From contig JAFEAQ010000006.1 in NCBI GenBank assembly GCA_018266295.1, forward strand, positions 124,001 to 188,000: a stretch of DNA of 64,000 nt, written 5' to 3'. This DNA comes from Bdellovibrionales bacterium. Its GTDB lineage: Bacteria; Bdellovibrionota; Bdellovibrionia; Bdellovibrionales; Bdellovibrionaceae. The position numbers and the translations under genes are program-made. The notes under the pieces are model-generated. The model saw only the letters and a list, made by a program, of their open reading frames with translations, ran no database searches and was not told the DNA's origin. Below are positions 1 through 64,000 of the stretch, one piece after another (position 1 is the first letter of the stretch; every line of letters begins with the position of its first letter).

Positions 1-1
1 G

Positions 2-1264
2 ATGAAAACCGTGGGAACGCAAATTGAAATGCAAATTGAACATAAAGCCAAAGGTGTTAGTCCCACAGTAAAATTTGAAAACAAAGAACAAGCTCTCGCA
101 GGCCGCATCGCTGTGGAGGCTGAAAAGCCCGTCAGCTTCTTTGCACAGCTGAAATCTGGCGCCCTCGTAGAATTCACAAGCACGGTTCCGGCTTTGAAAG
201 TCTACGACATGAGTACCGAGCAGATCGTCGGCGAAAATCCGGCTCCTGTCTTTATTAAATCCGAAGCCCTTCAAAGCAAAGATCCACTTGATCCGAAAAA
301 CAAGCTTTGGAAAGCTTCAAGCAAATCCGTCGACAAAAGCATTTTCTTGCCGGGAGTGGCCGGTGGATTTTTCCAGTACGATATTGCCATTGAGCACCTG
401 CCAGCGGAAAACCTCCGCCCTTATGCCGACGAACGAAACCTGAATGTCACCTACTCTAGCGAAGACAACCTCAAGATCACTCGCAACGGCAAAAAAGAGC
501 CGGAGACGTGGACGACACTCAATCCACAAAAAGAAAAATGGAACCGCAGTTATCTTGCGACAAAGGATGAAAAATACGAATACAAGTCCTATTTGGATAT
601 CTATCGCGGTTACGCCGGCGAAGCGAGCTTACGTCTGACAGGCCTCGCTGCGAGTGGCGGAAAAACAGCGGGCATGGCCGAAGTACATTTGGGATATTGG
701 TTCAACTCGATTGCAGGCTGGGACAATTATTACCTGTCACGCCAGCGCTGGGGCCTCAGTGCGAAGTACGTGAGTTTGCTGTCAACCATCCCCGCCACGG
801 CTGACGACGGCACTGTCGAAGACGTAAAAATCCAATCCACCATCGTCGACCTCAAGTACCGTTTTACTCCAGGCCTCTGGGAAAGAGACGAAAGCTGGGG
901 AGCTCTCATTTCTTATGAAAACCTGTCTTATGGCGACTACAAAGTTCCAAAACTCGGTTACGGAATTTTCTGGGCCCGCTCGATGCCAAAATTTTTCGAC
1001 GACATCTTTAACACTCTCAAGATCTTCCGTTATCCAAAATGGGTTGATCTCGACATCGTCAAGTACAGTACATCGGTGGATTCCAACTACAAACTCGGCG
1101 ATGACTACGCCATTAACTTCCACGGCAAAATTCTATGGACTCCGCGGTTCTACGGCGAAGCCGGCTTCGGCATAAAGAAGTACTACTTCCTTCAACAAAC
1201 TACTGAACAGGGCGCCACCCTTAACACCTTCTACGGGACCTTGGGTCTCGGCGTAAATTTCTAG
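2..1264 (+). CDS. Outer-membrane barrel family protein, 3' part (family copy A)
   Basis: The frame is open from the window edge, so the ATG at base 2 is probably an internal methionine and the gene starts upstream. The 420 visible residues align by eye with the C-terminal part of the protein at 37054-39369: both have LPG-x-x-GG-F, LxLxGL, RQRWG(L/I)SAKY, LKYRF(T/S)PG, RSMPK(F/V)FDD, a tail with FHGK(I/V)LWT, and the end ATLNTFYGT-x-G-x-G-x-x-F. The last third alternates polar and hydrophobic residues and ends in Phe, as expected of a BamA-assembled outer-membrane beta-barrel. A third member lies at 11942-13717. By comparison about 300 N-terminal residues with the signal peptide are missing from the window. 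Function is unknown. A short inverted repeat starts on the last base of the stop codon. Confidence 0.8.
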   Translation: MKTVGTQIEMQIEHKAKGVSPTVKFENKEQALAGRIAVEAEKPVSFFAQLKSGALVEFTSTVPALKVYDMSTEQIVGENPAPVFIKSEALQSKDPLDPKNKLWKASSKSVDKSIFLPGVAGGFFQYDIAIEHLPAENLRPYADERNLNVTYSSEDNLKITRNGKKEPETWTTLNPQKEKWNRSYLATKDEKYEYKSYLDIYRGYAGEASLRLTGLAASGGKTAGMAEVHLGYWFNSIAGWDNYYLSRQRWGLSAKYVSLLSTIPATADDGTVEDVKIQSTIVDLKYRFTPGLWERDESWGALISYENLSYGDYKVPKLGYGIFWARSMPKFFDDIFNTLKIFRYPKWVDLDIVKYSTSVDSNYKLGDDYAINFHGKILWTPRFYGEAGFGIKKYYFLQQTTEQGATLNTFYGTLGLGVNF

Positions 1265-1278
1265 TCTCAAAATGAGAC
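1264..1278. repeat. Inverted repeat GTCTCA-AAA-TGAGAC
   Basis: Perfect 6-bp arms around AAA, directly after the stop codon of the preceding gene. The stretch TCTCAAAATGAGAC followed by A/G and GATGC recurs at 16206-16225 with one mismatch in 20 bases. It may be a dispersed intergenic element, a protein site or a weak hairpin. There is no T-run for a classic terminator. Confidence 0.6.
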
Positions 1279-1429
1279 AGATGCTCTGACTGTCCCGTTC
1301 CCTAAGAACTGTACAGCCCAAAACGTCACCCTGCCTTTCTAGCGAGCATAAAGGCCTCGTCCTGACGCACACTTAGGCGCCGCCGGCATAGCACGGTCTT
1401 TGAACATTAGAGGTTCAGAGAAGGATGCT

Positions 1430-2548
1430 ATGAAAAAGCTGAAGCTGACTCCATTGCGCTTTGTTTTGTTATTAGGTGTGTTCCACCTGATCGGCGCCTC
1501 TCTGTCTTTTGCCGCAAGTCCGCTGGAAGCTTCTTGGCGCATGGCCCTTTCGGGCGTCGATGCGCAGGATTCGCAGTCCTCCAGCAAATACGTAGGCGTG
1601 GGCCTTGAGGCTCGCTCAAAATACCACCTGCTTCCCGACCTCTACTTCGCTTTAGATCCATTGATTCGTTTTGAAAACGGCAGCTATCAAACCATCGACG
1701 GCACTCGCAAAAATGAAAGCGGTCTTTACTTGAAAGAGGCCGCTGCCCACTGGCAGTTCCTGCAGGGTTCAGATCTTTCTGCGGGCGCACTGAATCAGAC
1801 AAAAGTTCACTCAGAACTTCTTGTCGGCGATCAGGCCTTTCCGGCGGTTCGCGCCGATGTGCAGGTCTTTAAAATCGGCAATTTCCAGACGCTCGTCACA
1901 GCAGAACAAGCCATTCCAACCTCCAGCTCGCTGAGTACGAACACCACCGGTGTTGAGTCCACGCCGCGTTTTTTAAGTGCTTCACTGGCGCTGAACTACG
2001 AAGCTTCGCTGGGCCACTGGCGCACGCGTCTCGGTACTTTTAGCTATGATAATTTGCCATCAACGGTTGCAACAGAGAGCGGCTTCCGCGGCAACACGGT
2101 GATTTCTTTGACCGAGGCTGAATCTAAGTTCGTCTATGAATATCAAGGCGTGGAAGCCCTGACCTCTTTGCGCACACCTGTGATGCGCGGCTGGGATGTG
2201 CTGGCTGATGCGTCTTATTTGCAAAATAACAAAGCCCGTGCGGAATTAAGTCGTGCCTATGCAGCGTCCATCGGGTCTGAGTTCTACTTCATCGGCCGTA
2301 AGAGCCTTGAGATGAAACTGACGAGCTTCCGTATTGAACCGGATGCCGCCGTCGCGTTTTTTAACAGCAATAAGTTCTATAATACCAACCGCGTTGGTTA
2401 TAGCTATGAATCCTTCATGAACTTTAAACGTTATAATTTCAGACTCGGCGCCCGTTACACGGAAGCCGAAGTGATTTTCTTGAATCCGACTCAAAGCCGC
2501 GAAAAAAGCCTGATGCTCATCCTGGAGACCGCTTATGCAAACATCTAA
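1430..2548 (+). CDS. Exported outer-membrane beta-barrel protein, partner of the next lipoprotein
   Basis: The start is set at the ATG at 1430 (MKKLKLTPLRF), which has AAGGA five bases upstream. The longer TTG start at 1400 would spoil the signal peptide. Residues 1-29 form a signal peptide ending SFAAS. The rest (about 345 residues) is made of short alternating strands with turns rich in Asn, Gly and Ser, and has no cytoplasmic-type domain, so an outer-membrane barrel is likely. The 3' end overlaps the start of the following large lipoprotein gene by 14 bp, which points to translational coupling and a shared task. The same arrangement recurs at 27239-31766. The family was not recognised; substrate and function are unknown. 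Confidence 0.75.
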   Translation: MKKLKLTPLRFVLLLGVFHLIGASLSFAASPLEASWRMALSGVDAQDSQSSSKYVGVGLEARSKYHLLPDLYFALDPLIRFENGSYQTIDGTRKNESGLYLKEAAAHWQFLQGSDLSAGALNQTKVHSELLVGDQAFPAVRADVQVFKIGNFQTLVTAEQAIPTSSSLSTNTTGVESTPRFLSASLALNYEASLGHWRTRLGTFSYDNLPSTVATESGFRGNTVISLTEAESKFVYEYQGVEALTSLRTPVMRGWDVLADASYLQNNKARAELSRAYAASIGSEFYFIGRKSLEMKLTSFRIEPDAAVAFFNSNKFYNTNRVGYSYESFMNFKRYNFRLGARYTEAEVIFLNPTQSREKSLMLILETAYANI

Positions 2549-5500
2549 GCTGTTGTTGAAATCACTTTTGAGCTTAAGCCTGCTAACTCTGGCTGCCTGT
2601 AATATTCCGGCGCCTCAGTCACGCACGGATTCTGAAGAAACCAACAAACAAGGTGTCGCAACTTTCTTTATTTCGGAAGTCAAAGGTGACGCCTTGAAGG
2701 CCACCGTGGACAAAGGCTCGGCCCTCCCACAGAGCAAGACATTTAACTTTACTGTGTGTTTGAAAGACCGTGCTCAATCGAAGGCTTTGATCGGCCACCC
2801 GTTCCGCGTTGAAGAGATCAACAAAGAGCTTAAAACGGATGAAAAAGGCTGCTTGAACTGGAGCGAGGAAGTTCCATTTAACTTCTCTTCAACTCCGAGA
2901 TATCTCGAGTGGAGCCGCAAAATCACAGCCACCGGCCTGCACAGAGGCACGCGCACGGCGGAGTTTGCCATTAATCCTTGGAATGAAAATGACAACTCAG
3001 CCGCGGTCGTAAATATCGAAGAACACCGCCCGGCAACTCTTGTAAGCGATAAAGAAGACGTTAAAGCCGCTCTCCAAGGCGCTGATCTGATAGACAATAA
3101 AGACCCGTCAGCTGCTCGCGGCGAAAAAGAAAACCCCGCTGCCAAAAACAACCTTTGGGTGAACGATATCCGTATGCAAAGCACAGAGCAAAAGTTCACA
3201 CCTGAGTCTGTGAATTTGAACTTTGATCTGGCGATCACCCCCCAGCTGATGGTGTCTACTCTCAGTGGTGAAAAGACTTTACGCGATTTCAACCAAGGAA
3301 CTTTCAAAGCCAAAGTCTATCTTTTGCACTCTTTGACTGAAAACAACAAAGAAGTCCGTGTTGCCATCGGCGAATCTGAAGTTCAAACCGCGGCGATTCG
3401 CGGTAAAAGCCTGTTCATTAAAGTCCCGATGAGCCTGCCGGTTATTCCAACTCGCGGCCAATTGATTTTGGCCTTGGATCTAACATCTGTTGATGATCCT
3501 GCCAACATCGGAAACTTCCAAGGCGTGTACAGCATCGGCGAATATGATCAACTCAAAGGCTCTGGCATGCTGAAGCTGATGGCGGTGGTCACCGACACTA
3601 AAAACTTCCAGATCGCCAACTTCGTGAATGCGAAACTTTCTGAGCGCCTCGCTCAGCATCCGGATGCGTATATCAAGCCACGCATTGAGATCATGCCGCT
3701 AGAGTTCAAATACGTTCGCGTCGGTAAAGAGACGACGTCTGAGCGTGAAATTGTCTATAACGTCAAGGCCTGCCTCCGCAACGGTCTTGAGCAAAAAACC
3801 ACCCGTGGTTTTACATTCAACGTGACGGGCTTCCGCCAAAGCGAAGGCGACGCTGCAAAGAGTGTCAAAATCACGACGGACAATTCTTCGTGCATTAACT
3901 GGGACGACACTCTGACGTTCAAATACTACGAGTGCCAGAAATTCATGAAGGGCTTCATCGAAATCGAAAACAAAGAACTTGCTCTGAAACAACGTATTGA
4001 TATCGCCATCAACCCGTGGGAATCCTGGGGCACATTCGCCCGCGACCTTCGCTATGTGGACGCGCAAGAACAGCTCCTGACAGATTGCAAGAAGGAAAAT
4101 GTCCTTCCATCAACATTAACCCTGCGCTCTTTCAACTTTACGACGCAGTCTTTGAACTATGAAATCGATCATCAGCTCAACATGATCGCGAAAAAGAAAG
4201 TGCGCTTTAAAGTCGACGCCGTTGTCAGCATCTTTAGCGATATGGCAAAAGGCCGCATGGAAAATGCGCAGAAGCTTCGTCCAGGAGTTTATCTCTTAAA
4301 AGGCGCCTTGATTAAAAACCGCGACTACTACAACCAGAAATCCTACGTTGCTTCTTTCGAGAAGCTCGTGACTTCCATTGACGGTGATATCAAAACAGAT
4401 ATCGAGTTTAAAACGGCTGACCTCAAAGCCCTTGGCAACCGCAATACTCTTTTACTCGAGTTGGATCCAGTAAAAGAAGACAAAGTGACCGTCGATAAAG
4501 ACGGTAACGTCACCGTGAAAGACAAAGTCAGTTCTTTGGATGACATTATTGATTCAAGCACTGGCCTTTATAATCGCACCTTTGGTGCCGCAACAAATAT
4601 CAACATGGAAAAAGACGCTCAGGACCTGACGTCTTTGAACGCCAGCCTTGTGAACCAATACATGACGATGGCGGATCTGCCAAAGGTAGAATCTGTTCGT
4701 AAGTCCCTCGTGCGAGAATACATCAACTACGGTAAAAAAGTGGAAGCGGAGCGCGTGCAAAATCAGCTCAAGCAGTCTGACATGAATGCATTTGTGAAAG
4801 ACAACGGCCTGAAAGCGGTTCTCGTGAACAATCCAAAATCCTACGAAGACCTGCGCACAATCCTAAGTGGCCGCCCGACTCAAATGGATGACCAAAAAAT
4901 GCAGGCGTCGATGAATCAACTCATCACCACCGGCAAACTCGACCGCGAACTAACAAAAGGCCTTTGCTCTTATTGGTTCCGCAGCTTTATCGCTAAAGAC
5001 CTCTGGGACTTCTATGGCAACCATGCCCTGATCAACTGCGGCACTCGCGCCGGCAAGCCGGAGCTGATCTTTACGGTTGAAAAACGCATTTTCGTAAAAG
5101 AGCTCGGTGGTTATAAGTATAAAAAAGGCTACAACGCCGGTGTGACCATTGGTAACAACATCACTTTAACGAAGTCACAAACACACTCGAACTACAGAAC
5201 GAAGACTTTGACTTTCAATATGGGTTTGTCACAGAAATTCGCTGATATCTTCACCATCGGCATGAGCGGCAGCTATGCGATCTCACAGTCGGATGCGAAC
5301 GCGGAAGCGACAGCAAACAGCACTTCCGTAAATACCAACATCACGCTTTTGCTGAAGCAAAACGTCTTCGAGTTGAACTTTAAACGTTATCAAGAATGCG
5401 CCATCGTCAAAGTGAATCCGAAGCTTTTCATGAAAGACGGTCTCTTTGAATCCGCATTAAGCCCACGTTTAAAGCCTGATCAAAAACTGGAAGTGGCAAC

Positions 5501-5816
5501 TCGTGGTTTGATGATCTGCACGGGCGTCGACAGCACAACGCCAAAAACGCGTGAAGAAAATTATTATATTTTAAATCAAGAAACGACGAGTGCACAGGAC
5601 CAGGATAACGGTGACGATAGAAATCGTAACTTCTTCATCGCCCTTCGCGGCGAAAAAGAATTCCAGCGCTTGATGTATTTTATGAAAGGTGAAATCAAAA
5701 CACCTCAGTCGGCAACCCGCGAAACGGATGATCATAAAACGATCAATGCAAACTTGGATAAGCTGTTTAACTCAGGACACGCCAATATTCCCGGCAGCTA
5801 CAACGACACGCACTAA
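2535..5816 (+). CDS. Very large lipoprotein with an internally duplicated Cys module
   Basis: This 1093-residue protein starts inside the preceding barrel gene. Residues 1-22 form a lipoprotein signal with lipobox LAAC (Cys22), so it is anchored in the inner or outer membrane. Two modules resemble each other. At about 73-149 the order is VCL, GCLNW, INPW; at about 411-495 it is ACL, SCINW, INPW. In each, two Cys flank a beta-rich stretch and the module ends with INPW. Long strands follow both, ending with similar G-x-Y segments, so some 300 residues may be duplicated. The C-terminal 270 residues contain amphipathic strands around GYNAGVTIGNN, reminiscent of a beta-barrel or pore-like sheet. 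No enzymatic motif was recognised. Function is unknown, probably a surface complex with the barrel protein. Confidence 0.8.
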   Translation: MQTSKLLLKSLLSLSLLTLAACNIPAPQSRTDSEETNKQGVATFFISEVKGDALKATVDKGSALPQSKTFNFTVCLKDRAQSKALIGHPFRVEEINKELKTDEKGCLNWSEEVPFNFSSTPRYLEWSRKITATGLHRGTRTAEFAINPWNENDNSAAVVNIEEHRPATLVSDKEDVKAALQGADLIDNKDPSAARGEKENPAAKNNLWVNDIRMQSTEQKFTPESVNLNFDLAITPQLMVSTLSGEKTLRDFNQGTFKAKVYLLHSLTENNKEVRVAIGESEVQTAAIRGKSLFIKVPMSLPVIPTRGQLILALDLTSVDDPANIGNFQGVYSIGEYDQLKGSGMLKLMAVVTDTKNFQIANFVNAKLSERLAQHPDAYIKPRIEIMPLEFKYVRVGKETTSEREIVYNVKACLRNGLEQKTTRGFTFNVTGFRQSEGDAAKSVKITTDNSSCINWDDTLTFKYYECQKFMKGFIEIENKELALKQRIDIAINPWESWGTFARDLRYVDAQEQLLTDCKKENVLPSTLTLRSFNFTTQSLNYEIDHQLNMIAKKKVRFKVDAVVSIFSDMAKGRMENAQKLRPGVYLLKGALIKNRDYYNQKSYVASFEKLVTSIDGDIKTDIEFKTADLKALGNRNTLLLELDPVKEDKVTVDKDGNVTVKDKVSSLDDIIDSSTGLYNRTFGAATNINMEKDAQDLTSLNASLVNQYMTMADLPKVESVRKSLVREYINYGKKVEAERVQNQLKQSDMNAFVKDNGLKAVLVNNPKSYEDLRTILSGRPTQMDDQKMQASMNQLITTGKLDRELTKGLCSYWFRSFIAKDLWDFYGNHALINCGTRAGKPELIFTVEKRIFVKELGGYKYKKGYNAGVTIGNNITLTKSQTHSNYRTKTLTFNMGLSQKFADIFTIGMSGSYAISQSDANAEATANSTSVNTNITLLLKQNVFELNFKRYQECAIVKVNPKLFMKDGLFESALSPRLKPDQKLEVATRGLMICTGVDSTTPKTREENYYILNQETTSAQDQDNGDDRNRNFFIALRGEKEFQRLMYFMKGEIKTPQSATRETDDHKTINANLDKLFNSGHANIPGSYNDTH

Positions 5817-5838
5817 GCATAAAGCTGAGTGCGCTATC

Positions 5839-6576
5839 TCAGTGTCCGTAGCACTTACGTAAAAACTCAAGACTGCGAATCCCAAACCATGAATAGGACT
5901 CTCCGTCGACGATGGCCCCGGCAAGGCCGTCGCTGCGGAGGTCTTCGATCTTTTTATGAAACGGATATGGTTCCGAAGAAAACAACACGAGAGCTTCTTG
6001 GAAATCCTGGATCTCGATGACGGGATATTTTTCTTCTGGGAACTCAACAACCTGCGCGCCCAATTGTGCGAGGACAGAGCCAATATAAGTATCACGGCTA
6101 ATCGCCATCCACGGCTTTTTCCAGATCACATACAAAACGGGGCGCGGCCCGGGGCGCATCGGCGAAATCACCCACTCAATTAAGCCTGGAATATTTTCTT
6201 CGCTCCAGTGCAAAGGGCCTTTGTCGATGATGGCCTGCAACTGCAGCGACCACGTGATGAGCTGCTGATTTTTAAACTCTGTCCCGAGGCGCTGAAGTTC
6301 AAATTGGAGTGTTGCCAAAGAATGAACATTTGTCGCCAGAATTGGGAACGGACTTTCCTCCGCCATCTCGAGAGGATTTTCCTCTTGATCCATCAGAATC
6401 AGATCCGGCTTGAGGTCATGAATCATTTCCCAGTTGGCCTCTTTGGTGCCACCGACAACAGGAATATTTTTTACTTTGTCAGCCGGGTGAATACAGAAAC
6501 GTGTTCTTCCCACCACAGGGATTCCTGCGCGCAATAATGTTTCAGTCCAAGAGGGTACCATCGAGACAATTCGCAT
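5839..6576 (-). CDS. BtuF-like helical-backbone metal/corrinoid-binding protein
   Basis: The N-terminus MRIVSMVPSWTETL, followed by VVGRTRFCIHP, VPVVGGTK-type residues and DLKPDLILMD, is typical of the periplasmic-binding fold that carries cobalamin or chelated iron (PF01497 family, BtuF/FepB type). The 245-residue length fits the family. There is no signal peptide or lipobox, so it appears cytoplasmic. Such leaderless versions are known and are usually annotated only as cobalamin-binding proteins. No ABC permease or ATPase gene is adjacent, so a transport role is not supported here. It converges with the lipoprotein gene, with 22 bp between stops, and diverges from the gene at 6689. Ligand is unknown. 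Confidence 0.7.
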   Translation of the reverse strand: MRIVSMVPSWTETLLRAGIPVVGRTRFCIHPADKVKNIPVVGGTKEANWEMIHDLKPDLILMDQEENPLEMAEESPFPILATNVHSLATLQFELQRLGTEFKNQQLITWSLQLQAIIDKGPLHWSEENIPGLIEWVISPMRPGPRPVLYVIWKKPWMAISRDTYIGSVLAQLGAQVVEFPEEKYPVIEIQDFQEALVLFSSEPYPFHKKIEDLRSDGLAGAIVDGESYSWFGIRSLEFLRKCYGH

Positions 6577-6688
6577 CCTTTGATACCACCAATTATTACT
6601 TAATGAGTCAAGATTGCTGTATTGTCACTTGACCCTTTCCGCCCGTCTAAGGGAAAACTGAGGTTTATTTTTGACGGAGAGCACATTC

Positions 6689-7981
6689 ATGAACTCGGCT
6701 GCATTTTTAAAGAAAAAACCTGAACTCAGTCCCTACAAAAAAGGCGATGTCCTCGTCCTTTTCGGTGAACTTTTTCAGCGTGGTTATGCCAACGGTCTCG
6801 TTGAAGAAGCAGAAGCCCGTGGTATGACCATTGTCCGCGCCACCGTGGGCCGCCGTGAAGACGGCAAACTTCGCCCTCTGACAGCGGAAGAGTCCGCAAA
6901 TATTCCAAAGCCATTCATCAATGTTCCGCTTGAGGCCGGTTTTGATCTCGAGCCGGATTCCGAGGGCCACGCGCCGATTGATCAACTGAAGGAGATCAAA
7001 CTTTCTGATTGGGAAAGTGCGAAAGTAAACTTTGCTTCACTGGAAGACAGTCGCCAAAAAGCAATCGCTCGTTTTCGTAAAAACGTCGAAACATTCATGC
7101 ATGAGCTCGAAGCCCACATCCCTGCTGGAGCGAATGTTCTCTTTGCTCACTTGATGGCTGGTGGCGTTCCGCGCACTAAAATCGTGATGCCTTTGATGAA
7201 CCGTACTTGCAAAGGCACCGGCGACCGTTATTTGGCATCTGAGACTTTGTGGAGCTCCGACATCGGCAAATTCTGCGCAATGAATTTCCGCGAAGTCACA
7301 GCAGAAACTTTGCGTCACTTGCTTGAACTTTCAGCACCTCTTCGCCAAAAAGTCGAAGGCAAAGGTGGCCGCGTGGCCTACACGGCCTACGGTTATCATG
7401 GCACTGAAATCATGATCGACGGCGAATACCGCTGGCAAACCTACACCCCTTACATTCAAGGCTGGGCGAAATTGGATCTTGAAAAGATCGCAACCGATGC
7501 TCACGCAAAAGGCATCAATGTCTGCGTTTACAACTGCCCAGAGATCCTCACGAACTCAAGTTCGATCTTCCAAGGAGTTGAAGTATCACTTTACCCTCTG
7601 ACGGAAGCTATTGAAAAAGAGTGTAAAAACAATGCCGCTGGACAAAAAATCATCGCCGACTGCAAAGCTCTTTTGAAAGATGGCTCGAGCCTCGATGACA
7701 TCATCCATATCGCCGACACTTACTTCAATCGCCCTGAAATCAAAGAGCATTGTGTCTTTGCGAAATGGCCTCAACACAGCAGCAAGCAACAGCTTGAGAT
7801 TATGTTGAAAGCTTCGGATGACCTCATCGCCCTCCACAAGGACGAAAAAAAGCTCATCACTTTTGAACTCAGCGAAGTTGTATTTAAATCCTGCGGCTAT
7901 GTTATGTTACATGATTCGTGGAAACCTCAGGTCCCTGTGGCTTGGATCGGCCACGATCTTGTGGCACGCTGTATTCACTGA
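6689..7981 (+). CDS. Possible FabMG-family enoyl-ACP reductase-like protein
   Basis: The start is the ATG at 6689 (MNSAAFLKKK), which has GGAGA eight bases upstream. A TTG at 6671 is open but is less likely. The 430-residue soluble protein begins with a strand-loop-helix (GDVLVLFGELFQRGYANG) that looks like a Rossmann nucleotide-binding turn. A central region holds FAHLMAGGVPRTKIVMPLMNR and GRVAYTAYGYHG. I associate this sequence type, from memory, with proteins annotated as enoyl-ACP reductase FabMG family in Bdellovibrio relatives, which would put it in fatty-acid synthesis and triclosan tolerance. This is a weak recognition. Its stop codon overlaps the start of the next gene by one base (TGATG), so the two are translated together. 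Confidence 0.45.
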   Translation: MNSAAFLKKKPELSPYKKGDVLVLFGELFQRGYANGLVEEAEARGMTIVRATVGRREDGKLRPLTAEESANIPKPFINVPLEAGFDLEPDSEGHAPIDQLKEIKLSDWESAKVNFASLEDSRQKAIARFRKNVETFMHELEAHIPAGANVLFAHLMAGGVPRTKIVMPLMNRTCKGTGDRYLASETLWSSDIGKFCAMNFREVTAETLRHLLELSAPLRQKVEGKGGRVAYTAYGYHGTEIMIDGEYRWQTYTPYIQGWAKLDLEKIATDAHAKGINVCVYNCPEILTNSSSIFQGVEVSLYPLTEAIEKECKNNAAGQKIIADCKALLKDGSSLDDIIHIADTYFNRPEIKEHCVFAKWPQHSSKQQLEIMLKASDDLIALHKDEKKLITFELSEVVFKSCGYVMLHDSWKPQVPVAWIGHDLVARCIH

Positions 7982-8823
7982 TGGGATTAACGAACGGTGC
8001 GGACTACAGCTACGACGGAATTCACCTGAGGGGAGTTTCCCTCTCGGGCATCCGCACTGCCATTTCAATGCCTGAGCTCTCACTTTCTTTCGATGTGGCT
8101 CAGGGCTATCCCTATCTTTTAAACCTCAAGCAATACTTTATAAGTCACGGCCATCTAGATCATGCGGCTGGGATTCCTTACATCATCTCGCAGAAAGCGA
8201 TGAACCGCCAGGATGCGCCGAAGTTTTACATGCCACCAAGCCTGGTGGAGCCCATGGATCGCATCATGAAGACCTGGCAAGAGATCGAAAAGCATGAGTA
8301 CAAGTACGAGTTCCACCCTGTCGAGACCGATTCCGAAATTCCGGTGAAGGGGCCATTCTTTGTGAAAGCCTTCCCGACCCTGCACCGGGTGGAGTCCTTT
8401 GGCTATACACTGTTTGAGACCACCAAGAAGCTTGCAAAAAAGTATCACGGCCTCGACCAGCAGGAACTCGTGAAACTCAAGCACGAAGGCCACATTCTGA
8501 ATGAAACGATCCACACACCCATCGTGAGCTTTACCGGCGACACGCAGATTGAGTTTCTAGAAAGCCGCCCCTGGGTCCGAGAATCGCGGATCTTGATGAT
8601 GGAGGCCACTTACCTCGATGACCGCAAACCCATCGAGCAGGCTCGCCAATGGGGACACACACACCTCGACGAGATCCTGCCTCACTTGGACGAAATTAAG
8701 AGTGAAAAGATTGTTCTAATTCACACCTCGAGCCGCTATACGTGGGACGAAGCGCTGAAAATTCTGCGCGAGAAAGTACCGGCGCGGCATCGCGACCGGG
8801 TGGAGTTGTTTCCGGGACGGTAA
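7981..8823 (+). CDS. Metallo-beta-lactamase-fold hydrolase, RNase Z-like
   Basis: The ATG at 7981 shares its A with the stop of the upstream gene, so coupling decides this start. The 280-residue protein has the zinc motif HGHLDH at residues 56-61 after a short N-terminal sheet. It also has SFTGDTQIEF (metal-bridging Asp region), MMEATYLDD, and a late His motif, GHTHLDEIL, followed by IHTSSRYT. This order matches tRNase Z/ElaC-like members of the MBL superfamily rather than beta-lactamases. The flexible arm of true RNase Z is not obvious, so the substrate could be tRNA, cyclic nucleotide or a small ester. Being fused by overlap to the FabMG-like gene suggests a metabolic partner role, but this is inference. 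Confidence 0.75.
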   Translation: MGLTNGADYSYDGIHLRGVSLSGIRTAISMPELSLSFDVAQGYPYLLNLKQYFISHGHLDHAAGIPYIISQKAMNRQDAPKFYMPPSLVEPMDRIMKTWQEIEKHEYKYEFHPVETDSEIPVKGPFFVKAFPTLHRVESFGYTLFETTKKLAKKYHGLDQQELVKLKHEGHILNETIHTPIVSFTGDTQIEFLESRPWVRESRILMMEATYLDDRKPIEQARQWGHTHLDEILPHLDEIKSEKIVLIHTSSRYTWDEALKILREKVPARHRDRVELFPGR

Positions 8824-8874
8824 GCTGCTCGGGATTTTGGTGGTGGCTCCGCACTTCTTTCTGCATCCTGATAA

Positions 8875-8892
8875 TCGGGGCGCCTGCCCCGA
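8875..8892. terminator. GC-rich hairpin after the MBL gene
   Basis: TCGGGGC pairs with GCCCCGA across a four-base loop, about 50 bp after the stop at 8823. It lacks a clear T-run, so termination by this stem is possible but not certain. Confidence 0.35.
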
Positions 8893-9013
8893 CTCGAAGA
8901 GCAGCGAAGCTCACCCCGCTTCCTGCCGGCCGTCCGGGCCGTCAGGTTTCTGTACCTTGGGACACTCTTCGATCTTGTTTTGTACTTTGATACGAAGATC
9001 GTTCCCTGCGAAT

Positions 9014-9046
9014 CGTCTATTATACGACCGGGTCGTCTTATAGACG
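9014..9046. repeat. 33-bp palindrome with GACGACC core
   Basis: Fourteen of 16 base pairs match around the centre at 9030. The arms read CGTCTAT near the ends and ACGACC near the centre. The GACGACC core (as ACGACC/GGTCGT) is shared with the palindromes at 9088-9136 and 9233-9257. Confidence 0.6.
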
Positions 9047-9087
9047 AGTTGTTCTTAGGGGTTCTCGTTAGACTTAAAGAGCGTTTC

Positions 9088-9136
9088 AGTGAAATGGTAT
9101 AATAGACGACCTAATCGTATAATATACCATTTCACT
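9088..9136. repeat. 49-bp palindrome with 14-bp perfect outer arms
   Basis: AGTGAAATGGTATA on the left pairs exactly with its complement on the right, centre at 9112. Most inner positions also match, including GACGA against TCGTA. An mRNA or single strand here could form a long stem. Only one copy of the outer arm was seen in the window. Confidence 0.65.
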
Positions 9137-9232
9137 TAAGCCCCTCTTCTGCGAAGAGCGGATCGCGCTTTATTGCGGAAGACTCCCTCCAATCAAAACT
9201 TCGAATTAAGTACTTGTATTTGGAGTTCATTC

Positions 9233-9257
9233 CCAGACGACCACGATGGTCGTCTGG
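9233..9257. repeat. Perfect 11-bp stem CCAGACGACCA / TGGTCGTCTGG
   Basis: The two arms match perfectly around the three-base loop CGA. It has the same AGACGACC core as its two neighbours and lies about 80 bp beyond the stop of the leftward gene ending at 9338, so it may also act in 3'-end formation. Confidence 0.6.
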
Positions 9258-9337
9258 CCCCGTTCCCAAGGACGGACGGCCATCGCGAATTCCGCGACTG
9301 GGCGAGCGAAGACCGAAACAAACATTTTAAGAAATTC

Positions 9338-10045
9338 CTAGCGACCCAGGAGGTCGTTCTCATCGAGCATGATTTTGCGGCTTTTGATTTTCTTTGTTTT
9401 GAAGTGCTGTAACCATTCCGTCGGCTTGCGCTTGTTCCAAACCGCTGCCAAACGGGTTGCAAAATACAGCGGGCTGTATCCCTGACCTTGATATTCTTTT
9501 GGAGCCTTGATGGCTGTTAGCATCTCAGGACCAAAATAGCTTTGTGGCATCATGCGCTCATTGCCGATAATCTCACCGATAATGATCACATCTTTCGCCT
9601 GCCCCATCACCGTGCGACTTAATGCAAGTCCGGGCTCACCTTCTGCCGCATGCCCTGTCGGCGCAATCACGAGCTTTCCGCTATCAACCTTTTCACCAAG
9701 GATTTGAATCAAGTCTTTTGTTTGATCACTGGCCTTTTTGTTCCACGAAAAGAAGTAGAAAGACACCTCTGGCGGAGGATTTTTAACTTTCTCTAAAAGA
9801 TCTTTCTCAGAATAGTTCCCCTTATCGTCATAAGGAGTCAAATTCACTAACTCACAGTTTTTACAGCTTCCCTTGAAGGAATCAAACACAGGCGTGATTT
9901 TCTTTTCAAAATCTTCTTGTTTCTCGGTAGAGAAATAACCGATCACCACTTTACCGTCATCAGCGGCTAAAGCATTTACAGAAACCGTCGTAGCGACAGA
10001 AAATAAGAGCGAAAAAGCGATCAAACGCAGAGCGATATTTTGCAT
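9338..10045 (-). CDS. Exported protein resembling a degenerate subtilisin-like (S8) domain
   Basis: Residues 1-27 are a signal peptide ending in ALA-A. The mature part (about 208 residues) has KLVIAPTGH, then DVIIIGEI, an S-Y-F-G-P segment, AP, and QGYSPLYFATRLAAVW. That order resembles the second half of subtilases: the AAGN strand, VGA strand, SxxGP, APG and the GTS helix. The Ser of GYS would sit at the nucleophile position, but the Asp (DTG) and His (HGT) motifs of a working S8 enzyme are not visible, and the usual Asn is replaced by TGH. If the match is real it is an inactive or reshaped pseudo-peptidase of the cell envelope. The resemblance is by eye only, so 'exported protein of unknown function' is the safe reading. 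Confidence 0.6.
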   Translation of the reverse strand: MQNIALRLIAFSLLFSVATTVSVNALAADDGKVVIGYFSTEKQEDFEKKITPVFDSFKGSCKNCELVNLTPYDDKGNYSEKDLLEKVKNPPPEVSFYFFSWNKKASDQTKDLIQILGEKVDSGKLVIAPTGHAAEGEPGLALSRTVMGQAKDVIIIGEIIGNERMMPQSYFGPEMLTAIKAPKEYQGQGYSPLYFATRLAAVWNKRKPTEWLQHFKTKKIKSRKIMLDENDLLGR

Positions 10046-10089
10046 AGAAAATATTATGAACTCGACTTTTTAGCGATGTCGACCAAAAT

Positions 10090-11265
10090 ATGATTCAACG
10101 TTGCATCATGACTAAGACTTGGGAACAAATTCAAATTTTTCATAGCGGTGATGAGTTCTTTACTGAATTAATCTCCAGCATCCGGCGCGCAGAAAAGACG
10201 ATCACGCTGGAGTTCTATATTTTTGAAATCGATGCCTTGACCGATATTCTCCTGAAAGAGCTTCAGCTCGCCGTCTTACGTGGTTGCGAAGTGCGTTTAC
10301 TGGCCGATGGCGTCGGCAGTTTATTCTATTTGGATGCTCTACAAAAACGCTGTGTTCGCGAAGGTGTGCATTTTCGCATTTATCATCCACTGCCGAGCTT
10401 TTTGCATTGGCTGGCTCGATTGCCTCAAGAGCTGTTTTCAAAAACTCCGGGATTTTTCCGCCGCGCGAATCGTCGCAACCATCGAAAAACCGTTGTGATC
10501 GACGGCGAAATTGCTTTTGTCGGCAGCTTCAATATGACCCGGGTTCATTTTGAAAAAATGGTAGGTGTTCAAGCCTGGCGCGACTCCGCCGTTAAAATCA
10601 AAGGCGAAGCGATTGAAAGCCTCATTGCGGCATTTGATATCGCGTGGGCCTTTGCGCGAAAAACTCCACTCTCACCGACCCACATGGCTTTTCTACGCGA
10701 GAAAATCACCCTCGTCCTGCGCGGTCACGAAATGCTGCGTTTGAATGTGAACGATAAAATCCGCCGACACCTTTATAAAGATCTTTGCCGCCGCATTCTT
10801 CACGCCAAAACCCGCGTCTATGTTGTCACAGCTTACTTCTTGCCAAAGCGAGCCGTTCTGCGAGCTCTTGCGAAGGCTGCCAAACGAGGCGTGGATGTAA
10901 AAATAATTATCCCGGGACCAAGCGATGTCCCGCTAGTGAAATGGGCGGCTTATGAACTCCCACACAAGCTGCAAAAAGAGGGAGTAAAACTTTACGAATA
11001 CCAAAAGCGGGTTCTACACGCTAAATACATGGTTATTGATGACTGGAGCACCATCGGCTCCTTCAACCTTAATCATCGAAGTATTTTACACGACCTAGAG
11101 GTCGAAGCCGTCATCACGGATGCTGAAAGTCTAAGCAACATCACTCAGCAATTTGCGAAAGATATTCAAGCTTCTCAGCCCCTCGAGCCTAAATATTACG
11201 AGAAAGGCTCCCTTTGGTTCCATTGGCTTGCCAAAACTCTGTTCAAACTGCGATATTGGTTCTAG
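10090..11265 (+). CDS. Cardiolipin synthase-type phospholipase D family enzyme
   Basis: Two HKD motifs are present: H131-x-K133-x4-D138 followed by GSFNMT, and H310-x-K-x4-D followed by GSFNLN. This is the full active site of the phospholipase D superfamily in one chain. The spacing and the 391-residue length fit ClsB/YbhO-like cardiolipin synthases, which join phosphatidylglycerol with another phosphatidyl donor at the inner membrane. There are no obvious N-terminal membrane helices, unlike ClsA; the C-terminus is basic and aromatic (SLWFHWLAKTLFKLRYWF) and may bind membrane. Neither ATG (10090 or 10108) has a strong ribosome binding site, so the exact start is unsure. Confidence 0.85.
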   Translation: MIQRCIMTKTWEQIQIFHSGDEFFTELISSIRRAEKTITLEFYIFEIDALTDILLKELQLAVLRGCEVRLLADGVGSLFYLDALQKRCVREGVHFRIYHPLPSFLHWLARLPQELFSKTPGFFRRANRRNHRKTVVIDGEIAFVGSFNMTRVHFEKMVGVQAWRDSAVKIKGEAIESLIAAFDIAWAFARKTPLSPTHMAFLREKITLVLRGHEMLRLNVNDKIRRHLYKDLCRRILHAKTRVYVVTAYFLPKRAVLRALAKAAKRGVDVKIIIPGPSDVPLVKWAAYELPHKLQKEGVKLYEYQKRVLHAKYMVIDDWSTIGSFNLNHRSILHDLEVEAVITDAESLSNITQQFAKDIQASQPLEPKYYEKGSLWFHWLAKTLFKLRYWF

Positions 11266-11289
11266 CAGTCTGAATACTTGGGGAACTCA

Positions 11290-11889
11290 ATGAATACGAT
11301 CAAGATCGCCGTTACCGGTGGCCCATCTGGCGGAAAAACCACTTTGATTGAAGCACTTCAAAAAGAAATGGGAAAAACCGTTTCGGTCGTGCCAGAATCA
11401 GCTAGTATTCTTTATCGTGGCGGATTTCCGCGCATTAAATCTCGCAACGGCCTTATTCACGGACAAAAAGCGATTTACTATACTCAAAAAGAACTCGAAG
11501 ACCTGATTTTCGTGGAGCACAAACCAAAACTCATGGTCTGCGACCGCGGCTCGATGGACGCATTGGCATACTGGCCCGAAGATCCTCAAAGTTTTTTCGA
11601 GTTGATTCAATCTACTCCCGAGCGAGAATACGCACGTTACGATTGGGTGGTACACTTGGACACGGCGGCGACTGAGAATTACGATAGCATGAATCCCATT
11701 CGCACTGAGTCGCCGACGGAGGCGATTGCCCTGAACCAAAGAATTTTGGATGCTTGGGCGCAACACCCACGCCGTATCCGCATTAATCAACGAAAAGACT
11801 TCCTTTCGAAAATGGCCGCAGCTCATGGAGTGATCCAAGCAATTATGAATGGCGAAAGTGTCGAACAGATTCGCAAAACTTTCGAATAA
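11290..11889 (+). CDS. P-loop NTPase/kinase-like protein (AAA_28 type)
   Basis: The start is the ATG at 11290, with GGGGA five bases upstream (a TTG at 11278 is also open). The 199-residue protein has a Walker A motif GGPSGGKTT at residues 10-18, a Walker B-like LMVCDRGSMD, and HLDTAAT. It resembles the AAA_28/NadR-type small-molecule kinases, which bind ATP and a nucleotide or other metabolite. The substrate cannot be read from the sequence. It follows the cardiolipin synthase gene by 24 bp in the same direction, so co-transcription is likely, although no functional link is evident. Confidence 0.7.
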   Translation: MNTIKIAVTGGPSGGKTTLIEALQKEMGKTVSVVPESASILYRGGFPRIKSRNGLIHGQKAIYYTQKELEDLIFVEHKPKLMVCDRGSMDALAYWPEDPQSFFELIQSTPEREYARYDWVVHLDTAATENYDSMNPIRTESPTEAIALNQRILDAWAQHPRRIRINQRKDFLSKMAAAHGVIQAIMNGESVEQIRKTFE

Positions 11890-11941
11890 TTCGAGATAAT
11901 TGTTTGCATCGGGGGGCTCCCGTCGGTCACAATGATCTCAT

Positions 11942-13717
11942 ATGAGAGCACTTCGATTTCTTTTTTCGACAATGGCATTCGGGGCCGCCGTAACAACGGC
12001 CCATGCAGCCGACTCCATCCCTCTCTTTTTCCAGGCTGACAAAAACAATATTCAAGTTCTTCCGCAGCGGTTTGAATACAACCTCGTGGATGAAGATCAT
12101 ATCAAAATCGGTGACATCGTCATTGACGGTACGACATTTGGTTTTCAAATTGCTCCGTCTGTGAACTTTCCGGGAAAATACCGCGCGCGTTTCATTTGGC
12201 CTGCTGGTCTTTTGAAAGAAGGTTCTCTTTTGCTAAAAGACAATACCGGAAAAGCGGTTTGGACCACGAACTTCAATCGTAAAACAATTAAACTCGTCAA
12301 TCGCGAAAACAATGAAGCGGAAAAGGCCGAAGACAAGGCGCTGCGCACCCAGCTTGCAGAGCTGATCGTAGATCAGCTGAATCCGGCACTGATTGAAGAC
12401 ATGAAGTACTTTCCGTTCATGAACTTCTGTATTTCACGGACTAATCAGGACACGCGCATTTATCTTTGCTCAAAAGAATTATATCTGACGACTAAAGACA
12501 ATCGCATGACGGTTCGAGCTCGCTCCCAAGGTAAGCGCACGCCGTTTGTGGAAATCAACGGTAAGAGTGTCGGCAATCAAGGCAGCATCTTCCTGAATAA
12601 TGACAGCGAAAATATTGGTTTCCGCGCGATGACTCAATCGGGAGCCGTGCTGGAAGTTGAAACCCGCATGAAGCCGGTGGATTTCAAAGACGTGGTTTTG
12701 ACTCCCGACAAAAAAGAACTCGTGATCACCGCTTCAGGAACTGAACCCGTCAACGAAGATAAAGTAAAACGCATTTCCGATGACGAGTGGCAATTCAATA
12801 TCGACGCCGAACGCCCGATTTTGTACCTCAAGGGCGAAGGCAACATTCCGATGCGCCAAGAGTTCTACATTAAAGGCGATGTCCCTATCGATGCCGCACG
12901 CCCTTTTGTTGAGCAAAACTCTTTCGATCGTATTTACAAACCGGAACTCACTCTGCGTGGTACTTACGTTGCCGGCACATCTGTGAGCTCCAATGCCCCG
13001 AATGAAAAAGTTGATAAACTTGAAGACAACCGCTTCCGCTGGCGCCTAACGGAAATTCCTGCCGGCGAAACCTCACGCCACTACCTGCGCGTCAGTCACG
13101 AGCAAAATTCTTACCTCGCCGCTTACGATGTGTATCGTGACTTTCCGTTTGAAGCCGGCGGCTTTATTTCTTACTGGACACCGGCTGCGCAATTTTATGG
13201 GGATTTATTTGTTACTTGGTGGATGGAAAACTTCATGGGGAGCGACGCCAATTGGTCGCGCCTGCACTGGGGGCTTAATTTCAAAGAATCTCTGATGCTC
13301 ACCAAGAAAGACGGCGAAGCCAATGTGAACATCACTCATCTAGAGCTTTTATGGCGTGCAAATCCCGGATTTCACTTCCAAGACAAAACCTGGGGTTTAT
13401 CTATTCCTTATGAAGTGATTCAAGGCAACGGCATCAGTGTGAGTGGCTTTGGTTTGGGCGCGTTCTATAGCGATAAAGCGCAGAAACGCTATCAGCGCTA
13501 TATGCATTGGTATGATGTTAAGTTCGATTACCTGACCGGCATGGGGAGTGGCGATGTGAAACTTAAGAGCGCCATGAATTTGCTTGGAACAGCTTACTAT
13601 CACACGGATAAACGCATGAGCTGGAGTTACGGCCTCGGTGTCAGTCAGTACAGTTTTGATCCAGGCACTTCAAAAATGCAGTTTATTCTTCGCGGTGGTG
13701 CGAACTACCGCTTCTAA
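11942..13717 (+). CDS. Outer-membrane barrel family protein (family copy B)
   Basis: Signal peptide at residues 1-22 (ends AHA-AD). The mature N-terminus shares landmarks with the protein at 37054-39369: GD-x-VIDG/D-x-x-F-x-F, a tryptophan-proline turn (IWPAGL against RWPENL), W-x-T/D-x-I, and a two-Cys segment, FCIS...LCSKELYL against FCLT...LCSQRYVI. The last 200 residues form alternating strands, with HLELLWRANPG and a Phe terminus, consistent with an outer-membrane barrel. At 591 residues it lacks the proline-rich linker of copy C. The function of this family is unknown. A soluble Cys-bearing periplasmic or surface domain joined to a barrel is the simplest reading. It converges with the gene at 13732, only 14 bp apart. 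Confidence 0.75.
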   Translation: MRALRFLFSTMAFGAAVTTAHAADSIPLFFQADKNNIQVLPQRFEYNLVDEDHIKIGDIVIDGTTFGFQIAPSVNFPGKYRARFIWPAGLLKEGSLLLKDNTGKAVWTTNFNRKTIKLVNRENNEAEKAEDKALRTQLAELIVDQLNPALIEDMKYFPFMNFCISRTNQDTRIYLCSKELYLTTKDNRMTVRARSQGKRTPFVEINGKSVGNQGSIFLNNDSENIGFRAMTQSGAVLEVETRMKPVDFKDVVLTPDKKELVITASGTEPVNEDKVKRISDDEWQFNIDAERPILYLKGEGNIPMRQEFYIKGDVPIDAARPFVEQNSFDRIYKPELTLRGTYVAGTSVSSNAPNEKVDKLEDNRFRWRLTEIPAGETSRHYLRVSHEQNSYLAAYDVYRDFPFEAGGFISYWTPAAQFYGDLFVTWWMENFMGSDANWSRLHWGLNFKESLMLTKKDGEANVNITHLELLWRANPGFHFQDKTWGLSIPYEVIQGNGISVSGFGLGAFYSDKAQKRYQRYMHWYDVKFDYLTGMGSGDVKLKSAMNLLGTAYYHTDKRMSWSYGLGVSQYSFDPGTSKMQFILRGGANYRF

Positions 13718-13731
13718 AGTGGTTTTCACAA

Positions 13732-14949
13732 CTACTCCGCAGTATGATCAATAGCCCATTTCACCGCGCCGTACTCGTTCGGACTTGTAACGTTATCCAA
13801 ACCATAGGTGATGACTTGTTTGCCGTCTCCAGCTTGAATCAACATCAACCGATGACTTGAAGGAAGCGAAACAAGAAGTGCGCTCTCGCCACTTGCTGAA
13901 ATATCTTTTCCGCTCAGAAGCTGCTCTAAGCTCACGGACTTGGCGCCATTTTCATTTAATACATACATCTTCACTTTTCCGCCGGCAGAGGTCTCAGATT
14001 TCATAACTCCAGCAACCAACTGGAAAGTCTCATCCATAGATGCCTGGCTGCCTGCGATTTTCGCCGGCGCACTCGGTGGAGCTGCCACGGATTTTTTCCC
14101 GATCCTCAGATATCTCGAGATAATATCCATCATCGCTGCCGTGTCTGTTTTTTCTTTAATGGCGCTCCAGGAGTCAGAGTTTTTATGATGTAATAAACTC
14201 TTCACGAGATCCTGCTCGCTGTAGTAACCGTACAAAACAACACCGAGCAGAACATATTTGAACGCTTGCTTCTTGATAACGCCCTTCATGAAATCCGCAT
14301 TCGAGCGGCCCAGTGCTTTCAAGAAAAGCATTCTCATACTCTCTGCAGAATTAACTTCATCTTTTTTAAGATAACGGGCAAGCGGCGCAAACTTTAAGAA
14401 GTCCTTGAGCAGTTTTCCCTCGATCACAACAGGGGCTTCCACACGCTGAACGCCATCAAATGGATTTTCGCTACCGATATCTTTGATGCCCATCTCTTCG
14501 GGACTGTAGCGCGTTTTAGTCAACGAAAGGCCATCTAGTGAGGTTGGCTTTTTCTCAAAGACATTTTTTTCACCGTTCGGCTTGATGATACTGATCTTAG
14601 CAAGCCTGAAGGCCGGAAACATTGAGCGATTATCTGAAGCGTATTCATACTCTAAGCTCCAGCCGAACTTCAGAGGCTGCCCTAGATATAGCTCTCCTTT
14701 TTCTAGGGTGAGCTTCTTACTAAAGGATTCCCCAAGAGTGGTCGTTGTCATCTTCAGAAGACCTAAAACGGCCTCGGCCTGGTTCGTCGGATTTTCATTT
14801 CCTTGGTAGGTGAATATTCCGGTTGAGAGAATAAGACCCGGTATCGTCCCAAAAGCGTCTTCGCAAGACATTCCATGCGCCAGGCCGGCAGAAGGCATAA
14901 ACCCAAGGATGCTTACGAATGTTAGAAATGACGACAATACCTTACGCAT
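13732..14949 (-). CDS. Exported protein of unknown function
   Basis: The ATG at 14949 has AGAGGA five bases upstream. Residues 1-24 look like a signal peptide (ends GLA-HG). The 405-residue protein has a beta-rich first half and a hydrophobic helix near the middle (FKYVLLGVVLYGYY). After an Ala/Pro linker, a C-terminal domain of about 100 residues with short strands holds LLVSLPSSHRLMLIQAGDG. I do not recognise a family. It is eight bases downstream of the gene at 14958-16070 and so is almost certainly in the same transcript. The pair may work together in the periplasm. Confidence 0.65.
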   Translation of the reverse strand: MRKVLSSFLTFVSILGFMPSAGLAHGMSCEDAFGTIPGLILSTGIFTYQGNENPTNQAEAVLGLLKMTTTTLGESFSKKLTLEKGELYLGQPLKFGWSLEYEYASDNRSMFPAFRLAKISIIKPNGEKNVFEKKPTSLDGLSLTKTRYSPEEMGIKDIGSENPFDGVQRVEAPVVIEGKLLKDFLKFAPLARYLKKDEVNSAESMRMLFLKALGRSNADFMKGVIKKQAFKYVLLGVVLYGYYSEQDLVKSLLHHKNSDSWSAIKEKTDTAAMMDIISRYLRIGKKSVAAPPSAPAKIAGSQASMDETFQLVAGVMKSETSAGGKVKMYVLNENGAKSVSLEQLLSGKDISASGESALLVSLPSSHRLMLIQAGDGKQVITYGLDNVTSPNEYGAVKWAIDHTAE

Positions 14950-14957
14950 AAAATCCT

Positions 14958-16070
14958 CTAAAGCTTTTTAGGCTCATTCATCGTTTTTAAACCTTTGATG
15001 TAATGCTTAAGCAGTTTTGTTTGAGCCAATCTATTTTGAATTCCGCGAGACATCTCTTGATGATCGAAAGGCTCGATTTTGAAATGTCTCTGAATCTTGC
15101 TTTGCACCTGTTGAATGTAAACAGGCGACGCTCCGATACTTTCAAGAGCTTCTTTAAAATAAATCTGTGTTTCAGCGACATCTTTATAGTCGCCAATAGT
15201 TCCCGCAAGCTCACTGATAATCGAAAACTCATACTGGGGCACCTTGATCGGCTGCTCAACCAGGATCTCACTGGATTTTGTGTATTTCGAATTCATCAGT
15301 TTGGGATTTTGCGCTAAGAGCTCGTTAAACCATCCGTTAATACCCGTCGGCAAATCCGTTTCTGGCTGCAACTCGACAAGCCCCTTAAGGGCGTTGACTT
15401 GAATAAGAAGAGAACGCAATTGACGTCGCAGTCTATGAAGTCCTTTTTCAATATCAGGGCTATCGAAAGCACCCGCTTTGATACCTTTTTGAACTTCCTC
15501 AGCCCGGTCCCGAAGATTTTCGATCAGAAACTTGCGCTCTTTTTTATCCTCGCTCCAGCGGCCTTTTTTATCGAGTTCAGCCTTGAGCAGGCGAATGGTT
15601 TGCTCTGGGGATTCCCAGAGGCCCGATTCTTTCATTGTTTGCAAAAGAACCTCTTTGGCCTGCAGCTCTTTTGCTCTGAAATAGGGCTCTAAAACAGGCT
15701 CGTCGATTTTGACGGCAACTTTTCGCAGAGAAACCGCAAGGTCATAATCACCAAAGACACCCTGCCAATCTTTAAAGTTCGAGGTCTTTTTCGCGAAGAA
15801 TTTTGTATTCTGAGCCATCACCATTTGTGAAAGGCCTTGAAGTCTAAAAAAGTTCTTACGGACTTCTTCATTCATTAAAAGCTTGAGTTTTTGGTCATCA
15901 GAAAGATGCTTACTGTCGGCAAAGAGGGTTTGAATTGTATCGAGCTCCTGATTCAAAAATCTACGGGCCATAGAATGATCCTGCTCAAATACTTGGGCGC
16001 AGATTTCCTGAGCTTGGGCAAAGCTCTGGAAAAGTGGTAAAGCCAAAAGTATTAACAGCAAGGTTTTCAA
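14958..16070 (-). CDS. Exported helical protein of unknown function
   Basis: The start is a TTG at 16070 (MKTLLLILLALPLF), chosen because AGAGG lies five bases upstream and it gives a clean signal peptide ending AQA-QE. A TTG at 16106 would add 12 non-hydrophobic residues. The mature protein of about 350 residues is rich in Leu, Lys, Glu and Gln, with long predicted helices and coiled-coil character (for example the stretch around KDERKFLIENLRDRAEEV-type heptads), and has one Cys near the N-terminus. No catalytic motif is seen. It is the first gene of a two-gene unit with 13732-14949. Function is unknown. Confidence 0.65.
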   Translation of the reverse strand: MKTLLLILLALPLFQSFAQAQEICAQVFEQDHSMARRFLNQELDTIQTLFADSKHLSDDQKLKLLMNEEVRKNFFRLQGLSQMVMAQNTKFFAKKTSNFKDWQGVFGDYDLAVSLRKVAVKIDEPVLEPYFRAKELQAKEVLLQTMKESGLWESPEQTIRLLKAELDKKGRWSEDKKERKFLIENLRDRAEEVQKGIKAGAFDSPDIEKGLHRLRRQLRSLLIQVNALKGLVELQPETDLPTGINGWFNELLAQNPKLMNSKYTKSSEILVEQPIKVPQYEFSIISELAGTIGDYKDVAETQIYFKEALESIGASPVYIQQVQSKIQRHFKIEPFDHQEMSRGIQNRLAQTKLLKHYIKGLKTMNEPKKL

Positions 16071-16205
16071 AGGAACCTCTTTCAATTCATTAACAGTCGT
16101 TAGCAAAAAATGTCATCCACCTCCGGCATCTGCACCTCAAGTGCTAATGACGGAGAAGGACTCTTATACAAGCTAATAAGCAACCGAAGTGCCAAGCAGG
16201 TCCGA

Positions 16206-16225
16206 TCTCAAAATGAGACGGATGC
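16206..16225. repeat. Second copy of TCTCAAAATGAGAC-RGATGC
   Basis: Nineteen of 20 bases match the copy at 1265-1284. A small CAGG-AA-CCTG stem follows at 16225-16234. It sits between the stop of the receiver-PATAN gene and the start of the exported-protein gene, on the downstream side of the former. Confidence 0.6.
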
Positions 16226-16265
16226 AGGAACCTGTCTTTAGATTTTATATGAATGCAAAGGGGGG

Positions 16266-18197
16266 CTATTTCTTTTTGAAGAAACCGGAAACCATCTTCT
16301 TAAGGTCCATGTTCAGAAGATCTTCCTGCTTGCCGGCAGAAGCCAATTGATTGAGCTCACGTCGCGCCACAATCATGGAAGAGTTCAAAGCCAAACACTT
16401 CTCGAAAGATTTGCGTGCACCACTGACATCGCCCTTCGCTTTTTGCAACAGGCCCGTCACGAATGGGAACAAGGCATCGTACTTTTCATCCGGCGGCACC
16501 TGCATGAGTTCGAACTCAATATCTTTGAGCTGCTGGATTTTCTTTTGCGGATCCAAGATACCAACCTTCGCCCATGCGTTGTATAGATGGGCCTGCTGCA
16601 AGCTTGGATTCAAATCCATTACTTGAGTCATAAAGTTGGCTGCTTTTGCGTACTGATTGAGCTGCAAAGCGTTCTTTGCTTCTTCCAGCAAGGAAGTCGC
16701 ACGTAATTTCTTTTCAGCTTCTGATTTCAAATTCGATTGCTTAAACTGCTGACGTTGGCCCGCATCGAGGTACGAGGTACAAGCTTCCGTCACGCGAGTA
16801 CGGATTTGCCCCCAGAGTCTGTAAGCCTCACCTTTTTGATCGCGCGGCTGTTCACCGAGCATCGGCAAGAACTCATCGACCATGCCGCTGACAGTTGCCA
16901 CGGTCTCTTGACCGAGACCGAAGTATTCCACCACTTGCAGATGATTTTTACCCTGCAAATCAGCATAGATTTTACGAAGAGCTTTTAACTGCTCTTGTGG
17001 ATTCACAACGGCCTGAGATTTCGAGAACGAAATCAGACCTTTTGTCAGCAAAAAATGAATCGCCTTATGAACCGCCGCTTCGTGATAACCAGGCTGTCCT
17101 AAAAGGTCCATCAAAGTCACACCACGATCGAGGTTTTCCAAGAAACCTTCAAGGCTTTGGATCAAAGACATTTTCAGTGCCGGATGATCTTCACGATACG
17201 TCGAGCTGCGCGTAATACGGTAGCTCGCCCACATCATATGCATAGATTTGAGCCACGCCGCACTCAGCTTTGAAGCAATCCAGTCATGCAAGAAATAAGA
17301 CAGAGAGTCGGAATCAATGCTTGGCTCGATCATCTCAACTTCAACTGAAGCAAAGTTGATGCGGATCATTTGGTCCACGATGGTGCGAGACAAACGGATA
17401 TTCATCTGTTCAGTCAGAATCAAGTCAAACGCATGCGGGCTCAGCTTATTGGCTTGAATCATGCGCTGACCAAGGCGGCGCGGGCTCTTGTCACTCAGAG
17501 CCTCCTGAACATCTTCAGGAGTCGCATAACCGCTTTGGATCAACATTTCGCCCAGATAAGTCGTCTTATCCTCAATATCAACGCCGACGATCACACCGTT
17601 CGAGAAGGAAACGCCCGACACATTGCCGTCAGCGCCGTAAATATTTAAATGCCCGGAGCTCTTAGTTTCAACCAGCAAGCTGTAAACAAACGGCAAATCA
17701 AAGCCGCTGACTTCTTCCAAAGACTCGATGAGTTTTCTCTTCTCGCGAGTCGAAACCATCGTGCGGCCGAAAATTTGATACAAGTTTTTACGTGGCGAAG
17801 CTTCTTCTTTGCGATTGGCCTCGTCGACTTTGACGAGCTTTAAGGCTTCATTCAAATCAAACGGCTTTTTCAAGAATGCAACAGCTTGAGTTTTCTTTGT
17901 TGCATCTTGAATAAAGTCTTTATCAGAGTAGATACCGCTCATTAGAACGGTTTTAAAGCGCGCTTTATTGCCGAGCTCTTTGCGGATCTTTGTGACGTAA
18001 TCCACGCCCATCATCTGCGGCAAAAGACAGTCGATGAAAAGCATATCAATCTTCTCTTTATTGAGAACTTCCGTGGCCTCATCTGGCTGTGTCACCAAAT
18101 AGACCTCATGACCAACACGCGAGAAGGCCTCTTTGAGAGCTTCCCCTAATGTGCTGTCATCTTCTAAGATTAAGATTTTTACTTTTGCATCTTCCAC
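16266..18197 (-). CDS. Response regulator with PATAN/DUF4388 and TPR domains
   Basis: Residues 1-125 form a receiver domain with acidic pair (EDD), phospho-acceptor Asp56 (LFIDCLLP) and Lys111 (KKPF). Residues about 150-215 match DUF4388/PATAN (SGHLNIYG...GVSFSNGVIVGVD). They are followed by a GspE-N-like repeat (YLGEMLIQSGYATPEDV, LGQRMIQANKLSPHAF). Winged-helix-like and helical segments precede C-terminal TPR repeats (about 520-630). The 643-residue design has no DNA-binding or enzymatic output, so it most likely works through protein contacts. It is 113 bp downstream of the STAS gene and the SpoIIE phosphatase gene on the same strand, which suggests one signalling unit. PATAN proteins in other bacteria interact with receivers and control motility or surface behaviour. 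Confidence 0.8.
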   Translation of the reverse strand: MEDAKVKILILEDDSTLGEALKEAFSRVGHEVYLVTQPDEATEVLNKEKIDMLFIDCLLPQMMGVDYVTKIRKELGNKARFKTVLMSGIYSDKDFIQDATKKTQAVAFLKKPFDLNEALKLVKVDEANRKEEASPRKNLYQIFGRTMVSTREKRKLIESLEEVSGFDLPFVYSLLVETKSSGHLNIYGADGNVSGVSFSNGVIVGVDIEDKTTYLGEMLIQSGYATPEDVQEALSDKSPRRLGQRMIQANKLSPHAFDLILTEQMNIRLSRTIVDQMIRINFASVEVEMIEPSIDSDSLSYFLHDWIASKLSAAWLKSMHMMWASYRITRSSTYREDHPALKMSLIQSLEGFLENLDRGVTLMDLLGQPGYHEAAVHKAIHFLLTKGLISFSKSQAVVNPQEQLKALRKIYADLQGKNHLQVVEYFGLGQETVATVSGMVDEFLPMLGEQPRDQKGEAYRLWGQIRTRVTEACTSYLDAGQRQQFKQSNLKSEAEKKLRATSLLEEAKNALQLNQYAKAANFMTQVMDLNPSLQQAHLYNAWAKVGILDPQKKIQQLKDIEFELMQVPPDEKYDALFPFVTGLLQKAKGDVSGARKSFEKCLALNSSMIVARRELNQLASAGKQEDLLNMDLKKMVSGFFKKK

Positions 18198-18282
18198 GTG
18201 ATTTCTTCTCGGCAGAAAATGCTTGGAATTTAACGGAGTTAAGGCCCGAACTGGACCTTAAACTTTGGCGAGCAACTGGAAA

Positions 18283-18303
18283 CAGGACCTAAGACAAGTC
18301 CTG
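18283..18303. repeat. Hairpin CAGGAC / GTCCTG after the STAS gene
   Basis: A 6-bp perfect stem with a nine-base loop lies just beyond the stop at 18311 (leftward gene). The flank AAACAGG(A/G)CCT also appears after the stop of the lipoprotein gene at 27239. It may be a short dispersed intergenic repeat or a weak terminator. Confidence 0.4.
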
Positions 18304-18310
18304 GTCCCGA

Positions 18311-18781
18311 CTACTTCTTGATAAACTTGAAATACTTAGATTCGATAACATCCATTTCCATGGCATTACCTTCCTCGTCCTGGACTGTCGCCGGCGGATT
18401 CACGCTGTTTTCTGTGAACTCTGTCCCAAGACGAAACAGGACGTTCTTTTCAGAGCCGGATTCGTCATTGTAATAAGGCACGAAGAAAGATTGAACTTTT
18501 GCATTGGCAGGCAAGAAGCCATCAACCATGTTGATTTGGTCAACGATCACCTTAGGGCATTCGTTAAACGTGATAGACGCCGCAGGGGCCGTACTCATCC
18601 ACTTGATCCACTCGCGAATGCCGCAAGAATTGATGCTCTTCAAATTTCCCATTTGAATTTCAATTTGACCGGCACCTGCAAGGCTCAGCTGAGTAAAGTC
18701 CGCATCCTCATCGATAGACCCACCCATAACTACATTGAGTTTGTCGCCCGCTTTATTCATTTGGACATCAAATTTTCCCAT
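18311..18781 (-). CDS. STAS-like partner-switch protein
   Basis: This 156-residue protein begins with a strand-rich region (FDVQMNKAGDKLNVVMGGSID), then a conserved-looking segment, GNLKSINSCGIREWIKWMS. This matches the STAS pattern in which a Ser or Thr just before G-[IV]-x-x is phosphorylated in anti-sigma-factor antagonists. Here the residues are Ser-Cys-Gly-Ile, so the phosphosite could be the Ser of INSCG. A C-terminal extension of about 60 residues is polar. It lies 37 bp downstream of a SpoIIE-type phosphatase gene, the normal neighbour and eraser for phosphorylated STAS proteins. No RsbW-type kinase gene is next to it. Confidence 0.7.
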   Translation of the reverse strand: MGKFDVQMNKAGDKLNVVMGGSIDEDADFTQLSLAGAGQIEIQMGNLKSINSCGIREWIKWMSTAPAASITFNECPKVIVDQINMVDGFLPANAKVQSFFVPYYNDESGSEKNVLFRLGTEFTENSVNPPATVQDEEGNAMEMDVIESKYFKFIKK

Positions 18782-18818
18782 GATGCACTCCTTGCTCTAC
18801 ATACTACAGCTTATAAAT

Positions 18819-20660
18819 TTAAACGCTCGGATCATTTTTGACTACAAAAAATGTAACGTCATCAATGAGAGCTTGCCCTTGACGATGGTCCTGCATCATT
18901 TGAGCAAGACGTGCCACAGATTCGTTGGCCGTAGGATAGTCCTTGTTGGCATTGACCAGGGCTTTAATAAATTCCCGCTCTCCCCAACTCATCTTTGCCC
19001 CATTTTGAATATCAGGGATACCGTCAGTATAGAAGAATACCATATCTTCGGGCTCTAGTGTGACTGTGGTTTGCTTATACTTTGTCTCACGATTTTGACC
19101 CAAACGTGGATTATTCACTTCATTCAAAGGAATTAAATCCTTTTTCTTCAGCGCACTGCCACCTTTTTTGATCAAGAATGGCGCTTCATGAGACGCATTA
19201 GCATAGGTCAATTCGGATGTCTCAGGATCAAAAGAAGCCAAGAAGAATGTCATCATGATACGTCCTTTAGACACATCATAAATGGAACGATTCAGAAGCT
19301 CGAGCGCTTGCGCCGGAGTGATATTCAACCGCTCAATAATTGTGGAAGCCGATTTCGCAGCACTTGTTATCAGCGCCGCCGGAGCTCCGTGCCCCGTCGC
19401 ATCTCCAATCCACAAGAAGATCTTCTTACCGACCTGACAATAGTGCCACCAGTCGCCGCCGCACTCACTCGCCGGCTCGTAAAAACCAGAAATCGAAAGA
19501 GGACCCATTTTAGCTTCAGTTTCCGGAAACAGTGTCTCTTGCACCGTCTTCGCGGTTTGCAGCTCGGATTCCATACGCGCTTTTTGTGCCGTCTCATCGA
19601 GCAAACGTGAGACTTCGGCTGCCATCAGATTAAAGTTATCAGCTAGCGCACCCACTTCATCCGATGACTTTACATCAACACGGATATTGAAATCTCCTTC
19701 AGAAACTTTCTTGGTCGCCTGGAACAATGATGTCAAAGCGCTGGTGATGGTGCTCGATGCAAGCAAGCTGATGATCGCGGTTGCTGCGAGCAGGATGCCG
19801 AAGAAGATCAAAGATTTGCGAATCAGGATTTCAACAGCGCCCAAAGCTTTTTTCTTTTCAACTGTTGAGATCACCAAAAGATCGCCGAAACCGGCACGCG
19901 AATAAGAAACAAGCCAGTCTGTGCCACTACTGTCTTTAACTGTTTCCGCCCCTTGAGCCACTTTGTTATCTTTATTATCCAAGAAACGCAGCGGGAAGCT
20001 TGTTTGTAGCTGAGTCCCTACCGTTCCTTCTGGACCAAACAAGACTGTGCCATCTTGAGAGGCCAAGAAGAGTCTTTGCGACGATTGAGCTTTGAACATC
20101 TCAGCCACTTCCGAAAGACGTGCGATCATCATGAACACAGTATTCTGATTTTCATTCGTACCTTTGACTTTTTCGAAGATAAATAAACGATCATCGTGGT
20201 ACGGAGATTTAACAATACGACCCGTTTGCTCAAGCTCAGCGAAATATCCCGGCAAGAATTTCTCAAGACCGAGTAAAATTCCATCTGTCGATCGCGCCGT
20301 TTTTTCGACGAGATTTGCTTTCTCATACTTTTTTGCGTCCACATTGTATTTGAACGCGACAACGGACTCTAGACTAAAGTCGTTGGCGAAAATGAGATTT
20401 GTCTGAGAGGTAAACTCACCGTTTGTTAAAAAATCTTGAAAAATTGGTTTAGCTTCATTCAGAAGTGAGTTCAGTTGTGCCTTGACCTGTGAAGCCATAG
20501 CTCCTGAAACGTTGCTTGAAGAGTCAAAAACGTATGCAACTTTGTCACTTTCGAAGATTTGTACGGCCAGAAACAGATAGATAGACAACGTTAACAGCGG
20601 AATTAACGTCAGTAACAACAGAATTTTATATCTTATTGATATGCCAGACTTTTTCACCAA
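18819..20660 (-). CDS. Membrane sensor SpoIIE/PP2C phosphatase with HAMP domain
   Basis: An N-terminal membrane helix (about 12-32) is followed by a roughly 240-residue periplasmic sensor region. A second helix (ILIRKSLIFFGILLAATAIISLLASS) leads into a HAMP domain (TSLFQATKKVSEGDFNIRV...DEVGALADNFNLM). The C-terminus is a SpoIIE/RsbU phosphatase: a coiled linker ending ETLFPE, metal-binding Asp in GGDWW and WIGDATGHG, and later FYTDGI. It would dephosphorylate the STAS protein encoded just downstream in response to a periplasmic or membrane signal. The frame opens with TTG-GTG; a GTG at 20657 is an equally good start. The upstream gene at 20763 is transcribed away from it. Confidence 0.88.
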   Translation of the reverse strand: MVKKSGISIRYKILLLLTLIPLLTLSIYLFLAVQIFESDKVAYVFDSSSNVSGAMASQVKAQLNSLLNEAKPIFQDFLTNGEFTSQTNLIFANDFSLESVVAFKYNVDAKKYEKANLVEKTARSTDGILLGLEKFLPGYFAELEQTGRIVKSPYHDDRLFIFEKVKGTNENQNTVFMMIARLSEVAEMFKAQSSQRLFLASQDGTVLFGPEGTVGTQLQTSFPLRFLDNKDNKVAQGAETVKDSSGTDWLVSYSRAGFGDLLVISTVEKKKALGAVEILIRKSLIFFGILLAATAIISLLASSTITSALTSLFQATKKVSEGDFNIRVDVKSSDEVGALADNFNLMAAEVSRLLDETAQKARMESELQTAKTVQETLFPETEAKMGPLSISGFYEPASECGGDWWHYCQVGKKIFLWIGDATGHGAPAALITSAAKSASTIIERLNITPAQALELLNRSIYDVSKGRIMMTFFLASFDPETSELTYANASHEAPFLIKKGGSALKKKDLIPLNEVNNPRLGQNRETKYKQTTVTLEPEDMVFFYTDGIPDIQNGAKMSWGEREFIKALVNANKDYPTANESVARLAQMMQDHRQGQALIDDVTFFVVKNDPSV

Positions 20661-20762
20661 TATGAGTATGCCCCACCAAAACCACCCTGTGTAGGTCTAG
20701 GTTTTAGATCTTAGTCAAAAGTCCGTAAATATTTTCGCGCAAGTAGCCGACATGACTAGTGG

Positions 20763-22907
20763 ATGAGTGTATTTAACAGGTTTTCAACAACAGATAGAAT
20801 GATTTTAAGCGGGTCCGCTGTGATCCTCTTATTGCTATCGTATTTGTTGTACGACGATTCACTCCTCTTCCCGCCTGACACCAACAATGAACCTGCGATC
20901 GGTGTTATCTCTACGTCCGCGAATGATGTTCGCCGCAAAAATAGCGGCAACTTCATTTGGCTTCCGGGAAATAAGAAAGATCAAATTTATAATCGTGACA
21001 GCATCTTCACTGGGGATGGTTCTCAAGCTGCAATTCAATTGAACGACGGCTCACTCATCCAAATCCAAGAAAACTCTCTGGTGAATTTGAATCTAAAGAA
21101 CGGTCAAATGCAGCTGGATCTGCGCTTTGGTCAATTCGTTGGTAACGGGAACTCTACAATTCACGTTAAAACCGGCGACGATGAGTACACGATCGAAGGT
21201 AAAGACGCGAAGTTCGAAATCAATCGTTCACAATCCGGTAACTTGGATGTCAAAGTCCTTTCCGGAAATGCAGAGATCTCCGGCAAGGCCGGCAAGCAGA
21301 ACTTGAAATCTAACGAGTCTCTGCAAATCTCTAAAAAAGGTGCCGAGAAAAATCAAGTCGACGCCAAGATCACTCTGCTGACAAAAGACGACTCTCTCAT
21401 GTATCGCGCGGCAGATAAGCAGCCGTTGCCATTTGCCTGGGAAGGTAAAGGTCCTTTGGATCAATACCAAATCGAAATCGCAAAGACTGAAGACTTTAAA
21501 AAGGTTCTGGCACTCAGAACAACGACTGAACAGAAGTTCGCAGTTAAAGACTCATTAAAAGAAGGCAACTACTTCTGGCGAGTCAAAGGCCTCGACGATC
21601 GCCGCAAAGTCATTGCGTCCTCGGCCGTTCAAAAATTCTATCTCAGTTATATGTTACCTCCGACGATCACTTCGCCTGAGGATAAAGTGACTTTGAAAAA
21701 CAAAGCCCTTGATAAAGGCGAAGGACTGCAAGCCAGCACTCAAGTCGTCTGGACAGCGGATGAACGTCCCCTTCGCTATCAATGGCAGCTCAGTAAAACC
21801 GCTGAGTTCACTGAGAACATCGCGGAAAAGACTTTGGCAGAAAAAACAGTTGAGACTCCGACTCTGTTTCAGGGCACTTACTATACTCGCGTCCGCGGTA
21901 TCGATAAGGACAATCGCCCGTCTCCATGGTCGAAGACTCATGCGTTTAATTTCGAAGTCGCAAATGAAGAAAAACCGCCAGCTCCTCGCTTGGTGGAAAA
22001 ACGCATTCGTTTCCAGGTGCCGAAACTCGCCGAGGGCCGTGCTCCTTCAGCGGCGACCTCGCCACAAGTGGCTTGGACAAGTGTTGATGTCGCAAAAAAT
22101 TATCGCTGGGAAATCGCAAAGAACGCAAAATTTGTCGGAGCCGCCGCTTCTGAAACGCCCAACACAAAAGTCGCTTGGACTCAGTATAAGCCAGGCAAAT
22201 ACTATTTCCGCGTCTTTACAAAGACTGCGCTTGGCCAATCCAGTGACGCCAGTGAAACCGGTACACTCGAAGTCTATGGCGATGCGCCGATGCTGAACGC
22301 CATCCCGTCTGTCCTCGTGAAGAATGACGATGTTCGCGCAACAGCTCCTGCAAAAGAATCCCGTGCGACCTGGTCACCGATTCCAGAAGCCAAGACTTAC
22401 CTCGTTCAAATTGATAAGTCTGAAGAGTTCGCAAATCCGACGCAGATCGAAGTCCCTGCCACCGAGGGCGCAATCAGCATGCCTGAACCCGGCAAATACT
22501 TCGTTCGCGTTAAAGCGATGAACGAATCCAGCCAAGACATGAGCGACTTCTCAAACGTTCAAACCGTCGACTACGTCTTTAAGCACACACTCAAAGGACC
22601 GGACCTGATTGAGCCTTACGATAAGACCACCATCTTCTTGCAAAAAGACATGGAGCCTTTCATTTGGCTTGAGTGGAGTTCCGTCCCGGATGCGACGAAA
22701 TATATTCTTGAAGTCTCGACAAAAGCGGACTTCTCAAATGTCGTTATTTCTAAAGAGATGACTTCAACGCGCTTCCTGGTGAAAGAGAAAATTCCTTATG
22801 GCGCGATTTATTGGCGCGTCCGAGCGGTTCACCAAGACGAGAGCCTCAACAGTGATTGGTCCGCAAGGCAGTTTATGTTTATCCATCAAAGAAATGACGG
22901 GTTCTAA
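20763..22907 (+). CDS. Membrane-anchored FecR-domain protein with Fn3-like repeats
   Basis: A single membrane helix (about 14-30) leads to a FecR-type domain at about 55-170 (SIFTGDGSQAAIQLNDGSLIQIQENS, LDLRFGQF, VLSGNAEISG), a fold thought to bind ligands or partners in the periplasm. After it come about five fibronectin-III-like repeats, each ending with Y-(F/Y)-x-R-V-(K/R/F) and spaced about 90-100 residues apart. The 714-residue product is thus an envelope-spanning scaffold. Its stop overlaps the ATG of the next gene, a histidine kinase-like protein, by one base (TAATG), so the two are surely co-translated. It diverges from the SpoIIE gene. Confidence 0.85.
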   Translation: MSVFNRFSTTDRMILSGSAVILLLLSYLLYDDSLLFPPDTNNEPAIGVISTSANDVRRKNSGNFIWLPGNKKDQIYNRDSIFTGDGSQAAIQLNDGSLIQIQENSLVNLNLKNGQMQLDLRFGQFVGNGNSTIHVKTGDDEYTIEGKDAKFEINRSQSGNLDVKVLSGNAEISGKAGKQNLKSNESLQISKKGAEKNQVDAKITLLTKDDSLMYRAADKQPLPFAWEGKGPLDQYQIEIAKTEDFKKVLALRTTTEQKFAVKDSLKEGNYFWRVKGLDDRRKVIASSAVQKFYLSYMLPPTITSPEDKVTLKNKALDKGEGLQASTQVVWTADERPLRYQWQLSKTAEFTENIAEKTLAEKTVETPTLFQGTYYTRVRGIDKDNRPSPWSKTHAFNFEVANEEKPPAPRLVEKRIRFQVPKLAEGRAPSAATSPQVAWTSVDVAKNYRWEIAKNAKFVGAAASETPNTKVAWTQYKPGKYYFRVFTKTALGQSSDASETGTLEVYGDAPMLNAIPSVLVKNDDVRATAPAKESRATWSPIPEAKTYLVQIDKSEEFANPTQIEVPATEGAISMPEPGKYFVRVKAMNESSQDMSDFSNVQTVDYVFKHTLKGPDLIEPYDKTTIFLQKDMEPFIWLEWSSVPDATKYILEVSTKADFSNVVISKEMTSTRFLVKEKIPYGAIYWRVRAVHQDESLNSDWSARQFMFIHQRNDGF

Positions 22908-24841
22908 TGAAGGCACACTACCCGTTATTTGATACACTGCTGGAACCGACATTCATCCTCAGCGCTGAGGGTAAAGTCGTCTATTGCAACGAGCCTGCTG
23001 CGATCATTTGCGAAATGTCGGTGCGTAAAATCAGCCGCGGAATTCCGTTCAAAGATCTTTTTACTTTCAGCGACGTGATCGACGGTCTCGACAATCTGAC
23101 GAATGTCAAAGACCCGACACCTTATAAAGAAGTGAACTTCGAAACTCCAGGCGGCCAAAAAGGCAAAGTGCAAGTCACTATTCAGCCAATTCAAAACGAA
23201 CAAGGCGACCAGCATTGGATCATCTTCGTTCGTGACGTGACGTTGGAAGAACGCCTGCAGAAAAAATACCGCGCCGAGCTTGAACAAAAAGAAGATGTGA
23301 TCCTCGATTTGCAAAAAGCCCGTGCCGAGCTTGAACAATACTCTAAAAACCTCGAAAAAATGGTCGAAGAACGCACGCAACAGATTTCAAGCTTGAACCG
23401 CTTGATGAAAGCGTTGCTGGATAGCTTGAGCCAAGGCTTCTTCGTCTTTGATAAAAATGGTCTGTGCTTAGAAGTGTCTTCGAAGGCCTGCGAGCACACG
23501 GTGGAATCACAACCTGCTGGTCGCATGATCTGGGATGTTTTGAAACTCGGCGAAGCCAAAGTCGACGGCTTCAAAAAGTGGATGATGACATGCTTCTCTG
23601 AGCTTCTGCCGTTTGAAGACCTGGCACCCCTCGGCCCTGCGGAGTTCCCGCACAGCAAAGGCCGCAATATTTCGCTTGAGTACTTCCCGCTTCGCAATGC
23701 CGAGAACCAAATTGACGGCGTCGTGGTTGTGGCTTCAGATATTACTTCTCTCGTTGAGGCGCGCAAACAGGCTGAAAACGAAAAGCATCATGCGAAATTA
23801 ATTATCAACATGATCCGCAGCAAAAACGAAATGGGCCGCTTTATCCGTGAATCTCAATTGATGCTGACGGAACTTAAGAACACCATCAACAAGCCGCAAC
23901 CTCAATGGGATCCCGAGGCGATCTTCCGTTCTTTGCACACGCTCAAAGGCGGCGCAGCTCTCTTCTCAGTGCATACGGTGGCTGAAGCCTGCCACAATGC
24001 CGAGACTCGTTTGACGAACTACAATGAATCACAAACCCAGGAAAACGCCGATAAACTCAAAAGCCAATGCCAAGCCGTTGAATTGCAGTTTGGCGCTTTC
24101 TTGAGTGAGACCAAGGAAATCCTTGGCGCATCCATTCTTTCAAGCGAACGGCTCCTGGAAATTTCGGTGACCGACCTCAACACGCTCCTGGATAAGCTGC
24201 AAACAATTCCACAGGCAAAAGCTATTGCAGAAAATGCTTTGGCTCACCTGCTCTTTGAACCGATTAAGAATTTCTTTGAGCCTTACAAGGAAGTCTCTTT
24301 CCGCGTAGCCGAAAAAGAAAACAAAATGATCCGCAACATCGAGTTTAAAAATGCCATGATTCCGGTCGTACCCGAGATCTATGGACCTCTGTTTGCCACT
24401 TTTGTACATGCGTTTAGAAACTCCGTCGACCACGGCATTGAGCTTCCGGATGTCCGCCACAAGCTCGGCAAATCCGAAGGCGGCGAGATTATAGTTGCGT
24501 TCTCGCGCCAAGATCTCCCGACTCCAACGCTCCGAATTTCGCTCAGTGATGATGGTGGTGGTGTGGATCCTGCCAAGATTCGCGCAAAGCTTGCAAGTAA
24601 AGGTATCAATACGGATAAAGAATCCGACCAAGAAGTCATTCAGCATATCTTTGACTCTCAGTTCTCAACCAAAGAACAAGTCACCGAGACTTCCGGCCGC
24701 GGCGTCGGCATGGATGCGATCAAATACGAAGCCACCGCATTGGGAGGTAGAGTGTGGGTCGAATCCGAACTCGGCAAAGGCAATACACTCATCGTTGAAG
24801 TGCCTTACATGACGAAGGCTCCAACAAAAAAAGCCGCTTAG
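22907..24841 (+). CDS. PAS-PAS-Hpt-HATPase signalling kinase (CheA-like without CheW)
   Basis: Domain order in 644 residues: PAS (about 1-105), a coiled coil (about 110-165, QKARAELEQYSKNLEKMVEERT), PAS (about 170-285), an Hpt domain with phospho-site His344 (HTLKGGAALF), then a HATPase_c domain (about 480-635). The ATPase boxes are seen as FVHAFRNSVDHGIE (N box), SDDGGGVD (G1) and SGRGVGMDAIK (G2), all close to CheA. There is no membrane helix, no CheW-like domain and no receiver. It probably autophosphorylates in trans onto His344 and passes phosphate to the CheY encoded next door. Coupling with the FecR protein suggests that this is the envelope sensor's cytoplasmic partner. A terminator stem overlaps the stop. 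Confidence 0.85.
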   Translation: MKAHYPLFDTLLEPTFILSAEGKVVYCNEPAAIICEMSVRKISRGIPFKDLFTFSDVIDGLDNLTNVKDPTPYKEVNFETPGGQKGKVQVTIQPIQNEQGDQHWIIFVRDVTLEERLQKKYRAELEQKEDVILDLQKARAELEQYSKNLEKMVEERTQQISSLNRLMKALLDSLSQGFFVFDKNGLCLEVSSKACEHTVESQPAGRMIWDVLKLGEAKVDGFKKWMMTCFSELLPFEDLAPLGPAEFPHSKGRNISLEYFPLRNAENQIDGVVVVASDITSLVEARKQAENEKHHAKLIINMIRSKNEMGRFIRESQLMLTELKNTINKPQPQWDPEAIFRSLHTLKGGAALFSVHTVAEACHNAETRLTNYNESQTQENADKLKSQCQAVELQFGAFLSETKEILGASILSSERLLEISVTDLNTLLDKLQTIPQAKAIAENALAHLLFEPIKNFFEPYKEVSFRVAEKENKMIRNIEFKNAMIPVVPEIYGPLFATFVHAFRNSVDHGIELPDVRHKLGKSEGGEIIVAFSRQDLPTPTLRISLSDDGGGVDPAKIRAKLASKGINTDKESDQEVIQHIFDSQFSTKEQVTETSGRGVGMDAIKYEATALGGRVWVESELGKGNTLIVEVPYMTKAPTKKAA

Positions 24842-24855
24842 ACAGCGGCTTTTTT
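24825..24855 (+). terminator. Rho-independent terminator after the kinase gene
   Basis: AAAAAAGCCGCT pairs with AGCGGCTTTTTT around TAGAC, ending in a T-run. The A-run on the other arm means that it can also end the leftward CheY transcript. Confidence 0.9.
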
Positions 24856-24880
24856 CAGAGTTATTTTTAATAAAACAAAA

Positions 24881-25288
24881 CTAACCTTTATTGTGCTTCT
24901 GGAAAGCCGTCTTCAATTTATCTTCGAAGATCTTCGCAGAGAATGGCTTCACGATGTACTGAGAGGCACCGGCAAGCACCGCCTCTGTCACCTGATCGCG
25001 CTCTGCTTCTGACGTCAAAAGCACGAAGGGCAAATTCGCCCACTCTGCTTGTGCACGAACGTGCTTCAGCAAATCGATACCCTTCATGTTAGGCATATTC
25101 CAGTCAGAGATGACCAACTGAATGCTGTTATTCGGCGTATTCAGCTGAATCAGCATACGAAGTGCTTCTTCGCCATCGCTTGCTTCCTGAATGTTTTTGA
25201 AGCCCATGCCCTTGAGTTGGTTCTTCACCAAATCACGGATCGAAGGCATGTCATCTATGACCAAGATTCTTGTATCTAATGGGAACAT
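24881..25288 (-). CDS. CheY-type single-domain response regulator
   Basis: This 135-residue receiver domain has acidic Asp12-Asp13, phospho-acceptor Asp62 (VISDWNMP), Thr92 (LLTSE) and Lys114 (IVKPF), all the residues needed for phosphotransfer. No output domain is attached, so it would act by binding a target, as CheY does. It converges with the PAS-Hpt-HATPase kinase gene, which is the obvious phosphodonor candidate. It need not be the flagellar CheY, since no chemotaxis genes lie nearby. Start ATG at 25288 follows a GGAG-like sequence. Confidence 0.9.
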   Translation of the reverse strand: MFPLDTRILVIDDMPSIRDLVKNQLKGMGFKNIQEASDGEEALRMLIQLNTPNNSIQLVISDWNMPNMKGIDLLKHVRAQAEWANLPFVLLTSEAERDQVTEAVLAGASQYIVKPFSAKIFEDKLKTAFQKHNKG

Positions 25289-25379
25289 AGCAAGCTCCTA
25301 ACTTTATTACTCTTTTAGTGTAAGAAAGTTTCCCGGGGCTACACAAGCAGGTCTTTAGCGTCTCGACCTTGGTTGGAGG

Positions 25380-26243
25380 CTATTCTTCCGTAACCCAGAT
25401 ATAATCAGCTCTTGGACCATAAACTGTGGATGGGTCGAGCTCTTGTTCTATTTCATCCGCCGTCATCCCACGAACATTCACATAAGAAAACACCAGAGGT
25501 TTCTGTTGTGTCCGAGAGGCAATACGATCCGGCAAACCGCCGCCGTACATTGCATGAAAATCACCGACCGTAATGACGAGTACTTGATCCGGATGAGCTT
25601 TAATAAACTCCGCCGCTTTCCACGCCATCGTATCATCCCAAGTGCTTTGCGCTTCAAAATAGCGCTCGCCGGCCTCCGGGCTCGGCAAATGAGGCATCAT
25701 CGCAAGGAAGCGCTCCTTATAAGACGCTCGCCCCACCTGGAAATTCGGTGGCAAGAGTTGCAGCTCATCGGGAGTCAGCCCTGCAATCCCCACTTTGGAG
25801 ATTCTGCCGGTCAACGAACGAGGAGCATTGAGTGCCAGGGTGCGCTCGCCGATCTCATAACGAGGAAAGAGAGCTTGATCGCGGTAAAAGTCGTAGGCTG
25901 GGCTCCCCCATTGGATTTTTTGCAAAAAATCGGCTTCAGAAAGGCTCCCCGCACGGTAGGAGTCCACCAGGTCCTGATCTGGATAATAGAAGAACTCAAG
26001 GCCAGTTGAAACCTTCAGCCCCTGCATGCGTAAAGCCTGCATCAGCTCAATTTGCCCCTGCTGGGCGGTCTTAAAGCCGTGATTTTCACCCATAACAATG
26101 ATAGTTCCTGGGCGAACTTGGGACGCTATCTGCTGGAGGTTGACGAAGGTTTGCGGCTGGCTGCCGTCTCGGAGAGGAATTTCCTGGGCTCGGACCGTCA
26201 GAAAGCTCATAACAAGGACTCCAAAAAGCATGAATGCGTTCAC
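25380..26243 (-). CDS. Exported ChaN/Tiki-superfamily protein (haem-binding uptake type)
   Basis: Start GTG at 26243, with AAGGAG six bases upstream. Residues 1-19 are a signal peptide (ends VRA-QE). No lipobox Cys is present, unlike typical ChaN. The pattern IIVMGENHGFKTAQQGQIELMQAL, STGLEFFYYPDQD, then LALNAPRSLTGRISKVGIAGLT and a late VLVITVGDFHAMYGGGLPDRI match the ChaN family (PF04187, haem-binding uptake, Tiki superfamily). The conserved GE-H near the start and the late GDFH are potential metal or haem ligands. Related folds include proteases of the TraB/Tiki group, so enzymatic activity is possible. It is transcribed away from rpmG. Confidence 0.8.
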   Translation of the reverse strand: MNAFMLFGVLVMSFLTVRAQEIPLRDGSQPQTFVNLQQIASQVRPGTIIVMGENHGFKTAQQGQIELMQALRMQGLKVSTGLEFFYYPDQDLVDSYRAGSLSEADFLQKIQWGSPAYDFYRDQALFPRYEIGERTLALNAPRSLTGRISKVGIAGLTPDELQLLPPNFQVGRASYKERFLAMMPHLPSPEAGERYFEAQSTWDDTMAWKAAEFIKAHPDQVLVITVGDFHAMYGGGLPDRIASRTQQKPLVFSYVNVRGMTADEIEQELDPSTVYGPRADYIWVTEE

Positions 26244-26291
26244 CGGTGTCTCCTTCGTTGGACTTTTACCTGCAAATAATCATTTTGGCTG

Positions 26292-26319
26292 TTGAATCTT
26301 ACAAGGTCTTTTGTTACCT
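26292..26319 (+). promoter_or_regulatory. Candidate promoter of rpmG-dcd
   Basis: TTGAAT and TTACCT are separated by 16 bases and sit about 100 bp upstream of rpmG. The leader between contains GGGCCCC...GGG and ACGCC-TGAAG-GGCGT complementary segments. This is a weak match to a sigma-70 site; the sequence alone does not prove it. Confidence 0.3.
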
Positions 26320-26420
26320 TGGGCCCCTTTGAAAGGGTATTGCGATCTTAACATGCCGCACTGCCCCACGATTTGAGACAGTGACGCCTGAAGGGCGTGA
26401 CTAATTTACGGAGAAGTATC

Positions 26421-26600
26421 ATGGCAAAAAAGTCTGGAAGAATCATCGTTACTCTTGAGTGCACTGAAGCTCGCGCTGAAGGTAAGCCTGTTTCTCGCTA
26501 CACTACGACTAAGAACAAACAAAAAACTCCAGGTCGTATGGAAAAGAAAAAGTACAACCCAAATTTGCAACGTCACACTGTTCACAGAGAGACTAAGTAA
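26421..26600 (+). CDS. rpmG: 50S ribosomal protein L33
   Basis: The ATG at 26421 has GGAGA seven bases upstream. The 59-residue basic protein matches L33: [46 protein letters not shown]. Zinc ribbon cysteines are reduced to one Cys, so this is the C-minus (zinc-independent) type rather than the four-Cys type. It is a component of the large ribosomal subunit near the E site. It is followed by dcd with a three-base gap; this linkage joins translation and nucleotide supply in one transcript but is not a universal operon. Confidence 0.95.
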
Positions 26601-26603
26601 TCC

Positions 26604-27140
26604 ATGATTCTGACCGACCAGCAGATTCTGGAGAGCATGAACGCAGGGCTCATTAAAGTTGAGCCTTATGTTCGTGAATGCCTAGGCACGAACTCTTACG
26701 ATGTTCACCTGGGTAAAACTCTCGGTGTCTATGTAGACAGCGTGCTGGACGCGAAGAAGCATAACAAAATAGAACTCTTTGAAATTCCTGAGGAAGGCTT
26801 TGTCCTGACTCCTGAAAACTTCTACTTAGGGGTCACTCAGGAATACACAGAAACCCACAAGCACGTTCCGTTCTTGGAGGGTAAATCCAGTGTCGGCCGT
26901 CTTGGCATCGACATCCACGCCACCGCCGGTAAAGGCGATGTTGGCTTCTGCAACTTCTGGACACTCGAAATTTCAGTTAAGAAACCCGTGCGTGTCTACG
27001 CAGGAATGCCGATTGGTCAGTTGATTTATTTCGAGATCAAAGGTGACATCATCAATCCTTACAACTCCAAGCCCTCTGCAAAATACAACGACAAGCAGGC
27101 AATCCCTGTTGAGTCGATGATGTGGAAGAACCGCTTCTAA
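26604..27140 (+). CDS. dcd: dCTP deaminase
   Basis: The 178-residue protein opens with ILTDQQIL and has NSYDVHLG, the signature EGKSSVGRLGIDIHATAGKGDVGF, and a C-terminal Y-N-D-KQ segment before MMWKNRF. This matches the dUTPase/Dcd trimeric family; the Arg and Glu of the EGKSS-RLG region belong to the active site of dCTP deaminases. Dcd makes dUTP from dCTP for thymidylate synthesis; some family members also hydrolyse dUTP. The gene starts three bases after rpmG and is closed by a strong terminator, so the two form a two-gene operon. Confidence 0.93.
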   Translation: MILTDQQILESMNAGLIKVEPYVRECLGTNSYDVHLGKTLGVYVDSVLDAKKHNKIELFEIPEEGFVLTPENFYLGVTQEYTETHKHVPFLEGKSSVGRLGIDIHATAGKGDVGFCNFWTLEISVKKPVRVYAGMPIGQLIYFEIKGDIINPYNSKPSAKYNDKQAIPVESMMWKNRF

Positions 27141-27163
27141 GCTTTAGCTGACAAATGAAGACA

Positions 27164-27196
27164 TAAAAAAAGGAGACCTTGAGTCTCCTTTTTTTT
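27164..27196 (+). terminator. Rho-independent terminator after dcd
   Basis: AAAAAAAGGAGAC pairs with GTCTCCTTTTTTT around CTTGA and ends in an eight-base T-run, 24 bp after the stop of dcd. Confidence 0.95.
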
Positions 27197-27238
27197 CATT
27201 CTGCCGCCCCGTTTACAGAAACAGGGCCTGGCACCTAA

Positions 27239-30200
27239 CTACGGTTCTTCGCGGAAGCCTGGGTCGCGGCGGATTGAGCCTGCTTCTTCATCGGTGATCA
27301 AAGAAGCTTTGGCGTTCTTGTTCTGCACTTTGGCCTTCGCCACTTGGTCGGCGATGTAACCCAAAATACCGGCAAGATCCTGACGATCGGCGGCCACCGT
27401 CCACTTGCTTTGATCACTCTTCCATGGGAGCCATTTCAGCAAGAAGTCCTTCACCCCGCCCGGCGGCTGACCGTAGTGCAAGATGTAGGTGAACAATGCC
27501 AAGAGGTCTTTTTCTTTGATCAACTTCTGATCCTTCGTGAGCTCTTTCAAGATGCCCTTAAAAGATGGGAAGGCATTCTTCGCCTCAGCCAAATTAATCA
27601 CGCCATCATGATCGGCGTCGTACTTCGACATCGTCATTTCCACGTACTGAATCACGTGAGGAGCAAGGTCAGCATCCGTCAACTTCACCGTGTTCTGAGC
27701 GTTCGGCACATGACCAGCGGCTTTCAAAATATTCATCAAGAAATCATCCATATCGTCCGGGCTGAGCTTCTTAAAGAACTTCACATACTCCGGCGTCGCT
27801 GTCAGGTAGGTCGCCGTCTGCTGAATGTAGACCCTGCGAATACATTTCTCAGCGACGAAGATCTCTTCGCCGGCTCTCCCCGCCGGAGAAAGGCACGTAT
27901 CTTCAACATCCTTGCGGAACAAATTATTAACTGCAATACCAGACAAAATCATCCCGACGATGTCTGTTGCCTCGGGGAAATTGACGTATGTATCCCCGTT
28001 GCTGTGAGCTGTAAAAATATTCGCCTCGCGGAAGCGAGACTCAATGAACGTGGTGTTTTTCTCTTCAAGAAGACCCATCGCCACGACGGCTGGCTTGACT
28101 TGATCAAACAACGCCTGCGCCTCTGGCTGCTCAACGCCTTCATAGCGTTGCAAACGGCCGGCATTCGTGGTTGCCGCACGAATAAGAACGCGCCCCAGAA
28201 TGCGGTTCAGATTCAAACGCGCGACACTCTGGTTATTGTAAGTCAGCTTCAGAGTATTCGTGATGATCAAGTGCCCGTCTTTATCCACCGGCTGAGCCAC
28301 ATCGCCGGCGATCATCATTGAGATCTCCGTCAAACCTGTTTTCAGGTAAGTCGTGATCTTTGGGTCTTTTAATTTTTTGCTCACTTGAGCTTGCAAGTCC
28401 GTAGGCTTCATCGGCGTCGCCGTCAGCGAGTATAAATAAGCTTCGGTCTCGTACCAAATCTGAAGCTCGGCACGAACGTTGTCGATACTTGTCGGCGTAA
28501 TACCGTTCGGCACAGAGCCTTTCAAACGAAGCTCTGCCGGCCACAGGATGCGATTCAAAACCACTTTCACGATCTGATCGATAGACTGTGGCGTGATCTC
28601 TTTCGGAATCAGATCGAGTTCTACGAGTCTTGCCGCGATGAGGTTCACTTCGGCGGCTGTAATGATCTGGTTCTTTTTCTTCAGCACAACGTCTTTAGTC
28701 ACTGTCAGAACTTGATCTGACAGCTTTTTGAAGGCGTCTAAGAAGCGCGGGCTTCCGTACTGCTCGGGCTTCACGAAGTAGTTGTGAAACAAGTACGAAT
28801 TATAGAAACGCGCAGAGAACTTCAGGAAGTCACTCCACTGAGCTTTCTTAATCAGCGTATCGTTCTCAGAGAACACGATATTCTTGATGTCTTTCACCAG
28901 CGGAATGTACTTCTGGACATCGAGTGCTGGATGCTTTTTAGGATCATCGCTTGGATACAGGCGATCGACCTCGGTCAGCAAGCTGACAAGGTTATCGATA
29001 CTGTAAGAGTCTTCAAACAAAGCCCCCAAATCGCCCGCGCTGTTTTGCAGGTTATTGGCCGCTTCCTTAAAGAAGTTCTGAGCCGTATTGTAGTCAAAGT
29101 TCGAGCGGTCCCATTCGGTGCTGTAGACTTGGTAATAGGGCAACGTCTTTTCAACCACGGTTTTTAAGCTGGCTACTTTGTTTTTGCCGCGTTCGAAGTC
29201 GCGGCTTGTGATGTTGGTGTCAGTTCCACCGAAGATCACTTTTTTGATTTTCATGGCTTCGCTGATGAGTTTTTCAGAAACCTGGAAGTCACTCCAGACA
29301 TCGGCAAACGTCATCAAGATGTCCGTGATCTCTTGTTTTGAGATGCAAGACACCTTCGCAGCCCCACAGGAAGCATCCACCGGTTTTTGATCCAGCAAAT
29401 CCTGGAAAGCGCCTAAGAGGTCTTCCAGAGAACGAGCCAGATATCCCAAACGGATGCCAGAACCCGTTTCAGAGGCAGATTTGATGAAGTAGTAATAACG
29501 AAGATACTGCAAGTAACCGCGAGCACCGAGCAGGACGAAGCTCTTCCACTCTGTCGGACCGATCGAATTTGGATCGCCGCCAGAGATCGCTTTCTTCACC
29601 TTTTTGATGACCGGCATACCGCGCTCGATTTGATTCGCCACCGGCCAGTCTTGACCTGCGAAGTTCGAGAACTCACGCAAGAAAATAACAAAGTGATCCA
29701 ATTCGTAAGACTGATTGTTTTCTTTGATCATGTTCGCCAAAGCACGCGCGGCACTTTGGATCTCATCGCTGGCTTTTTCAAAGTAGCGAATATCGTCTTG
29801 AACATTGGCAGAGCTGGTCACAGACCACTTCTGCGCGATCAATTTCATGTACGGGTTTAAGTGCAAAGTGATGCTCTTAAGATCGCCGAGCATGTCGATG
29901 ATTTTATCAAGCTCTGTCCGTGTGATGTAATCAATGCTGCCGCCCAAGAAGAGCTGCTTGATTCTCATGGCTTCGTTACGAAGCTCTGGAGTGATCGCCG
30001 GAGCGTTGGCCTCGAGGAAATTGGTCCGTAAAAAGTCCGCAAGCTCGGTGGCTTCAAAGCGGTCGGCACTACGGCCGTAGACGTACTTTTTAAACTTTAC
30101 GATCGCATTCGAGGCACAATCCCAAGCTGCCGAGACATTGGCGTCCGAAGCGGTGCCCGCTACGAAGGATTCGATCACCGGTTGAAGACCGGACAAGCAC

Positions 30201-30319
30201 TGGGTGCCGCCGAGTTTTTGCTGCTGGGTCTCTGGTGGAGCCTCGCCGACCTTTGGAGCACACGAAGTCGTTACAAGAACGAAGCTCAAAAGCCAGCATA
30301 GGTGTTTTTTAGAAAACAT
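27239..30319 (-). CDS. Very large lipoprotein with one EF-hand loop
   Basis: A lipoprotein signal peptide with lipobox VTTSC (Cys20) anchors this 1026-residue protein. The mature part is largely helical, with repeated blocks such as SDF-x-K-F-x-A-R-x-Y and PSDDP-type linkers around residues 50-560. A single EF-hand-like calcium loop, DADHDGVINLAE, lies in the C-terminal third (DNA about 27594-27630). No catalytic motif is recognised. Its start overlaps the end of a barrel gene by 11 bp, the same plan as the pair at 1430-5816, although the two lipoproteins do not look alike. It probably forms a membrane-associated complex with the barrel protein. Function is unknown. Confidence 0.75.
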   Translation of the reverse strand: MFSKKHLCWLLSFVLVTTSCAPKVGEAPPETQQQKLGGTQCLSGLQPVIESFVAGTASDANVSAAWDCASNAIVKFKKYVYGRSADRFEATELADFLRTNFLEANAPAITPELRNEAMRIKQLFLGGSIDYITRTELDKIIDMLGDLKSITLHLNPYMKLIAQKWSVTSSANVQDDIRYFEKASDEIQSAARALANMIKENNQSYELDHFVIFLREFSNFAGQDWPVANQIERGMPVIKKVKKAISGGDPNSIGPTEWKSFVLLGARGYLQYLRYYYFIKSASETGSGIRLGYLARSLEDLLGAFQDLLDQKPVDASCGAAKVSCISKQEITDILMTFADVWSDFQVSEKLISEAMKIKKVIFGGTDTNITSRDFERGKNKVASLKTVVEKTLPYYQVYSTEWDRSNFDYNTAQNFFKEAANNLQNSAGDLGALFEDSYSIDNLVSLLTEVDRLYPSDDPKKHPALDVQKYIPLVKDIKNIVFSENDTLIKKAQWSDFLKFSARFYNSYLFHNYFVKPEQYGSPRFLDAFKKLSDQVLTVTKDVVLKKKNQIITAAEVNLIAARLVELDLIPKEITPQSIDQIVKVVLNRILWPAELRLKGSVPNGITPTSIDNVRAELQIWYETEAYLYSLTATPMKPTDLQAQVSKKLKDPKITTYLKTGLTEISMMIAGDVAQPVDKDGHLIITNTLKLTYNNQSVARLNLNRILGRVLIRAATTNAGRLQRYEGVEQPEAQALFDQVKPAVVAMGLLEEKNTTFIESRFREANIFTAHSNGDTYVNFPEATDIVGMILSGIAVNNLFRKDVEDTCLSPAGRAGEEIFVAEKCIRRVYIQQTATYLTATPEYVKFFKKLSPDDMDDFLMNILKAAGHVPNAQNTVKLTDADLAPHVIQYVEMTMSKYDADHDGVINLAEAKNAFPSFKGILKELTKDQKLIKEKDLLALFTYILHYGQPPGGVKDFLLKWLPWKSDQSKWTVAADRQDLAGILGYIADQVAKAKVQNKNAKASLITDEEAGSIRRDPGFREEP

Positions 30320-31766
30320 ACGTCATACCCCCGTAGACACGGTCGTTTGCACGGTACTGATTCAAGAAGCCTGAAGGCTTAAAGGTCTCATCGTCGGTGC
30401 CGAGGAAGTCCGCCCCCATCACAAGAGCCCACTCCTGCGTTGGATAGAACAAGAACTCAGTGTTCACCATGGAACCTTTTTGATCTTTGTCATAGAGATA
30501 GCTGAATTTCGTGACCAGTGGGCGGCGGTAGAAGCGTGCTAGCTCCCCTTGAACTTTGATCTTTGCCGCGTTGGTGAATTTCAAACGCTGATCATAGAGG
30601 TTGATATCATCCGGTTTACCATCACTGCCAATATCCTGGATGTTACCCCCGTCAACGCGTAGGTAAGAAAGCTGCATGAGAATGGAGCGCGAGAAGAATT
30701 TCGGAATCGTCCACTCAACGCCGGCGGAGTACGCGCGGATGCCGCTGAGTTGCTGAATGGCCCAGTCTGTTTCAGGCATCACCGTTTGCGGGTTGTCCTG
30801 AATGTAAGAAGCCACGACGCGCGTGTTTCCAACCGTGTAACCCATGTCCGCGGAGAACACCGAGTGATAAGTCACATCCGGTGACACGATCACGCCGCCC
30901 GTGTCGTCGGTCATTTGGTATTTCACATTCCGCTTTAACAGCAACTGATTCACCGGCGTGTAACCGGCACTGCTCGCCACCCAGAAACCTTTTTCTTTGT
31001 TCCCGAAGCGGGTAAACATCGCTGTTCCACCATGTCCCGCGAGCTTTGCCGTCTCAGGAATGCTCAATTGGTAAATGATCGGAGTCGGTTTGTTGTTGAA
31101 CAATTCCGCTTCACGGCTGGGCGCATGGTACCAGCGGCTGTCCGCCACAAGGCCGCCGTTTTCTTCACGCACGTCAGCGGCAACACTTGGAATAAAGATC
31201 GGCGTTGCGAGGATCATCACTTGCCAGTTCTCGCGGTTCACGTCGAAGAACACGCCTGTCAGACCCTGCTCCTCAGGACGAAGAGCATCGAGCTCGAAGT
31301 ACGGCTGCCACACGCCGAGGTTCCATTCGTGGTCAGCTTCACTCCAGGTGTTTTTCTTACGGCCCACGTAGAAGCGGTAGCCGTCGGTGCGCGGAGAAGT
31401 GTACAGCTCATGCACCACAATGTGCGACTGGTTCATCGAGAAGAACGTCCCGGCAGAAAAGTCGGCTGCGTTCTCAAGCCACGCAGTTTCACCGACGTAG
31501 CTCAATTGCCCCGAGAGGAATTGGCTGTACGTCAAATTCGGCGCATCCGGAAGCTCGGTAAAGTACTTCATGCCCTCTAGGCGGAGCTGGCCGTAAACGC
31601 GGTGGTTTGGTTTGTCATTCAAAAGGACTTCAGAGGTCAGCTTGGGAAGGGGGACAATGCTGTCGGCCGCAGAGGCTTTAGCAAAAGAAATCAGAGCTAA
31701 CAGGTATACTGTCAGCACTAAAAGAGCTCGGTTTTGGGTCCCCTCAAGGGATGCCTTTTTCAGCAT
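30309..31766 (-). CDS. Exported outer-membrane beta-barrel protein, partner of the large lipoprotein
   Basis: The start is set at the ATG at 31766 (MLKKASLEGTQNR) because it gives a normal signal peptide ending AKASA. An ATG at 31802 is also open, with AGAGG ten bases upstream, so the start is unsure. The mature part has strong alternating strands (YGQLRLEGMKYF, GYRFYVGRKKNTW, WGLGVW-like turns) and ends YGGMTYVF, the terminal Phe typical of outer-membrane porin-like barrels. Several segments match alginate- or maltoporin-like style in composition, but no family was assigned. Overlap of 11 bp with the lipoprotein gene downstream indicates coupled synthesis. Confidence 0.75.
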   Translation of the reverse strand: MLKKASLEGTQNRALLVLTVYLLALISFAKASAADSIVPLPKLTSEVLLNDKPNHRVYGQLRLEGMKYFTELPDAPNLTYSQFLSGQLSYVGETAWLENAADFSAGTFFSMNQSHIVVHELYTSPRTDGYRFYVGRKKNTWSEADHEWNLGVWQPYFELDALRPEEQGLTGVFFDVNRENWQVMILATPIFIPSVAADVREENGGLVADSRWYHAPSREAELFNNKPTPIIYQLSIPETAKLAGHGGTAMFTRFGNKEKGFWVASSAGYTPVNQLLLKRNVKYQMTDDTGGVIVSPDVTYHSVFSADMGYTVGNTRVVASYIQDNPQTVMPETDWAIQQLSGIRAYSAGVEWTIPKFFSRSILMQLSYLRVDGGNIQDIGSDGKPDDINLYDQRLKFTNAAKIKVQGELARFYRRPLVTKFSYLYDKDQKGSMVNTEFLFYPTQEWALVMGADFLGTDDETFKPSGFLNQYRANDRVYGGMTYVF

Positions 31767-31909
31767 CGTCACAGGAGAGCAAGAAAATCGGATTTCAGCC
31801 ATTCAGTCAACGCCTCTTAACCGTAAACGACCGCTTAAGGGGTTCGGAAGCCCTCAATTGGTTCTTGTATGACACGGTGAAAAAAAACATCACAGTCCCT
31901 GCATATTTT

Positions 31910-32917
31910 TCAAGCATACCAAAGGTCGTTCGCTAGGGACTCGTGTTTCAGGCGCTGCTCCTCGGAGAGATAGGCCCACGATTGGGGCGAGAGTGCGGCT
32001 CTGAGGGTGAAGTCGAAAAAGGTATTATGTCGACGGAGAGTGCGCTTCATTCGATGCGACTTCGTCGGGTTAAAATAGCCTTGCAGATTAAAGAGTTGCA
32101 GTGGATTTTTCTTCACCCACATCCAGGATCCCATCTCTAAACACAAAGGCAAGTAGACTCCCTCTTTCGGGCCTTTTTCTGTGTATTGGTCGTAGAGGTA
32201 GTCCCACAAATCTCCGTGGGTCGTATAGTTCAAAGCCTGGGGTTCTATACGATAGAAGTGGTTTGGGTACGTTCGGTCGAAGAGTTCTTTGAACGCGTGA
32301 GCAACGCCAATACCTGGGTAAGGCTTCTTGCTTTTTGCGTACGGAAACCAGATCTGATCCTGCAAACCAAAGCCAGAGTGGAAATCGATAGTGATCGCAA
32401 GTTTGGACTGAAAAGCTTCGCGCTTCACAGACTCGACGAGGGCTACTGCTTCGGGCTCCATCGGTGCGCCCTCGACTCCCCGATACCATGGCAATCGTGA
32501 CGAATACCTGTGCCCACCCAAAAGTCGTGGTGGAGCATCCGCCTCAACCGGCGCATTTCGCATCAGATCCACGCCGTTCGGATTGCTCCGAGTGCGATGG
32601 GAAATCCCGATCGGGTTCACTACGGGAATAAAGAAAATGCGCAGATTCTTCAGAGAATGGCGCAGGCTTTGATCCCAGAGGATAAGCTCCGAGAACGAGT
32701 GCAAAAGCGAGATGCACACTTGCGAGCCAATGCGCTCCAAACCATGGATGCCGCCAACGAGACCAACAACGGGTGCCGCAGGATCCTCGCTGCCAAAACT
32801 CAGTTTGTGAATCGGAAGGCGCAACTCCCCTTTTTCACTATGGGTCAAAATTTCCCATCGCACTAAGGGCCCTAATTCACGGATGATTTTTTCGACTTGT
32901 TGTATCTCTGGCAACAT
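31910..32917 (-). CDS. M14-family zinc carboxypeptidase-like protein
   Basis: The zinc motif G-G-I-H58-G-L-E61 near the N-terminus and a later IDFHSGFG (third zinc His) are the signature of M14/AstE-like carboxypeptidases. The length of 335 residues fits a single catalytic domain. There is no signal peptide, so it would act in the cytosol or be exported by another route. Substrates of the family range from peptide C-termini to murein tripeptide and aspartoacyl groups. In a predator, peptide scavenging or cell-wall peptide trimming are both plausible, but neither is shown here. The gene stands alone, with divergent DUF1338 next to it. Confidence 0.75.
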   Translation of the reverse strand: MLPEIQQVEKIIRELGPLVRWEILTHSEKGELRLPIHKLSFGSEDPAAPVVGLVGGIHGLERIGSQVCISLLHSFSELILWDQSLRHSLKNLRIFFIPVVNPIGISHRTRSNPNGVDLMRNAPVEADAPPRLLGGHRYSSRLPWYRGVEGAPMEPEAVALVESVKREAFQSKLAITIDFHSGFGLQDQIWFPYAKSKKPYPGIGVAHAFKELFDRTYPNHFYRIEPQALNYTTHGDLWDYLYDQYTEKGPKEGVYLPLCLEMGSWMWVKKNPLQLFNLQGYFNPTKSHRMKRTLRRHNTFFDFTLRAALSPQSWAYLSEEQRLKHESLANDLWYA

Positions 32918-32991
32918 GACTTGATTAAAGGGCGTTTTCTCTTATAGAGTCAAGTAACTAGAGTCAGGCACAGCTTTCAAAGGAGACCTCC

Positions 32992-33789
32992 ATGACCATT
33001 CAAAAACTTCTCGACATGATGTGGAAGGACTATTGCGAACTCAACCCGGCCGCTAAGAAGATCCATGATCTTTTTGTCGCTGAGGGCGAAACGGTTTTGA
33101 ACGACCATATTGCTTTGCGCACTTTCAATCACCCGCGTTTAGGCATCCGTCAAATGGCGAAACACTTCGAAGCCATGGGCTACAAAATGGCCGACAACGA
33201 GTATCACTTCACTGAAAAGAAACTCTACGCACGTCACTGGCAACACTCTGACGAGACTTTGCCAAAGATCTTCATCAGTGAACTCGAGCTTGAAAAAGTC
33301 TCTCCGTTCATTCGCGAGACTGTGAACAAGCTGGTGGATCAGATTCCGGATGCTGTTTTGAACTCTGAGACTTTCACTTTGTCTGGCCGTCCTTGGAATA
33401 TGAGCTATGAGCTCTATGAGAAACTGGCGAAGGAAAGTGAATACGCTTCGTGGGTTGCGGCGCACGGTTTTAGACCGAACCACTTCACAGTGTTCATCAA
33501 TCCTTTGAAGAAATTTAACGACATCCTGACTTTGAATAAGTTTGTCACAGCAAAGGGTTTTGTTTTGAACAAGTCCGGCGGCGAAGTGAAAGGCACTCCA
33601 GCGGATTACCTTGAGCAAAGCTCAACGATGGCGAGTGAAATTCCGGTAAAATTTAGTGATGGTACGCACAATATTCCGGGATGTTACTACGAATTCGCGA
33701 AACGTTATGCTTTGAGTAACGGCAAGCTCTATCAGGGCTTTGTTGCGAAGTCGGCTGACAAGATTTTCGAATCTACCAACAAAATGTAA
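32992..33789 (+). CDS. DUF1338 2-oxoadipate dioxygenase-like protein
   Basis: AAGGAGAC lies just upstream of the ATG. The 265-residue protein matches DUF1338: NDHIALRTFN (metal His), an HFTVFIN segment (second His) and GCYYEFAKRY (Glu ligand), arranged as in the vicinal-oxygen-chelate-like HglS/YdcJ enzymes. That family includes 2-oxoadipate dioxygenase/decarboxylase, which forms D-2-hydroxyglutarate in lysine breakdown. Lysine catabolism would suit an amino-acid-eating predator, but no other lysine genes are nearby, so the substrate is inferred from the family only. Confidence 0.8.
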   Translation: MTIQKLLDMMWKDYCELNPAAKKIHDLFVAEGETVLNDHIALRTFNHPRLGIRQMAKHFEAMGYKMADNEYHFTEKKLYARHWQHSDETLPKIFISELELEKVSPFIRETVNKLVDQIPDAVLNSETFTLSGRPWNMSYELYEKLAKESEYASWVAAHGFRPNHFTVFINPLKKFNDILTLNKFVTAKGFVLNKSGGEVKGTPADYLEQSSTMASEIPVKFSDGTHNIPGCYYEFAKRYALSNGKLYQGFVAKSADKIFESTNKM

Positions 33790-33878
33790 CGCTACGAACC
33801 TTTTGTTCGATGTAATACACCATCGTCAACGATTTACGAAATCCTCCTGATACCTTAACGAGGCGAAGGAGGGCTTTC

Positions 33879-34478
33879 ATGTTGAAATCAAAACTTGTTT
33901 TTCTATTTTTGCTTGTTTGTGGTGGCTTTGCTTCTGCAGATCCTCTGACCACCGTCGACCACGTGGACCTCACCCTTTACGTCGGCAAATGGTACGAAAT
34001 CGCCTCAATCCCCCAGTACTTTCAGCGTAAATGTGTGTCCGACACAACGGCCGAGTATGAAATCATCGGCAAAAACCGCGTGCGCGTTTACAACTCCTGC
34101 GAAACCGAAGATCATCGCCGGATTGCCAGCGAGGGCCGCGCTAAAGTCGTCGACACCGAAACCAACGCCAAACTGAAGGTCACGTTTGCTCATATCGGCG
34201 ATAATTACTTTTACACTTTCGGTGGTAAGTACTGGATTACCTATCTTGATTCCAACTATCGCTATGCGATTGTCGGCCATCCGAATCGCAAGTACGGCTG
34301 GATTCTATCACGCGAGCCAAGCCTGCCTGAAAGTACGTTGCATATGCTGATCACCGAGCTAAAAATGCGCGGCTATGATGCTTGCCAATTCATGATGACA
34401 CCACAAAAAGGTGGCTACTCGACTCGAGGCAGCCTCTGTGATTTAGTCTCTGTCGATACTCTGGAACAAGAGCTTTAA
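33879..34478 (+). CDS. blc: Exported bacterial lipocalin (Blc-like)
   Basis: Signal peptide at residues 1-20 (ends ASA-DP). No lipobox Cys is at the cleavage site, unlike E. coli Blc. The lipocalin GxW motif (YVGKWYEIASIPQYFQ, residues about 34-49) is followed by eight-strand barrel segments and a terminal helix region. Four to five Cys (RKC, NSC, DACQF, SLC) suggest disulphides, so the protein is periplasmic or outer-membrane-associated. Blc proteins bind fatty acids and lysophospholipids and help membrane repair. GGAGG stands before the ATG, and a shared terminator follows. Confidence 0.85.
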   Translation: MLKSKLVFLFLLVCGGFASADPLTTVDHVDLTLYVGKWYEIASIPQYFQRKCVSDTTAEYEIIGKNRVRVYNSCETEDHRRIASEGRAKVVDTETNAKLKVTFAHIGDNYFYTFGGKYWITYLDSNYRYAIVGHPNRKYGWILSREPSLPESTLHMLITELKMRGYDACQFMMTPQKGGYSTRGSLCDLVSVDTLEQEL

Positions 34479-34483
34479 AAAAC

Positions 34484-34519
34484 AAAGGGTCCGGCGTTCC
34501 GCCAGACCCTTGCTATTTT
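34484..34519. terminator. Bidirectional terminator between lipocalin and HD-GYP genes
   Basis: AAGGGTC pairs with GACCCTT, with further CGGC/GCC-type pairing inside. A-rich and T-rich flanks lie on either side, between converging genes. Confidence 0.75.
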
Positions 34520-34538
34520 CCGCTGAAAGATTGGAACC

Positions 34539-35186
34539 CTAAGCGATCTTTTTAATCAAGTGATGGAATGTTTCCTTGTCCGTCTCGAGGGCATTCCACG
34601 TTGGATGGGCCTGCAAGAAAATGCGCACCAGTTGCGGATCGAATTGCGTTCCTGAGCAGCGTTTTAATTCTGCATAAACGATGTCGTCCGGAAGACCTTT
34701 GCGATAAGCGCGAGTCTGCGACATCGCATCGTAGGTATCGACAACAAGAATGACACGAGAAAGCACATTGATCTTTTCGCCAATGAGTTTGTCTGGGTAG
34801 CCCTCGCCGTCCATGCGTTCGTGGTGACCACGGATCGGAGCGAGAAGTTCACGGAAGAAACTGTGAGTTGCAAGAGGACGAACGATTTGTTCACTCATGC
34901 AAGGGTGATTTTTCATGATATCGAGTTCGCGGGGATCCAGTTTGCCAGGTTTGCCGATGATTTCCGGGTCGACACCGATCTTACCAATGTCATGGAAGAT
35001 CCCGGCGAATTCCGCCATCTTTTGTTCATACTCATTGAGGCCTGCATCGCGAGCAAGTTTGCGCGCCATTTCGCCAACGCGGAGGCAATGGGCATACGTG
35101 CCCGGATCAACAACTTTCAAAGATTGCATTAGCGCTTGAGCTGCATCATAAGCCCAGCTCGGAACATCACCCCACGACGAAGACAT
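34539..35186 (-). CDS. HD-GYP domain cyclic-di-GMP phosphodiesterase
   Basis: The ATG at 35186 (MSSSWGDVPS) is chosen because GGAGGG lies seven bases upstream. The 215-residue protein is a bare HD-GYP domain: HD dyad His65-Asp66 in FHDIGKIG, HHE(R)MDGEGYP (His121-Glu123, Gly-Tyr-Pro129-131), and VVDTYDAM. All metal ligands are present, so it should hydrolyse c-di-GMP to pGpG or GMP. It has no receiver or sensory domain. In Bdellovibrio, HD-GYP and GGDEF proteins control the switch between predation and axenic growth. The mRNA segment GGAG-GGC-CUCC beside the start can fold over the ribosome site. Confidence 0.88.
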   Translation of the reverse strand: MSSSWGDVPSWAYDAAQALMQSLKVVDPGTYAHCLRVGEMARKLARDAGLNEYEQKMAEFAGIFHDIGKIGVDPEIIGKPGKLDPRELDIMKNHPCMSEQIVRPLATHSFFRELLAPIRGHHERMDGEGYPDKLIGEKINVLSRVILVVDTYDAMSQTRAYRKGLPDDIVYAELKRCSGTQFDPQLVRIFLQAHPTWNALETDKETFHHLIKKIA

Positions 35187-35340
35187 AGGAGGCCCTCCCC
35201 ACACTTTCTTTTCGTCCTGTTGAGGAGTTTTCTTAAGGCATTTCCCAAGGAGGAGCGGCGTTGTTTACGTCTGTTGACATTCTAATCTCAGATTGAAACA
35301 CTTTAAACAGAACTCAGTTCGACAGCCCACGGAGGTCCCC

Positions 35341-36027
35341 ATGAAAAGAGCCGTTTTATTGGCATCACTTTTGACGTCTTCGATGGGCTTCGCCCAACAA
35401 ATTACTGTGCAAAAGGTCAAAGGCAATAAAGCCGTGATCGAAATCTCGGGCGGCACCCTCTCGCAAGGCAGAACCTACTCTCTCGGTGGCGGCAGCTCTT
35501 CCACCAGCGGCGTCAGCGGCACTCGTGATCACATCATTGGCGGCAGCTTCGGCTTCCGTTCAGGCACAGACACAACCAGCATCAATAGCGGCACTGCCAG
35601 CGCGAGCCTCAGCTCGAGCAGCTCTGACATGAATTTACTGGCGCGCTTCGGCTGGAATCTCGGAAGTTATGAGGCCGGTCCGCTTCTCATCTACAGAAGC
35701 GTCGATTCGGATTATCAGGCGCTCCACTACAGCAGCGTCGGCGCCGGCGGCTTTTTCGATTATAACTTTAACCCGAACCGCAATGGCGAATCCACTGTCT
35801 ATGCCGCCACTGCCGAAGGAACCTACGGCACCTACTCACCTAAAAGCGGCAGCGGTGGCAACCTCTTGGGCCTCTTTGCGGGGTTCAGCGCCAAATGGTT
35901 TGGTCTTACGAACACAACAGCCATCCGCGGCGACCTCGGCTATGACTATCAAAAAATCACCATCAGCAGTTCGAGCATCACCTCAACAGGTTTTGCTTTC
36001 AGAGTGGGTCTTTCAAATTATTTCTAA
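35341..36027 (+). CDS. Small exported outer-membrane beta-barrel protein
   Basis: ATG at 35341 with GGAGG-like CGGAGG seven bases upstream. Residues 1-19 are a signal peptide (ends GFA-QQ). After a Gly/Ser-rich stretch (GGGSSSTSG) come about eight beta strands with Gly and Asn turns, ending VGLSNYF, a typical barrel C-terminus. Its length (229 residues) suits an OmpW/OmpX-sized eight-strand barrel. No named family is recognised. It stands alone, with 117 bp to the next gene and its own ribosome binding site. Confidence 0.7.
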   Translation: MKRAVLLASLLTSSMGFAQQITVQKVKGNKAVIEISGGTLSQGRTYSLGGGSSSTSGVSGTRDHIIGGSFGFRSGTDTTSINSGTASASLSSSSSDMNLLARFGWNLGSYEAGPLLIYRSVDSDYQALHYSSVGAGGFFDYNFNPNRNGESTVYAATAEGTYGTYSPKSGSGGNLLGLFAGFSAKWFGLTNTTAIRGDLGYDYQKITISSSSITSTGFAFRVGLSNYF

Positions 36028-36143
36028 GTAAAATGTTATTTGAGAGCCTATCGAGTTTTAACGACATTCCCCCTTAAGAAGAAAATATCCACTGAGACGA
36101 TGACAATTCGTTTTATAATCGAAGCTAACCATAGGAGGCTTCG

Positions 36144-36935
36144 ATGTCTGACTTATTCGCGGTCCTCTATCCTGACCCACATTCCGCTGATGCCGCAATG
36201 GAAGCTCTGGAAAAGCTTTCGCGCGCTGGAGCCATCGAGCTCACCGACGCCTGCGCCGTCGTGAAAGATGCCAATGGCCGCGTTCATCTTCATCAAGAAA
36301 ACAATTTGTATGTCATCGGCGCACTTGGAGGCCTCGCCCTGGGAACGATCCTGGGATGGTTTGTGCTACTGCCTTACCTGGGGGTCCCCGCAGCCCTGCT
36401 CGGCGCGGCGATTGGTAAATTCACAGATTTTGGTCTCGATGATAATAAAATGAAAGACCTCAGCAAAGAAATGAGGGCGAACTCCTCAGCCCTCTTCATG
36501 CTAATGCGCGGCCCGGAAATTGATATTGTTCTTAAAGATCTGGCTCGGTTTGGCGGGCGCATTTTCTATACTTCTTTAGATAAATTCCAAGAAGATGAGC
36601 TTGAACAAAAACTCGAAGAGCTCAGAAATATGTACCAAAAACAAGCCGAGCATCCGCTGGACATCCAGAGTGCCGTTGCCACGGCTACTTCCAAAAAAGA
36701 AGAAACCAAGATCGAGATTATGGTCACCAAAGAAACTCTGCCCAACGCCACTCCCGACAAAAAGTACCGCTTGGTTTGGTATTACAGTCAGTGGCCCCAA
36801 GGAAATGAATATGATATTTTAGCCAGTGGCCTCACCCGGGAAGAGGCCGAACTGCTGAAGGAGAAAAAAGACCCCCACCTTAAAGGGGAAATTCTTTTCA
36901 TTGAAGAAGAAACCGAGAGGTCTGCGCAACTCTAA
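36144..36935 (+). CDS. DUF1269-type membrane protein
   Basis: AGGAGG precedes the ATG at 36144. The 263-residue protein opens with a ferredoxin-like fold segment (LFAVLYPDPHSADAAMEAL), typical of the DUF1269/general-stress family. Two hydrophobic helices follow (about 55-95, GALGGLALGTILGWFVLLPYLGVPAALLGAAIG), then a soluble domain ending in a charged, Glu-rich helix and a C-terminal lobe with KYRLVWYYSQWPQGNEYDI. It is bound to the inner membrane. Function of the family is unknown. The C-terminal lobe is an extra module not usual in the short members. Confidence 0.7.
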   Translation: MSDLFAVLYPDPHSADAAMEALEKLSRAGAIELTDACAVVKDANGRVHLHQENNLYVIGALGGLALGTILGWFVLLPYLGVPAALLGAAIGKFTDFGLDDNKMKDLSKEMRANSSALFMLMRGPEIDIVLKDLARFGGRIFYTSLDKFQEDELEQKLEELRNMYQKQAEHPLDIQSAVATATSKKEETKIEIMVTKETLPNATPDKKYRLVWYYSQWPQGNEYDILASGLTREEAELLKEKKDPHLKGEILFIEEETERSAQL

Positions 36936-36949
36936 AGCGGAGTTGACGC

Positions 36950-37030
36950 CTAAAAGACAATCCCGCCGGTGTTAAGCACCGTGAGAACCACCAGTAAGAA
37001 TGCACAGAAAATAACAAAGCGAAGAGACAT
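36950..37030 (-). CDS. Candidate 26-residue membrane peptide
   Basis: A short frame, ATG to TAG, encodes MSLRFVIFCAFLLVVLTVLNTGGIVF (positive start, one hydrophobic helix of about 18 residues). It starts 24 bp downstream of the outer-membrane copy C stop, on the same strand. Upstream of the ATG only AGAAG is seen as ribosome site, eight bases away. Such single-helix peptides often escape annotation. It is also the only frame in this gap with a natural membrane-peptide layout, but chance is not excluded. Confidence 0.4.
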   Translation of the reverse strand: MSLRFVIFCAFLLVVLTVLNTGGIVF

Positions 37031-37053
37031 GGGGAGCTTCTAGCAAAACTTGC

Positions 37054-39369
37054 CTAGAAGCTCAAGCCCACCCCGAAGGTTCCGTAAAAAGTATTCAGTG
37101 TCGCCTGCTGCTGCTGCTTTTGGTCGATGATTGCGTAGCGCTTCAAACCGAAGCCGGCCTCGCCAAACCAATGTTTCGTCCACAGGACTTTCCCGTGGAA
37201 ATTAAGCGCAAAGTTCGTATTCAATTTTACATCCGAAGACAATGAAACCGGATAGAAGATGAACTCCATATCCACCCACTTTTGGTATCTCATCAGTGGA
37301 ATATAGTTGATCAAGTCATCGAAAACTTTCGGCATTGAACGGCCCCAGAAAGCGCCGACCCCGAACATTGGAGCCTTGATTTGCGCGAACTCCACGGATT
37401 GATAATCCAGCATCGCCCCAACCGTTTCGTCCCGGCCCCAGATCCCTGGAGAGAATCGATATTTCAAGTCCGCATTGGCAACGGACAAATCCGCTTTGAT
37501 CCCCTTGGTCTTATCCACTGTCAGCTTCGTCAAAGACTTAAAGTACTTGGCACTGATACCCCAGCGCTGGCGGCCGACGTAATAGTTTGTCCACCCCATC
37601 AAGTTTTCAAACCACTGATTGTAAGCGGCCTCGCCCAAGAATAGAGCTTCTCCCGAAGATGACAGCAAGCCTGACAGGCGCAAACTCAACTCACGCGGAA
37701 AGCCCTTGTAGATCTCGTAGAACGCTTTGTACTCTTTGCCCTGATACTCCATGCTCAAGTAACTGCGGTTGATCTCACCACGGTCCGCGGCCTTAAAGCG
37801 CCACAGGAAATATCTCGGATCTTTTTCATCCACTTCGATGGAGTTTTCAAAGCTCGTCACTTTGACTTCCGGTAGTTTCCTACCAAAAAGTTTCACGTCA
37901 TCAACATAAGTTCCGATCGGAGTCGTGACATGCAAATAAGGACGTGCGTTGGCCCGCGGAACTTCCGACAGCTCAAAACGCTGCGTAAAGAGACCGCCCC
38001 CCTGCCCCGGCAAGTAGAGCTTGGGATCTTCAGAGCTAATGGTCGCTTCCCAGAACTTACGCATATCCCCGATCGTCGACTGAAAACCAATCGCCCGCGT
38101 GAATGAAGAATAATCATCTGGGTTTAAAACCACCGAAGGAATCGTCGGACGCGTTCCCCAAGCGACGATACGGATTTGGTCCGGCTTCTTGGTGTCAGTC
38201 AAATCCATAAGGTTGAGCTTGTTCGGAGTCGCAATGAATTCGTAGCTTTCACCGCTGGCAAGTTCCGCGAAGAACGCCGTCGGCATATCACGAGGAACCG
38301 GAGCATTTTGCTTTAATGGAGCCGGCTGAGACTGCAAAAGAACGCGCGGTGGAACCGGGGTTTTCACTTTTGCCATCGACAGCTGTTTGCCCGAGCCGCG
38401 AATCACATAACGTTGCGAGCACAGGCGCGATTGCGCGCGGCCTTCTGCTTGAGTTAAACAGAAACGGAACGACTCACTAAAAGGTTTAATCCCTTGAGCC
38501 GCAACATCGATAATACCGTACTGAGTAGAAAAGACGCTCGTCTTAGGTAATTTACCCCTCACACCGCGATCACTCAGACCCTTTTTCCAAGTGTCTAAAG
38601 TGGTTTTCCACTGGTCGCGTTTGGCTTGAGTGATTTCGTCCTTCCACAACACCGCACCGGTGCGGGCGATGATTTCAAGCTTCCCCGTCTGTTGCAGATT
38701 TTCAGGCCAGCGTAAAACGAGAGCGATTTTCTGGGCCTCACGGGTGCCTAAGACATTTTGCATTTTCGGATGGAAGCGCGAGAGCGGAACCATCGCAAAG
38801 AAGAAAGACTGATCATCAATAACAGTGTCACCGACACGAAGGCTGTTGCCGTTTAAGTCGTACTCGAGTTCCATTGTCGGCAAAAGATTGTCCATGGATT
38901 CGAAGTACACAGGCTTTGAATACTCTTCGGTACGAGCTGTTTTCAAAACCATTTTTTGGCCGAGCTTTCTTTCTTCAACTACTTTTGGCTTCGGTGTCGG
39001 TGTTGCGACCGGAGCTTCCGGCGCCTCTTGCACTGCCGGGCTTGCGAGATCTTCGGCTCCGCCCGGAGTTGCTGCGACAGCCGGAGTTGGGGCCGCCACC
39101 GGAGCAGATGGGGGAGCGTTCGTTGACGGCGAGGCCGTTGCTGGCGAAGCAACAGGAGCCGTCTCCTGAGGAGCCGAGATCGGCGCCTCTGCAGGAGTGT
39201 CTTCCACGATTCCATCTTCGTCTTGGGGGTAAGCTGCTTGCGTCGTTAAGCAAACAAGAAACAGTAAAAATAGCCTCCGGATGGAAGCTTTTTTTGAGGT
39301 CGTTCTGAATACTTCTAACCACTCGATTAAATTCACATTTTTATGGTAATAAAGGATATGTGTTGCCAC
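37054..39369 (-). CDS. Outer-membrane barrel family protein with Pro/Ala linker (copy C)
   Basis: Longest of three related proteins (771 residues from a GTG at 39369; a GTG 33 bases further in is also possible, and neither has a good ribosome site). An N-terminal hydrophobic segment (LFLLFLVCLTTQAAYPQ) serves as signal peptide, preceded by a long basic region. Residues about 55-130 are an Ala/Pro/Thr/Glu linker. Next is a Cys-containing domain (VGDTVIDD, FRFCLTQ, RLCSQRY), and the last 250 residues are barrel strands ending FGVGLSF. It aligns along its end with copy A and along its middle with copy B. The small membrane peptide frame lies 24 bp after its stop. Function is unknown; a surface or periplasmic binding domain on a barrel anchor is inferred. 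Confidence 0.78.
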   Translation of the reverse strand: MATHILYYHKNVNLIEWLEVFRTTSKKASIRRLFLLFLVCLTTQAAYPQDEDGIVEDTPAEAPISAPQETAPVASPATASPSTNAPPSAPVAAPTPAVAATPGGAEDLASPAVQEAPEAPVATPTPKPKVVEERKLGQKMVLKTARTEEYSKPVYFESMDNLLPTMELEYDLNGNSLRVGDTVIDDQSFFFAMVPLSRFHPKMQNVLGTREAQKIALVLRWPENLQQTGKLEIIARTGAVLWKDEITQAKRDQWKTTLDTWKKGLSDRGVRGKLPKTSVFSTQYGIIDVAAQGIKPFSESFRFCLTQAEGRAQSRLCSQRYVIRGSGKQLSMAKVKTPVPPRVLLQSQPAPLKQNAPVPRDMPTAFFAELASGESYEFIATPNKLNLMDLTDTKKPDQIRIVAWGTRPTIPSVVLNPDDYSSFTRAIGFQSTIGDMRKFWEATISSEDPKLYLPGQGGGLFTQRFELSEVPRANARPYLHVTTPIGTYVDDVKLFGRKLPEVKVTSFENSIEVDEKDPRYFLWRFKAADRGEINRSYLSMEYQGKEYKAFYEIYKGFPRELSLRLSGLLSSSGEALFLGEAAYNQWFENLMGWTNYYVGRQRWGISAKYFKSLTKLTVDKTKGIKADLSVANADLKYRFSPGIWGRDETVGAMLDYQSVEFAQIKAPMFGVGAFWGRSMPKVFDDLINYIPLMRYQKWVDMEFIFYPVSLSSDVKLNTNFALNFHGKVLWTKHWFGEAGFGLKRYAIIDQKQQQQATLNTFYGTFGVGLSF

Positions 39370-39448
39370 AAGTTAAATGATTGGACTGTCTAGACTTTTT
39401 GAATTATTCAAGGCAGTCTGAGTCTTCTAATTTTGCCGAGGTTAATAG

Positions 39449-40171
39449 ATGTCCGCAGCCAGAACTGTATATTCGATGAAGGTCGAAAAAATCATTGATC
39501 ACACCCACAACGTGCGTGAATTGGTTTTGAGAACCGAAAGTCCTGAAAGTTTTCAATATCGAGCAGGTCAATTCGTCATGCTTCACGTTCCGGTCCCGGA
39601 CTCTAAGCCAGCTTTGCGCGCGTACTCCATTGCTTCTGACGAGCGCGTCAAGAACGGTTTCCGACTGCTTTTTAAGTTCGTAGAAAATGGTCTAGCTTCG
39701 ACATACGTCTGGGGATTGAAAGGTGGAGAAAGCCTCAAATTCACCGGCCCGTTCGGAAAAGTCTTCTTCCAAGAGCCGCCGACAGATCAAGTGGTGTTCC
39801 TGAATACCGGCACAGGCGTGTCTCAGCACTTGTCTTACTTGGTTTCAAAAAAAGAAATCTTCCCACACATTCAGTACCGCATGCTCTTCGGTGTTCGTAC
39901 CGAGAAAGATATCTACATTAAAGAGGAACTCGATGCTCTCGCAGCGGAGTTCCCGAACTTTAAGTATGAATTTGTTCTGAGTCGTCCGAGTGATCATTGG
40001 ACCGGCAAAAAAGGCTACGTTCAGCACTTTATCAAAGAATATAACTACAAAGAAATTCCGACAACTTTCTATCTCTGTGGCAATGGCGGCATGATTAAGG
40101 AAGTAAAACACCAGCTTCTTGAGGTCGATGGTTTTGATAAGACCCGTCTCTGGACAGAAGCTTTCGATTAA
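39449..40171 (+). CDS. Ferredoxin/flavodoxin-NADP reductase-family oxidoreductase
   Basis: The 240-residue protein has the FAD-binding pattern RAYSIAS (residues about 56-62), a barrel-type FAD domain before it, and a nicotinamide pocket starting FLNTGTGVSQHLSYL. It ends with FYLCGNGGMIKEVKHQLLE-x-DGF. This is the FNR superfamily fold (flavin reductase, FNR or phenol-hydroxylase-reductase type) with no 2Fe-2S domain attached. It transfers electrons between NAD(P)H and a flavodoxin, ferredoxin or other acceptor; the partner is unknown. The gene is three bases upstream of the DMT transporter gene, so the two share a transcript. Confidence 0.85.
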   Translation: MSAARTVYSMKVEKIIDHTHNVRELVLRTESPESFQYRAGQFVMLHVPVPDSKPALRAYSIASDERVKNGFRLLFKFVENGLASTYVWGLKGGESLKFTGPFGKVFFQEPPTDQVVFLNTGTGVSQHLSYLVSKKEIFPHIQYRMLFGVRTEKDIYIKEELDALAAEFPNFKYEFVLSRPSDHWTGKKGYVQHFIKEYNYKEIPTTFYLCGNGGMIKEVKHQLLEVDGFDKTRLWTEAFD

Positions 40172-40174
40172 TTC

Positions 40175-41098
40175 ATGAGCCTCAGGCAGCCGACAGAACG
40201 CCAAGCCGTATTTGAGCTGATCTTTGCCGGTGCCCTGTGGGGTTTTGGTTTTGTCGCGACCCAGTGGGCACTGACTACTTGGAATCCCGCAGGTGTTCTC
40301 CTCTGCCGCTTTACGGGCGCCCTCGTTATTGGCGAAATCATTTACCTGATTTCGCAAATCCGCCAAAAAGAAAAAACTCCATGGAAAGACGACTTCAAGG
40401 GCTCCATCCCTGCCGGTCTCTTGCTAGGAACTTTTTTGCTGATGCAAACCATCGGTTTGCAATACACCACGGCAACGAAGAGCGGATTCATTACGACTCT
40501 GTACGTGGTGTTCGTGCCGGTGGCAAACGCCCTGTTCTTTAAGAAAAAACTTCCGCTCTTTGGATTTATCCTCATCGCCTGCGCCCTCGCAGGAACCTTC
40601 TTACTGATGGATGCGCGGTTTGAGACACTGGTTTCAGATATTAATATTGGCGACTTATGGACTTTGGCGGCAGCCATTGGCGCAACGGCACACATTATCT
40701 ATATTGGCCGCTTCACTCATCGCATTCAAAACGCCTTTCGCGTGAATAACTTCCAAACTTTGTGGTCGCTGGCGATCATTGTGCCGGCGATTTTTTTGAT
40801 GCCGAAAATTCAAACCGGCCCGGTGAATCCGCAATCACTTGCGGGATTGTTCATTTTGGCCGCCGCTTGCAGTGTCTTAGGATTCTATATTCAAGTGCGA
40901 ACGCAAAAAGTTCTCTCAGACACCACAGCCAGTATGCTGTTTCTGCTTGAGAGTCCTTATGCTTTCTTTTTTGCCTATGTTTTAATGGGCGATCGTCTTA
41001 ATGGATGGCAGGCTTGTGGGGCTCTGCTGATTCTTGGTGCCGCACTCGGGATGGTGCTCCTGGAAAGCGCACAGACCAATAAAAAGCAATCAAGATAA
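40175..41098 (+). CDS. EamA/DMT-family transporter
   Basis: Ten hydrophobic helices in 307 residues, beginning with FAGALWGFGFVATQWAL and with a repeat starting around residue 160 (LWTLAAAIGATAHIIYI), are the pattern of the drug/metabolite transporter superfamily (EamA repeats). It sits in the inner membrane; the substrate, likely a small metabolite or amino-acid type efflux, is not readable. It starts three bases after the reductase gene. Its last 101 bp overlap the 3' end of the DUF475 gene on the opposite strand, so the C-terminal helix (ALLILGAALGMVLLE) and the other gene's tail share DNA. Confidence 0.85.
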   Translation: MSLRQPTERQAVFELIFAGALWGFGFVATQWALTTWNPAGVLLCRFTGALVIGEIIYLISQIRQKEKTPWKDDFKGSIPAGLLLGTFLLMQTIGLQYTTATKSGFITTLYVVFVPVANALFFKKKLPLFGFILIACALAGTFLLMDARFETLVSDINIGDLWTLAAAIGATAHIIYIGRFTHRIQNAFRVNNFQTLWSLAIIVPAIFLMPKIQTGPVNPQSLAGLFILAAACSVLGFYIQVRTQKVLSDTTASMLFLLESPYAFFFAYVLMGDRLNGWQACGALLILGAALGMVLLESAQTNKKQSR

Positions 41099-42074
41099 CA
41101 AACGCGCCCAAAAGACCCGTCACCCATTCTGGAATATGCAGGAACGGATCCATCAGCATAATCATCGCAAGACAGCCGATCGCATAGAACGCGCCATGCT
41201 CGAGGTAAAGAAACTTGCTAAGAGTTTCTTTTTCCACAAAAAGAATCGTCAGCGATCGCACGAAGAACGCACCGATACTGAGACCAATCATAATAATGAA
41301 CAGATTGTGAGTGATCGCGAAAGCCCCGACCACACCGTCAAAACTAAACGAAGCATCCAGGACCTCAAGGTAAAGGAACATACCAGCACTCGCTTTGTGC
41401 ATGTCTTTCATATTTTCCTGAGACATCTCAAGGACTCCACCGATGCCATCCGTCACCACGTATGTGATCAAGCCGCCCATCCCCGCAAGAATGAAAGTCA
41501 GCTGTTCAGTGTCTGTGGCAATAAAGCTAGAAAGGATCATGAGCGTCAGAAGTGTCAGACCGATTTCAATGGCATCAATCTTACCCAAAGCTGCGAGAGG
41601 TTTTTCAATCGGCGCAATCCAGTGGATGTCTTTGGTTTCATCGTAGAAGTAACGCAGTGTCACCATCAGCAAGAAGGTTCCGCCAAACGCCGCCACTGCC
41701 AAATGCGCTGAGGTCATGAGCGAAGCATACTGATCCGGCTTGAACGCCGCCATCATCAGAGCTTCCCAGGGGTTTATCTTGGCAACCACCGCGACAATCG
41801 CGAGTGGGAATATCAAGCGCATGCCAAACACCGCGATGAGCATCCCCCAGGTCAAGAAACGCTGACGCCAAATCGGTGTCATTTCTTTTAAAACAACTGC
41901 ATTGACGATGGCATTATCAAACGACAAAGAAATTTCGAGAACCGCCAGAACGGCCGCGATAAAAAGTGCCTGCAAAGCCCCGGCAGTGGTGCCTGAATAA
42001 TAGTAGCCCACCCCTGAAGCGAGAATGAGTCCAAAGACGGTTGCGATAAATGAGCCTGTGAAGTACTTCAGCAT
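40998..42074 (-). CDS. TerC/DUF475-family membrane protein
   Basis: Start ATG at 42074 (MLKYFTGSF) with AAGGA five bases upstream; a longer frame begins at 42101. The 358-residue protein has about nine membrane helices and two family motifs, LSFDNAIVNAVVLKEM and FSFDGVVGAFAIT, in which Asp residues lie inside helices, as in TerC/YkoY metal exporters. Members have been linked to tellurite resistance and to Mn export or protein metalation. The C-terminal 25 residues (PSRVRHQESAEPHKPAIH and before) look unconserved and are encoded on the strand opposite the DMT gene end, so the true 3' end may be a late extension. Confidence 0.85.
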   Translation of the reverse strand: MLKYFTGSFIATVFGLILASGVGYYYSGTTAGALQALFIAAVLAVLEISLSFDNAIVNAVVLKEMTPIWRQRFLTWGMLIAVFGMRLIFPLAIVAVVAKINPWEALMMAAFKPDQYASLMTSAHLAVAAFGGTFLLMVTLRYFYDETKDIHWIAPIEKPLAALGKIDAIEIGLTLLTLMILSSFIATDTEQLTFILAGMGGLITYVVTDGIGGVLEMSQENMKDMHKASAGMFLYLEVLDASFSFDGVVGAFAITHNLFIIMIGLSIGAFFVRSLTILFVEKETLSKFLYLEHGAFYAIGCLAMIMLMDPFLHIPEWVTGLLGAFVILIAFYWSVRFPGAPSRVRHQESAEPHKPAIH

Positions 42075-42121
42075 ACAAATTCCTTGAAGTTTGTTGAGCA
42101 AAGGCTACAACAGAAGAACCT

Positions 42122-43297
42122 ATGTGGGCAATTCTGTTTGGCCTTTTGAGCCTGATTTTTGTGATTTTCACGGTCGGGAGCGTCTCAGCGCTCTTTTTGT
42201 ATCTGTTAGAACTGGCTTCGCGCTTTTTCGTTGAGCATGATTATTTGATTTTCATCTTACCCATTCTTGGATTAGTCACTGGCCTGACTTATTGGTTCTT
42301 TGGCAAAAAAGTTCCGTCGACGAAAAAAATCCTCCACGGCGTTGAAGAAAAACAAGCCCTGATTCCTTTTATCACAGCTTTTTTTATTTTTAGTTTCACG
42401 GTTCTCAGTCAGGTTTTTGGCGCCGCCACCGGCCGCGAAAGCACGGCGGTGCAGTTCGGAGCAGCGCTTGGCGAATTCTGGCGCGATGTTTTCGCAAAAC
42501 GCGTGAACTTGAAATTCAGCCGTCAAGCTTACGTGCGCTGCGGTCTTGCCGCTGGTTTTGGCGCGGTCTTCGGAGTGCCCTGGGCAGGGGCCCTGTTTGC
42601 GGTGGAGGTGACACCAACTCGTCGTTGGACACTTCGCTATTTGCCTCTCTGTGTGCTTTCTTCTTTTGGTGCCCATTGGACGGCGCTGGCTTGGGGCGCA
42701 CACCACAAAGCCTATCCAGTTTTCGTGGCGTTGCACTGGGACCTTCTGCTTGGAGCAAAGTGGGTTTGCTTGGGTGTCGCGTTTGGAGTCTGTGCGAAGG
42801 TTTTCATCGTTTTAATGCATTATCTTGAAAAGCATGTCTTCGGTCGTATTCCGGTGGCGTGGATTCGCCCTGCTATTGGCGGCGTGATCGTGGCGCTGCT
42901 GACATTGCTGATGAAAGATATCCGCTACAACGGCCTTGGCGTGAACTTGATTGATGCGGCAATGACCAGCGGAGTTCAAACTTTTGATTTTGCTTGGAAG
43001 AGCGTCTTTACGATTCTCTCTTCCGCTTCGGGCCTAAAGGGCGGTGAAGTCACGCCGATGATGGCGGTGGGGGCGACCTTGGGGGCGACGATTTCTTATT
43101 GGCTTGCACTCCCCTCGCTGTACGCTGCGAGCTTAGGCCTCATCAGCGTCTTCGCCTCGGCCTCACATATTCCGTGGACCGGCGCCGTGATGGCGTGGGA
43201 ACTTTTTGGTTTCGAAGCATTCTTGCCGACATTTATTGTCTGCTGGGTCGCACGTCGAGTGGTGGGGCTGAACGGACTGTTTGCTTTGAACGATTAG
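42122..43297 (+). CDS. CLC-family anion channel/antiporter
   Basis: The 391-residue, about ten-helix protein carries the CLC motifs in order: GRESTAVQFG (in place of GREGP, with the gating Glu kept), GVPWAGALFAVEV, GLGVNLI, SGLKGGEVTPMM (where typical CLC proteins have GIFAP) and SASHIPWTGAVMAWELFG. It would be a dimeric Cl-/H+ antiporter or, in view of the GRES-T motif, a fluoride exporter of the CLC-F type; ion choice cannot be fixed here. No CBS domains follow. It diverges from the DUF475 gene with 47 bp between starts. Confidence 0.82.
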   Translation: MWAILFGLLSLIFVIFTVGSVSALFLYLLELASRFFVEHDYLIFILPILGLVTGLTYWFFGKKVPSTKKILHGVEEKQALIPFITAFFIFSFTVLSQVFGAATGRESTAVQFGAALGEFWRDVFAKRVNLKFSRQAYVRCGLAAGFGAVFGVPWAGALFAVEVTPTRRWTLRYLPLCVLSSFGAHWTALAWGAHHKAYPVFVALHWDLLLGAKWVCLGVAFGVCAKVFIVLMHYLEKHVFGRIPVAWIRPAIGGVIVALLTLLMKDIRYNGLGVNLIDAAMTSGVQTFDFAWKSVFTILSSASGLKGGEVTPMMAVGATLGATISYWLALPSLYAASLGLISVFASASHIPWTGAVMAWELFGFEAFLPTFIVCWVARRVVGLNGLFALND

Positions 43298-43633
43298 TGA
43301 TTAGACAGTTCAAAAAAGATTCCGAAAATTCACCGCGCGTGTCCGCGGCCCATTCGCTGACAATTTCGACAAGTTTTTAGATTTCCCCTCTTCCGAAACA
43401 CGTGTTGCTCCCGAAAGAATCGCGGTGAGCTCCTTTGGTCCCGTAAAATTTCGGGATTTTTCTGCGTGAATCTTTGGCATTGAAAAACTTTGGACAGATT
43501 TCCGCCAATTCTCCGATTGAGATTTCATCGAGGTTCCCACGACTTGCAAACCTAGACTCGTTTCGATTTTTTGCGAAAACACCTGGCCTAGACTTTGCCT
43601 CTTAGAAGGTTGAACTCAAAAACGGAGACTTCT
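43298..43633. other. Upstream region of the proline-repeat lipoprotein gene
   Basis: No gene is seen. It holds a short hairpin CCCG-TAAAATTT-CGGG followed by ATTTTT (43442-43462, possibly the terminator of the CLC gene) and two copies of CCTAGACT (43551-43558 and 43587-43594, 36 bp apart) just upstream of the next start. A leftward frame in this stretch (43310-43582) has no codon bias and is not called. Confidence 0.4.
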
Positions 43634-44593
43634 ATGAAATCGATTTTTGCAAAGACAACAATGATTGCGTGTTCAGTGTATCTCTTAAGTGCTTGCAGTG
43701 ATGCAAACATGAGATTCATGCAAAACGGTTCCGAAGTACTTAAATCTGAAACTCCAGCAGCAGATGGCTGGATTCCAGGACAAGAGCCGACGCCGGCTCC
43801 AGTGGTTGATCCAACACCAGTAGTAGACCCAACGCCAGTTGTAGATCCTACTCCGGTTGTAGACCCAACTCCTGCTCCTACTCCTGTAGCAACTCCAACT
43901 CCGGTTGTGGTTGTCCCTACGCCGACACCAGTTCCTCCAACACCGACTCCAGTGGTTGTTGTTCCGACTCCAACGGCAACACCAGTACCGGCGACTCCTA
44001 CGCCAGTACCAGCAACGCCAACTCCGGTGCCACCAACACCAACTCCAGTTGTGGTTGTGCCGACTCCAACACCTGTTCCTCCGACGCCAACTCCAACGCC
44101 TGTCGCGAAGGATGACTGTGTTGAAGCGGGTCTTAGTCAGAAAGCTTGTTACTTAGCGAAGATCATGGCTCTCGGCTGCCCACTGCGTGACAGTGTGCCT
44201 GCGAGTTACAGAGCTCCAAGCCGCGCAACGATTATCTCTTACATGGATCGTTGTGATGCCAACGCTTATCCATACACAGCGCCAACAGCTGCGCAATTGG
44301 ACGTCATCAATAAATTGATTGATCCAAACAGCGATGCGTTCAGAAAGTATATCTTCACTGGTTTGTACTACAAGCCGCCATACACTGATGAGTTCAAGAA
44401 ATACTTCGGTATTGAATTGTACAATGCAGAGTATGTGTTCTGTGATAACTATGGCGTTCCTCCAGGAAGCGGTTCGATCCTTCCGAAGGAAGCAATTAAC
44501 AACGATCATTATGTGATGGATAAGGCTTACAAAGCGGCCAATGTGTATGCCGGCCAAATTCAAGCCTGCGTGTACGACAGCAAATCACACTAG
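43634..44593 (+). CDS. Lipoprotein with Pro-rich tandem repeats and a Cys-rich C-terminal domain
   Basis: Start ATG at 43634 with GGAG six to eight bases upstream. A signal peptide with lipobox LLSAC (Cys20) is followed by about 50 residues, then some 105 residues of repeats of VVDPTP, VVVVPTP and PxPTPTP type, and a C-terminal domain of about 160 residues with at least six Cys. The repeat probably forms a rigid, extended stalk carrying the folded tip away from the membrane. The C-terminal domain has Tyr/Asp-rich motifs (FTGLYYKPPYTDEFKKYF) but no known family. A strong terminator follows. Surface display or anchoring is inferred. Confidence 0.75.
   Translation: MKSIFAKTTMIACSVYLLSACSDANMRFMQNGSEVLKSETPAADGWIPGQEPTPAPVVDPTPVVDPTPVVDPTPVVDPTPAPTPVATPTPVVVVPTPTPVPPTPTPVVVVPTPTATPVPATPTPVPATPTPVPPTPTPVVVVPTPTPVPPTPTPTPVAKDDCVEAGLSQKACYLAKIMALGCPLRDSVPASYRAPSRATIISYMDRCDANAYPYTAPTAAQLDVINKLIDPNSDAFRKYIFTGLYYKPPYTDEFKKYFGIELYNAEYVFCDNYGVPPGSGSILPKEAINNDHYVMDKAYKAANVYAGQIQACVYDSKSH
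43798..44108 (+). repeat. In-frame tandem repeats coding for PTP units
   Basis: About 310 bp of short direct repeats within the lipoprotein gene. The repeat units are 18-24 bp (VVDPTP, VVVVPTPT, PVPATPT). Such DNA is prone to slip, so copy number may differ between strains. Confidence 0.8.
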
Positions 44594-44627
44594 CCTCAAG
44601 CTAGAACACACCAAAACACCCGCAACC

Positions 44628-44661
44628 GAACTCCTGGCTACACGCCGGGAGTTCACTTTTT
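44628..44661 (+). terminator. Terminator after the proline-repeat lipoprotein gene
   Basis: GAACTCCTGGC pairs with GCCGGGAGTTC around TACAC (one G-T pair) and is followed by a T-run. It may also serve the leftward gene beginning at 45076. Confidence 0.85.
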
Positions 44662-45076
44662 ACGGGCAGTCGGTTCTGAGGCGGCCCGTGTTCGAAGAAT
44701 CGTAATCTAAAACTTTCGCACCATTATAAAGACATATATCTCCGGTGTTCGCACGCGCCTTATTAACCGTTGCACCGTAAATATACATCGTCCCTGTATT
44801 GCCAGTGATAGTTCCGATGTTCATCGCGATAATCTGATGCGTTCCGGTCGAGCCATTGATGGTCGTAATATTCTGCGCACTAATACAGAGCGCTCCGGTG
44901 TTCCCGGTGATTGTTTGGATGTCTCGCAGAATGAAAAGCGAAACCGCCGCCGTATTGCCCGTGACATTGGTGCCATATTGAGCGCGCGACTGCGAGGCTC
45001 CGGTATTACCTTGAAAGTTGATGAGCACTGCTGAGTCGACCCGAACGGCGTTCGAATTGTCAATTGGCGGTCCCAT
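44660..45076 (-). CDS. 17-residue-repeat (GNTG) beta-solenoid-like protein
   Basis: The 138-residue product is a run of about seven repeats of 17 residues with the form I-x-T-I-x-G-N-T-G-x-x-x-I-x-A-x-N. The GNTG or NTG turn recurs at a constant spacing, as expected for a single-stacked beta-solenoid coil. No signal peptide is visible. The ATG at 45076 follows an in-frame TAA directly, and the only good ribosome site (GGGAGG, 45097-45102) is 20 bases away; it fits a TTG at 45089 in another frame. Removing one A from the AAA before the ATG joins the frames. The gene may thus be frameshifted. Function is unknown; a structural or surface role is likely. Confidence 0.5.
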   Translation of the reverse strand: MGPPIDNSNAVRVDSAVLINFQGNTGASQSRAQYGTNVTGNTAAVSLFILRDIQTITGNTGALCISAQNITTINGSTGTHQIIAMNIGTITGNTGTMYIYGATVNKARANTGDICLYNGAKVLDYDSSNTGRLRTDCP

Positions 45077-45154
45077 TTAGAATAAACAAACTGTTGCCTC
45101 CCTTCATAAAACTAGAACAGTGACTGGATCTGATCTGCCCTGTAGTTGGTAAAA

Positions 45155-45180
45155 AGATAAAAGCCCGTTTTCACGGGCTT
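45155..45180 (-). terminator. Terminator of the exported-protein gene 45247-45807
   Basis: AAGCCCGT pairs with ACGGGCTT around TTTC, with T-rich sequence following on the minus strand (TTTTATCTTTTT). Confidence 0.85.
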
Positions 45181-45246
45181 GATGTCGAAGTGATTGCTCT
45201 CCCCGCTTTGTGGGAATAATTACGTGGCTGGAAGCTTGAACAGATT

Positions 45247-45807
45247 TTACTGGTAGATCAAGTTCAGCGGAGCTTTTGCAGAAATAGGTGTTTCTTGGCC
45301 ACCAGAAGATCTTTGCATTCCGTAGACAGTAATCTCGCCTGAAGTGGTGAAAGAATCTTTGGGATTGCTTACTGTAACGCTGCCACACCGAATTCTGCAA
45401 AGAGAACCTGTCTCGCGCACTGTCGCCAAATTACTGTAAGATGCCGGCCCTAAAGTGCCATCCCAACTAGCTTTGTTTGTGAAGTCAAAAAAGAGAGCCT
45501 GAAGTTCTTCGCTTGCAATCGTGCAGCGATAGCCCAATGCCGGAAAATCAAGATCCATACGAGAAATAATTGCTGTGTCAGTTTTATTGTTCCATTCAAG
45601 AGTGGCCCCTTGATAGTTCATATAATAAGCCGCAATATCTAGAACTCTTTGTGCGCTGGGATTTTGATAGACATCAACAATGTTCGTACAAGATTGCGCA
45701 CTTGCATTGATGAGATAAGATGTACTTCCTGTCATTTTGATCGATAAATCAGAAGCAAAAACTGAAGTTGCTGCTAGTAAAATAGCGACGCCTAAGAACG
45801 ATTTCAT
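45247..45807 (-). CDS. Small exported protein of unknown function
   Basis: AAGGAGAGG stands seven bases before the ATG at 45807. Residues 1-18 are a signal peptide (ends VFA-SD). The 168-residue mature protein has four Cys (SCTN, YRCT, LCRIRC) and is rich in Ser, Thr and Asn, with short strands, so a disulphide-bonded periplasmic or secreted fold is likely. No family is recognised. A terminator separates it from the repeat protein gene. Confidence 0.65.
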   Translation of the reverse strand: MKSFLGVAILLAATSVFASDLSIKMTGSTSYLINASAQSCTNIVDVYQNPSAQRVLDIAAYYMNYQGATLEWNNKTDTAIISRMDLDFPALGYRCTIASEELQALFFDFTNKASWDGTLGPASYSNLATVRETGSLCRIRCGSVTVSNPKDSFTTSGEITVYGMQRSSGGQETPISAKAPLNLIYQ

Positions 45808-45930
45808 ATCCTCTCCTTGGATAAATTATTTGAAAAATAATCGTCTCAAGGAGGTGAGTTTTGAGTCAACGGTTCAGGGTAGAACAGAAAAGAATCTGTT
45901 GTCTTTTGTGCTCCACTTCAGGAAGGGGAA

Positions 45931-45960
45931 CAAAACCGCCAGCTTGAGGCAGGCGGTTTC
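45931..45960. terminator. Terminator after the YCII gene
   Basis: AAACCGCC pairs with GGCGGTTT across an 11-base loop. A T-rich stretch follows on the minus strand, 20-40 bp beyond the stop at 45978. It is also near the start-side of the exported-protein gene. Confidence 0.75.
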
Positions 45961-45977
45961 ATTTCAACGACTCTCAA

Positions 45978-46334
45978 TTACATGCCTGGGATCGGCAGCA
46001 CTTCCATGATCTCGACAGAAGCTCCTGGGAAAATTGAAAAGTGCGGATGCTCTTTGAACATCTTGGCTGCTTCTTCGTGAGTTTCTGCTTGAACAACCGT
46101 GTAACCCGTCATCAGATTTTTGATATCTGTGATGCCGCTTGGATCTGCTTTCTTGGTTTTACCCAAAGGACCGCCACCGACGACGATACTCTTTTTATGG
46201 GTTTCAACCCATTTTCCCCAGGCCTGCATTCCTGCGCGCTCTTTTTCTTTGCGCGTGTTCTCGTCCATCGCCATCCACTTTTTCATGATGTCGTCTGTTG
46301 CTGAGCCCATGTAGACTGCTAGAAACTGTTTCAT
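45978..46334 (-). CDS. YCII-related domain protein
   Basis: The 118-residue protein has the small alpha/beta pattern of YCII-related domains: QFLAVYMG, IVVGGGPLGK and TGYTVVQAETHEEAAKMFKEHPHFSIFPGASVEIMEVLPIPG. The ferredoxin-like fold is linked to dimeric sensors or enzymes of unknown substrate. The gene begins two bases after msrB with a ribosome site (GGAGAA) inside the msrB end, so the two form an operon. Function is unknown; oxidative-stress linkage is suggested only by the partner gene. Confidence 0.75.
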   Translation of the reverse strand: MKQFLAVYMGSATDDIMKKWMAMDENTRKEKERAGMQAWGKWVETHKKSIVVGGGPLGKTKKADPSGITDIKNLMTGYTVVQAETHEEAAKMFKEHPHFSIFPGASVEIMEVLPIPGM

Positions 46335-46336
46335 TT

Positions 46337-46807
46337 TTATTCTCCGTCTTTGAACATTGGAAGATAAGCCTCGTAGCCCTCTTCTTTAAGTTTCTCCACC
46401 GGAATAAAACGCAACGAGGCGGAGTTAATACAATAACGTAAACCTGTCGGACCCGGGCCGTCGTCAAAAATGTGACCCAAGTGCGAGTTTGATTTCTGCG
46501 AACGTACTTCCGTTCGAGTCATGCCGTGACTGTAGTCCGAGAGTTCTTTCACCACATTCGGCTTTACTGGCTGAGTGAAGCTCGGCCAACCAGTACCGGA
46601 ATCAAACTTATCAACAGAGGCAAATAAGGGTTCACCCGACACAACATCGACGTAGAGCCCTTCTTCGTGATTATCCCAGTATGCATTCTGAAAAGGACGT
46701 TCGGTTCCATTCTTCGCAACAATCGCATACTGCTCAGGCGTGAGCATTTTTTTTAATTCCGCATCGTTTTCAGGTAGGCCGCAGACCAAGTCGCATTGTT
46801 GTTTCAT
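46337..46807 (-). CDS. msrB: Peptide methionine (R)-S-oxide reductase
   Basis: The 156-residue protein has the MsrB signatures [10 protein letters not shown] (70-80), [13 protein letters not shown] and [11 protein letters not shown], with catalytic Cys126. It reduces methionine-R-sulfoxide in proteins or free form. The usual zinc CxxC pairs are absent; in place of the Cys in the CaGC(G/E)PLF position there is [10 protein letters not shown]. This is therefore the zinc-free type with a different or no resolving Cys. There is no signal peptide, so it is cytosolic. It heads the two-gene unit with the YCII gene. GGAGG lies seven bases before the ATG. Confidence 0.93.
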
Positions 46808-47209
46808 AGAACACCTCCGAATTCTGAAATACTACTGCTTTTCGCGAAGCTTGACCATTCTTTCTATGACACCATGTGCTTTTTAACATTCGAAACCAGA
46901 GCAACACCGCAAAAAAACACGAGCCCGTCGGCCTCTGGAGAGTGCAATTCCAGAGTTTCTCTAAAGACCTAAGAAAAAAGCTAAAAGCTCCGAGAAGAAA
47001 TCAAAACATACGAATTATAAATCAAAGCCCCTGCGGAAGTGACGGAATAAGTAAGTTTAGATGTTCTTAGTGCCCCCCTCTGAATAGGGTCAACTTATAG
47101 GTTGACCTTATTCAGAGGGGGCCTTTACTCACGCTAAGACTTATCGTTCGCACGGGTCGGTTTTCGTCGGAAAGCCGGCGGAGTCAGTACTTACACGCGG
47201 GTGATACTG
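46808..47209. other. Intergenic stretch between msrB and the pur operon end
   Basis: About 400 bp with no convincing gene; a short frame (46876-47070, plus strand) lacks bias and ribosome site. It includes the msrB promoter side, a TTCGCGAA palindrome near 46846, and the long hairpin at 47074-47121. Confidence 0.5.
47074..47121. terminator. 21-bp stem-loop downstream of purE
   Basis: CCCCCTCTGAATA-x-GGTCAAC pairs with its complement across the loop TTATAG; 20 of 21 pairs are Watson-Crick and one is G-T. It lies about 90 bp past the purE stop and could end the pur transcript, although no T-run follows. It may equally be a small palindromic element. Confidence 0.55.
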
Positions 47210-47698
47210 CTAGATCTTTTTGTTCTGGTCGGCGACTTTTTTGCGGAGGCTTTCTTTGTATTTTGTTAGTTTTTTTGCCAAATCGCTGTCCGCAATTGCG
47301 AGCATTTGAACCGCTAACAAGGCGGCATTTCCGGCGTTGCCAATCGCAACAGTTGCCACTGGAATTCCTTCTGGCATTTGCACGATGGAATACAAACTAT
47401 CCTGACCACCGAGAGAACCCACCGGAACAGGAACACCAATCACCGGCAAAGTTGTCAAAGAGGCCATCATGCCCGGCAAATGGGCCGCACCGCCCGCTCC
47501 GGCGATGACGACTTTATAGTTTTTGTGGGCGCTTTCACCTTCAGCAAAAAGAATCTCCGGCGTGCGATGAGCAGAAACGATCTTGGTTTCAAAACCAACA
47601 CCGAATTCTTTCAGAATTTCTTCGGCACGTTTCATTGTGGCGAGATCCGAAAGACTACCCATCACGATCAAAACTTCAGATTTATTCTTTTTGCTCAT
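47210..47698 (-). CDS. purE: N5-carboxyaminoimidazole ribonucleotide mutase
   Basis: The ATG at 47698 overlaps the stop of purK (ATGA), which fixes this start. An upstream frame at 47719 is not used. Signature: [18 protein letters not shown] and [24 protein letters not shown], class I PurE (162 residues). It converts N5-CAIR to CAIR in step 6 of IMP synthesis. The presence of PurK shows the two-step route. Last gene of the pur operon; a long stem-loop follows. Confidence 0.96.
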
Positions 47699-48864
47699 GG
47701 TTTTAAACTTTCTTGCCACTGCTTTTCAGCGGCCTTCAGGCTGTCAATAATCTGAGGCAGTTCCCCGGCACTCATCCCAGAGCCAATCATATGTCCGAGC
47801 TTTCTTCCCGGGGAAGTCATTTCTTTGTCGTACCAGTAAATTCGGCTACTCAGCGGCTTACTGATGGTCCCATGGAGGCCCTCAGGACCCAAAAGGTTCA
47901 CCATTGCGAAGGCTTTGGCGCAATCAAAGTCCTCTTTATCGAACTTTTCCTGCCAGTACGATTTCAAATGCATTTGGAACTGGCTTGAACGGGCCGCTCT
48001 TTGCGTGAAATGACCGGAGTTATGCACTCGAGGCGCCATTTCGTTGACGAGCAACTCGCCTTTTTCAGTGACAAAGAACTCAACCGCAAAAGTCCCAAGC
48101 ATCTTAAGCTTGCTCGCAATCACATACGCGATCTCAGCCGCTTTCTTTTCATTCGCTTCTTCATTCAAAGCTGTGAAAGCCAAAAAACAAACACCTTTTT
48201 TCTGCTGAGTTTCAATCAAAGGATAATGACCGAAATCCCCGGAAAAACTCTGACAAGACACCAGCGCCACTTCTTTTGCGAATGGAACAAACTGCTCGGC
48301 ATAAACGCGCGAACCGGTTTTATACGCGCTTTCACAGAAAGTACGAATCGCTTGAAAGTTCAAAGTGGTACCTGGCGGAAGAGCCATATTGCCCTTTCCG
48401 TCGTAACCCATACGGGCTTTCTTGAGAACCAACCCTTGCCAGTCTTTATGCAGAGTCGTTAAGTGCTCTGGAGAATCAAGTTCGACTGCGGTGACCTCAG
48501 TAAATTGAGAAGTCGGAAGACTATTTTGTGTGAAAAACTTTTTTTGCTCAAGTTTATCTTGTGCCACTCGAAGTCCAGCAAAAGACGGTGCCGGGAATTT
48601 ACGTCCTGTGCCCCAAGCATTTTCAATCGCATCGACATCGAGAAATTCACTTTCAATTGAAAAACCATCCACTGTATTCAGGAAATTCTTCAGTTTCTCA
48701 GTTTCGCTGACGTTTCCAACGACCACCGTTGCACCGGCATGGCTTGCCGGGCAAATGGCCTTGTCGTTGTAAACCGGTGACGGACGCAGATCCATCACCA
48801 GCTGACAGCTGGCTTCCCAGAGCATTCTTCCTAATTGGCCGCCGCCAAGAATCCCAAATCTCAT
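47695..48864 (-). CDS. purK: N5-carboxyaminoimidazole ribonucleotide synthase
   Basis: The 389-residue ATP-grasp enzyme opens with [16 protein letters not shown] and has EFVDVDAIE-like ([13 protein letters not shown]), YDGKGN, E-Q-F-V-P and [15 protein letters not shown], all typical of PurK. It uses ATP and bicarbonate to carboxylate AIR. It starts next to the purM end (gap zero) and ends with an ATGA overlap with purE, so the pair is translated in balance. Confidence 0.96.
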
Positions 48865-49908
48865 TTAATAAACCAACGTTGTGCTTTCAGTTCCATCCGT
48901 CACGCGAACTTCGCAACGGGATTTTTTACGAACCGTCTGGCCAATTTTCCAGGCCTTGTAGTTATTTTTCTTTAGGTGAGTCAGAACGGCTTTTGCCTTC
49001 TTCGCATCAACGACGATCACCATCCCGATCCCCATATTGAAAGTCTGAGTCTTTTCATCGAACGTCAGAGATTTGTCTTTGAGAGTCTCAAGCCATTGGA
49101 ACGCTTTTGGGCGCTCTTTCAAAGGCGGCAAGGTAATATCGTAGCTCACCTTTTCAGACATGCGTGGCACGTTCAAGAAACCAGAGCCCGTGATGTGTGC
49201 CAATCCTTTGACAGACCCCTGAGCAATCAACTTCTTAACCCCGCGCGTGTAAATCATCGTTGGCTTCAAAAGCTCTTTTGCCAAAGTTTTGCGGCTCAGA
49301 GTTTTTGTCGGCTTCCACGCCGCAAAGAGCTTACGGATTAAGCTGTAACCGTTGCTATGAAAACCTGAAGATGATACGCCAATGAGGACATCGCCTGCTT
49401 TGATGCTCTTAACTGGTAAAGCTTTCTTTTTATCCACAAGACCGACGGCAAATCCAGCCAAGTCATATTCACCCGGCTGATAAAAGCCTGGCATCTCGGC
49501 TGTTTCACCGCCGATGAGTGCGCAACTGCCCTGCTGACAGCCCTTCACGATTCCGGCAAGAACATCCTTCGCCGTTTTTGGCTGAAGTTTGCCCGTGGCA
49601 AAGTAGTCGAGGAAAAATAACGGTTTTGCGCCAACACAGAGAAGATCATTCACAGACATCGCAACAAGATCGATCCCGACTGTGTCATGCGAATTCCAGT
49701 CAAACGCGAGTTTGAGTTTTGTTCCAACACCATCGGTGCTGGCCGCGATATATTGCTTAGAATTCAAGTTATAAAGCGAAGCATACCCACCCACGGAGGA
49801 TTTCACGTTGGCATTCAACGTCGACTTCACCATCGTGGAGATACTTCCCACAAACTGATCGGCCAAATCGCGATTGACCCCTGCTTTTTCGTAAGCGCCT
49901 TTTTCCAT
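48865..49908 (-). CDS. purM: Phosphoribosylformylglycinamidine cyclo-ligase
   Basis: 347 residues with GVGTKLKLAF, GIDLVAMSVNDLLCVGAKPLFFLDYFATGKL, IGGETAEMPGFY and SSSGFHSNGYSL, the PurM/AIR synthetase signature. ATP-dependent ring closure of FGAM to AIR. AGGAG lies seven bases before the ATG; the gene lies between purH and purK with nine- and zero-base gaps. Confidence 0.96.
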   Translation of the reverse strand: MEKGAYEKAGVNRDLADQFVGSISTMVKSTLNANVKSSVGGYASLYNLNSKQYIAASTDGVGTKLKLAFDWNSHDTVGIDLVAMSVNDLLCVGAKPLFFLDYFATGKLQPKTAKDVLAGIVKGCQQGSCALIGGETAEMPGFYQPGEYDLAGFAVGLVDKKKALPVKSIKAGDVLIGVSSSGFHSNGYSLIRKLFAAWKPTKTLSRKTLAKELLKPTMIYTRGVKKLIAQGSVKGLAHITGSGFLNVPRMSEKVSYDITLPPLKERPKAFQWLETLKDKSLTFDEKTQTFNMGIGMVIVVDAKKAKAVLTHLKKNNYKAWKIGQTVRKKSRCEVRVTDGTESTTLVY

Positions 49909-49917
49909 TCAGTGCTC

Positions 49918-51459
49918 CTAGTGTCTAAAGTGGCGGAAGCCGGTAAATGCCATTGCTATTTTATGTTCATTACAAGCCGCAATCACCGAGGCGTCCTTGA
50001 TACTGCCGCCCGGCTGGATGATGTACTTAATTCCTACGTTTGCTGCGACATCCACCGAATCGCGGAATGGAAAGAACGCATCACTGATAAGGATACAATC
50101 ACCGAGATGATCACGGCCTAAAATATTCTGAGCACGCGGAATGGCGAGTTTTCCCATGGCTTCAACCCGGTTTGGCTGACCTTGACCAGCCCCTACCATG
50201 CGGAAGTCCCCGTCGCTGTCTTTTTGTACCAAGCAAACAGAGTTACTTTTCAAAGTTTTATTACAGAAGATTCCAAAGTGCGCGAGTTCGTTAAACTCCG
50301 TCGGCCATGCGACCTCTGTCACACCTTTGATCGGCTCTTGCAATTGCAAATCGAGAGTTTGTGTGAGAACTCCACCCGCCACACTCATTTGCATTGAAGG
50401 AGATTCCAGATCCCAGTGTCTCACTGTCACAGCTTTCAGGTTTTTGCGGTGCTTGAGCAAATCCCCCAAGTTCCCCGCCTGCAACTTCGGCGCAGATAAA
50501 AGCTCCACAAAACGAGTCTCAAAGTAGCTAAGGATTTCGCTGTCAATTTCATCGGTAAAGATAAGGACGCCGCCGAAAGCTGATACCGGGTCACAAGCCC
50601 AAGCTTTTTCCAAAGCCCGAAGCTGAGCCTTGGGCGCTGACTTCGGTACAGACGCCACTCCACACGGATTATTGTGTTTTACGATCACAACACTTGTGCG
50701 ATCCGGGAAGGCCGATTTCAAATCACGTGCGACAAAGTAAGCCGAAGAAAGATCGACGATATTATTATAAGATAACTCCGTCGCCGTCAGTGGATGATTC
50801 CAGTCGAGGGGCGAATTGGCATTTACTTTCAAACTTGCCTTTTGATGCGGATTTTCTCCGTAGCGAAGCGGCTTCATGCCTTCACCGAAAACCGACTGAA
50901 TGCTTTGATCATACTCAGTCACAAGGTCCCAGGCTTGAGCCGACGCTTTTAACGCCGTTTCTTGATTCACAGTTCCTGCGGTTTTTAGCTGAGTCACTAC
51001 TTCTGAGTACTGAGCTGGATCCGTCAGAACCAAAACATCCGGAGAATTCTTCGCCGCTGCTCTGACAAGGGCCGGCCCACCGATATCAATCAACTCCGTC
51101 AGTTCGGCGCGGGAAAGATTCTTATCGAGATTTTTATGGAACGGATAAAAGTTCACAACCACGGCATCCAAAAGCTTGATATTGAGCTTTTCCCAGTCCG
51201 CTTTGTCTTTCACGTCATTTCTGCGAGCTAAAAGACCCGAGAAAATTTTAAAAGACAATGTTTTCATACGGCCTTGAAAAGCCTCGGGAGTTTCAGAGAG
51301 CTCTTCGGCTTTTTTGCAAGGAATGCCCGCCTCTTCGAGGGTTTTTAGAGTTCCGCCTGAAGCGTAGAGCTCAGTACCGGATTTGTGCATGGCTTGTGCC
51401 AATTCCACCAAACCCGTTTTATCAGAGACACTTAAAAGCGCGCGGTTCAATTTTAACAC
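49918..51459 (-). CDS. purH: Bifunctional AICAR transformylase/IMP cyclohydrolase
   Basis: 513 residues: N-terminal MGS-like IMP cyclohydrolase domain (LLSVSDKTGLVELA, ASGGTLKTLEEAG, GRMKTLSFKIFSGLLAR) and C-terminal AICARFT domain (KHNNPCGVAS, QPGGSIKD, MAFTGFRHFRH). It catalyses the last two steps to IMP. The GTG start at 51459 follows AAGGAG and overlaps the purQ end by seven bases. The C-terminal FRHFRH matches the family's end. Confidence 0.96.
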   Translation of the reverse strand: MLKLNRALLSVSDKTGLVELAQAMHKSGTELYASGGTLKTLEEAGIPCKKAEELSETPEAFQGRMKTLSFKIFSGLLARRNDVKDKADWEKLNIKLLDAVVVNFYPFHKNLDKNLSRAELTELIDIGGPALVRAAAKNSPDVLVLTDPAQYSEVVTQLKTAGTVNQETALKASAQAWDLVTEYDQSIQSVFGEGMKPLRYGENPHQKASLKVNANSPLDWNHPLTATELSYNNIVDLSSAYFVARDLKSAFPDRTSVVIVKHNNPCGVASVPKSAPKAQLRALEKAWACDPVSAFGGVLIFTDEIDSEILSYFETRFVELLSAPKLQAGNLGDLLKHRKNLKAVTVRHWDLESPSMQMSVAGGVLTQTLDLQLQEPIKGVTEVAWPTEFNELAHFGIFCNKTLKSNSVCLVQKDSDGDFRMVGAGQGQPNRVEAMGKLAIPRAQNILGRDHLGDCILISDAFFPFRDSVDVAANVGIKYIIQPGGSIKDASVIAACNEHKIAMAFTGFRHFRH

Positions 51460-52187
51460 GATGAGATCTCCTTATAAGCATTTCTAAAAAACATCATTCC
51501 CACTTCTTCATCATCCGCCTTTTCAGGTGTTTGTGTCCAAAGTGGATTCTGCGTCTTACGAACCGCTGCCTCTGGGTGAGGCATCAAACCAAAAATACGG
51601 CCTGTCGGATTCACAAGACCAGCGATGCGCTCAGTACTGCCATTCACATCTTCTGTGTATTGCAGTGTGATTTTAAAATCCGGGCTGTTATGCACATCAA
51701 CGGAAGAGTCAAACAACAACCGGCCTTCCCCGTGGCGAATCGGCAGATACATTTCATCGACCCCCGTGAGAAAGACATTCGGCGCCGCAGACTTTTTCAT
51801 CGCGGCCCAGCGGTTTAAAAACTTATTCTGAATATTATGAGTAATGGACACCTTCTTACCAAAAGCGCCCATCGCAATCAAAGCTTGAAAGCCATTGCAG
51901 ACTCCAAGAACGATCCCACCATGGGCCGCAAAGTCTTCGAGGTTCCAGTTCAAGCCCTTTGTGAGCTTCAGCGCCAGCACGCGGCCTGAGCCCAAGTGAT
52001 CACCGAAAGAAAATCCCCCAGGCATAAAAAGGGCACGATAGTTTTTCTTAAGATCTTCCTGGGTGAATTTCTTTTGGATAAGATCATTCACATGGATGAT
52101 GTCGGTAGCAAAACCAGCCTTGCGGGCGGCGTGGGCCATTTCGACTTCACAATTGATTCCGTCACCGGCTAAAACAAGTGCTTTCAT
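51453..52187 (-). CDS. purQ: FGAM synthase glutaminase subunit
   Basis: The ATG at 52187 shares its first base with the purL stop (TGATG), which decides the start over a frame reaching 52208. The 244-residue class I amidotransferase has the nucleophile Cys97 (GVCNGFQAL), a PGGFSFGDHLGSGR loop and the His-x-Glu in LMPHPEAA. It gives ammonia to PurL for FGAR to FGAM. It is separate here, while PurS is fused to PurL. Confidence 0.95.
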   Translation of the reverse strand: MKALVLAGDGINCEVEMAHAARKAGFATDIIHVNDLIQKKFTQEDLKKNYRALFMPGGFSFGDHLGSGRVLALKLTKGLNWNLEDFAAHGGIVLGVCNGFQALIAMGAFGKKVSITHNIQNKFLNRWAAMKKSAAPNVFLTGVDEMYLPIRHGEGRLLFDSSVDVHNSPDFKITLQYTEDVNGSTERIAGLVNPTGRIFGLMPHPEAAVRKTQNPLWTQTPEKADDEEVGMMFFRNAYKEISSC

Positions 52188-55126
52188 CAGAGGCTCTCCC
52201 CATTCCAAGCTTGATAGAGTTCATCGACAGTGATTTTCTCACCCTGCCAAGTCCATTCTGGTTTTGCCGTCAAAGTTCCGATGGCCATAAATGCGATCCC
52301 CTTTGCCGACCAAAGCTTTTCCGCTTCAGCCGCTTTGTCACCAGCGACACTCACAACGAACTGATGGAAGCCTTCACCGAAAGAAGTTTCCGCGTTTGCG
52401 AGCTCAAGCGACGGATCAAATTCAATTCCTAAATTATTGGTAAAGCTAGATTCTGCAACCGCCGTGAGCATTCCGCCTTCACTGAGATCGTGCGCTGATT
52501 TCAAAACTGCCGCAGACTCAGCCGAGCCCAACCAGCTATAGAGTTTCACCGCTTGATCCCACGCCGGAGTGGCTGCTTTCATCGCAGTCGGTGTCTTTTG
52601 TAGAGCTTGCCATTCAGAAGCCGCTAAACCCAATTGCGAAGGACCGAGTTTATAGATCTTATCGCCAGCCTTCTTAAATTCTGCTGTACGGGCTTTTTTG
52701 TAATCCATCATGCGGCCCATGGCCGTGACCAACAATGTCGGTAGAACCGAAATTTTGACAGGCTTTCCGCCTTGAGTGCCTTTGTAGTCGTTCTTCATGC
52801 TGTCTTTACCGGAAATCAGCGGCGCCTTCAGCGCCAAGCACGCCTCGCGCAGTCCATAGCAAGTACGAACCAGAGCCGCCATCTTCGCCGTGTCCTCGAC
52901 CGGATCTGGCCAGCAGAAATTATCAATCAAAGAAAGAACCGTTTCATCCCCGAGAGAAAACTCCGCTCCGACGGCAAGCAGGTTTCTGACGGCTTCGTCG
53001 ACTGCTAATTGCGCCATCAAATACGGATCCACAACCGACATGCGCGGGTTCAAACCACAACCGACAACAACGCCGGTGGAATTACCATGTGACAGAGACA
53101 AAACCGCCGCATCATTCGGAGTTGAGCGCTGAGCCGGAGACGTCTGCAGGGACTTCACCACCGAGCGGCCTTGAACCTCATGATCGTACTGACGAATCAT
53201 GTTTTCTTTGCTGCGAATATTCGGGCGCTTTAAGATTTGTTTCAATGTCTCAAATGGCTTTGCTTCTTTCGGAGCTTCCGTCGTCACCACGGGCTTATGA
53301 GTCCAATGCGCTTTGAGTTGCAATTTTGGATTTCCATCATGCAAAAAGTCCAAAGAAAGATCCGCGACTTTATCTTTTGCGTAGAAGATTTCAAAGCGGC
53401 CCGAATTCGTGAACTCACCAAGTACGCTGACTTCCACTCCGCGAAGATCCGCCAGTGTCAAGAAGGCTTCGCGCTGAGCTGGCGGCACCGCCACTGTCAT
53501 ACGCTCTTGCGATTCGCTGATCACTAATTCAAAGGGTTTGAGTCCCGGCATTTTAGTTTTTGCCAAAGATACGTCCATACGGGCGCCGCCGGCAATCCCT
53601 GCCATTTCACCAACCGAAGAAGACAACCCGCCTGCTCCGTTATCGGTCAAAGTTCTATAGAGGTTGCGATCGCGGGCTTCCATCAAGAAGTCCGTCATCC
53701 GGCGCTGAGTGATAGGATCGCCCAGCTGAACCACGCTGGAAGGAATCGATTCGGTCATTTCTAAAGACGAGAACGTCGCCCCATGAATGCCGTCACGACC
53801 GATACGGCCACCGACCATGCAGATCAGGTCGCCCGTATTGATTTCTTTCGCGGCACATTCTTTGTCAGCAATCTTACGTGGCATAATCCCGCCCGAGCCG
53901 CAGAAGACCAAAGGCTTCCCGATGAACGACTCATCAAAGTAAATGGCGCCATTCACCGTGGGAATACCACTTTGGTTTCCACCGGCCTCAACCCCGCTGC
54001 GGATGCCTTCAAGCAATTGCGCCGGAGGAATGATTCCCGTCGGCAGATTCTCTTTCATTTCGAGAGGACCCACACAGAAGACGTCGGTATTAAAGATTGG
54101 CTTCGCGCCAAAACCACAACCCAAGATATCGCGGTTGACACCGACAATCCCTGTGATCGCGCCACCAAATGGGTCCAGCGCCGACGGAGAGTTATGAGTC
54201 TCTACTTTAATGCAAACTGCGTTTTCATCATCAAAAGCGACGATGCCGGCGTTATCTTTAAATACGGACAACAACCAAGGCTTTGGCAGCTCTTTCGTTG
54301 TTCCTGCGATGGTTGTTTTAAATAGGCTTGAAATCTTCGCAGGGATCTGCGGCGTCTTTCCGCCTTCCTCTGTATATTCAACATCGGCAGCAAAGATTTT
54401 GTGCTTGCAGTGCTCAGACCAAGTTTGCGCGAGCACTTCCACTTCAACGTCCGTTGGATCGCGTTTTTCAGAAGCAAAGTAAGCTTGAATCGTCTTCATC
54501 TCAGGTAAAGTCAGCGACAACAGATTCTGACGGCTGAGTTCCATCAAAGCTTCATCGTTCATACCGATCAACGGCACTTTTTGCGCCTTCGGCTGTGTTT
54601 CGCCAGGTAACAAGAACTTAGGCCCGATCTCTGAGGACTCAAAACGGGCGTATTTAGAAAACTCACTGTCAGAATAAACACGGTGACGATGAATTAATGA
54701 ATTTGAAATCAAAGCCTTCGTGACGGCTTCGATCTCTTCGCGATGAAGAGTTTCGCCGGCAAACAAGTAAGCCTGACCGGAGCTCACTTGTGTCTTAGGA
54801 AGTTTACGGCGGGCACAAATTTCCAAGGCCTCAAGAGCTGTATGCCCCAAGTTATCAGTCATTCCAGGGTGGTACTCGCGCTCAACAACCCAGTGGCTTG
54901 TTGGCCAGTTTTTTTGTTGAAGAACCTGATCCCACCAAACATCTTGTGCGAGACGGTCAAATTCGTTTTGGTCGCCTTCGAACTCGCTCCAGAAAAGATC
55001 CACGACGCGGAGAGATTGAATTTTAGCGGCAATGGTTGGATTCCATTTCTGGATTTTACCTAAGAGTGCCAGGCCTTTTGGATCTTGAAGCTCTTGCTTA
55101 AGGATGACTTCAGTGCGGGCGTACAT
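52187..55126 (-). CDS. purL: FGAM synthase, PurS-tandem-PurL fusion
   Basis: 979 residues, longer than the common PurL (about 740) and shorter than one-chain FGAM synthases (about 1290). The first 160-170 residues look like two PurS-type units: EVILKQELQDPKGLALL..., then VEREYHPGMTDNLGHTALEAL... ending at RHRVYSD. The rest has PurL motifs SEHCKHK, ETHNSPSALDPFGGAITGIVGVNRD, GGR-x-GRDGIHGATFSS, DNGAGGLSSSVGEMAG and LISGKDSMKND. It uses ATP and glutamine-derived ammonia (from PurQ) to make FGAM. Neither a separate purS gene nor a fused PurQ is present. AGAGAGG precedes the ATG, and the end overlaps purQ by one base. Confidence 0.93.
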   Translation of the reverse strand: MYARTEVILKQELQDPKGLALLGKIQKWNPTIAAKIQSLRVVDLFWSEFEGDQNEFDRLAQDVWWDQVLQQKNWPTSHWVVEREYHPGMTDNLGHTALEALEICARRKLPKTQVSSGQAYLFAGETLHREEIEAVTKALISNSLIHRHRVYSDSEFSKYARFESSEIGPKFLLPGETQPKAQKVPLIGMNDEALMELSRQNLLSLTLPEMKTIQAYFASEKRDPTDVEVEVLAQTWSEHCKHKIFAADVEYTEEGGKTPQIPAKISSLFKTTIAGTTKELPKPWLLSVFKDNAGIVAFDDENAVCIKVETHNSPSALDPFGGAITGIVGVNRDILGCGFGAKPIFNTDVFCVGPLEMKENLPTGIIPPAQLLEGIRSGVEAGGNQSGIPTVNGAIYFDESFIGKPLVFCGSGGIMPRKIADKECAAKEINTGDLICMVGGRIGRDGIHGATFSSLEMTESIPSSVVQLGDPITQRRMTDFLMEARDRNLYRTLTDNGAGGLSSSVGEMAGIAGGARMDVSLAKTKMPGLKPFELVISESQERMTVAVPPAQREAFLTLADLRGVEVSVLGEFTNSGRFEIFYAKDKVADLSLDFLHDGNPKLQLKAHWTHKPVVTTEAPKEAKPFETLKQILKRPNIRSKENMIRQYDHEVQGRSVVKSLQTSPAQRSTPNDAAVLSLSHGNSTGVVVGCGLNPRMSVVDPYLMAQLAVDEAVRNLLAVGAEFSLGDETVLSLIDNFCWPDPVEDTAKMAALVRTCYGLREACLALKAPLISGKDSMKNDYKGTQGGKPVKISVLPTLLVTAMGRMMDYKKARTAEFKKAGDKIYKLGPSQLGLAASEWQALQKTPTAMKAATPAWDQAVKLYSWLGSAESAAVLKSAHDLSEGGMLTAVAESSFTNNLGIEFDPSLELANAETSFGEGFHQFVVSVAGDKAAEAEKLWSAKGIAFMAIGTLTAKPEWTWQGEKITVDELYQAWNGESL

Positions 55127-55727
55127 AAAACCTCTCTCCTTGTTTTAAAATTTCAAACTGATTTGCGAGGATCCAAGACAATGTCCTTGGATAAAGCGCG
55201 TGCTCAATAGCAAGGCCTCGCTTTTCAACCTCCTCAACGCTGGTGCAATCAGCAATCGAGAAACTTTCTTGGGCACAGATCGGCCCCGTGTCTACGCCGG
55301 CATCGACAAAATGCACCGTCACGCCGGTCTTTGGTAATTTCTGTTCAAATGCGCGTTTGTAACTATCTAACCCCGGAAGCTCCGGCAAAAGTGACGGATG
55401 AATATTGATAATACGTGCAAAACCGCGGGCATCCTGAAAAGCAGCAATGAACTCTGCCTTGAGGATCCGCATGAAGCCCGCGAGCACGACGTAATCAACT
55501 TGCAGCTCCCGCAGAGCTGCTGCTAAACGCGCTTGATCTTTTTCAACGAGGGTTTTTAAACCCAAATCTTGAGCTTTTTCTAAAACGGCCGCATCAGCAC
55601 GGTCAGACCCGACAAGCACAATGTCCGCTGCCAGTTTTTTTTCACCGACAGCTTTGGCAATGGCGCTAAAATTAGAACCTCTTCCTGAGGCTAAAACCGC
55701 AATACGAGGAAGACGCTCTAAAGCCAC
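55110..55727 (-). CDS. purN: Phosphoribosylglycinamide formyltransferase
   Basis: 205 residues with ASGRGSNFSAI (nucleotide loop), GFMRIL, INIHPSLLPELPGLDSYKRAF (catalytic Asn-His) and HFVDAGVDTGPICAQ (catalytic Asp), the PurN signature. It uses 10-formyl-THF to make FGAR. The GTG start at 55727 overlaps purD by ten bases, and the 3' end overlaps purL by 17. Confidence 0.95.
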   Translation of the reverse strand: MALERLPRIAVLASGRGSNFSAIAKAVGEKKLAADIVLVGSDRADAAVLEKAQDLGLKTLVEKDQARLAAALRELQVDYVVLAGFMRILKAEFIAAFQDARGFARIINIHPSLLPELPGLDSYKRAFEQKLPKTGVTVHFVDAGVDTGPICAQESFSIADCTSVEEVEKRGLAIEHALYPRTLSWILANQFEILKQGERFYVRPH

Positions 55728-57007
55728 TCCGCCCCCACATCTTTACGCACTTGCATACCGTCAAACTGAACTTGCTCTAAACGCTCAAAGGCTTTGGCGC
55801 GAGCTTCAGCAATCGTATTGCCAAACCCGAGCGCGCCCAAAACACGGCCGCCCGAAGTGCGCCACTGAGCTTCGTCTTTACGAACTCCGGCGAAGAACCC
55901 GCTATGAGTTTTCATCCATTTATCAAGACCTTGAATCGCATCCCCATTACGAACAACACCCGGATACCCGGCCGAAGCGGCAACCACATAGACCGCATAC
56001 TCATCAAACATCGGAACCACACGCGGCTTCTGTGACAAGCGTCCTTCGACGCTGGCTAAACACCACTCCAGCAGATCGTCTTGAATCAGCGGCAACAGAA
56101 CCTGCGCCTCGGGATCACCGAAACGAGAATTGAATTCCAAAACCCAAATATCTTCGCCATCGACCATCAAGCCTGCGTAAAGAATTCCTTTATAAGGAGT
56201 CCCCCGTTTTTTCATTTCACGCAAAGTCGGGATAAACACCAAATCTCGGATTTTATCACCCAGCTTTGGATCGTCGAGAGGCACCGGGCACACGGCCCCC
56301 ATGCCACCCGTGTTGGGACTTAAGGGATCTTCCGTCAAAGTTTTGTAGTCGCGTGCCGGCGCCAGCAACGAACAACTGTCGCCATCACAGAACGCAAGCC
56401 ATGAGATCTCTTTACCGCGAAGACGCTCTTCGATCACAAAAGAATGAGAGTATTGCTGCAATCGCGCTAAAGCGGTCAGAGCCTGCTCGCGGGTTTCGCA
56501 AATCTCAACACCCTTCCCGAGCGCAAGACCATCGGCTTTCAAAACCCACTGTTTACGAACCCAATTGAGGTCCTTCACTAATTTCTCGGCATCGGCGACA
56601 GAATGAACTTCGTAGGAGTCCGCCGTCGGAACTTTGGCGGCCTTCATCACCTGCTTAGAAAAAATCTTACTGCTTTCAAGTCTGGCCGCTGCTTGAGTGG
56701 GGCCGAAAATCGCCAGGCCCTCTTTCTGGAAAATATCCACAGCACCATCTGCAAGAACATTGTCAGGACCTACGACGACAAGGTCGATCTTTTGGCTCTT
56801 GGCCTTTTTCGCCAGCGCCAACAAACTGTCGGCACCCTTCACCGAATCATTCCAGCCCGTGATGTCCTTCTTATACTGCTGGCGCATTTGCTCAAGCGCC
56901 GCTGTGTTTTCAGGGCACATCACCAGCGTCTTGATCTTTGGCGATTGCAGAAGCTTCCACGCCATGGCGTGTTCGCGTCCACCCGAGCCTAAGACGAGGA
57001 CTCTCAT
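55718..57007 (-). CDS. purD: Phosphoribosylamine-glycine ligase
   Basis: 429-residue ATP-grasp enzyme with VLVLGSGGREHAMAWKL, KADGLALGKGVEICE, NTGGMGAVCP, YKGILYAGLMVDG and LEFNSRFGDPEAQVLLPL, the GAR synthetase pattern. Its start overlaps the purC end by four bases (ATGA), and its end overlaps purN by ten. Second enzyme of the pathway. Confidence 0.96.
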   Translation of the reverse strand: MRVLVLGSGGREHAMAWKLLQSPKIKTLVMCPENTAALEQMRQQYKKDITGWNDSVKGADSLLALAKKAKSQKIDLVVVGPDNVLADGAVDIFQKEGLAIFGPTQAAARLESSKIFSKQVMKAAKVPTADSYEVHSVADAEKLVKDLNWVRKQWVLKADGLALGKGVEICETREQALTALARLQQYSHSFVIEERLRGKEISWLAFCDGDSCSLLAPARDYKTLTEDPLSPNTGGMGAVCPVPLDDPKLGDKIRDLVFIPTLREMKKRGTPYKGILYAGLMVDGEDIWVLEFNSRFGDPEAQVLLPLIQDDLLEWCLASVEGRLSQKPRVVPMFDEYAVYVVAASAGYPGVVRNGDAIQGLDKWMKTHSGFFAGVRKDEAQWRTSGGRVLGALGFGNTIAEARAKAFERLEQVQFDGMQVRKDVGAEWL

Positions 57008-58017
57008 CGAGGGCCCCCTTCCAGGTAGGATGACATTTCTTTGACGACCTCATCGAGGCTCGCTGATTTAAAAATCTTCTCATTGGCAATATCGTTCACC
57101 AGTGCCAAGTACATACCACTGACAAGCTCCTTCAAACGCGCTGGCAGCGGCGGCGGAGGATTCTTCACCAAGGCTTTCCAATCGGCATAACCTTTAGTTT
57201 CGCCTTCTTCTTTGGCATTCTCGAGATCTTGATACCACTGAGTTTGACGATAGAACTCGCGCAGAACTTCTTTCGACAATTGAATATTCTGTTTCTCAAG
57301 GCGCATTTCATCAGGACCAATGGCATCGACCAAGATGATCTCTCCGCCTGCGGACAAGCCCCATTCGAGTTTACCATCCATCAAGCGAATGCCTTTTTCA
57401 GCAAACCACTTTTTCAGAATCAACGCGACTTCCGAAGTTTTCATAGTCACTTCTTCAAACTGAGCCGGCGTCAGGCCGCTGATTTTGAGAGCTTCCTCAT
57501 TAGAAAGTGGACGATCTTTATCTTCGAGCTTCGTAAACATTTCGATGTAAGGTTTTTCAAAGCGCTGACCGACTTGGTAGTTCTTTTCAGGATGACGTTT
57601 GATAAATGAACTTCCTGCACACACTTCAAAGCGGAAAACCACTTCCAGTGGAATCAAGTAAGGCCGCTGCATTGTCTTTGGATAAGTATAGAAGTTACGG
57701 CCACCTTCGGTGATGCGCTCAGGGCGATAGACCCCGATTTTTTCAACCAGCACGTTGCGGCCGCCGTCAAATCCACGGAAGTGAGTCTTCACACCGCGCT
57801 CTTCGAGGCGCTCAAACAAAACCGCCATTAATTTCGCCAGCCCCTCGCCCTTTTGCGGGATCGTGTCCGGCATTTTGCCCCAATCAAAAACCGAATAATC
57901 ATCGGTGAATTCAAAAACCAAATGAGATGCCTGCTCGGTCGCAAATATTCTTTTTACAGACCCCTCATACATCAAATTCTTTTTCTGAAAACTATTTGTA
58001 GGCACTTCGATCCTCAT
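57004..58017 (-). CDS. purC: SAICAR synthetase
   Basis: 337 residues with YEGSVKRIF, FEFTDDYSVFDWGKMPD, LIPLEVVFRFEVCAGSSFIKR and KLEWGL...ILVDAIGPDEMRL, the PurC signature. It joins CAIR and aspartate. It is larger than the 240-residue bacterial type by N- and C-terminal extensions, nearer to the 300-residue form. It overlaps purF by 26 bases and purD by four. Confidence 0.94.
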   Translation of the reverse strand: MRIEVPTNSFQKKNLMYEGSVKRIFATEQASHLVFEFTDDYSVFDWGKMPDTIPQKGEGLAKLMAVLFERLEERGVKTHFRGFDGGRNVLVEKIGVYRPERITEGGRNFYTYPKTMQRPYLIPLEVVFRFEVCAGSSFIKRHPEKNYQVGQRFEKPYIEMFTKLEDKDRPLSNEEALKISGLTPAQFEEVTMKTSEVALILKKWFAEKGIRLMDGKLEWGLSAGGEIILVDAIGPDEMRLEKQNIQLSKEVLREFYRQTQWYQDLENAKEEGETKGYADWKALVKNPPPPLPARLKELVSGMYLALVNDIANEKIFKSASLDEVVKEMSSYLEGGPR

Positions 58018-59455
58018 TTCTCGTTTTAACCAGATCTTTCACGCCATCGGTCGCCGTCGGGTATTGCCCGGTCAGGCACGCCATACACGGAGTGATTTTC
58101 TTTTCAGGGAAAAGAGCTTCTTTCAAAGCTTCAACTTCTTGATAGATGACCCCATCGGCACCAAGCTCTTCTTCCACGCCTTGCAGAGATTTATTATTGG
58201 CGATGAGCTCTTTTTCCATCGGGAAGTCGATCCCATAATAACAAGGATGCTTGATCGGCGGACACGTCGCCGCGAAGTAAACCTCTTTGGCCCCTGCCAT
58301 GCGCACAAGCTCAATCAATTTGCGCGAAGTCGTTCCGCGCACAATCGAGTCATCGACCAACAAAACGCGCTTGTCTTTAATTTCAGACAAAACCGGCGCA
58401 AGTTTCAAGTGCACGGCTTGCTCGCGCTTATCCTGACTATCCAAGATAAAGGTGCGAGTGATGTAGCGGTTCTTAATTAAAACTTCGCGATAGGGAACCT
58501 TGAGCTCTTCCGCCAAGGCAATCGCGGCGATACGCGCGGTCTCCGGAACCGGAACCACGACATCAAACTCAATCCCGTCTATTGCCATGCGCTCTTTCAC
58601 GGACTGAGCCATTTTCTTACCGAGCTCGATGCGGGCTTTGTAAACCGGGCTGCCTTCAATTTCAGAAGTCGGCGAAGCGAAGTAAACCCACTCAAACATG
58701 CAAGGGCGATGCTCACGGGTGCGGAGAATTTTACGCTCCACCATGCCTTCCATATTAATAGCGACGATTTCCCCCGGCTTGATATCTTCGAACTCATCGT
58801 AACCCAAGAAAGACAATGCCGTGCTTTCAGAGGCTAAAGCATAGGACGTTTTGCCGGTGTCTTCGCGGCGTTTGCCCATGACGAGCGGTCGCAGTCCATA
58901 GGGGTCCCTGAACGCCACAAGCCCGAAGCCCGCAACCAGGGTCACGATGCTATAGCTGCCAATGGCTTTTTCAAAAACGAAATCGACCGAAGAGCAAAGA
59001 TCTTCAAAGGTCGGCGTTCGCTTCTGGACATTTTTCGCAAGTCCTTCAGCAAAGAGATTAATAATGTTTTCAGTGTCTGAGTCCGCCAGAGGTTGGCGTT
59101 GGTATTTGGTACGAAGTTCTTGAGTCAGAGAGCGGAAGTTCACAAGGTTGCCATTATGGACAAGGCCAATGCCGTATGGAAAATTCAACAGGAAAGGCTG
59201 CACATTCCGCAGTTCACTCTTCCCCGCTGTCCCATAGCGGACATGCCCGATGGCCACCTCACCGGTCAGAGAGGCCATATTTTCCGGCGTGAACACATTC
59301 TCGACGAGTCCCAAGTTCCGCACATAGTGGAAACCGGAATCATCATAGGAAAGGATGCCGGCAGCGTCCTGTCCCCGGTGTTGAAGAAGGCTCAGTCCCC
59401 TCAAGGCTCTTGAGGAAGCTTGGCTCGTGCCAATGAGTCCGATAACTCCGCACAT
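57992..59455 (-). CDS. purF: Amidophosphoribosyltransferase
   Basis: The start at the ATG at 59455 gives MCGVIG, so Cys1 of the glutaminase is exposed after Met removal; a GTG two codons earlier would not. GGGAG lies six bases upstream. Of 487 residues, the N-terminal Ntn domain has LQHRGQDAAGI and HVRYGTAG; the C-terminal PRTase has VLLVDDSIVRGTTSRKL. First committed step of purine synthesis. Cys residues near the end (HPC, PCMAC) may bind an iron-sulphur cluster, as in Bacillus-type PurF. First gene of the operon. Confidence 0.96.
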   Translation of the reverse strand: MCGVIGLIGTSQASSRALRGLSLLQHRGQDAAGILSYDDSGFHYVRNLGLVENVFTPENMASLTGEVAIGHVRYGTAGKSELRNVQPFLLNFPYGIGLVHNGNLVNFRSLTQELRTKYQRQPLADSDTENIINLFAEGLAKNVQKRTPTFEDLCSSVDFVFEKAIGSYSIVTLVAGFGLVAFRDPYGLRPLVMGKRREDTGKTSYALASESTALSFLGYDEFEDIKPGEIVAINMEGMVERKILRTREHRPCMFEWVYFASPTSEIEGSPVYKARIELGKKMAQSVKERMAIDGIEFDVVVPVPETARIAAIALAEELKVPYREVLIKNRYITRTFILDSQDKREQAVHLKLAPVLSEIKDKRVLLVDDSIVRGTTSRKLIELVRMAGAKEVYFAATCPPIKHPCYYGIDFPMEKELIANNKSLQGVEEELGADGVIYQEVEALKEALFPEKKITPCMACLTGQYPTATDGVKDLVKTRNEDRSAYK

Positions 59456-59553
59456 GTTCACTCCCGTGTATTAACTTTTTTGGAATACAAGAAAGCTAGC
59501 ACCCGGGTGTGTTGATATAAAGCAAACAAATGTCAGGGTTGTGTTAAGACAAG

Positions 59554-59566
59554 AGGCATCATGCCT
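59554..59566. promoter_or_regulatory. Palindrome AGGCAT-C-ATGCCT upstream of purF
   Basis: A perfect 6-bp inverted repeat about 100 bp upstream of the purF start, in the 220-bp non-coding upstream region. It could bind a repressor dimer. No purine riboswitch core or PurR box was recognised, and no promoter hexamers stand out clearly. Confidence 0.3.
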
Positions 59567-59677
59567 GTGATTGCAACAACTTAGAGTATTTGTTTTAACC
59601 CGAAAAGTTATTTTCACGGAGTTCTGGAAATCGCGTTTTGACTATCGTATTCTACGATTCTGCCGCCTTGAAATACC

Positions 59678-60889
59678 CTACTCATGTGTTAAGTCGACAT
59701 TCACCTGATCCTGCAAGGTCGTTCTTCCCGTCGCATCTGTAATGTAAAAATCCAAACGGAAATTGTAACCAATAGGATAAAACAAGCTTGTCTCCGTTGG
59801 GTAAACCACGTCCAACAGTTTATATAAATCAGAATAGCCGCTCACGTTCACTGGCGTCAGCACTTGAGACAAAATCCCTTTCTGCTTGTAATCGGAAAAA
59901 ACCCTGTAGAACCCGGGCAGATTGGACTTGTAGTGGTGCACATTCAAAGTCGCAACCGGGATGCGAGTCGTTTGCCCGGCTGTCAAAGACAAAGGCAAAA
60001 CGTGCTCGTTGATTGTTAACTCATAGTACGTCCCCCACGGATTCTTCTGCTTTATAGGATATGCATAAGTCGTCTGATTGACGCCATCAGCAGCATATTT
60101 ATAGTAATTGATGAAGTAGCGTTTGCTCTGAGCATCAGCAAACTGAGAACCCTCATCTCTTGCCATGAAAGATGGAGGAAGATGGCTTTCGTCTTTAGCG
60201 ACCTGGTTATCGCGGTAGACCACTGCCAGGGAGTTAAAGCTTTTCTCCGTATCAAAAACCGGCTTTCCGCCAATAAAATCTAAAAGCAAAGCTCCGCGCA
60301 GTTCCGGGGGTTGAATTGTTTCAACGGCAGCAGTGTCTGCGATCGCTTTAACAGAGGTCTTATACAGAGAGCCTGTTTCATCGTGCTGTAGTTCGATGGC
60401 CACCGTCATATCAGGAATTACAAAGACGGAAAGCTCCTCAGAAAGGTGGCTAGGATTAAACTGCGCAAGCAACTGGCGCTGCTGATCCGTGGTACTAAAA
60501 TAGAAAATAGGCTGAGGACCAAAATCAGCAGCCAAAGCCTCTTTGTTCCATGCAAACCTAATGGCAGCTAACGCCACCTTCGTCAGTTTTTTATCTTCTA
60601 TTTTCACACCACACTGAGTGGCTTGATAAACCGCTCCGTAAGCGACATCCAAACAACCTTCGCCGGCAGCAACGAGGTTTTCTTTTCCGATTTGCAATTT
60701 AGTCTCTGTACCACCAACACGGAAAACAAGATTCAGATACTTGGGATTAAACTTTGAATCTAATTGATCGGTGTTCTTCGGCAGGGTTACTTGCAGCTGC
60801 CCCAGCTTCTCATCCGGGCGGATGTCCGTAGCAAAAGCTGCAGAGCTCATCAATAAAGTGAGTATGGAAAAGTATTTTAATATGAACAT
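59678..60889 (-). CDS. Exported protein of unknown function behind an SD-hiding hairpin
   Basis: Residues 1-20 are a signal peptide (ends AFA-TD). The 383-residue mature protein has two early Cys (GCLDV, QCGVK), an aromatic middle (YFINYYKYAADG) and a beta-rich second half. It has no recognised motif and no Cys at the signal cleavage site. It is probably periplasmic or surface-exposed. The ATG follows AGGAG at ten bases, but that site lies within an 18-bp stem-loop (60890-60933), so translation is likely controlled. The upstream gene at 61030 is 140 bp away, so it has its own leader. Confidence 0.65.
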   Translation of the reverse strand: MFILKYFSILTLLMSSAAFATDIRPDEKLGQLQVTLPKNTDQLDSKFNPKYLNLVFRVGGTETKLQIGKENLVAAGEGCLDVAYGAVYQATQCGVKIEDKKLTKVALAAIRFAWNKEALAADFGPQPIFYFSTTDQQRQLLAQFNPSHLSEELSVFVIPDMTVAIELQHDETGSLYKTSVKAIADTAAVETIQPPELRGALLLDFIGGKPVFDTEKSFNSLAVVYRDNQVAKDESHLPPSFMARDEGSQFADAQSKRYFINYYKYAADGVNQTTYAYPIKQKNPWGTYYELTINEHVLPLSLTAGQTTRIPVATLNVHHYKSNLPGFYRVFSDYKQKGILSQVLTPVNVSGYSDLYKLLDVVYPTETSLFYPIGYNFRLDFYITDATGRTTLQDQVNVDLTHE

Positions 60890-60933
60890 ATTATTTTCTC
60901 CTGTAAGCGCACATCCTTACGGGAGAAAATAAT
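60890..60933 (-). promoter_or_regulatory. Hairpin burying the ribosome binding site
   Basis: On the mRNA, ATTATTTTCTCCCGTAAG (60933-60916) pairs with CTTACAGGAGAAAATAAT (60907-60890) with one A-C mismatch and an eight-base loop; the last base of the stem touches the ATG at 60889. AGGAG is fully inside the stem. This is the layout of an RNA thermometer, a riboswitch expression platform or a protein-binding leader. Confidence 0.7.
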
Positions 60934-61029
60934 TTTGCCTAATAAATTGACCGCCTATTGCACATTGGCAACACAATAAGTGCTCCCCTTACTGCACGGG
61001 GAACTTTACAAAGAGACAGAAATCGAATT

Positions 61030-61752
61030 TTAAAGAGTTGTACGCCCGTCGAGGTCTTCGGGACAAAAATTATAAAGCAAACTTCCGTCCCGAACCAGTG
61101 GCTTCAGCGTACTATAATCTTCACGAGTCAACTGGGTGCAACCTTCGCTCATATTGAGGTACCCATCGCGTTTCATCATGAACTGAGCTTCCGCAGCTGT
61201 CTTGTTTGGATGGAAAATAATGGTGCGTGCGTAACTATTATCGTTCCGAGGCTCAAGACTATATAAGTACAATGCATTACCGAATTGAGTTTGAGTTTTC
61301 TCATTCCCGATCAGCATAAATCCCGGAGGTGTCTCTTTGCTATTTGGACGGTTTGAACAGTGATAAACTTTTGGACCGAATCCACTTCCCCAGCCGTGCG
61401 ATACCAAAAAGCGTGCGGCGGATCCAGTTTGCAAATCCAAAACGATCAGACGTTTTTCTGTCGACTGTTGAGTCATATCCGCCACCGTCACGTAACGGCG
61501 GTTTACGATACGGCTTTCAAGCTGCGCTTTACCGGTCTGCAAGAAGCTCACAGTGCGGGCGACAGCTTCTGGGCGAACTTGCTGGGCTTGCGCCACGGTC
61601 GAAAAATTCTGAATATACTGAGACCAAGGATCCAAAGGTTGTTGTGGTGCCGGTTTTTCTTTTTTCGGGCGTTTCCATGGCCAAGTAAAAGCCATCGCGG
61701 ACTCTGTGCCGAACGCAAAAACCATAACTAGCATAATCACTGAAAATTTCAC
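61030..61752 (-). CDS. Exported L,D-transpeptidase family protein (YkuD_2-type)
   Basis: The start is set at a GTG (61752) with GGGGG six bases upstream; a TTG at 61809 adds a basic stretch. Residues 1-21 form a signal peptide, followed by a Pro/Lys linker. The catalytic domain has FLVSHGWGSGFG (His119), TPPGFMLIG, TIIFHP and NMSEGCTQL (nucleophile Cys205 in a Ser-x-Gly-Cys). This matches the murein L,D-transpeptidase catalytic family in 240 residues. Such enzymes cross-link or edit peptidoglycan; Bdellovibrio uses L,D-transpeptidases on the prey wall during bdelloplast formation. The pair of exported genes upstream (61877-63404) is near and on the same strand. Confidence 0.82.
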   Translation of the reverse strand: MKFSVIMLVMVFAFGTESAMAFTWPWKRPKKEKPAPQQPLDPWSQYIQNFSTVAQAQQVRPEAVARTVSFLQTGKAQLESRIVNRRYVTVADMTQQSTEKRLIVLDLQTGSAARFLVSHGWGSGFGPKVYHCSNRPNSKETPPGFMLIGNEKTQTQFGNALYLYSLEPRNDNSYARTIIFHPNKTAAEAQFMMKRDGYLNMSEGCTQLTREDYSTLKPLVRDGSLLYNFCPEDLDGRTTL

Positions 61753-61876
61753 GAGTATCCCCCTGGCTATCAAGCTCGGTGAGATTATTCGTCCAGAGGA
61801 TTTAATCAACTTCTGACTATTTGCGCAGAGAAAAATTACAAGTGTTTACGAAGCCATGAAGAAAGCTGGAAGAACC

Positions 61877-62443
61877 TTAGCCACCGTGGATTTTGTCTTT
61901 GTTCACCATACGAATTTCCATATGGTGAGTCTTCTTGTCCAAATCAAACAGGATGCGATAGCCGCCATTAATGCGTACTGTGTGAGCATCTTTCCCAAAC
62001 TGTTCCACTTGCTCGTAGCGCCACTTGCCGGGATTGTTTTGAATCTCTTTAAAACCGCCAGGACGCGAAGCAATCTCGAGGAACTCATCGACGTTTTCTT
62101 GCAGATCCTTCGGAAGCTTTTTGATTTCTTTCTCGGCCTTGTGCTGAACATTATAAGTATTCGACACGGCAACTGCTGGCTTATCCGTCGCAGAGGCCGA
62201 AAAGGGTTTCGAGGCCGCAGGAGTTTCAGCTTTTGCCGTGGCACCCGGCTTGTACTTTTCAATCAGCGCCTGCATTTGCTTTTCGTCGCCGCCCCCCTTC
62301 GCAGACAGCTTTGCATAGTCTTCCCAGAACGCACCGTTGTTAGCAAGCTCCGGGTCTTTGAGAGCCATACTCATCATACAATCCGTAGCCAATACGGACT
62401 GCGAGAAAATCAAAACTAAAAAGAAGAAGATTCTAGTAAGCAC
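61877..62443 (-). CDS. Exported RelE/ParE-fold protein
   Basis: The GTG start at 62443 has GGAGA nine bases upstream and lies within the end of the upstream gene (11-bp overlap). Residues 1-19 are a signal peptide (ends VLA-TD), 20-65 form a short helical region, 66-95 an Ala/Lys/Pro linker, and 97-188 a RelE-type domain: AEKEIKKLPKDLQENVDEFLE, then YEQVEQFGKDAHTVRINGGYRILFDLDKK and the final strand MEIRMVNKDKIHGG. YRILF (162-166) is the core strand of the RelE/ParE/HigB toxin fold. No antitoxin frame is adjacent. An exported ribosome- or nucleic-acid-binding domain would be aimed outside the cell, perhaps at prey. Activity is unproven. Confidence 0.75.
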   Translation of the reverse strand: MLTRIFFFLVLIFSQSVLATDCMMSMALKDPELANNGAFWEDYAKLSAKGGGDEKQMQALIEKYKPGATAKAETPAASKPFSASATDKPAVAVSNTYNVQHKAEKEIKKLPKDLQENVDEFLEIASRPGGFKEIQNNPGKWRYEQVEQFGKDAHTVRINGGYRILFDLDKKTHHMEIRMVNKDKIHGG

Positions 62444-63404
62444 AGCTTAAGATCTCCTTCGTCGCTAAATTTAAATCCGGAGTTTTAAAACCCTGCTTCT
62501 TAAGATCGCCGAGTTTCGCCAAGAGCGAACCCGCTTTACGCAGCTTTGCAATGGCCATCGGAATAATTTTCGTGAGGGTTCCGGCAAGAATCGCCGCTTG
62601 AATAGCACCACCAAGCACTTCACCCGTCATCGTACAGGCAATTTGCAGTTTTTGTTCTGCAGGCATATTTCCAAGAGTGTCAATCATGCTGATCACTTCA
62701 GACTTCATATTGAGTGCAAACTCTTTCAACTCACTGAAGGAGTTCTTCATGTCAGTCCAAAGTGCTCCAGGATCCGACACTAGCTTTTTAAAGAAGTTCA
62801 TCGTGCCTTCAGCGGATTGCTTCACGCCTTGTAAGGCATCCATTCCACACTTGCCGATCATGCGTAAGATCGCACCGTCTTCAAGACCGGCAGAGCTTTC
62901 CGCCAAGGTTTGCTGAGCCGTCGTCTTTGGATTACAATCCGCATCCGCAGCATAGGCAGAGTTCATAAGCAGCGACCATTTCGAAGCCGATAAACGCGGT
63001 TTAAAGGGCGCTAAAATGTGATTCAGTTCCGCCGAGCTAAAACCCAGCGCCATCAAAACGTAACTTGAACCCTCGATTTGAAAATGAAAAATGGATGCTC
63101 CCAGCTTTTCATCGCGCAGGATGACTCCCATTTTTTCGGCGGGCGCGACAAGGCCCTCTTTGACGAGGATCGCCTTGTCCCAGTCTTGGTTCACGTAGAC
63201 AAAGTCAAAAGGCATCCCCACTTGAACGAAACTGGCACTGCGCACAGACCAAAGTCCTTCGCTCTCAAAGGTGCGACTGAGCTGCTGGGCCTTTAAGAGC
63301 GACGGATGCAATAGACTTTTGGCTTCAATTTGATATTGAAAGCCCCAAGACCTCGGTCCGACAAAGATGAAGAAAAGCAAAAGCAGAATTCGCATGGCCT
63401 GCAT
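62433..63404 (-). CDS. Exported partner protein of the RelE-fold gene
   Basis: Start ATG at 63404, or 63395 (MRILLLLFFIFVG); neither has a clear ribosome site. A signal peptide (ends SWG-FQ or nearby) precedes about 300 residues. The first half is soluble, with YVLMALGFSSAEL and AYAADADCNP. The second half is helical with an amphipathic or hydrophobic segment, GEVLGGAIQAAILAGTLTKIIPMAIAKL, which resembles pre-toxin segments that sit before polymorphic toxin domains. Three Cys (DCNP, GKCGM, LSCAY) may pair. It overlaps the RelE-fold gene by 11 bases, so the two proteins are made together, perhaps as a delivery partner or a split toxin. No homolog is recognised. Confidence 0.65.
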   Translation of the reverse strand: MQAMRILLLLFFIFVGPRSWGFQYQIEAKSLLHPSLLKAQQLSRTFESEGLWSVRSASFVQVGMPFDFVYVNQDWDKAILVKEGLVAPAEKMGVILRDEKLGASIFHFQIEGSSYVLMALGFSSAELNHILAPFKPRLSASKWSLLMNSAYAADADCNPKTTAQQTLAESSAGLEDGAILRMIGKCGMDALQGVKQSAEGTMNFFKKLVSDPGALWTDMKNSFSELKEFALNMKSEVISMIDTLGNMPAEQKLQIACTMTGEVLGGAIQAAILAGTLTKIIPMAIAKLRKAGSLLAKLGDLKKQGFKTPDLNLATKEILSCAY

Positions 63405-63585
63405 ATCGGCAAGAAATCATCTGTTTTCAACGGAGCCAAGGACCAAAACCTTTGAGTAAATCATCTAATTGCAGCCAAAAAATGCGATAGCACCGCGTAA
63501 TTTCCGCGATCAGGTGCGTTCTTGATTGCAACTCCGAAAAAGCTCGCATGTACTTTGCCCTCAACAACTAATAAGGGGGATTTTA

Positions 63586-64000
63586 ATGAAAACAATCTTT
63601 ATGTCTTTGGTTTCTGTGTTGTTCGCGGCAACAGCTTTCGCTATGCCAACAATGGGTGACAACGCGGTTTACAACGTGACTATTTCTCAAGGTGGCCAAT
63701 CTATGCAAGGCACTTTGGAATCGACAATCACTGCTGCTAACAACGGTTCATACACTGTTGAAAGCAAAATCAACTTGGGTGGCCAATCTCAAGTTCAAAA
63801 TCAACAAAGATCAGAGCAAGAAATGGTTTCTGATGCTTTGGTTGGTCAAATCCTTGGCAACTGCGCTCAGTACGGTGGCAAATTGGAAACTGTAACTGTA
63901 CCAGCTGGTACTTTCAACACATGTGCATTGCCTGCTGATCCACAAGACGGCACTGGCTTCACTTGGGTTGGCCAAGTCGCTTTCGGCGTTGTTAAAGTTG
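63586..64000 (+). CDS. Small exported protein, 3' end outside the window
   Basis: ATAAGGGGGA lies six to eight bases before the ATG at 63586. Residues 1-19 are a signal peptide (MKTIFMSLVSVLFAATAFA-M). The visible 119 mature residues are beta-rich with Gly/Gln-Ser turns (ISQGGQSMQGTLES, NLGGQSQVQ), two Cys (NCAQ, NTCAL) and W-V-G-Q-V-A-F at the window end. Codons are strongly biased to GCT, GTT, CAA, AAC and GGT/GGC, more so than in neighbouring genes, which suggests high expression. Family is unknown; a periplasmic or surface protein. Confidence 0.7.
   Translation, partial: MKTIFMSLVSVLFAATAFAMPTMGDNAVYNVTISQGGQSMQGTLESTITAANNGSYTVESKINLGGQSQVQNQQRSEQEMVSDALVGQILGNCAQYGGKLETVTVPAGTFNTCALPADPQDGTGFTWVGQVAFGVVKV

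Follow-up and report, generated by a model that had tools for sequence, protein, structure and literature searches.

The analysed window, 64,000 nt of DNA from a Bdellovibrio relative, presents an apparent paradox, as it encodes a phosphatase and a STAS protein seemingly without a kinase. Where would the phosphate on the STAS protein come from? The gene trio reported at 16266-20660 on the minus strand is present as three successive open reading frames on that strand, at 16266-18197 (643 aa), 18311-18781 (156 aa), and 18819-20660 (613 aa), with gaps of 37 bp between the SpoIIE and STAS genes and 113 bp between the STAS and PATAN genes. The preliminary description assigned them as a HAMP/sensor SpoIIE protein, a STAS protein, and a receiver-PATAN-TPR protein, and the open reading frames, Pfam matches, a fold model, and homologues agree with this assignment.

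The phosphatase and the STAS protein

The sensor phosphatase (18819..20660, minus strand) contains a weakly matched dCache-like region (dCache_1, 23.9 bits against a Pfam cut-off of 45), a HAMP domain (3.9e-10), and a SpoIIE-type PP2C domain (4e-35). When the protein was aligned with 44 open reading frames of 590-680 aa from relatives, residues D403, D420, T422, G423, H424, G425, D546, G547, D600, D601, and T603 were identical in all 45 sequences; the metal-binding residues expected of a partner-switch PP2C phosphatase are therefore intact. Its sequence relatives in the PDB are 3ke6 (Rv1364c), 6k4e, 3es2, and 3eq2. The top NCBIfam match is SiaA (3.2e-19), and at 68.9 bits against a cut-off of 700 the protein does not qualify as a SiaA equivalog.

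The STAS protein (18311..18781, minus strand) has no meaningful match in Pfam or NCBIfam, and a PDB sequence search with it returned chance-level rows only. Within its family, 8 of 56 members match Pfam STAS weakly (best 9e-4). The AlphaFold2 model (pLDDT 93.6) resembles SpoIIAA and RsbV over residues 1-99 (Z 11.7-12.0), leaving a C-terminal extension of ~55 aa. Ser52 lies at the start of a helix (residues 52-62), and serine is kept at this position in 113 of 114 distinct family sequences. By model and conservation, this is a single STAS-domain protein of the anti-anti-sigma type with a predicted phosphorylation site, as in known partner switches. The genome contains one homologue of this STAS family at a limit of E 10, a count that covers this family as distinct from STAS domains in general (PF01740).

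Of 80 named STAS loci, L142, L176, and L204 were dropped since the ORF caller gave no STAS reading frame, leaving 77. In 50 of these 77 loci, STAS and a SpoIIE gene are no more than five genes apart, so the pairing is not due to chance. SpoIIE is found with no kinase nearby in 22 of the 77, and neither SpoIIE nor a kinase is nearby in 11. The divergent gene next to the trio, encoding a FecR-domain protein (20763..22907, plus strand; Pfam FecR 2.5e-9), is also a conserved neighbour, found no more than five genes from STAS in 38 of the 77 loci.

An RsbW-like kinase family

Directly upstream of STAS and on the same strand, 38 of the 77 loci carry a gene for a ~280-aa protein with no significant Pfam match. 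The GHKL motif residues E145, N149, D191, G194, G224, and G228 of these linked proteins are invariant (26 of 26 sequences, and 41 of 41 in a second set). All aligned members have an extra N-terminal part, none reaches E 0.001 in Pfam, and a PDB sequence search with their alignment (A1) returned chance-level rows only. The AlphaFold model of the member from L140 (pLDDT 93.1) matches the folds of SpoIIAB (Z 12.8), UsfX (11.6), LvrC (11.2), RsbW (11.1), Rv1364c (10.4), and 6kko, a SiaB-SiaC complex (10.2), and the next group, histidine and dehydrogenase kinases, scores Z 6.7 or less. The RsbW-like domain is also fused to SpoIIE in seven distinct rows and to STAS in two. Structure prediction for one member thus identifies a GHKL serine kinase of the RsbW/SpoIIAB fold, linked or fused, in the relatives. 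Among 196 genomes, 127 contain both the STAS and the RsbW-like family, 4 STAS only, 3 the kinase only, and 62 neither (p 4e-42, uncorrected for kinship), so that 127 of 131 STAS-bearing genomes have the kinase family.

The window contains no member of this family. In its genome, the alignment found one match at a limit of E 10 (E 7.2e-27), a 479-aa candidate kinase encoded on another contig (G000:C11:1132110-1133549, equivalent to L111:8111-9550; minus strand). The preliminary description was right that no RsbW-type kinase lies beside the trio and that the phosphate for STAS would come from elsewhere, the kinase not being encoded in the window. Its view of a module without an RsbW-type kinase is not supported, given the linked and fused kinases in relatives and this one member detected in the genome. 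A genome search for RsbW genes had been named there as a check, with a conserved RsbW partner encoded elsewhere as the outcome that would overturn the claim; finding on another contig one member of an RsbW-like family that relatives link or fuse to this STAS is largely that outcome. The association is shown at the level of families, and from it we infer the specific pair.

The 479-aa protein consists of a cyclic-nucleotide-binding-type domain (cNMP_binding, 63.2 bits), a degenerate segment resembling a receiver, and a divergent GHKL/RsbW-like domain that keeps the three ATP-site motifs. By homology it is a predicted GHKL serine kinase in both fold and activity, unlinked to the trio. The Bergerat domain of RsbW type, as in LvrC, is likewise predicted from the model of the linked kinase and, for the genome's own copy, from homology. 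The receiver-like segment was read by eye, as was the variation at its presumed Asp position, and with no Response_reg match at E up to 1 it is not a canonical phosphorylatable receiver as in LvrC. In what we take to be the canonical motif of cyclic-nucleotide domains, the phosphate-binding Arg looks replaced (PATTSVRA). Among the 60 rows listed of 236, an alignment of the unlinked kinases (A3) reached solved structures through its cNMP-type domain; it gave six matches in the genome, the best being the 479-aa kinase and the others taken to be cNMP-domain proteins.

Other candidates were considered in the same genome. A search for an ordinary RsbW through HATPase_c_2 gave nine matches, all with HisKA and therefore histidine kinases. 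SiaB (DUF6272) had no match, and that family gave none in any control genome either. The presence of FlgM weakens the hypothesis that FliA's missing anti-sigma factor is the RsbW-like kinase. There are eight Sigma70_r2 matches, none tied to the module by the tests made.

We consider it likely, from sequence comparison and structure prediction, that the phosphatase, the STAS protein, and the RsbW-like kinase form a genuine partner-switching module whose kinase is the unlinked 479-aa protein. The window's STAS protein belongs to a clade of nine (support 82/58; tree of 54 rows, G018 and G132 being absent for want of a STAS reading frame) in which none of the nine has a linked kinase and all nine have the unlinked one; the G004 copy is short, and the G026 and G039 copies are each split in two. 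Unlinked-type kinases also lie directly downstream of STAS in 7 of 19 deep-lineage loci inspected. The main alternative is that the unlinked kinase has another substrate, with SpoIIE and STAS using another kinase or STAS staying mostly unphosphorylated. It would be consistent with G011, which keeps STAS-PATAN with no match of the RsbW-like family, and with the 38 genomes carrying a linked or fused kinase, 19 of which also have the unlinked one. Against it stand the complete occurrence in the STAS clade, the single STAS homologue and single kinase match in the genome, and the fact that lineages lacking a linked kinase still conserve both Ser52 and the SpoIIE active site. We regard this alternative as unlikely.

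Whether the unlinked kinase replaces the linked one was assessed in a 56-genome table labelled by hand, after removal of the second-copy loci L098-L101 and of G136, whose contig is truncated. The unlinked kinase is found in 15 of 18 genomes without a linked kinase, against the 19 of 38 above (Fisher p 0.016), but with independent pairs the support for replacement loses its significance (median p 0.5). The three genomes of the 18 with no orthologous unlinked kinase are G011, G009, and G134. The kinase tree places the genome's own kinase and the linked kinases of its order in different halves (98*).

The receiver-PATAN gene and the CheA-like branch

The third gene of the trio (16266..18197, minus strand) encodes a receiver-PATAN-TPR response regulator with a Response_reg domain (2.9e-15) and TPR matches slightly below the curated cut-offs. 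Of 29 aligned family members, 25 match DUF4388 (PATAN; best 4.8e-9). The domain is below detection in the window protein itself, which is thus assigned as a PATAN response regulator through its homologues. D56 and K111 are invariant in the alignment of homologues (A6). Residues 213-264 form an MshEN/PilF-like stretch, with a weak match to PilF 6f8l (E 2.7e-4) and 29.9 bits against NF053729, below the cut-off of 38.

A FliA (sigma28)-like promoter, TAAATTCC-N11-GCCGAGAA (18206..18232, minus strand), ends 8 nt before the PATAN start codon. The site matches 12 of 16 positions, and scores this high occur in 2% of control windows; with four mismatches, it is recognised by position and recurrence. 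By a criterion set in this analysis, FliA-type sites precede 28 of 58 PATAN genes compared with 21 of 639 unassigned genes, and in 16 of the 28 the distance from the end of the site to the called start codon is 6-8 nt. Assessed locus by locus, the fraction is <=0.05 in 19 of 45 loci. Among other gene classes, the counts are 6/51 for SpoIIE, 7/40 for FecR, 6/42 for the linked kinase, 2/76 for STAS, 1/51 for CheA, 1/41 for the receiver, and 0/7 for the unlinked kinase. A search of the whole window for the FliA consensus with <=3 mismatches gave one unrelated site, the number expected by chance, and sigma-70 and terminator scans of 16000-21000 found sites no more numerous than in shuffles. The STAS-PATAN gap contains two predicted hairpins (18237..18315, minus strand; z -2.26, with 5 of 200 shuffles as low), which the terminator scan did not flag. 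In the same gap of the close relatives L131, L133, L136, L137, and L138, we identified by eye terminator-like hairpins with T-runs. Because of the promoter-like site and these hairpins in relatives, the trio probably comprises two transcription units. That it is instead one operon and one complex, with the receiver-PATAN protein as the direct partner of STAS, seems improbable: 53 of 77 loci do have a PATAN gene no more than five genes from STAS, but the recurrent FliA-type site and the hairpins separate the two genes, and in L132 and L163 STAS is followed by a gene other than PATAN.

The CheA-like kinase (22907..24841, plus strand) has a PAS-PAS-Hpt-HATPase layout by Pfam, which reports no CheW/P3 domain in it. 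Residues His344, G348, N505, H509, D549, G597, G599, and G601 are kept in 45 of 45 sequences and D508 in 43, with variation at K347 (23 K, 22 E) and at G551 (present in 9 of 45). The protein therefore has both the Hpt histidine and the CheA-type ATPase domain of a CheA phosphorelay. In CheA-type kinases, phosphate on the Hpt histidine is passed to receiver aspartates. A single-domain, CheY-like receiver (24881..25288, minus strand), assigned by reading its translation, is the likely partner; 39 of 77 loci have its homologue no more than five genes from STAS. In many relatives the CheA-like kinase gene is followed by a receiver gene and a receiver-PATAN gene. Given the invariant histidine and the genes that follow, an Asp phosphorelay is the simpler role, and the kinase more plausibly serves receivers than STAS. 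The earlier proposal that it supplies the phosphate for STAS is very improbable: the two genes are linked (within five genes in 48 of 77 loci, often with the kinase directly downstream on the same strand), but the STAS protein carries the Ser motif used by RsbW-type kinases, as opposed to the His-to-Asp transfer to which the CheA-like residues and neighbourhood point.

Proposed switch and comparison with known systems

In the module that we favour, the 479-aa kinase would phosphorylate Ser52 of STAS under the control of whatever signal reaches its N-terminal part, and the membrane SpoIIE phosphatase would strip this phosphate upon triggering of its sensor and HAMP domain. STAS freed of phosphate would then bind a partner, either the kinase itself or another target, and free the output. 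The CheA-like kinase, the receiver, and the receiver-PATAN protein would form a linked but separate His-Asp branch. A broader reading, which we put forward as speculative and on the whole doubtful, is that this kind of switch is widespread in Bdellovibrionota, with a membrane SpoIIE sensor countered by a cryptic RsbW-like kinase whose sensor parts are receiver-like and of cyclic-nucleotide-binding type. The kinase gene next to STAS would have disappeared in Bdellovibrio, where the unlinked, ligand-gated kinase would have taken over, so that nucleotide-type cytosolic signals and envelope signals meet on one STAS protein. Together with the CheA/PATAN branch and its FliA-type promoter, the switch might help to decide the transition from attack phase to growth phase.

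To our knowledge, how this transition is set is not settled. The present analysis gives predatory bacteria a candidate two-input switch that can be tested and may bear on it. It also resolves the paradox of a phosphatase and a STAS protein seemingly without a kinase and brings to light an RsbW-like kinase family that escapes significant detection by Pfam, suggesting that a profile-search verdict of "no RsbW in genome" can be wrong. In open-licence PMC text, we found no paper on such a module in Bdellovibrio, and the one paper in which "Bdellovibrio" and "partner-switch" occur together does no more than cite a Bdellovibrio cyclase paper.

The module resembles the SpoIIE-SpoIIAA-SpoIIAB and RsbU-RsbV-RsbW switches of Bacillus in its PP2C phosphatase, its STAS serine at a helix start, and its GHKL kinase fold. 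It differs in that its candidate kinase, encoded at a separate locus, carries a fused cNMP-type domain, the STAS protein has a C-terminal extension, and the linked kinases of relatives have an extra N-terminal part and fall below Pfam significance (E 0.001). SiaA-SiaB-SiaC of Pseudomonas aeruginosa is similar in that SiaA is the top NCBIfam match of the phosphatase and the linked kinase matches a chain of the SiaB-SiaC complex in fold; according to PMC7647112, SiaC uses Thr as the phosphorylated residue, where the STAS protein here has Ser. HsbR-HsbA and CrsR-CrsA of Pseudomonas and Shewanella (PMC6482189) likewise combine a PP2C domain, a GHKL kinase, and a STAS protein, with sigma factors as output, including FliA via FlgM. 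In those systems a single protein carries the receiver, PP2C, and kinase, whereas here each has its own gene and the sensor phosphatase contains a HAMP domain and a periplasmic-type region.

LvrC of Leptospira is a receiver-Bergerat anti-sigma protein with a canonical receiver followed by an RsbW-like domain, as described in PMC13269768. In Foldseek, the linked kinase model had its best E-value against LvrC (2.5e-5), but with an rmsd of 20 over both domains. The likeness lies in this domain order; relative to LvrC, the receiver-like segment here has no Response_reg match and the genome's own copy adds a cNMP-type domain. The REC-PATAN regulators PixG, PixE, and LsiR of Synechocystis (PMC7690835) combine a receiver and PATAN in a chemotaxis-like setting, as here, and compared with them the window protein adds TPRs and adjoins a putative partner-switch module.

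Organization and transcription of the trio

The SpoIIE phosphatase (18819-20660), the STAS protein (18311-18781) and the receiver-PATAN-TPR protein (16266-18197) are encoded on the minus strand by three successive genes, and an ORF check in the window found all three real and in the order given in the preliminary description. Pfam assigns HAMP and SpoIIE domains to the phosphatase, along with a weak match to dCache, and the catalytic residues tested are invariant (45/45 aligned sequences). The STAS protein (156 residues) has no meaningful match of its own in domain-library searches; residues 1-99 of its AlphaFold model (pLDDT 93.6) adopt a SpoIIAA/RsbV-type STAS fold in structure comparison (Z about 12), with Ser52 located where a helix begins. 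Of 114 distinct family sequences, 113 retain this serine; the remaining one is a degenerate STAS part within a kinase-STAS fusion (locus L097). STAS C-termini with four or more cysteines, several of them zinc-ribbon-like, are found in 9/69 distinct sequences (L089, L093, L094, L097, L197, L199, L205, L206 and L209), and the window protein has none there.

The PATAN identity of the third protein is confirmed through homologues, as DUF4388 matches 25 of 29 aligned ones; a DnaJ domain is also matched in 9/29 members of this homologue alignment, A6 (Pfam, E up to 0.1). Residues 213-264 form an MshEN/PilF-like stretch (NF053729, 29.9 bits, below the cut-off; weak match to PilF, 6f8l), which may possibly bind c-di-GMP.

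A FliA-type promoter predicted at 18206-18232 (minus strand) ends 8 nt before the PATAN start codon, which implies a near-leaderless transcript of the attack-phase type. By our criterion, such sites precede 28/58 PATAN genes versus 21/639 unassigned genes, and 16 of the 28 end 6-8 nt before the start codon as called. They resemble TTAAG-N16-CCGATA, the attack-phase consensus reported for B. bacteriovorus (PMC3627812). In five relatives (L131, L133, L136, L137 and L138), visual inspection of the gap between STAS and PATAN showed hairpins with T-runs. This promoter and these hairpins suggest that the trio probably comprises a SpoIIE-STAS unit and a separately transcribed PATAN gene.

RsbW-like kinases in relatives

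The STAS scan of named genomes found 150 relatives, of which 80 neighbourhoods were kept. Together with 60 from a first set of relatives, these were fetched, and since both sets overlap, neighbourhood counts are taken from the named set (n = 77, counting loci in which a STAS ORF was called). The best named STAS homologue is from Bdellovibrio bacteriovorus kdesi (76% identity), and record titles of the 80 are mostly Bdellovibrio, Bdellovibrionales, Oligoflexia or unspecific; one MAG titled Streptomyces griseus is taken as mislabelled.

At 38/77 loci, the gene immediately preceding STAS, in the same orientation, encodes a protein of ~280 residues. SpoIIE and kinase are both near STAS at 28 loci, SpoIIE only at 22, kinase only at 16 and neither at 11. 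Eight of these linked proteins scanned singly in Pfam gave nothing better than E 0.0017, and among 41 aligned linked kinases HATPase_c_2 was touched by 5 (best 0.0028) and HATPase_c by 3 (best 0.0017). The GHKL ATPase motifs E..N, D..G and G..G are invariant (26/26 and 41/41), and the AlphaFold model of one linked kinase (L140, pLDDT 93.1) matches SpoIIAB, UsfX, LvrC, RsbW, Rv1364c and a SiaB-SiaC entry with Z of 10.2-12.8, the next matches being at 6.7. Fusions of this RsbW-like domain also occur, with SpoIIE in 7 distinct rows and with STAS in 2. Among 196 relatives, 127 contain both kinase and STAS families, 4 STAS only (G011, G063, G158 and G181), 3 kinase only (G052, G096 and G133) and 62 neither (Fisher p 4e-42, kinship ignored). 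The RsbW-like kinase family thus belongs to the SpoIIE-STAS kind of module. SpoIIE itself is present in 183/196 relatives, and its co-occurrence therefore says little.

Some relatives contain extra divergent kinase/STAS pairs (L122, L202, L203, L126 and L127), one of which adjoins a 1354-aa gene; L126 has a SpoIIE-FecR pair beside it. L224 (genome G193) has a tandem SpoIIE > kinase > STAS > kinase > STAS order, an apparent duplication of the switch, and a kinase-family match with one in-frame TAA (G021:C7:1686-2492) is a possible pseudogene.

A candidate unlinked kinase in the same genome

The module had been described as lacking its kinase. This holds locally, as the 37-bp gap between SpoIIE and STAS contains no kinase gene, but not genome-wide: a search of the organism's own genome (4.22 Mb in 23 contigs) with the kinase alignment, E up to 10, gave one match (E 7.2e-27), an unbroken 479-aa ORF on contig C11. 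Pfam identifies a cNMP_binding domain (63.2 bits) in this protein, which also has a GHKL domain that keeps its three ATP-site motifs and a receiver-like stretch recognized by eye only.

In the STAS tree, the window lies within a group of 9 sequences without a linked kinase (weak support, 82/58); one loss is the simplest reading, although the tree, with 9 changes overall, cannot separate gain from loss. In the kinase tree, the 479-aa protein belongs to a clade of 8 rows (99*). The half of the tree containing this clade also includes kinases fused to SpoIIE and kinases downstream of STAS, and is separate from the linked kinases of the protein's own order. Unlinked-type kinases are directly downstream of STAS at 7 of 19 deep-lineage loci inspected (L123, L211, L212, L213, L217, L218 and L220), with a divergent SpoIIE at L123 and L211; four others (L222-L225) have a family kinase between SpoIIE and STAS.

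Of the genomes without a linked kinase, 15/18 have the unlinked one, versus 19/38 of those in which a linked or fused kinase is encoded (Fisher p 0.016, labels assigned by hand; not significant by independent pairs). G011 keeps STAS and PATAN with no kinase-family match, and G009 and G134 contain other family members only. Among members of the window's STAS group, G004 has a short unlinked kinase, and that of G026 and G039 is split into two pieces. Given the test by pairs, the hand labels, G011, the broken copies, the named loci with SpoIIE only or with neither gene, and a STAS count in the own genome confined to this family, pairing of the 479-aa kinase with the window STAS is the best explanation, short of demonstrated.

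A possible phosphate source proposed earlier is the CheA-like kinase (22907-24841, plus strand; PAS-PAS-Hpt-HATPase), located in the same neighbourhood as STAS. Most of its tested ATPase residues are conserved (K347 and G551 vary). Its Hpt histidine is invariant and many relatives have the gene run STAS > CheA-like > receiver > receiver-PATAN, so this kinase more plausibly phosphorylates receivers.

Proposed working and output of the switch

In RsbW/SpoIIAB systems, a kinase and a phosphatase set the serine phosphate of the STAS protein, and the phospho-state picks the binding partner (PMC8256260, PMC6482189). Beyond the observed parts, linkage, fusions and conserved residues and the modelled folds, we infer that the unlinked 479-aa protein would act on the window STAS and that a nucleotide-type signal would gate it. 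The opposing phosphatase is likely the only active SpoIIE of the genome, because the other of its two SpoIIE-domain proteins (L011:1099-2100, contig C8, 333 aa) is read as missing several metal-binding positions and is possibly a pseudophosphatase. The output, which may bear on the attack/growth programme, could be a sigma factor, FlgM or a c-di-GMP enzyme; the genome contains eight Sigma70_r2 matches, and FlgM is present.

What the first reader, a model, noticed from the sequence alone, without database searches (positions are those of the whole stretch)
61877..63404. Exported RelE-fold protein overlapping an exported partner gene
The 188-residue protein has a signal peptide, linker and a C-terminal RelE/ParE-type domain (YRILF core strand, final M-x-I-x-x-V-N-K-D strand). 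RelE-fold toxins normally act on the own cell's ribosomes or gyrase and have an adjacent antitoxin; here the domain is exported and no antitoxin frame is seen. The upstream gene overlaps by 11 bases, is also exported, and has a pre-toxin-like hydrophobic segment. In a predator this could be a secreted effector against prey translation. The signal peptide and fold resemblance are seen by eye; target and activity are inference.
Basis: partly seen in the sequence, partly recalled or inferred. Interest (0 to 1): 0.75.

Follow-up and report, generated by a model that had tools for sequence, protein, structure and literature searches.

The report
Split exported toxin of predatory bacteria
Two overlapping genes in a Bdellovibrio relative encode an exported RelE-type RNA-cutting toxin and an exported carrier-like partner; across the phylum the same partner comes with at least a dozen other toxin domains, so this looks like an unrecognised family of secreted, two-piece toxins that may disable prey or rival cells.

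Summary
T (61877-62443, minus strand, 188 aa) has a signal peptide, one Cys, a linker and a RelE-fold C-domain (AlphaFold pLDDT ~88; the top Foldseek hits are RelE, YoeB, YafQ and HigB; PHROG RelE-like E=3.6e-6). Glu144, Arg157, Arg163 and His186 are invariant, as expected of a YoeB-like RNase. P (62433-63404) overlaps T by 11 nt and is exported. There is no antitoxin in ten homologous loci.

The overlapping second gene, or a C-terminal fusion, carries interchangeable domains in at least 15 sequence clusters: colicin-E3 rRNase, CdiA-type RNase A, Tox-HNH-EHHH, protein glutaminase and others. All 37 split P proteins end in a Cys, and all 37 T proteins have a Cys just after the signal peptide; fused and orphan P proteins mostly lack the terminal Cys.

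Best reading: a bipartite, probably disulfide-joined, exported polymorphic toxin whose payload here is a ribosome-dependent mRNase. Prey targeting is plausible but untested; competition with rivals is the main rival. Exported RelE toxin domains are already known; the split Bdellovibrionota-wide system appears undescribed.

The parts
62433..63404 (-). Gene P, exported partner, 323 aa
   Evidence: ORF; homologs in 82 of 369 genomes of the phylum
63342..63404 (-). P signal peptide (about residues 1-21; likely start at Met4)
   Evidence: read from sequence; hydropathy judged by eye
62991..63341 (-). P N-domain, predicted alpha/beta (residues 22-138)
   Evidence: AlphaFold, pLDDT mostly 54-88 in blocks; no confident structural relative
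62949..62957 (-). Conserved AxA (A150-Y151-A152) just before the first conserved Cys; candidate cleavage site between the P domains
   Evidence: AxA/AxG within 11 residues before C1 in 40 of 47 homologs against 15% at random places
62934..62936 (-). P Cys157 (C1)
   Evidence: 34/35 split and 17/17 fused or orphan homologs with a residue there
62847..62849 (-). P Cys186 (C2)
   Evidence: 36/36 and 21/21
62634..62636 (-). P Cys257 (C3)
   Evidence: 37/37 and 20/20
62535..62636 (-). P hydrophobic helix after C3 (residues 257-290), translocation-domain-like
   Evidence: most hydrophobic internal 19-mer region in 48 of 55 homologs, mean 1.1 acidic residues in 32
62442..62444 (-). P Cys321 (C4), third residue from the C-terminus
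   Evidence: Cys in last 6 residues: 37/37 split P, 2/15 fused or orphan P
62433..62443 (-). 11-nt overlap of P and T; T start codon GTG lies across the Cys321 codon
   Evidence: overlap of 11 or 13 nt in 28 of 37 split loci
62454..62459 (-). Ribosome-binding site AAGGAG of T inside P
   Evidence: read
61877..62443 (-). Gene T, exported RelE-fold toxin, 188 aa
62387..62443 (-). T signal peptide (residues 1-19)
   Evidence: read from sequence; hydropathy script
62378..62380 (-). T Cys22, the only Cys of T
   Evidence: invariant in alignment A4; a Cys just after the signal peptide in all second proteins examined
62246..62380 (-). T helical N-terminal region (residues 22-66), possible docking segment to P
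   Evidence: F39, W40 invariant; helices in model
61880..62155 (-). T RelE-fold domain (residues 97-188)
62012..62014 (-). T Glu144, aligned with the Glu of the YoeB PEKLK stretch
61973..61975 (-). T Arg157, aligned with an Arg of the YoeB SRRI stretch
61955..61957 (-). T Arg163, aligned with the catalytic Arg of YoeB
61886..61888 (-). T His186, C-terminal His at the place expected of the catalytic His of YoeB
   Evidence: invariant in ten homologs; position by analogy only

Best explanation
P and T are the two halves of a secreted polymorphic toxin. Both leave the cytoplasm through Sec. P contributes an N-domain, a possible AxA processing site and a hydrophobic helical C-domain that probably helps T reach or cross a target membrane. 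T is the swappable payload; here it is a YoeB/RelE-type, ribosome-dependent mRNA-cutting domain that stops translation in the cell it enters. The C-terminal Cys of P and the N-terminal Cys of T probably form a disulfide outside the cytoplasm, which would break in the reducing cytoplasm of the target and free T. The producer is spared because the RelE domain is exported, so no antitoxin is needed. Shown here: fold, conserved residues, gene pairing, payload swapping, split and fused forms, Cys pattern. Inferred: export beyond the periplasm, the disulfide, RNase activity, the target. The confidence given is for the exported split polymorphic toxin reading with an RNase payload; prey as the main target I put at about 0.5, the disulfide at about 0.6.
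For: RelE fold and catalytic-type residues. P+T(RelE) pair in ten genomes. Same P family with other payloads at the same place: colicin-E3 Cytotoxic E=3.4e-20, RNAse_A_bac E=3.1e-8 and Tox-HNH-EHHH E=3.9e-8, Gln_deamidase_2 E=1.1e-5, all above Pfam cut-offs. Single-ORF fusions of P to payloads seen split elsewhere: domain X (L103 split, L104 fused) and HKH (L076/78/85 split, L110 fused). Terminal Cys 37/37 split against 2/15 unsplit (p=1.7e-10). Two orphan P proteins lost T and C4 together. P and payload class co-vary on the tree (17 changes, minimum 16, shuffled mean 39). No dedicated third gene in any of the ten RelE loci, but five loci of other classes have a close non-secreted third gene, as immunity genes would be. 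B. bacteriovorus secretes Sec-tagged reporters into the medium (PMC12622784).
Against: No experiment on any member was found. Export beyond the periplasm and entry into another cell are unsupported by any dedicated secretion component seen near the genes. C4 conservation is partly forced by geometry: where ATG of T overlaps the P codon as A|TG, only Cys or Trp is possible; this does not hold for the GTG/11-nt type of this window, nor for the Cys of T. The sequences are related, so the Fisher p-value overstates independence. With four Cys in P and one in T one Cys stays unpaired. P and T classes co-inherit, so free shuffling among close relatives is not seen. The P model is poor (pLDDT 61). Signal peptides were judged by a crude script.
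Confidence: 0.72

Rival explanations
1. The pair is a weapon against kin or competing predators (classic polymorphic toxin), not against prey.
For: Patchy distribution and payload diversity, conflict of the P tree with genome families within the RelE class, and immunity-like third genes in five other loci are typical of such systems.
Against: None of the ten RelE loci and few of the others have an immunity-like gene; lack of immunity has been used to mark predator-prey toxins (PMC12419801). Restricted, as far as searched, to Bdellovibrionota.
Confidence: 0.2
2. P is an exported chaperone or inhibitor that keeps T harmless, and T is a digestive RNase used on prey RNA.
For: P and T form cognate pairs; predators digest prey nucleic acids (established knowledge).
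Against: P occurs fused N-terminal to payloads in one chain. RelE, colicin-E3 and glutaminase domains are specific poisons, poor digestive enzymes. P has no inhibitor-like relative.
Confidence: 0.1
3. An ordinary type II toxin-antitoxin toxin with a chance hydrophobic N-terminus.
For: Fold and active-site residues of RelE/YoeB.
Against: Signal peptide and following Cys conserved in all ten relatives; no antitoxin in any locus; true RelE/HigB pairs with helix-turn-helix partners found in L008 and L009 look different.
Confidence: 0.02

Closest known systems
Tox-RelE of polymorphic toxin systems (Zhang et al. 2012, PMC3482391)
   Same: Exported RelE-fold (BECR) RNase used as the toxin tip, listed there as T2SS/Sec-exported; conserved Arg residues.
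   Different: There the toxin tip is the C-terminus of one long chain, with an immunity gene (Imm54 listed) and repeats or HINT. Here the tip is a separate exported protein after an overlapping partner gene, with no immunity gene.
YoeB / RelE / HigB toxins of type II toxin-antitoxin systems
   Same: Fold, Glu-Arg-Arg-His pattern.
   Different: Exported, N-terminal helical extension with Cys, no antitoxin.
CapCone-2 two-gene systems of Bdellovibrionota (PMC12419801)
   Same: Two adjacent genes for exported proteins in the same phylum, predicted prey-directed, no immunity gene.
   Different: Those pair a Lipocone enzyme domain (H2 His, H4 Asp) with hydrolase, patatin, acyltransferase or OMP; P has conserved Cys and Gly but no such conserved His/Asp and pairs mainly with nuclease-type toxins.
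Txp40, exported insecticidal toxin (PDB 7xbj)
   Same: Best sequence match of the T profile in the PDB (E=2.4e-4) and a Foldseek hit; a secreted protein with a RelE-like C-terminal part.
   Different: Single longer chain of an insect pathogen; the match covers only about 40 residues.
Disulfide-joined two-part (AB-type) toxins
   Same: Possible disulfide between a membrane-active part and an enzymatic part.
   Different: No sequence relation; disulfide not shown here.

Membership tests
RelE/ParE (YoeB-like) superfamily | RelE fold | tested here: met
RelE/ParE (YoeB-like) superfamily | Active-site Glu, Arg and C-terminal His of YoeB; Arg pair of RelE | tested here: met
   E144, R157, R163, H186 invariant in ten homologs; E and R positions align with YoeB; His by position only
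RelE/ParE (YoeB-like) superfamily | Ribosome-dependent mRNA cleavage | not testable with these tools
   needs in vitro translation
Type II toxin-antitoxin system | Adjacent antitoxin gene | tested here: not met
   none in the window or nine relatives
Type II toxin-antitoxin system | Cytoplasmic toxin | tested here: inconclusive
   conserved signal peptide argues against; no experiment
Polymorphic toxin system | Constant exported module with varying C-terminal toxin domains | tested here: met
   at least 15 payload sequence clusters with one P family; constant module is a separate gene in 37 loci
Polymorphic toxin system | Immunity gene directly downstream | tested here: not met
   absent in all ten RelE loci; close non-secreted third gene in five of 37 split loci
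Polymorphic toxin system | Recognised trafficking or pre-toxin domain | tested here: not met
   P has no Pfam or NCBIfam match
CapCone-2 two-gene system | Lipocone domain with H2 His and H4 Asp | tested here: inconclusive
   no conserved His or Asp among the near-invariant columns of A9; no Lipocone profile was run
Disulfide-joined two-part toxin | Disulfide between the parts | tested here: inconclusive
   Cys pattern only

The most novel reading that the evidence does not exclude
Bdellovibrionota carry a phylum-wide class of prey-killing, two-piece toxins in which a membrane-translocating carrier is joined to a swappable enzyme by a disulfide between the P C-terminus and the T N-terminus; reduction in the prey cytoplasm frees the enzyme, here an mRNase that halts prey translation soon after entry.
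Probability: 0.35. Interest if true: 0.87.

Novelty: new variant of a known kind. Interest (0 to 1): 0.72.

Why it matters
How invasive predators such as Bdellovibrio shut down their prey is an open question, and the known weapons act mostly on the cell wall. A phylum-wide set of exported nuclease-type payloads on a common carrier would give named genes for testing early prey killing. It would also show a polymorphic toxin divided into two exported proteins, and offer new antibacterial enzymes.

Tried and rejected
Type II toxin-antitoxin reading: rejected (no antitoxin, conserved signal peptide). Phage or plasmid origin: no relative of T in viral contigs, none of P in plasmids. A fold for P: Foldseek gave only weak matches (RseB N-domain, E about 0.2), not used. 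The AxA site as part of a second full signal peptide: the stretch before it is no more hydrophobic than random, so only the AxA motif is claimed. Shared genomic neighbourhood of the RelE loci: essentially none (one match between L097 and L098 only). Frequent payload shuffling among close relatives: not seen, P and payload co-vary. Weak matches of the P C-domain in 1000-1400 aa exported proteins: not interpreted. NCBIfam and PADLOC gave nothing useful.

Full report
Observation. The two genes lie as described. P is 62433-63404 and T is 61877-62443, both on the minus strand, overlapping by 11 nt. The GTG start of T lies across the TGT codon of the third-last residue of P (Cys321), with AAGGAG ten bases upstream. 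T is the only copy in its genome and P has one match there. Pfam gives only a sub-threshold HigB match for T (E=0.076), but PHROG RelE-like toxin matches residues 98-182 at E=3.6e-6. AlphaFold on a five-sequence alignment gives a beta-alpha-alpha-beta domain at 97-181 with pLDDT near 88. Foldseek against the PDB returns RelE, YoeB, YafQ and HigB toxins as nearly all of the top 50. So the RelE fold is no longer an impression by eye.

Active site. Ten homologs share Glu144, Arg157, Arg163 and His186 without exception. In the profile match to YoeB the Glu and both Arg fall on PEKLK and SRRINHEHR. YoeB uses a Glu, an Arg and a C-terminal His (my knowledge), and RelE uses Arg61 and Arg81 (PMC3482391). 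An active, ribosome-dependent mRNase is therefore likely, but it was not tested.

The pair is conserved. Searches of 144 genomes of the class and a profile search of 369 genomes of the phylum, with flanks fetched, show P directly followed by an overlapping RelE-type T in ten genomes of several families. Named records behind four of these are Bdellovibrionaceae, Bdellovibrio sp. UBA4095 and uncultured Bacteriovoracaceae MAGs. Their neighbours differ, with one match between two loci only, and within this class the P tree joins a genome of the window's family (L095) with the Bacteriovoracaceae one (L074), as expected of transfer.

The partner carries other toxins. In other genomes the same overlapping second gene, with its own signal peptide and Cys, encodes a colicin-E3 Cytotoxic domain (L101, E=3.4e-20, scanned as L016), a CdiA-type RNase A (L065, E=3.1e-8) or a Tox-HNH-EHHH nuclease (L090, E=3.9e-8), and several payloads without a Pfam name. 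Elsewhere P is fused in one frame to its payload, for example a Gln_deamidase_2 domain (L067, E=1.1e-5). Two payloads occur both split and fused (X in L103/L104; HKH in L076, L078, L085 and L110). Payloads fall into 15 sequence clusters (E-values there are for a very small database; the HGHP group joins the RelE cluster only weakly). A broader profile finds P in 82 of 369 genomes, the weakest of these hits covering only part of P. This is the hallmark of a polymorphic toxin, here divided over two genes.

Cysteines. Three Cys of P (157, 186, 257) are near-invariant in split and unsplit proteins. The fourth, at the C-terminus, is in 37 of 37 split proteins and in 2 of 15 fused or orphan ones. 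All 37 second proteins have a Cys soon after the signal peptide (L099 read). Two related orphan P proteins (L089, L091) lack both T and the terminal Cys. I infer an intermolecular disulfide. A caution: when T starts with ATG in the 13-nt overlap, the P codon must be TGN, so Cys (or Trp) is forced there; in the 11-nt GTG type of this window it is not forced, and the Cys of T is never forced by the overlap. One Cys of the set stays without an evident partner.

P anatomy. After the signal peptide comes an alpha/beta N-domain, then a motif AxA placed a few residues before Cys157 in 40 of 47 homologs (15% at random places), then a helical domain whose most hydrophobic stretch follows Cys257 in 48 of 55 homologs. 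AxA is the classical signal-peptidase pattern, so cleavage between the two P domains is possible. The hydrophobic helix may act in translocation. Both are inference; the P model is weak and has no structural relative.

Immunity. None of the ten RelE loci has a close third gene. Five loci of other classes do (L055, L088, L059, L090, L093; one with MORN repeats). Lack of immunity genes has been taken as a sign of toxins aimed at other species (PMC12419801), which leans toward prey, but sparing by export alone explains it too. Sec-tagged reporters reach the medium in B. bacteriovorus (PMC12622784).

Novelty. Exported Tox-RelE tips are known (PMC3482391), and CapCone-2 two-gene effector systems are known in Bdellovibrionota (PMC12419801). 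In the papers searched I found no description of this P family or of a split polymorphic toxin with interchangeable exported second proteins. Most subscription literature and preprints were not searchable. I rate it a new variant of a known kind.

Limits. Many genomes are MAGs, so single split or fused calls may be assembly errors, although the repeated overlap and the second signal peptide argue against that. Signal peptides were not checked with a trained predictor. The predatory habit of the source organism was not tested.

Noticed in passing
L154:3028-4602 (G223): An exported protein with a P-like C-domain followed by a GGDEF diguanylate cyclase domain (Pfam E=7.7e-12); an extracytoplasmic cyclase or unusual payload is unexplained.
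   Followed up: partly
L020:390-869 (same gene in L104, just upstream of the fused P-X gene): A stand-alone signal peptide plus domain X protein beside a fused P-X gene, perhaps a spare payload cassette.
   Followed up: no
L089 and L091 (G231, G232): Orphan P genes that lost both the second gene and the terminal Cys.
   Followed up: partly
L055, L088, L059, L090, L093: Close non-secreted third genes, candidate immunity genes for the HGHP, L059-type and HNH payloads; one has MORN repeats.
   Followed up: partly
L147-L152 and other weak hits: Weak matches of the P C-domain inside exported proteins of 1000-1400 aa; possibly larger relatives of the carrier.
   Followed up: partly
L003:696-1487 (also in L096): A secreted-looking DNA/RNA non-specific endonuclease-like gene lies next to the RelE pair of G015 on the other strand (judged by eye).
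   Followed up: no
window 61030-61809 (minus): L,D-transpeptidase (YkuD_2, E=7.1e-25) with signal peptide directly downstream of T; not conserved beside the pair elsewhere.
   Followed up: partly
L008, L009: Ordinary cytoplasmic RelE/HigB toxin genes next to HigA-like helix-turn-helix genes, useful as contrast.
   Followed up: yes
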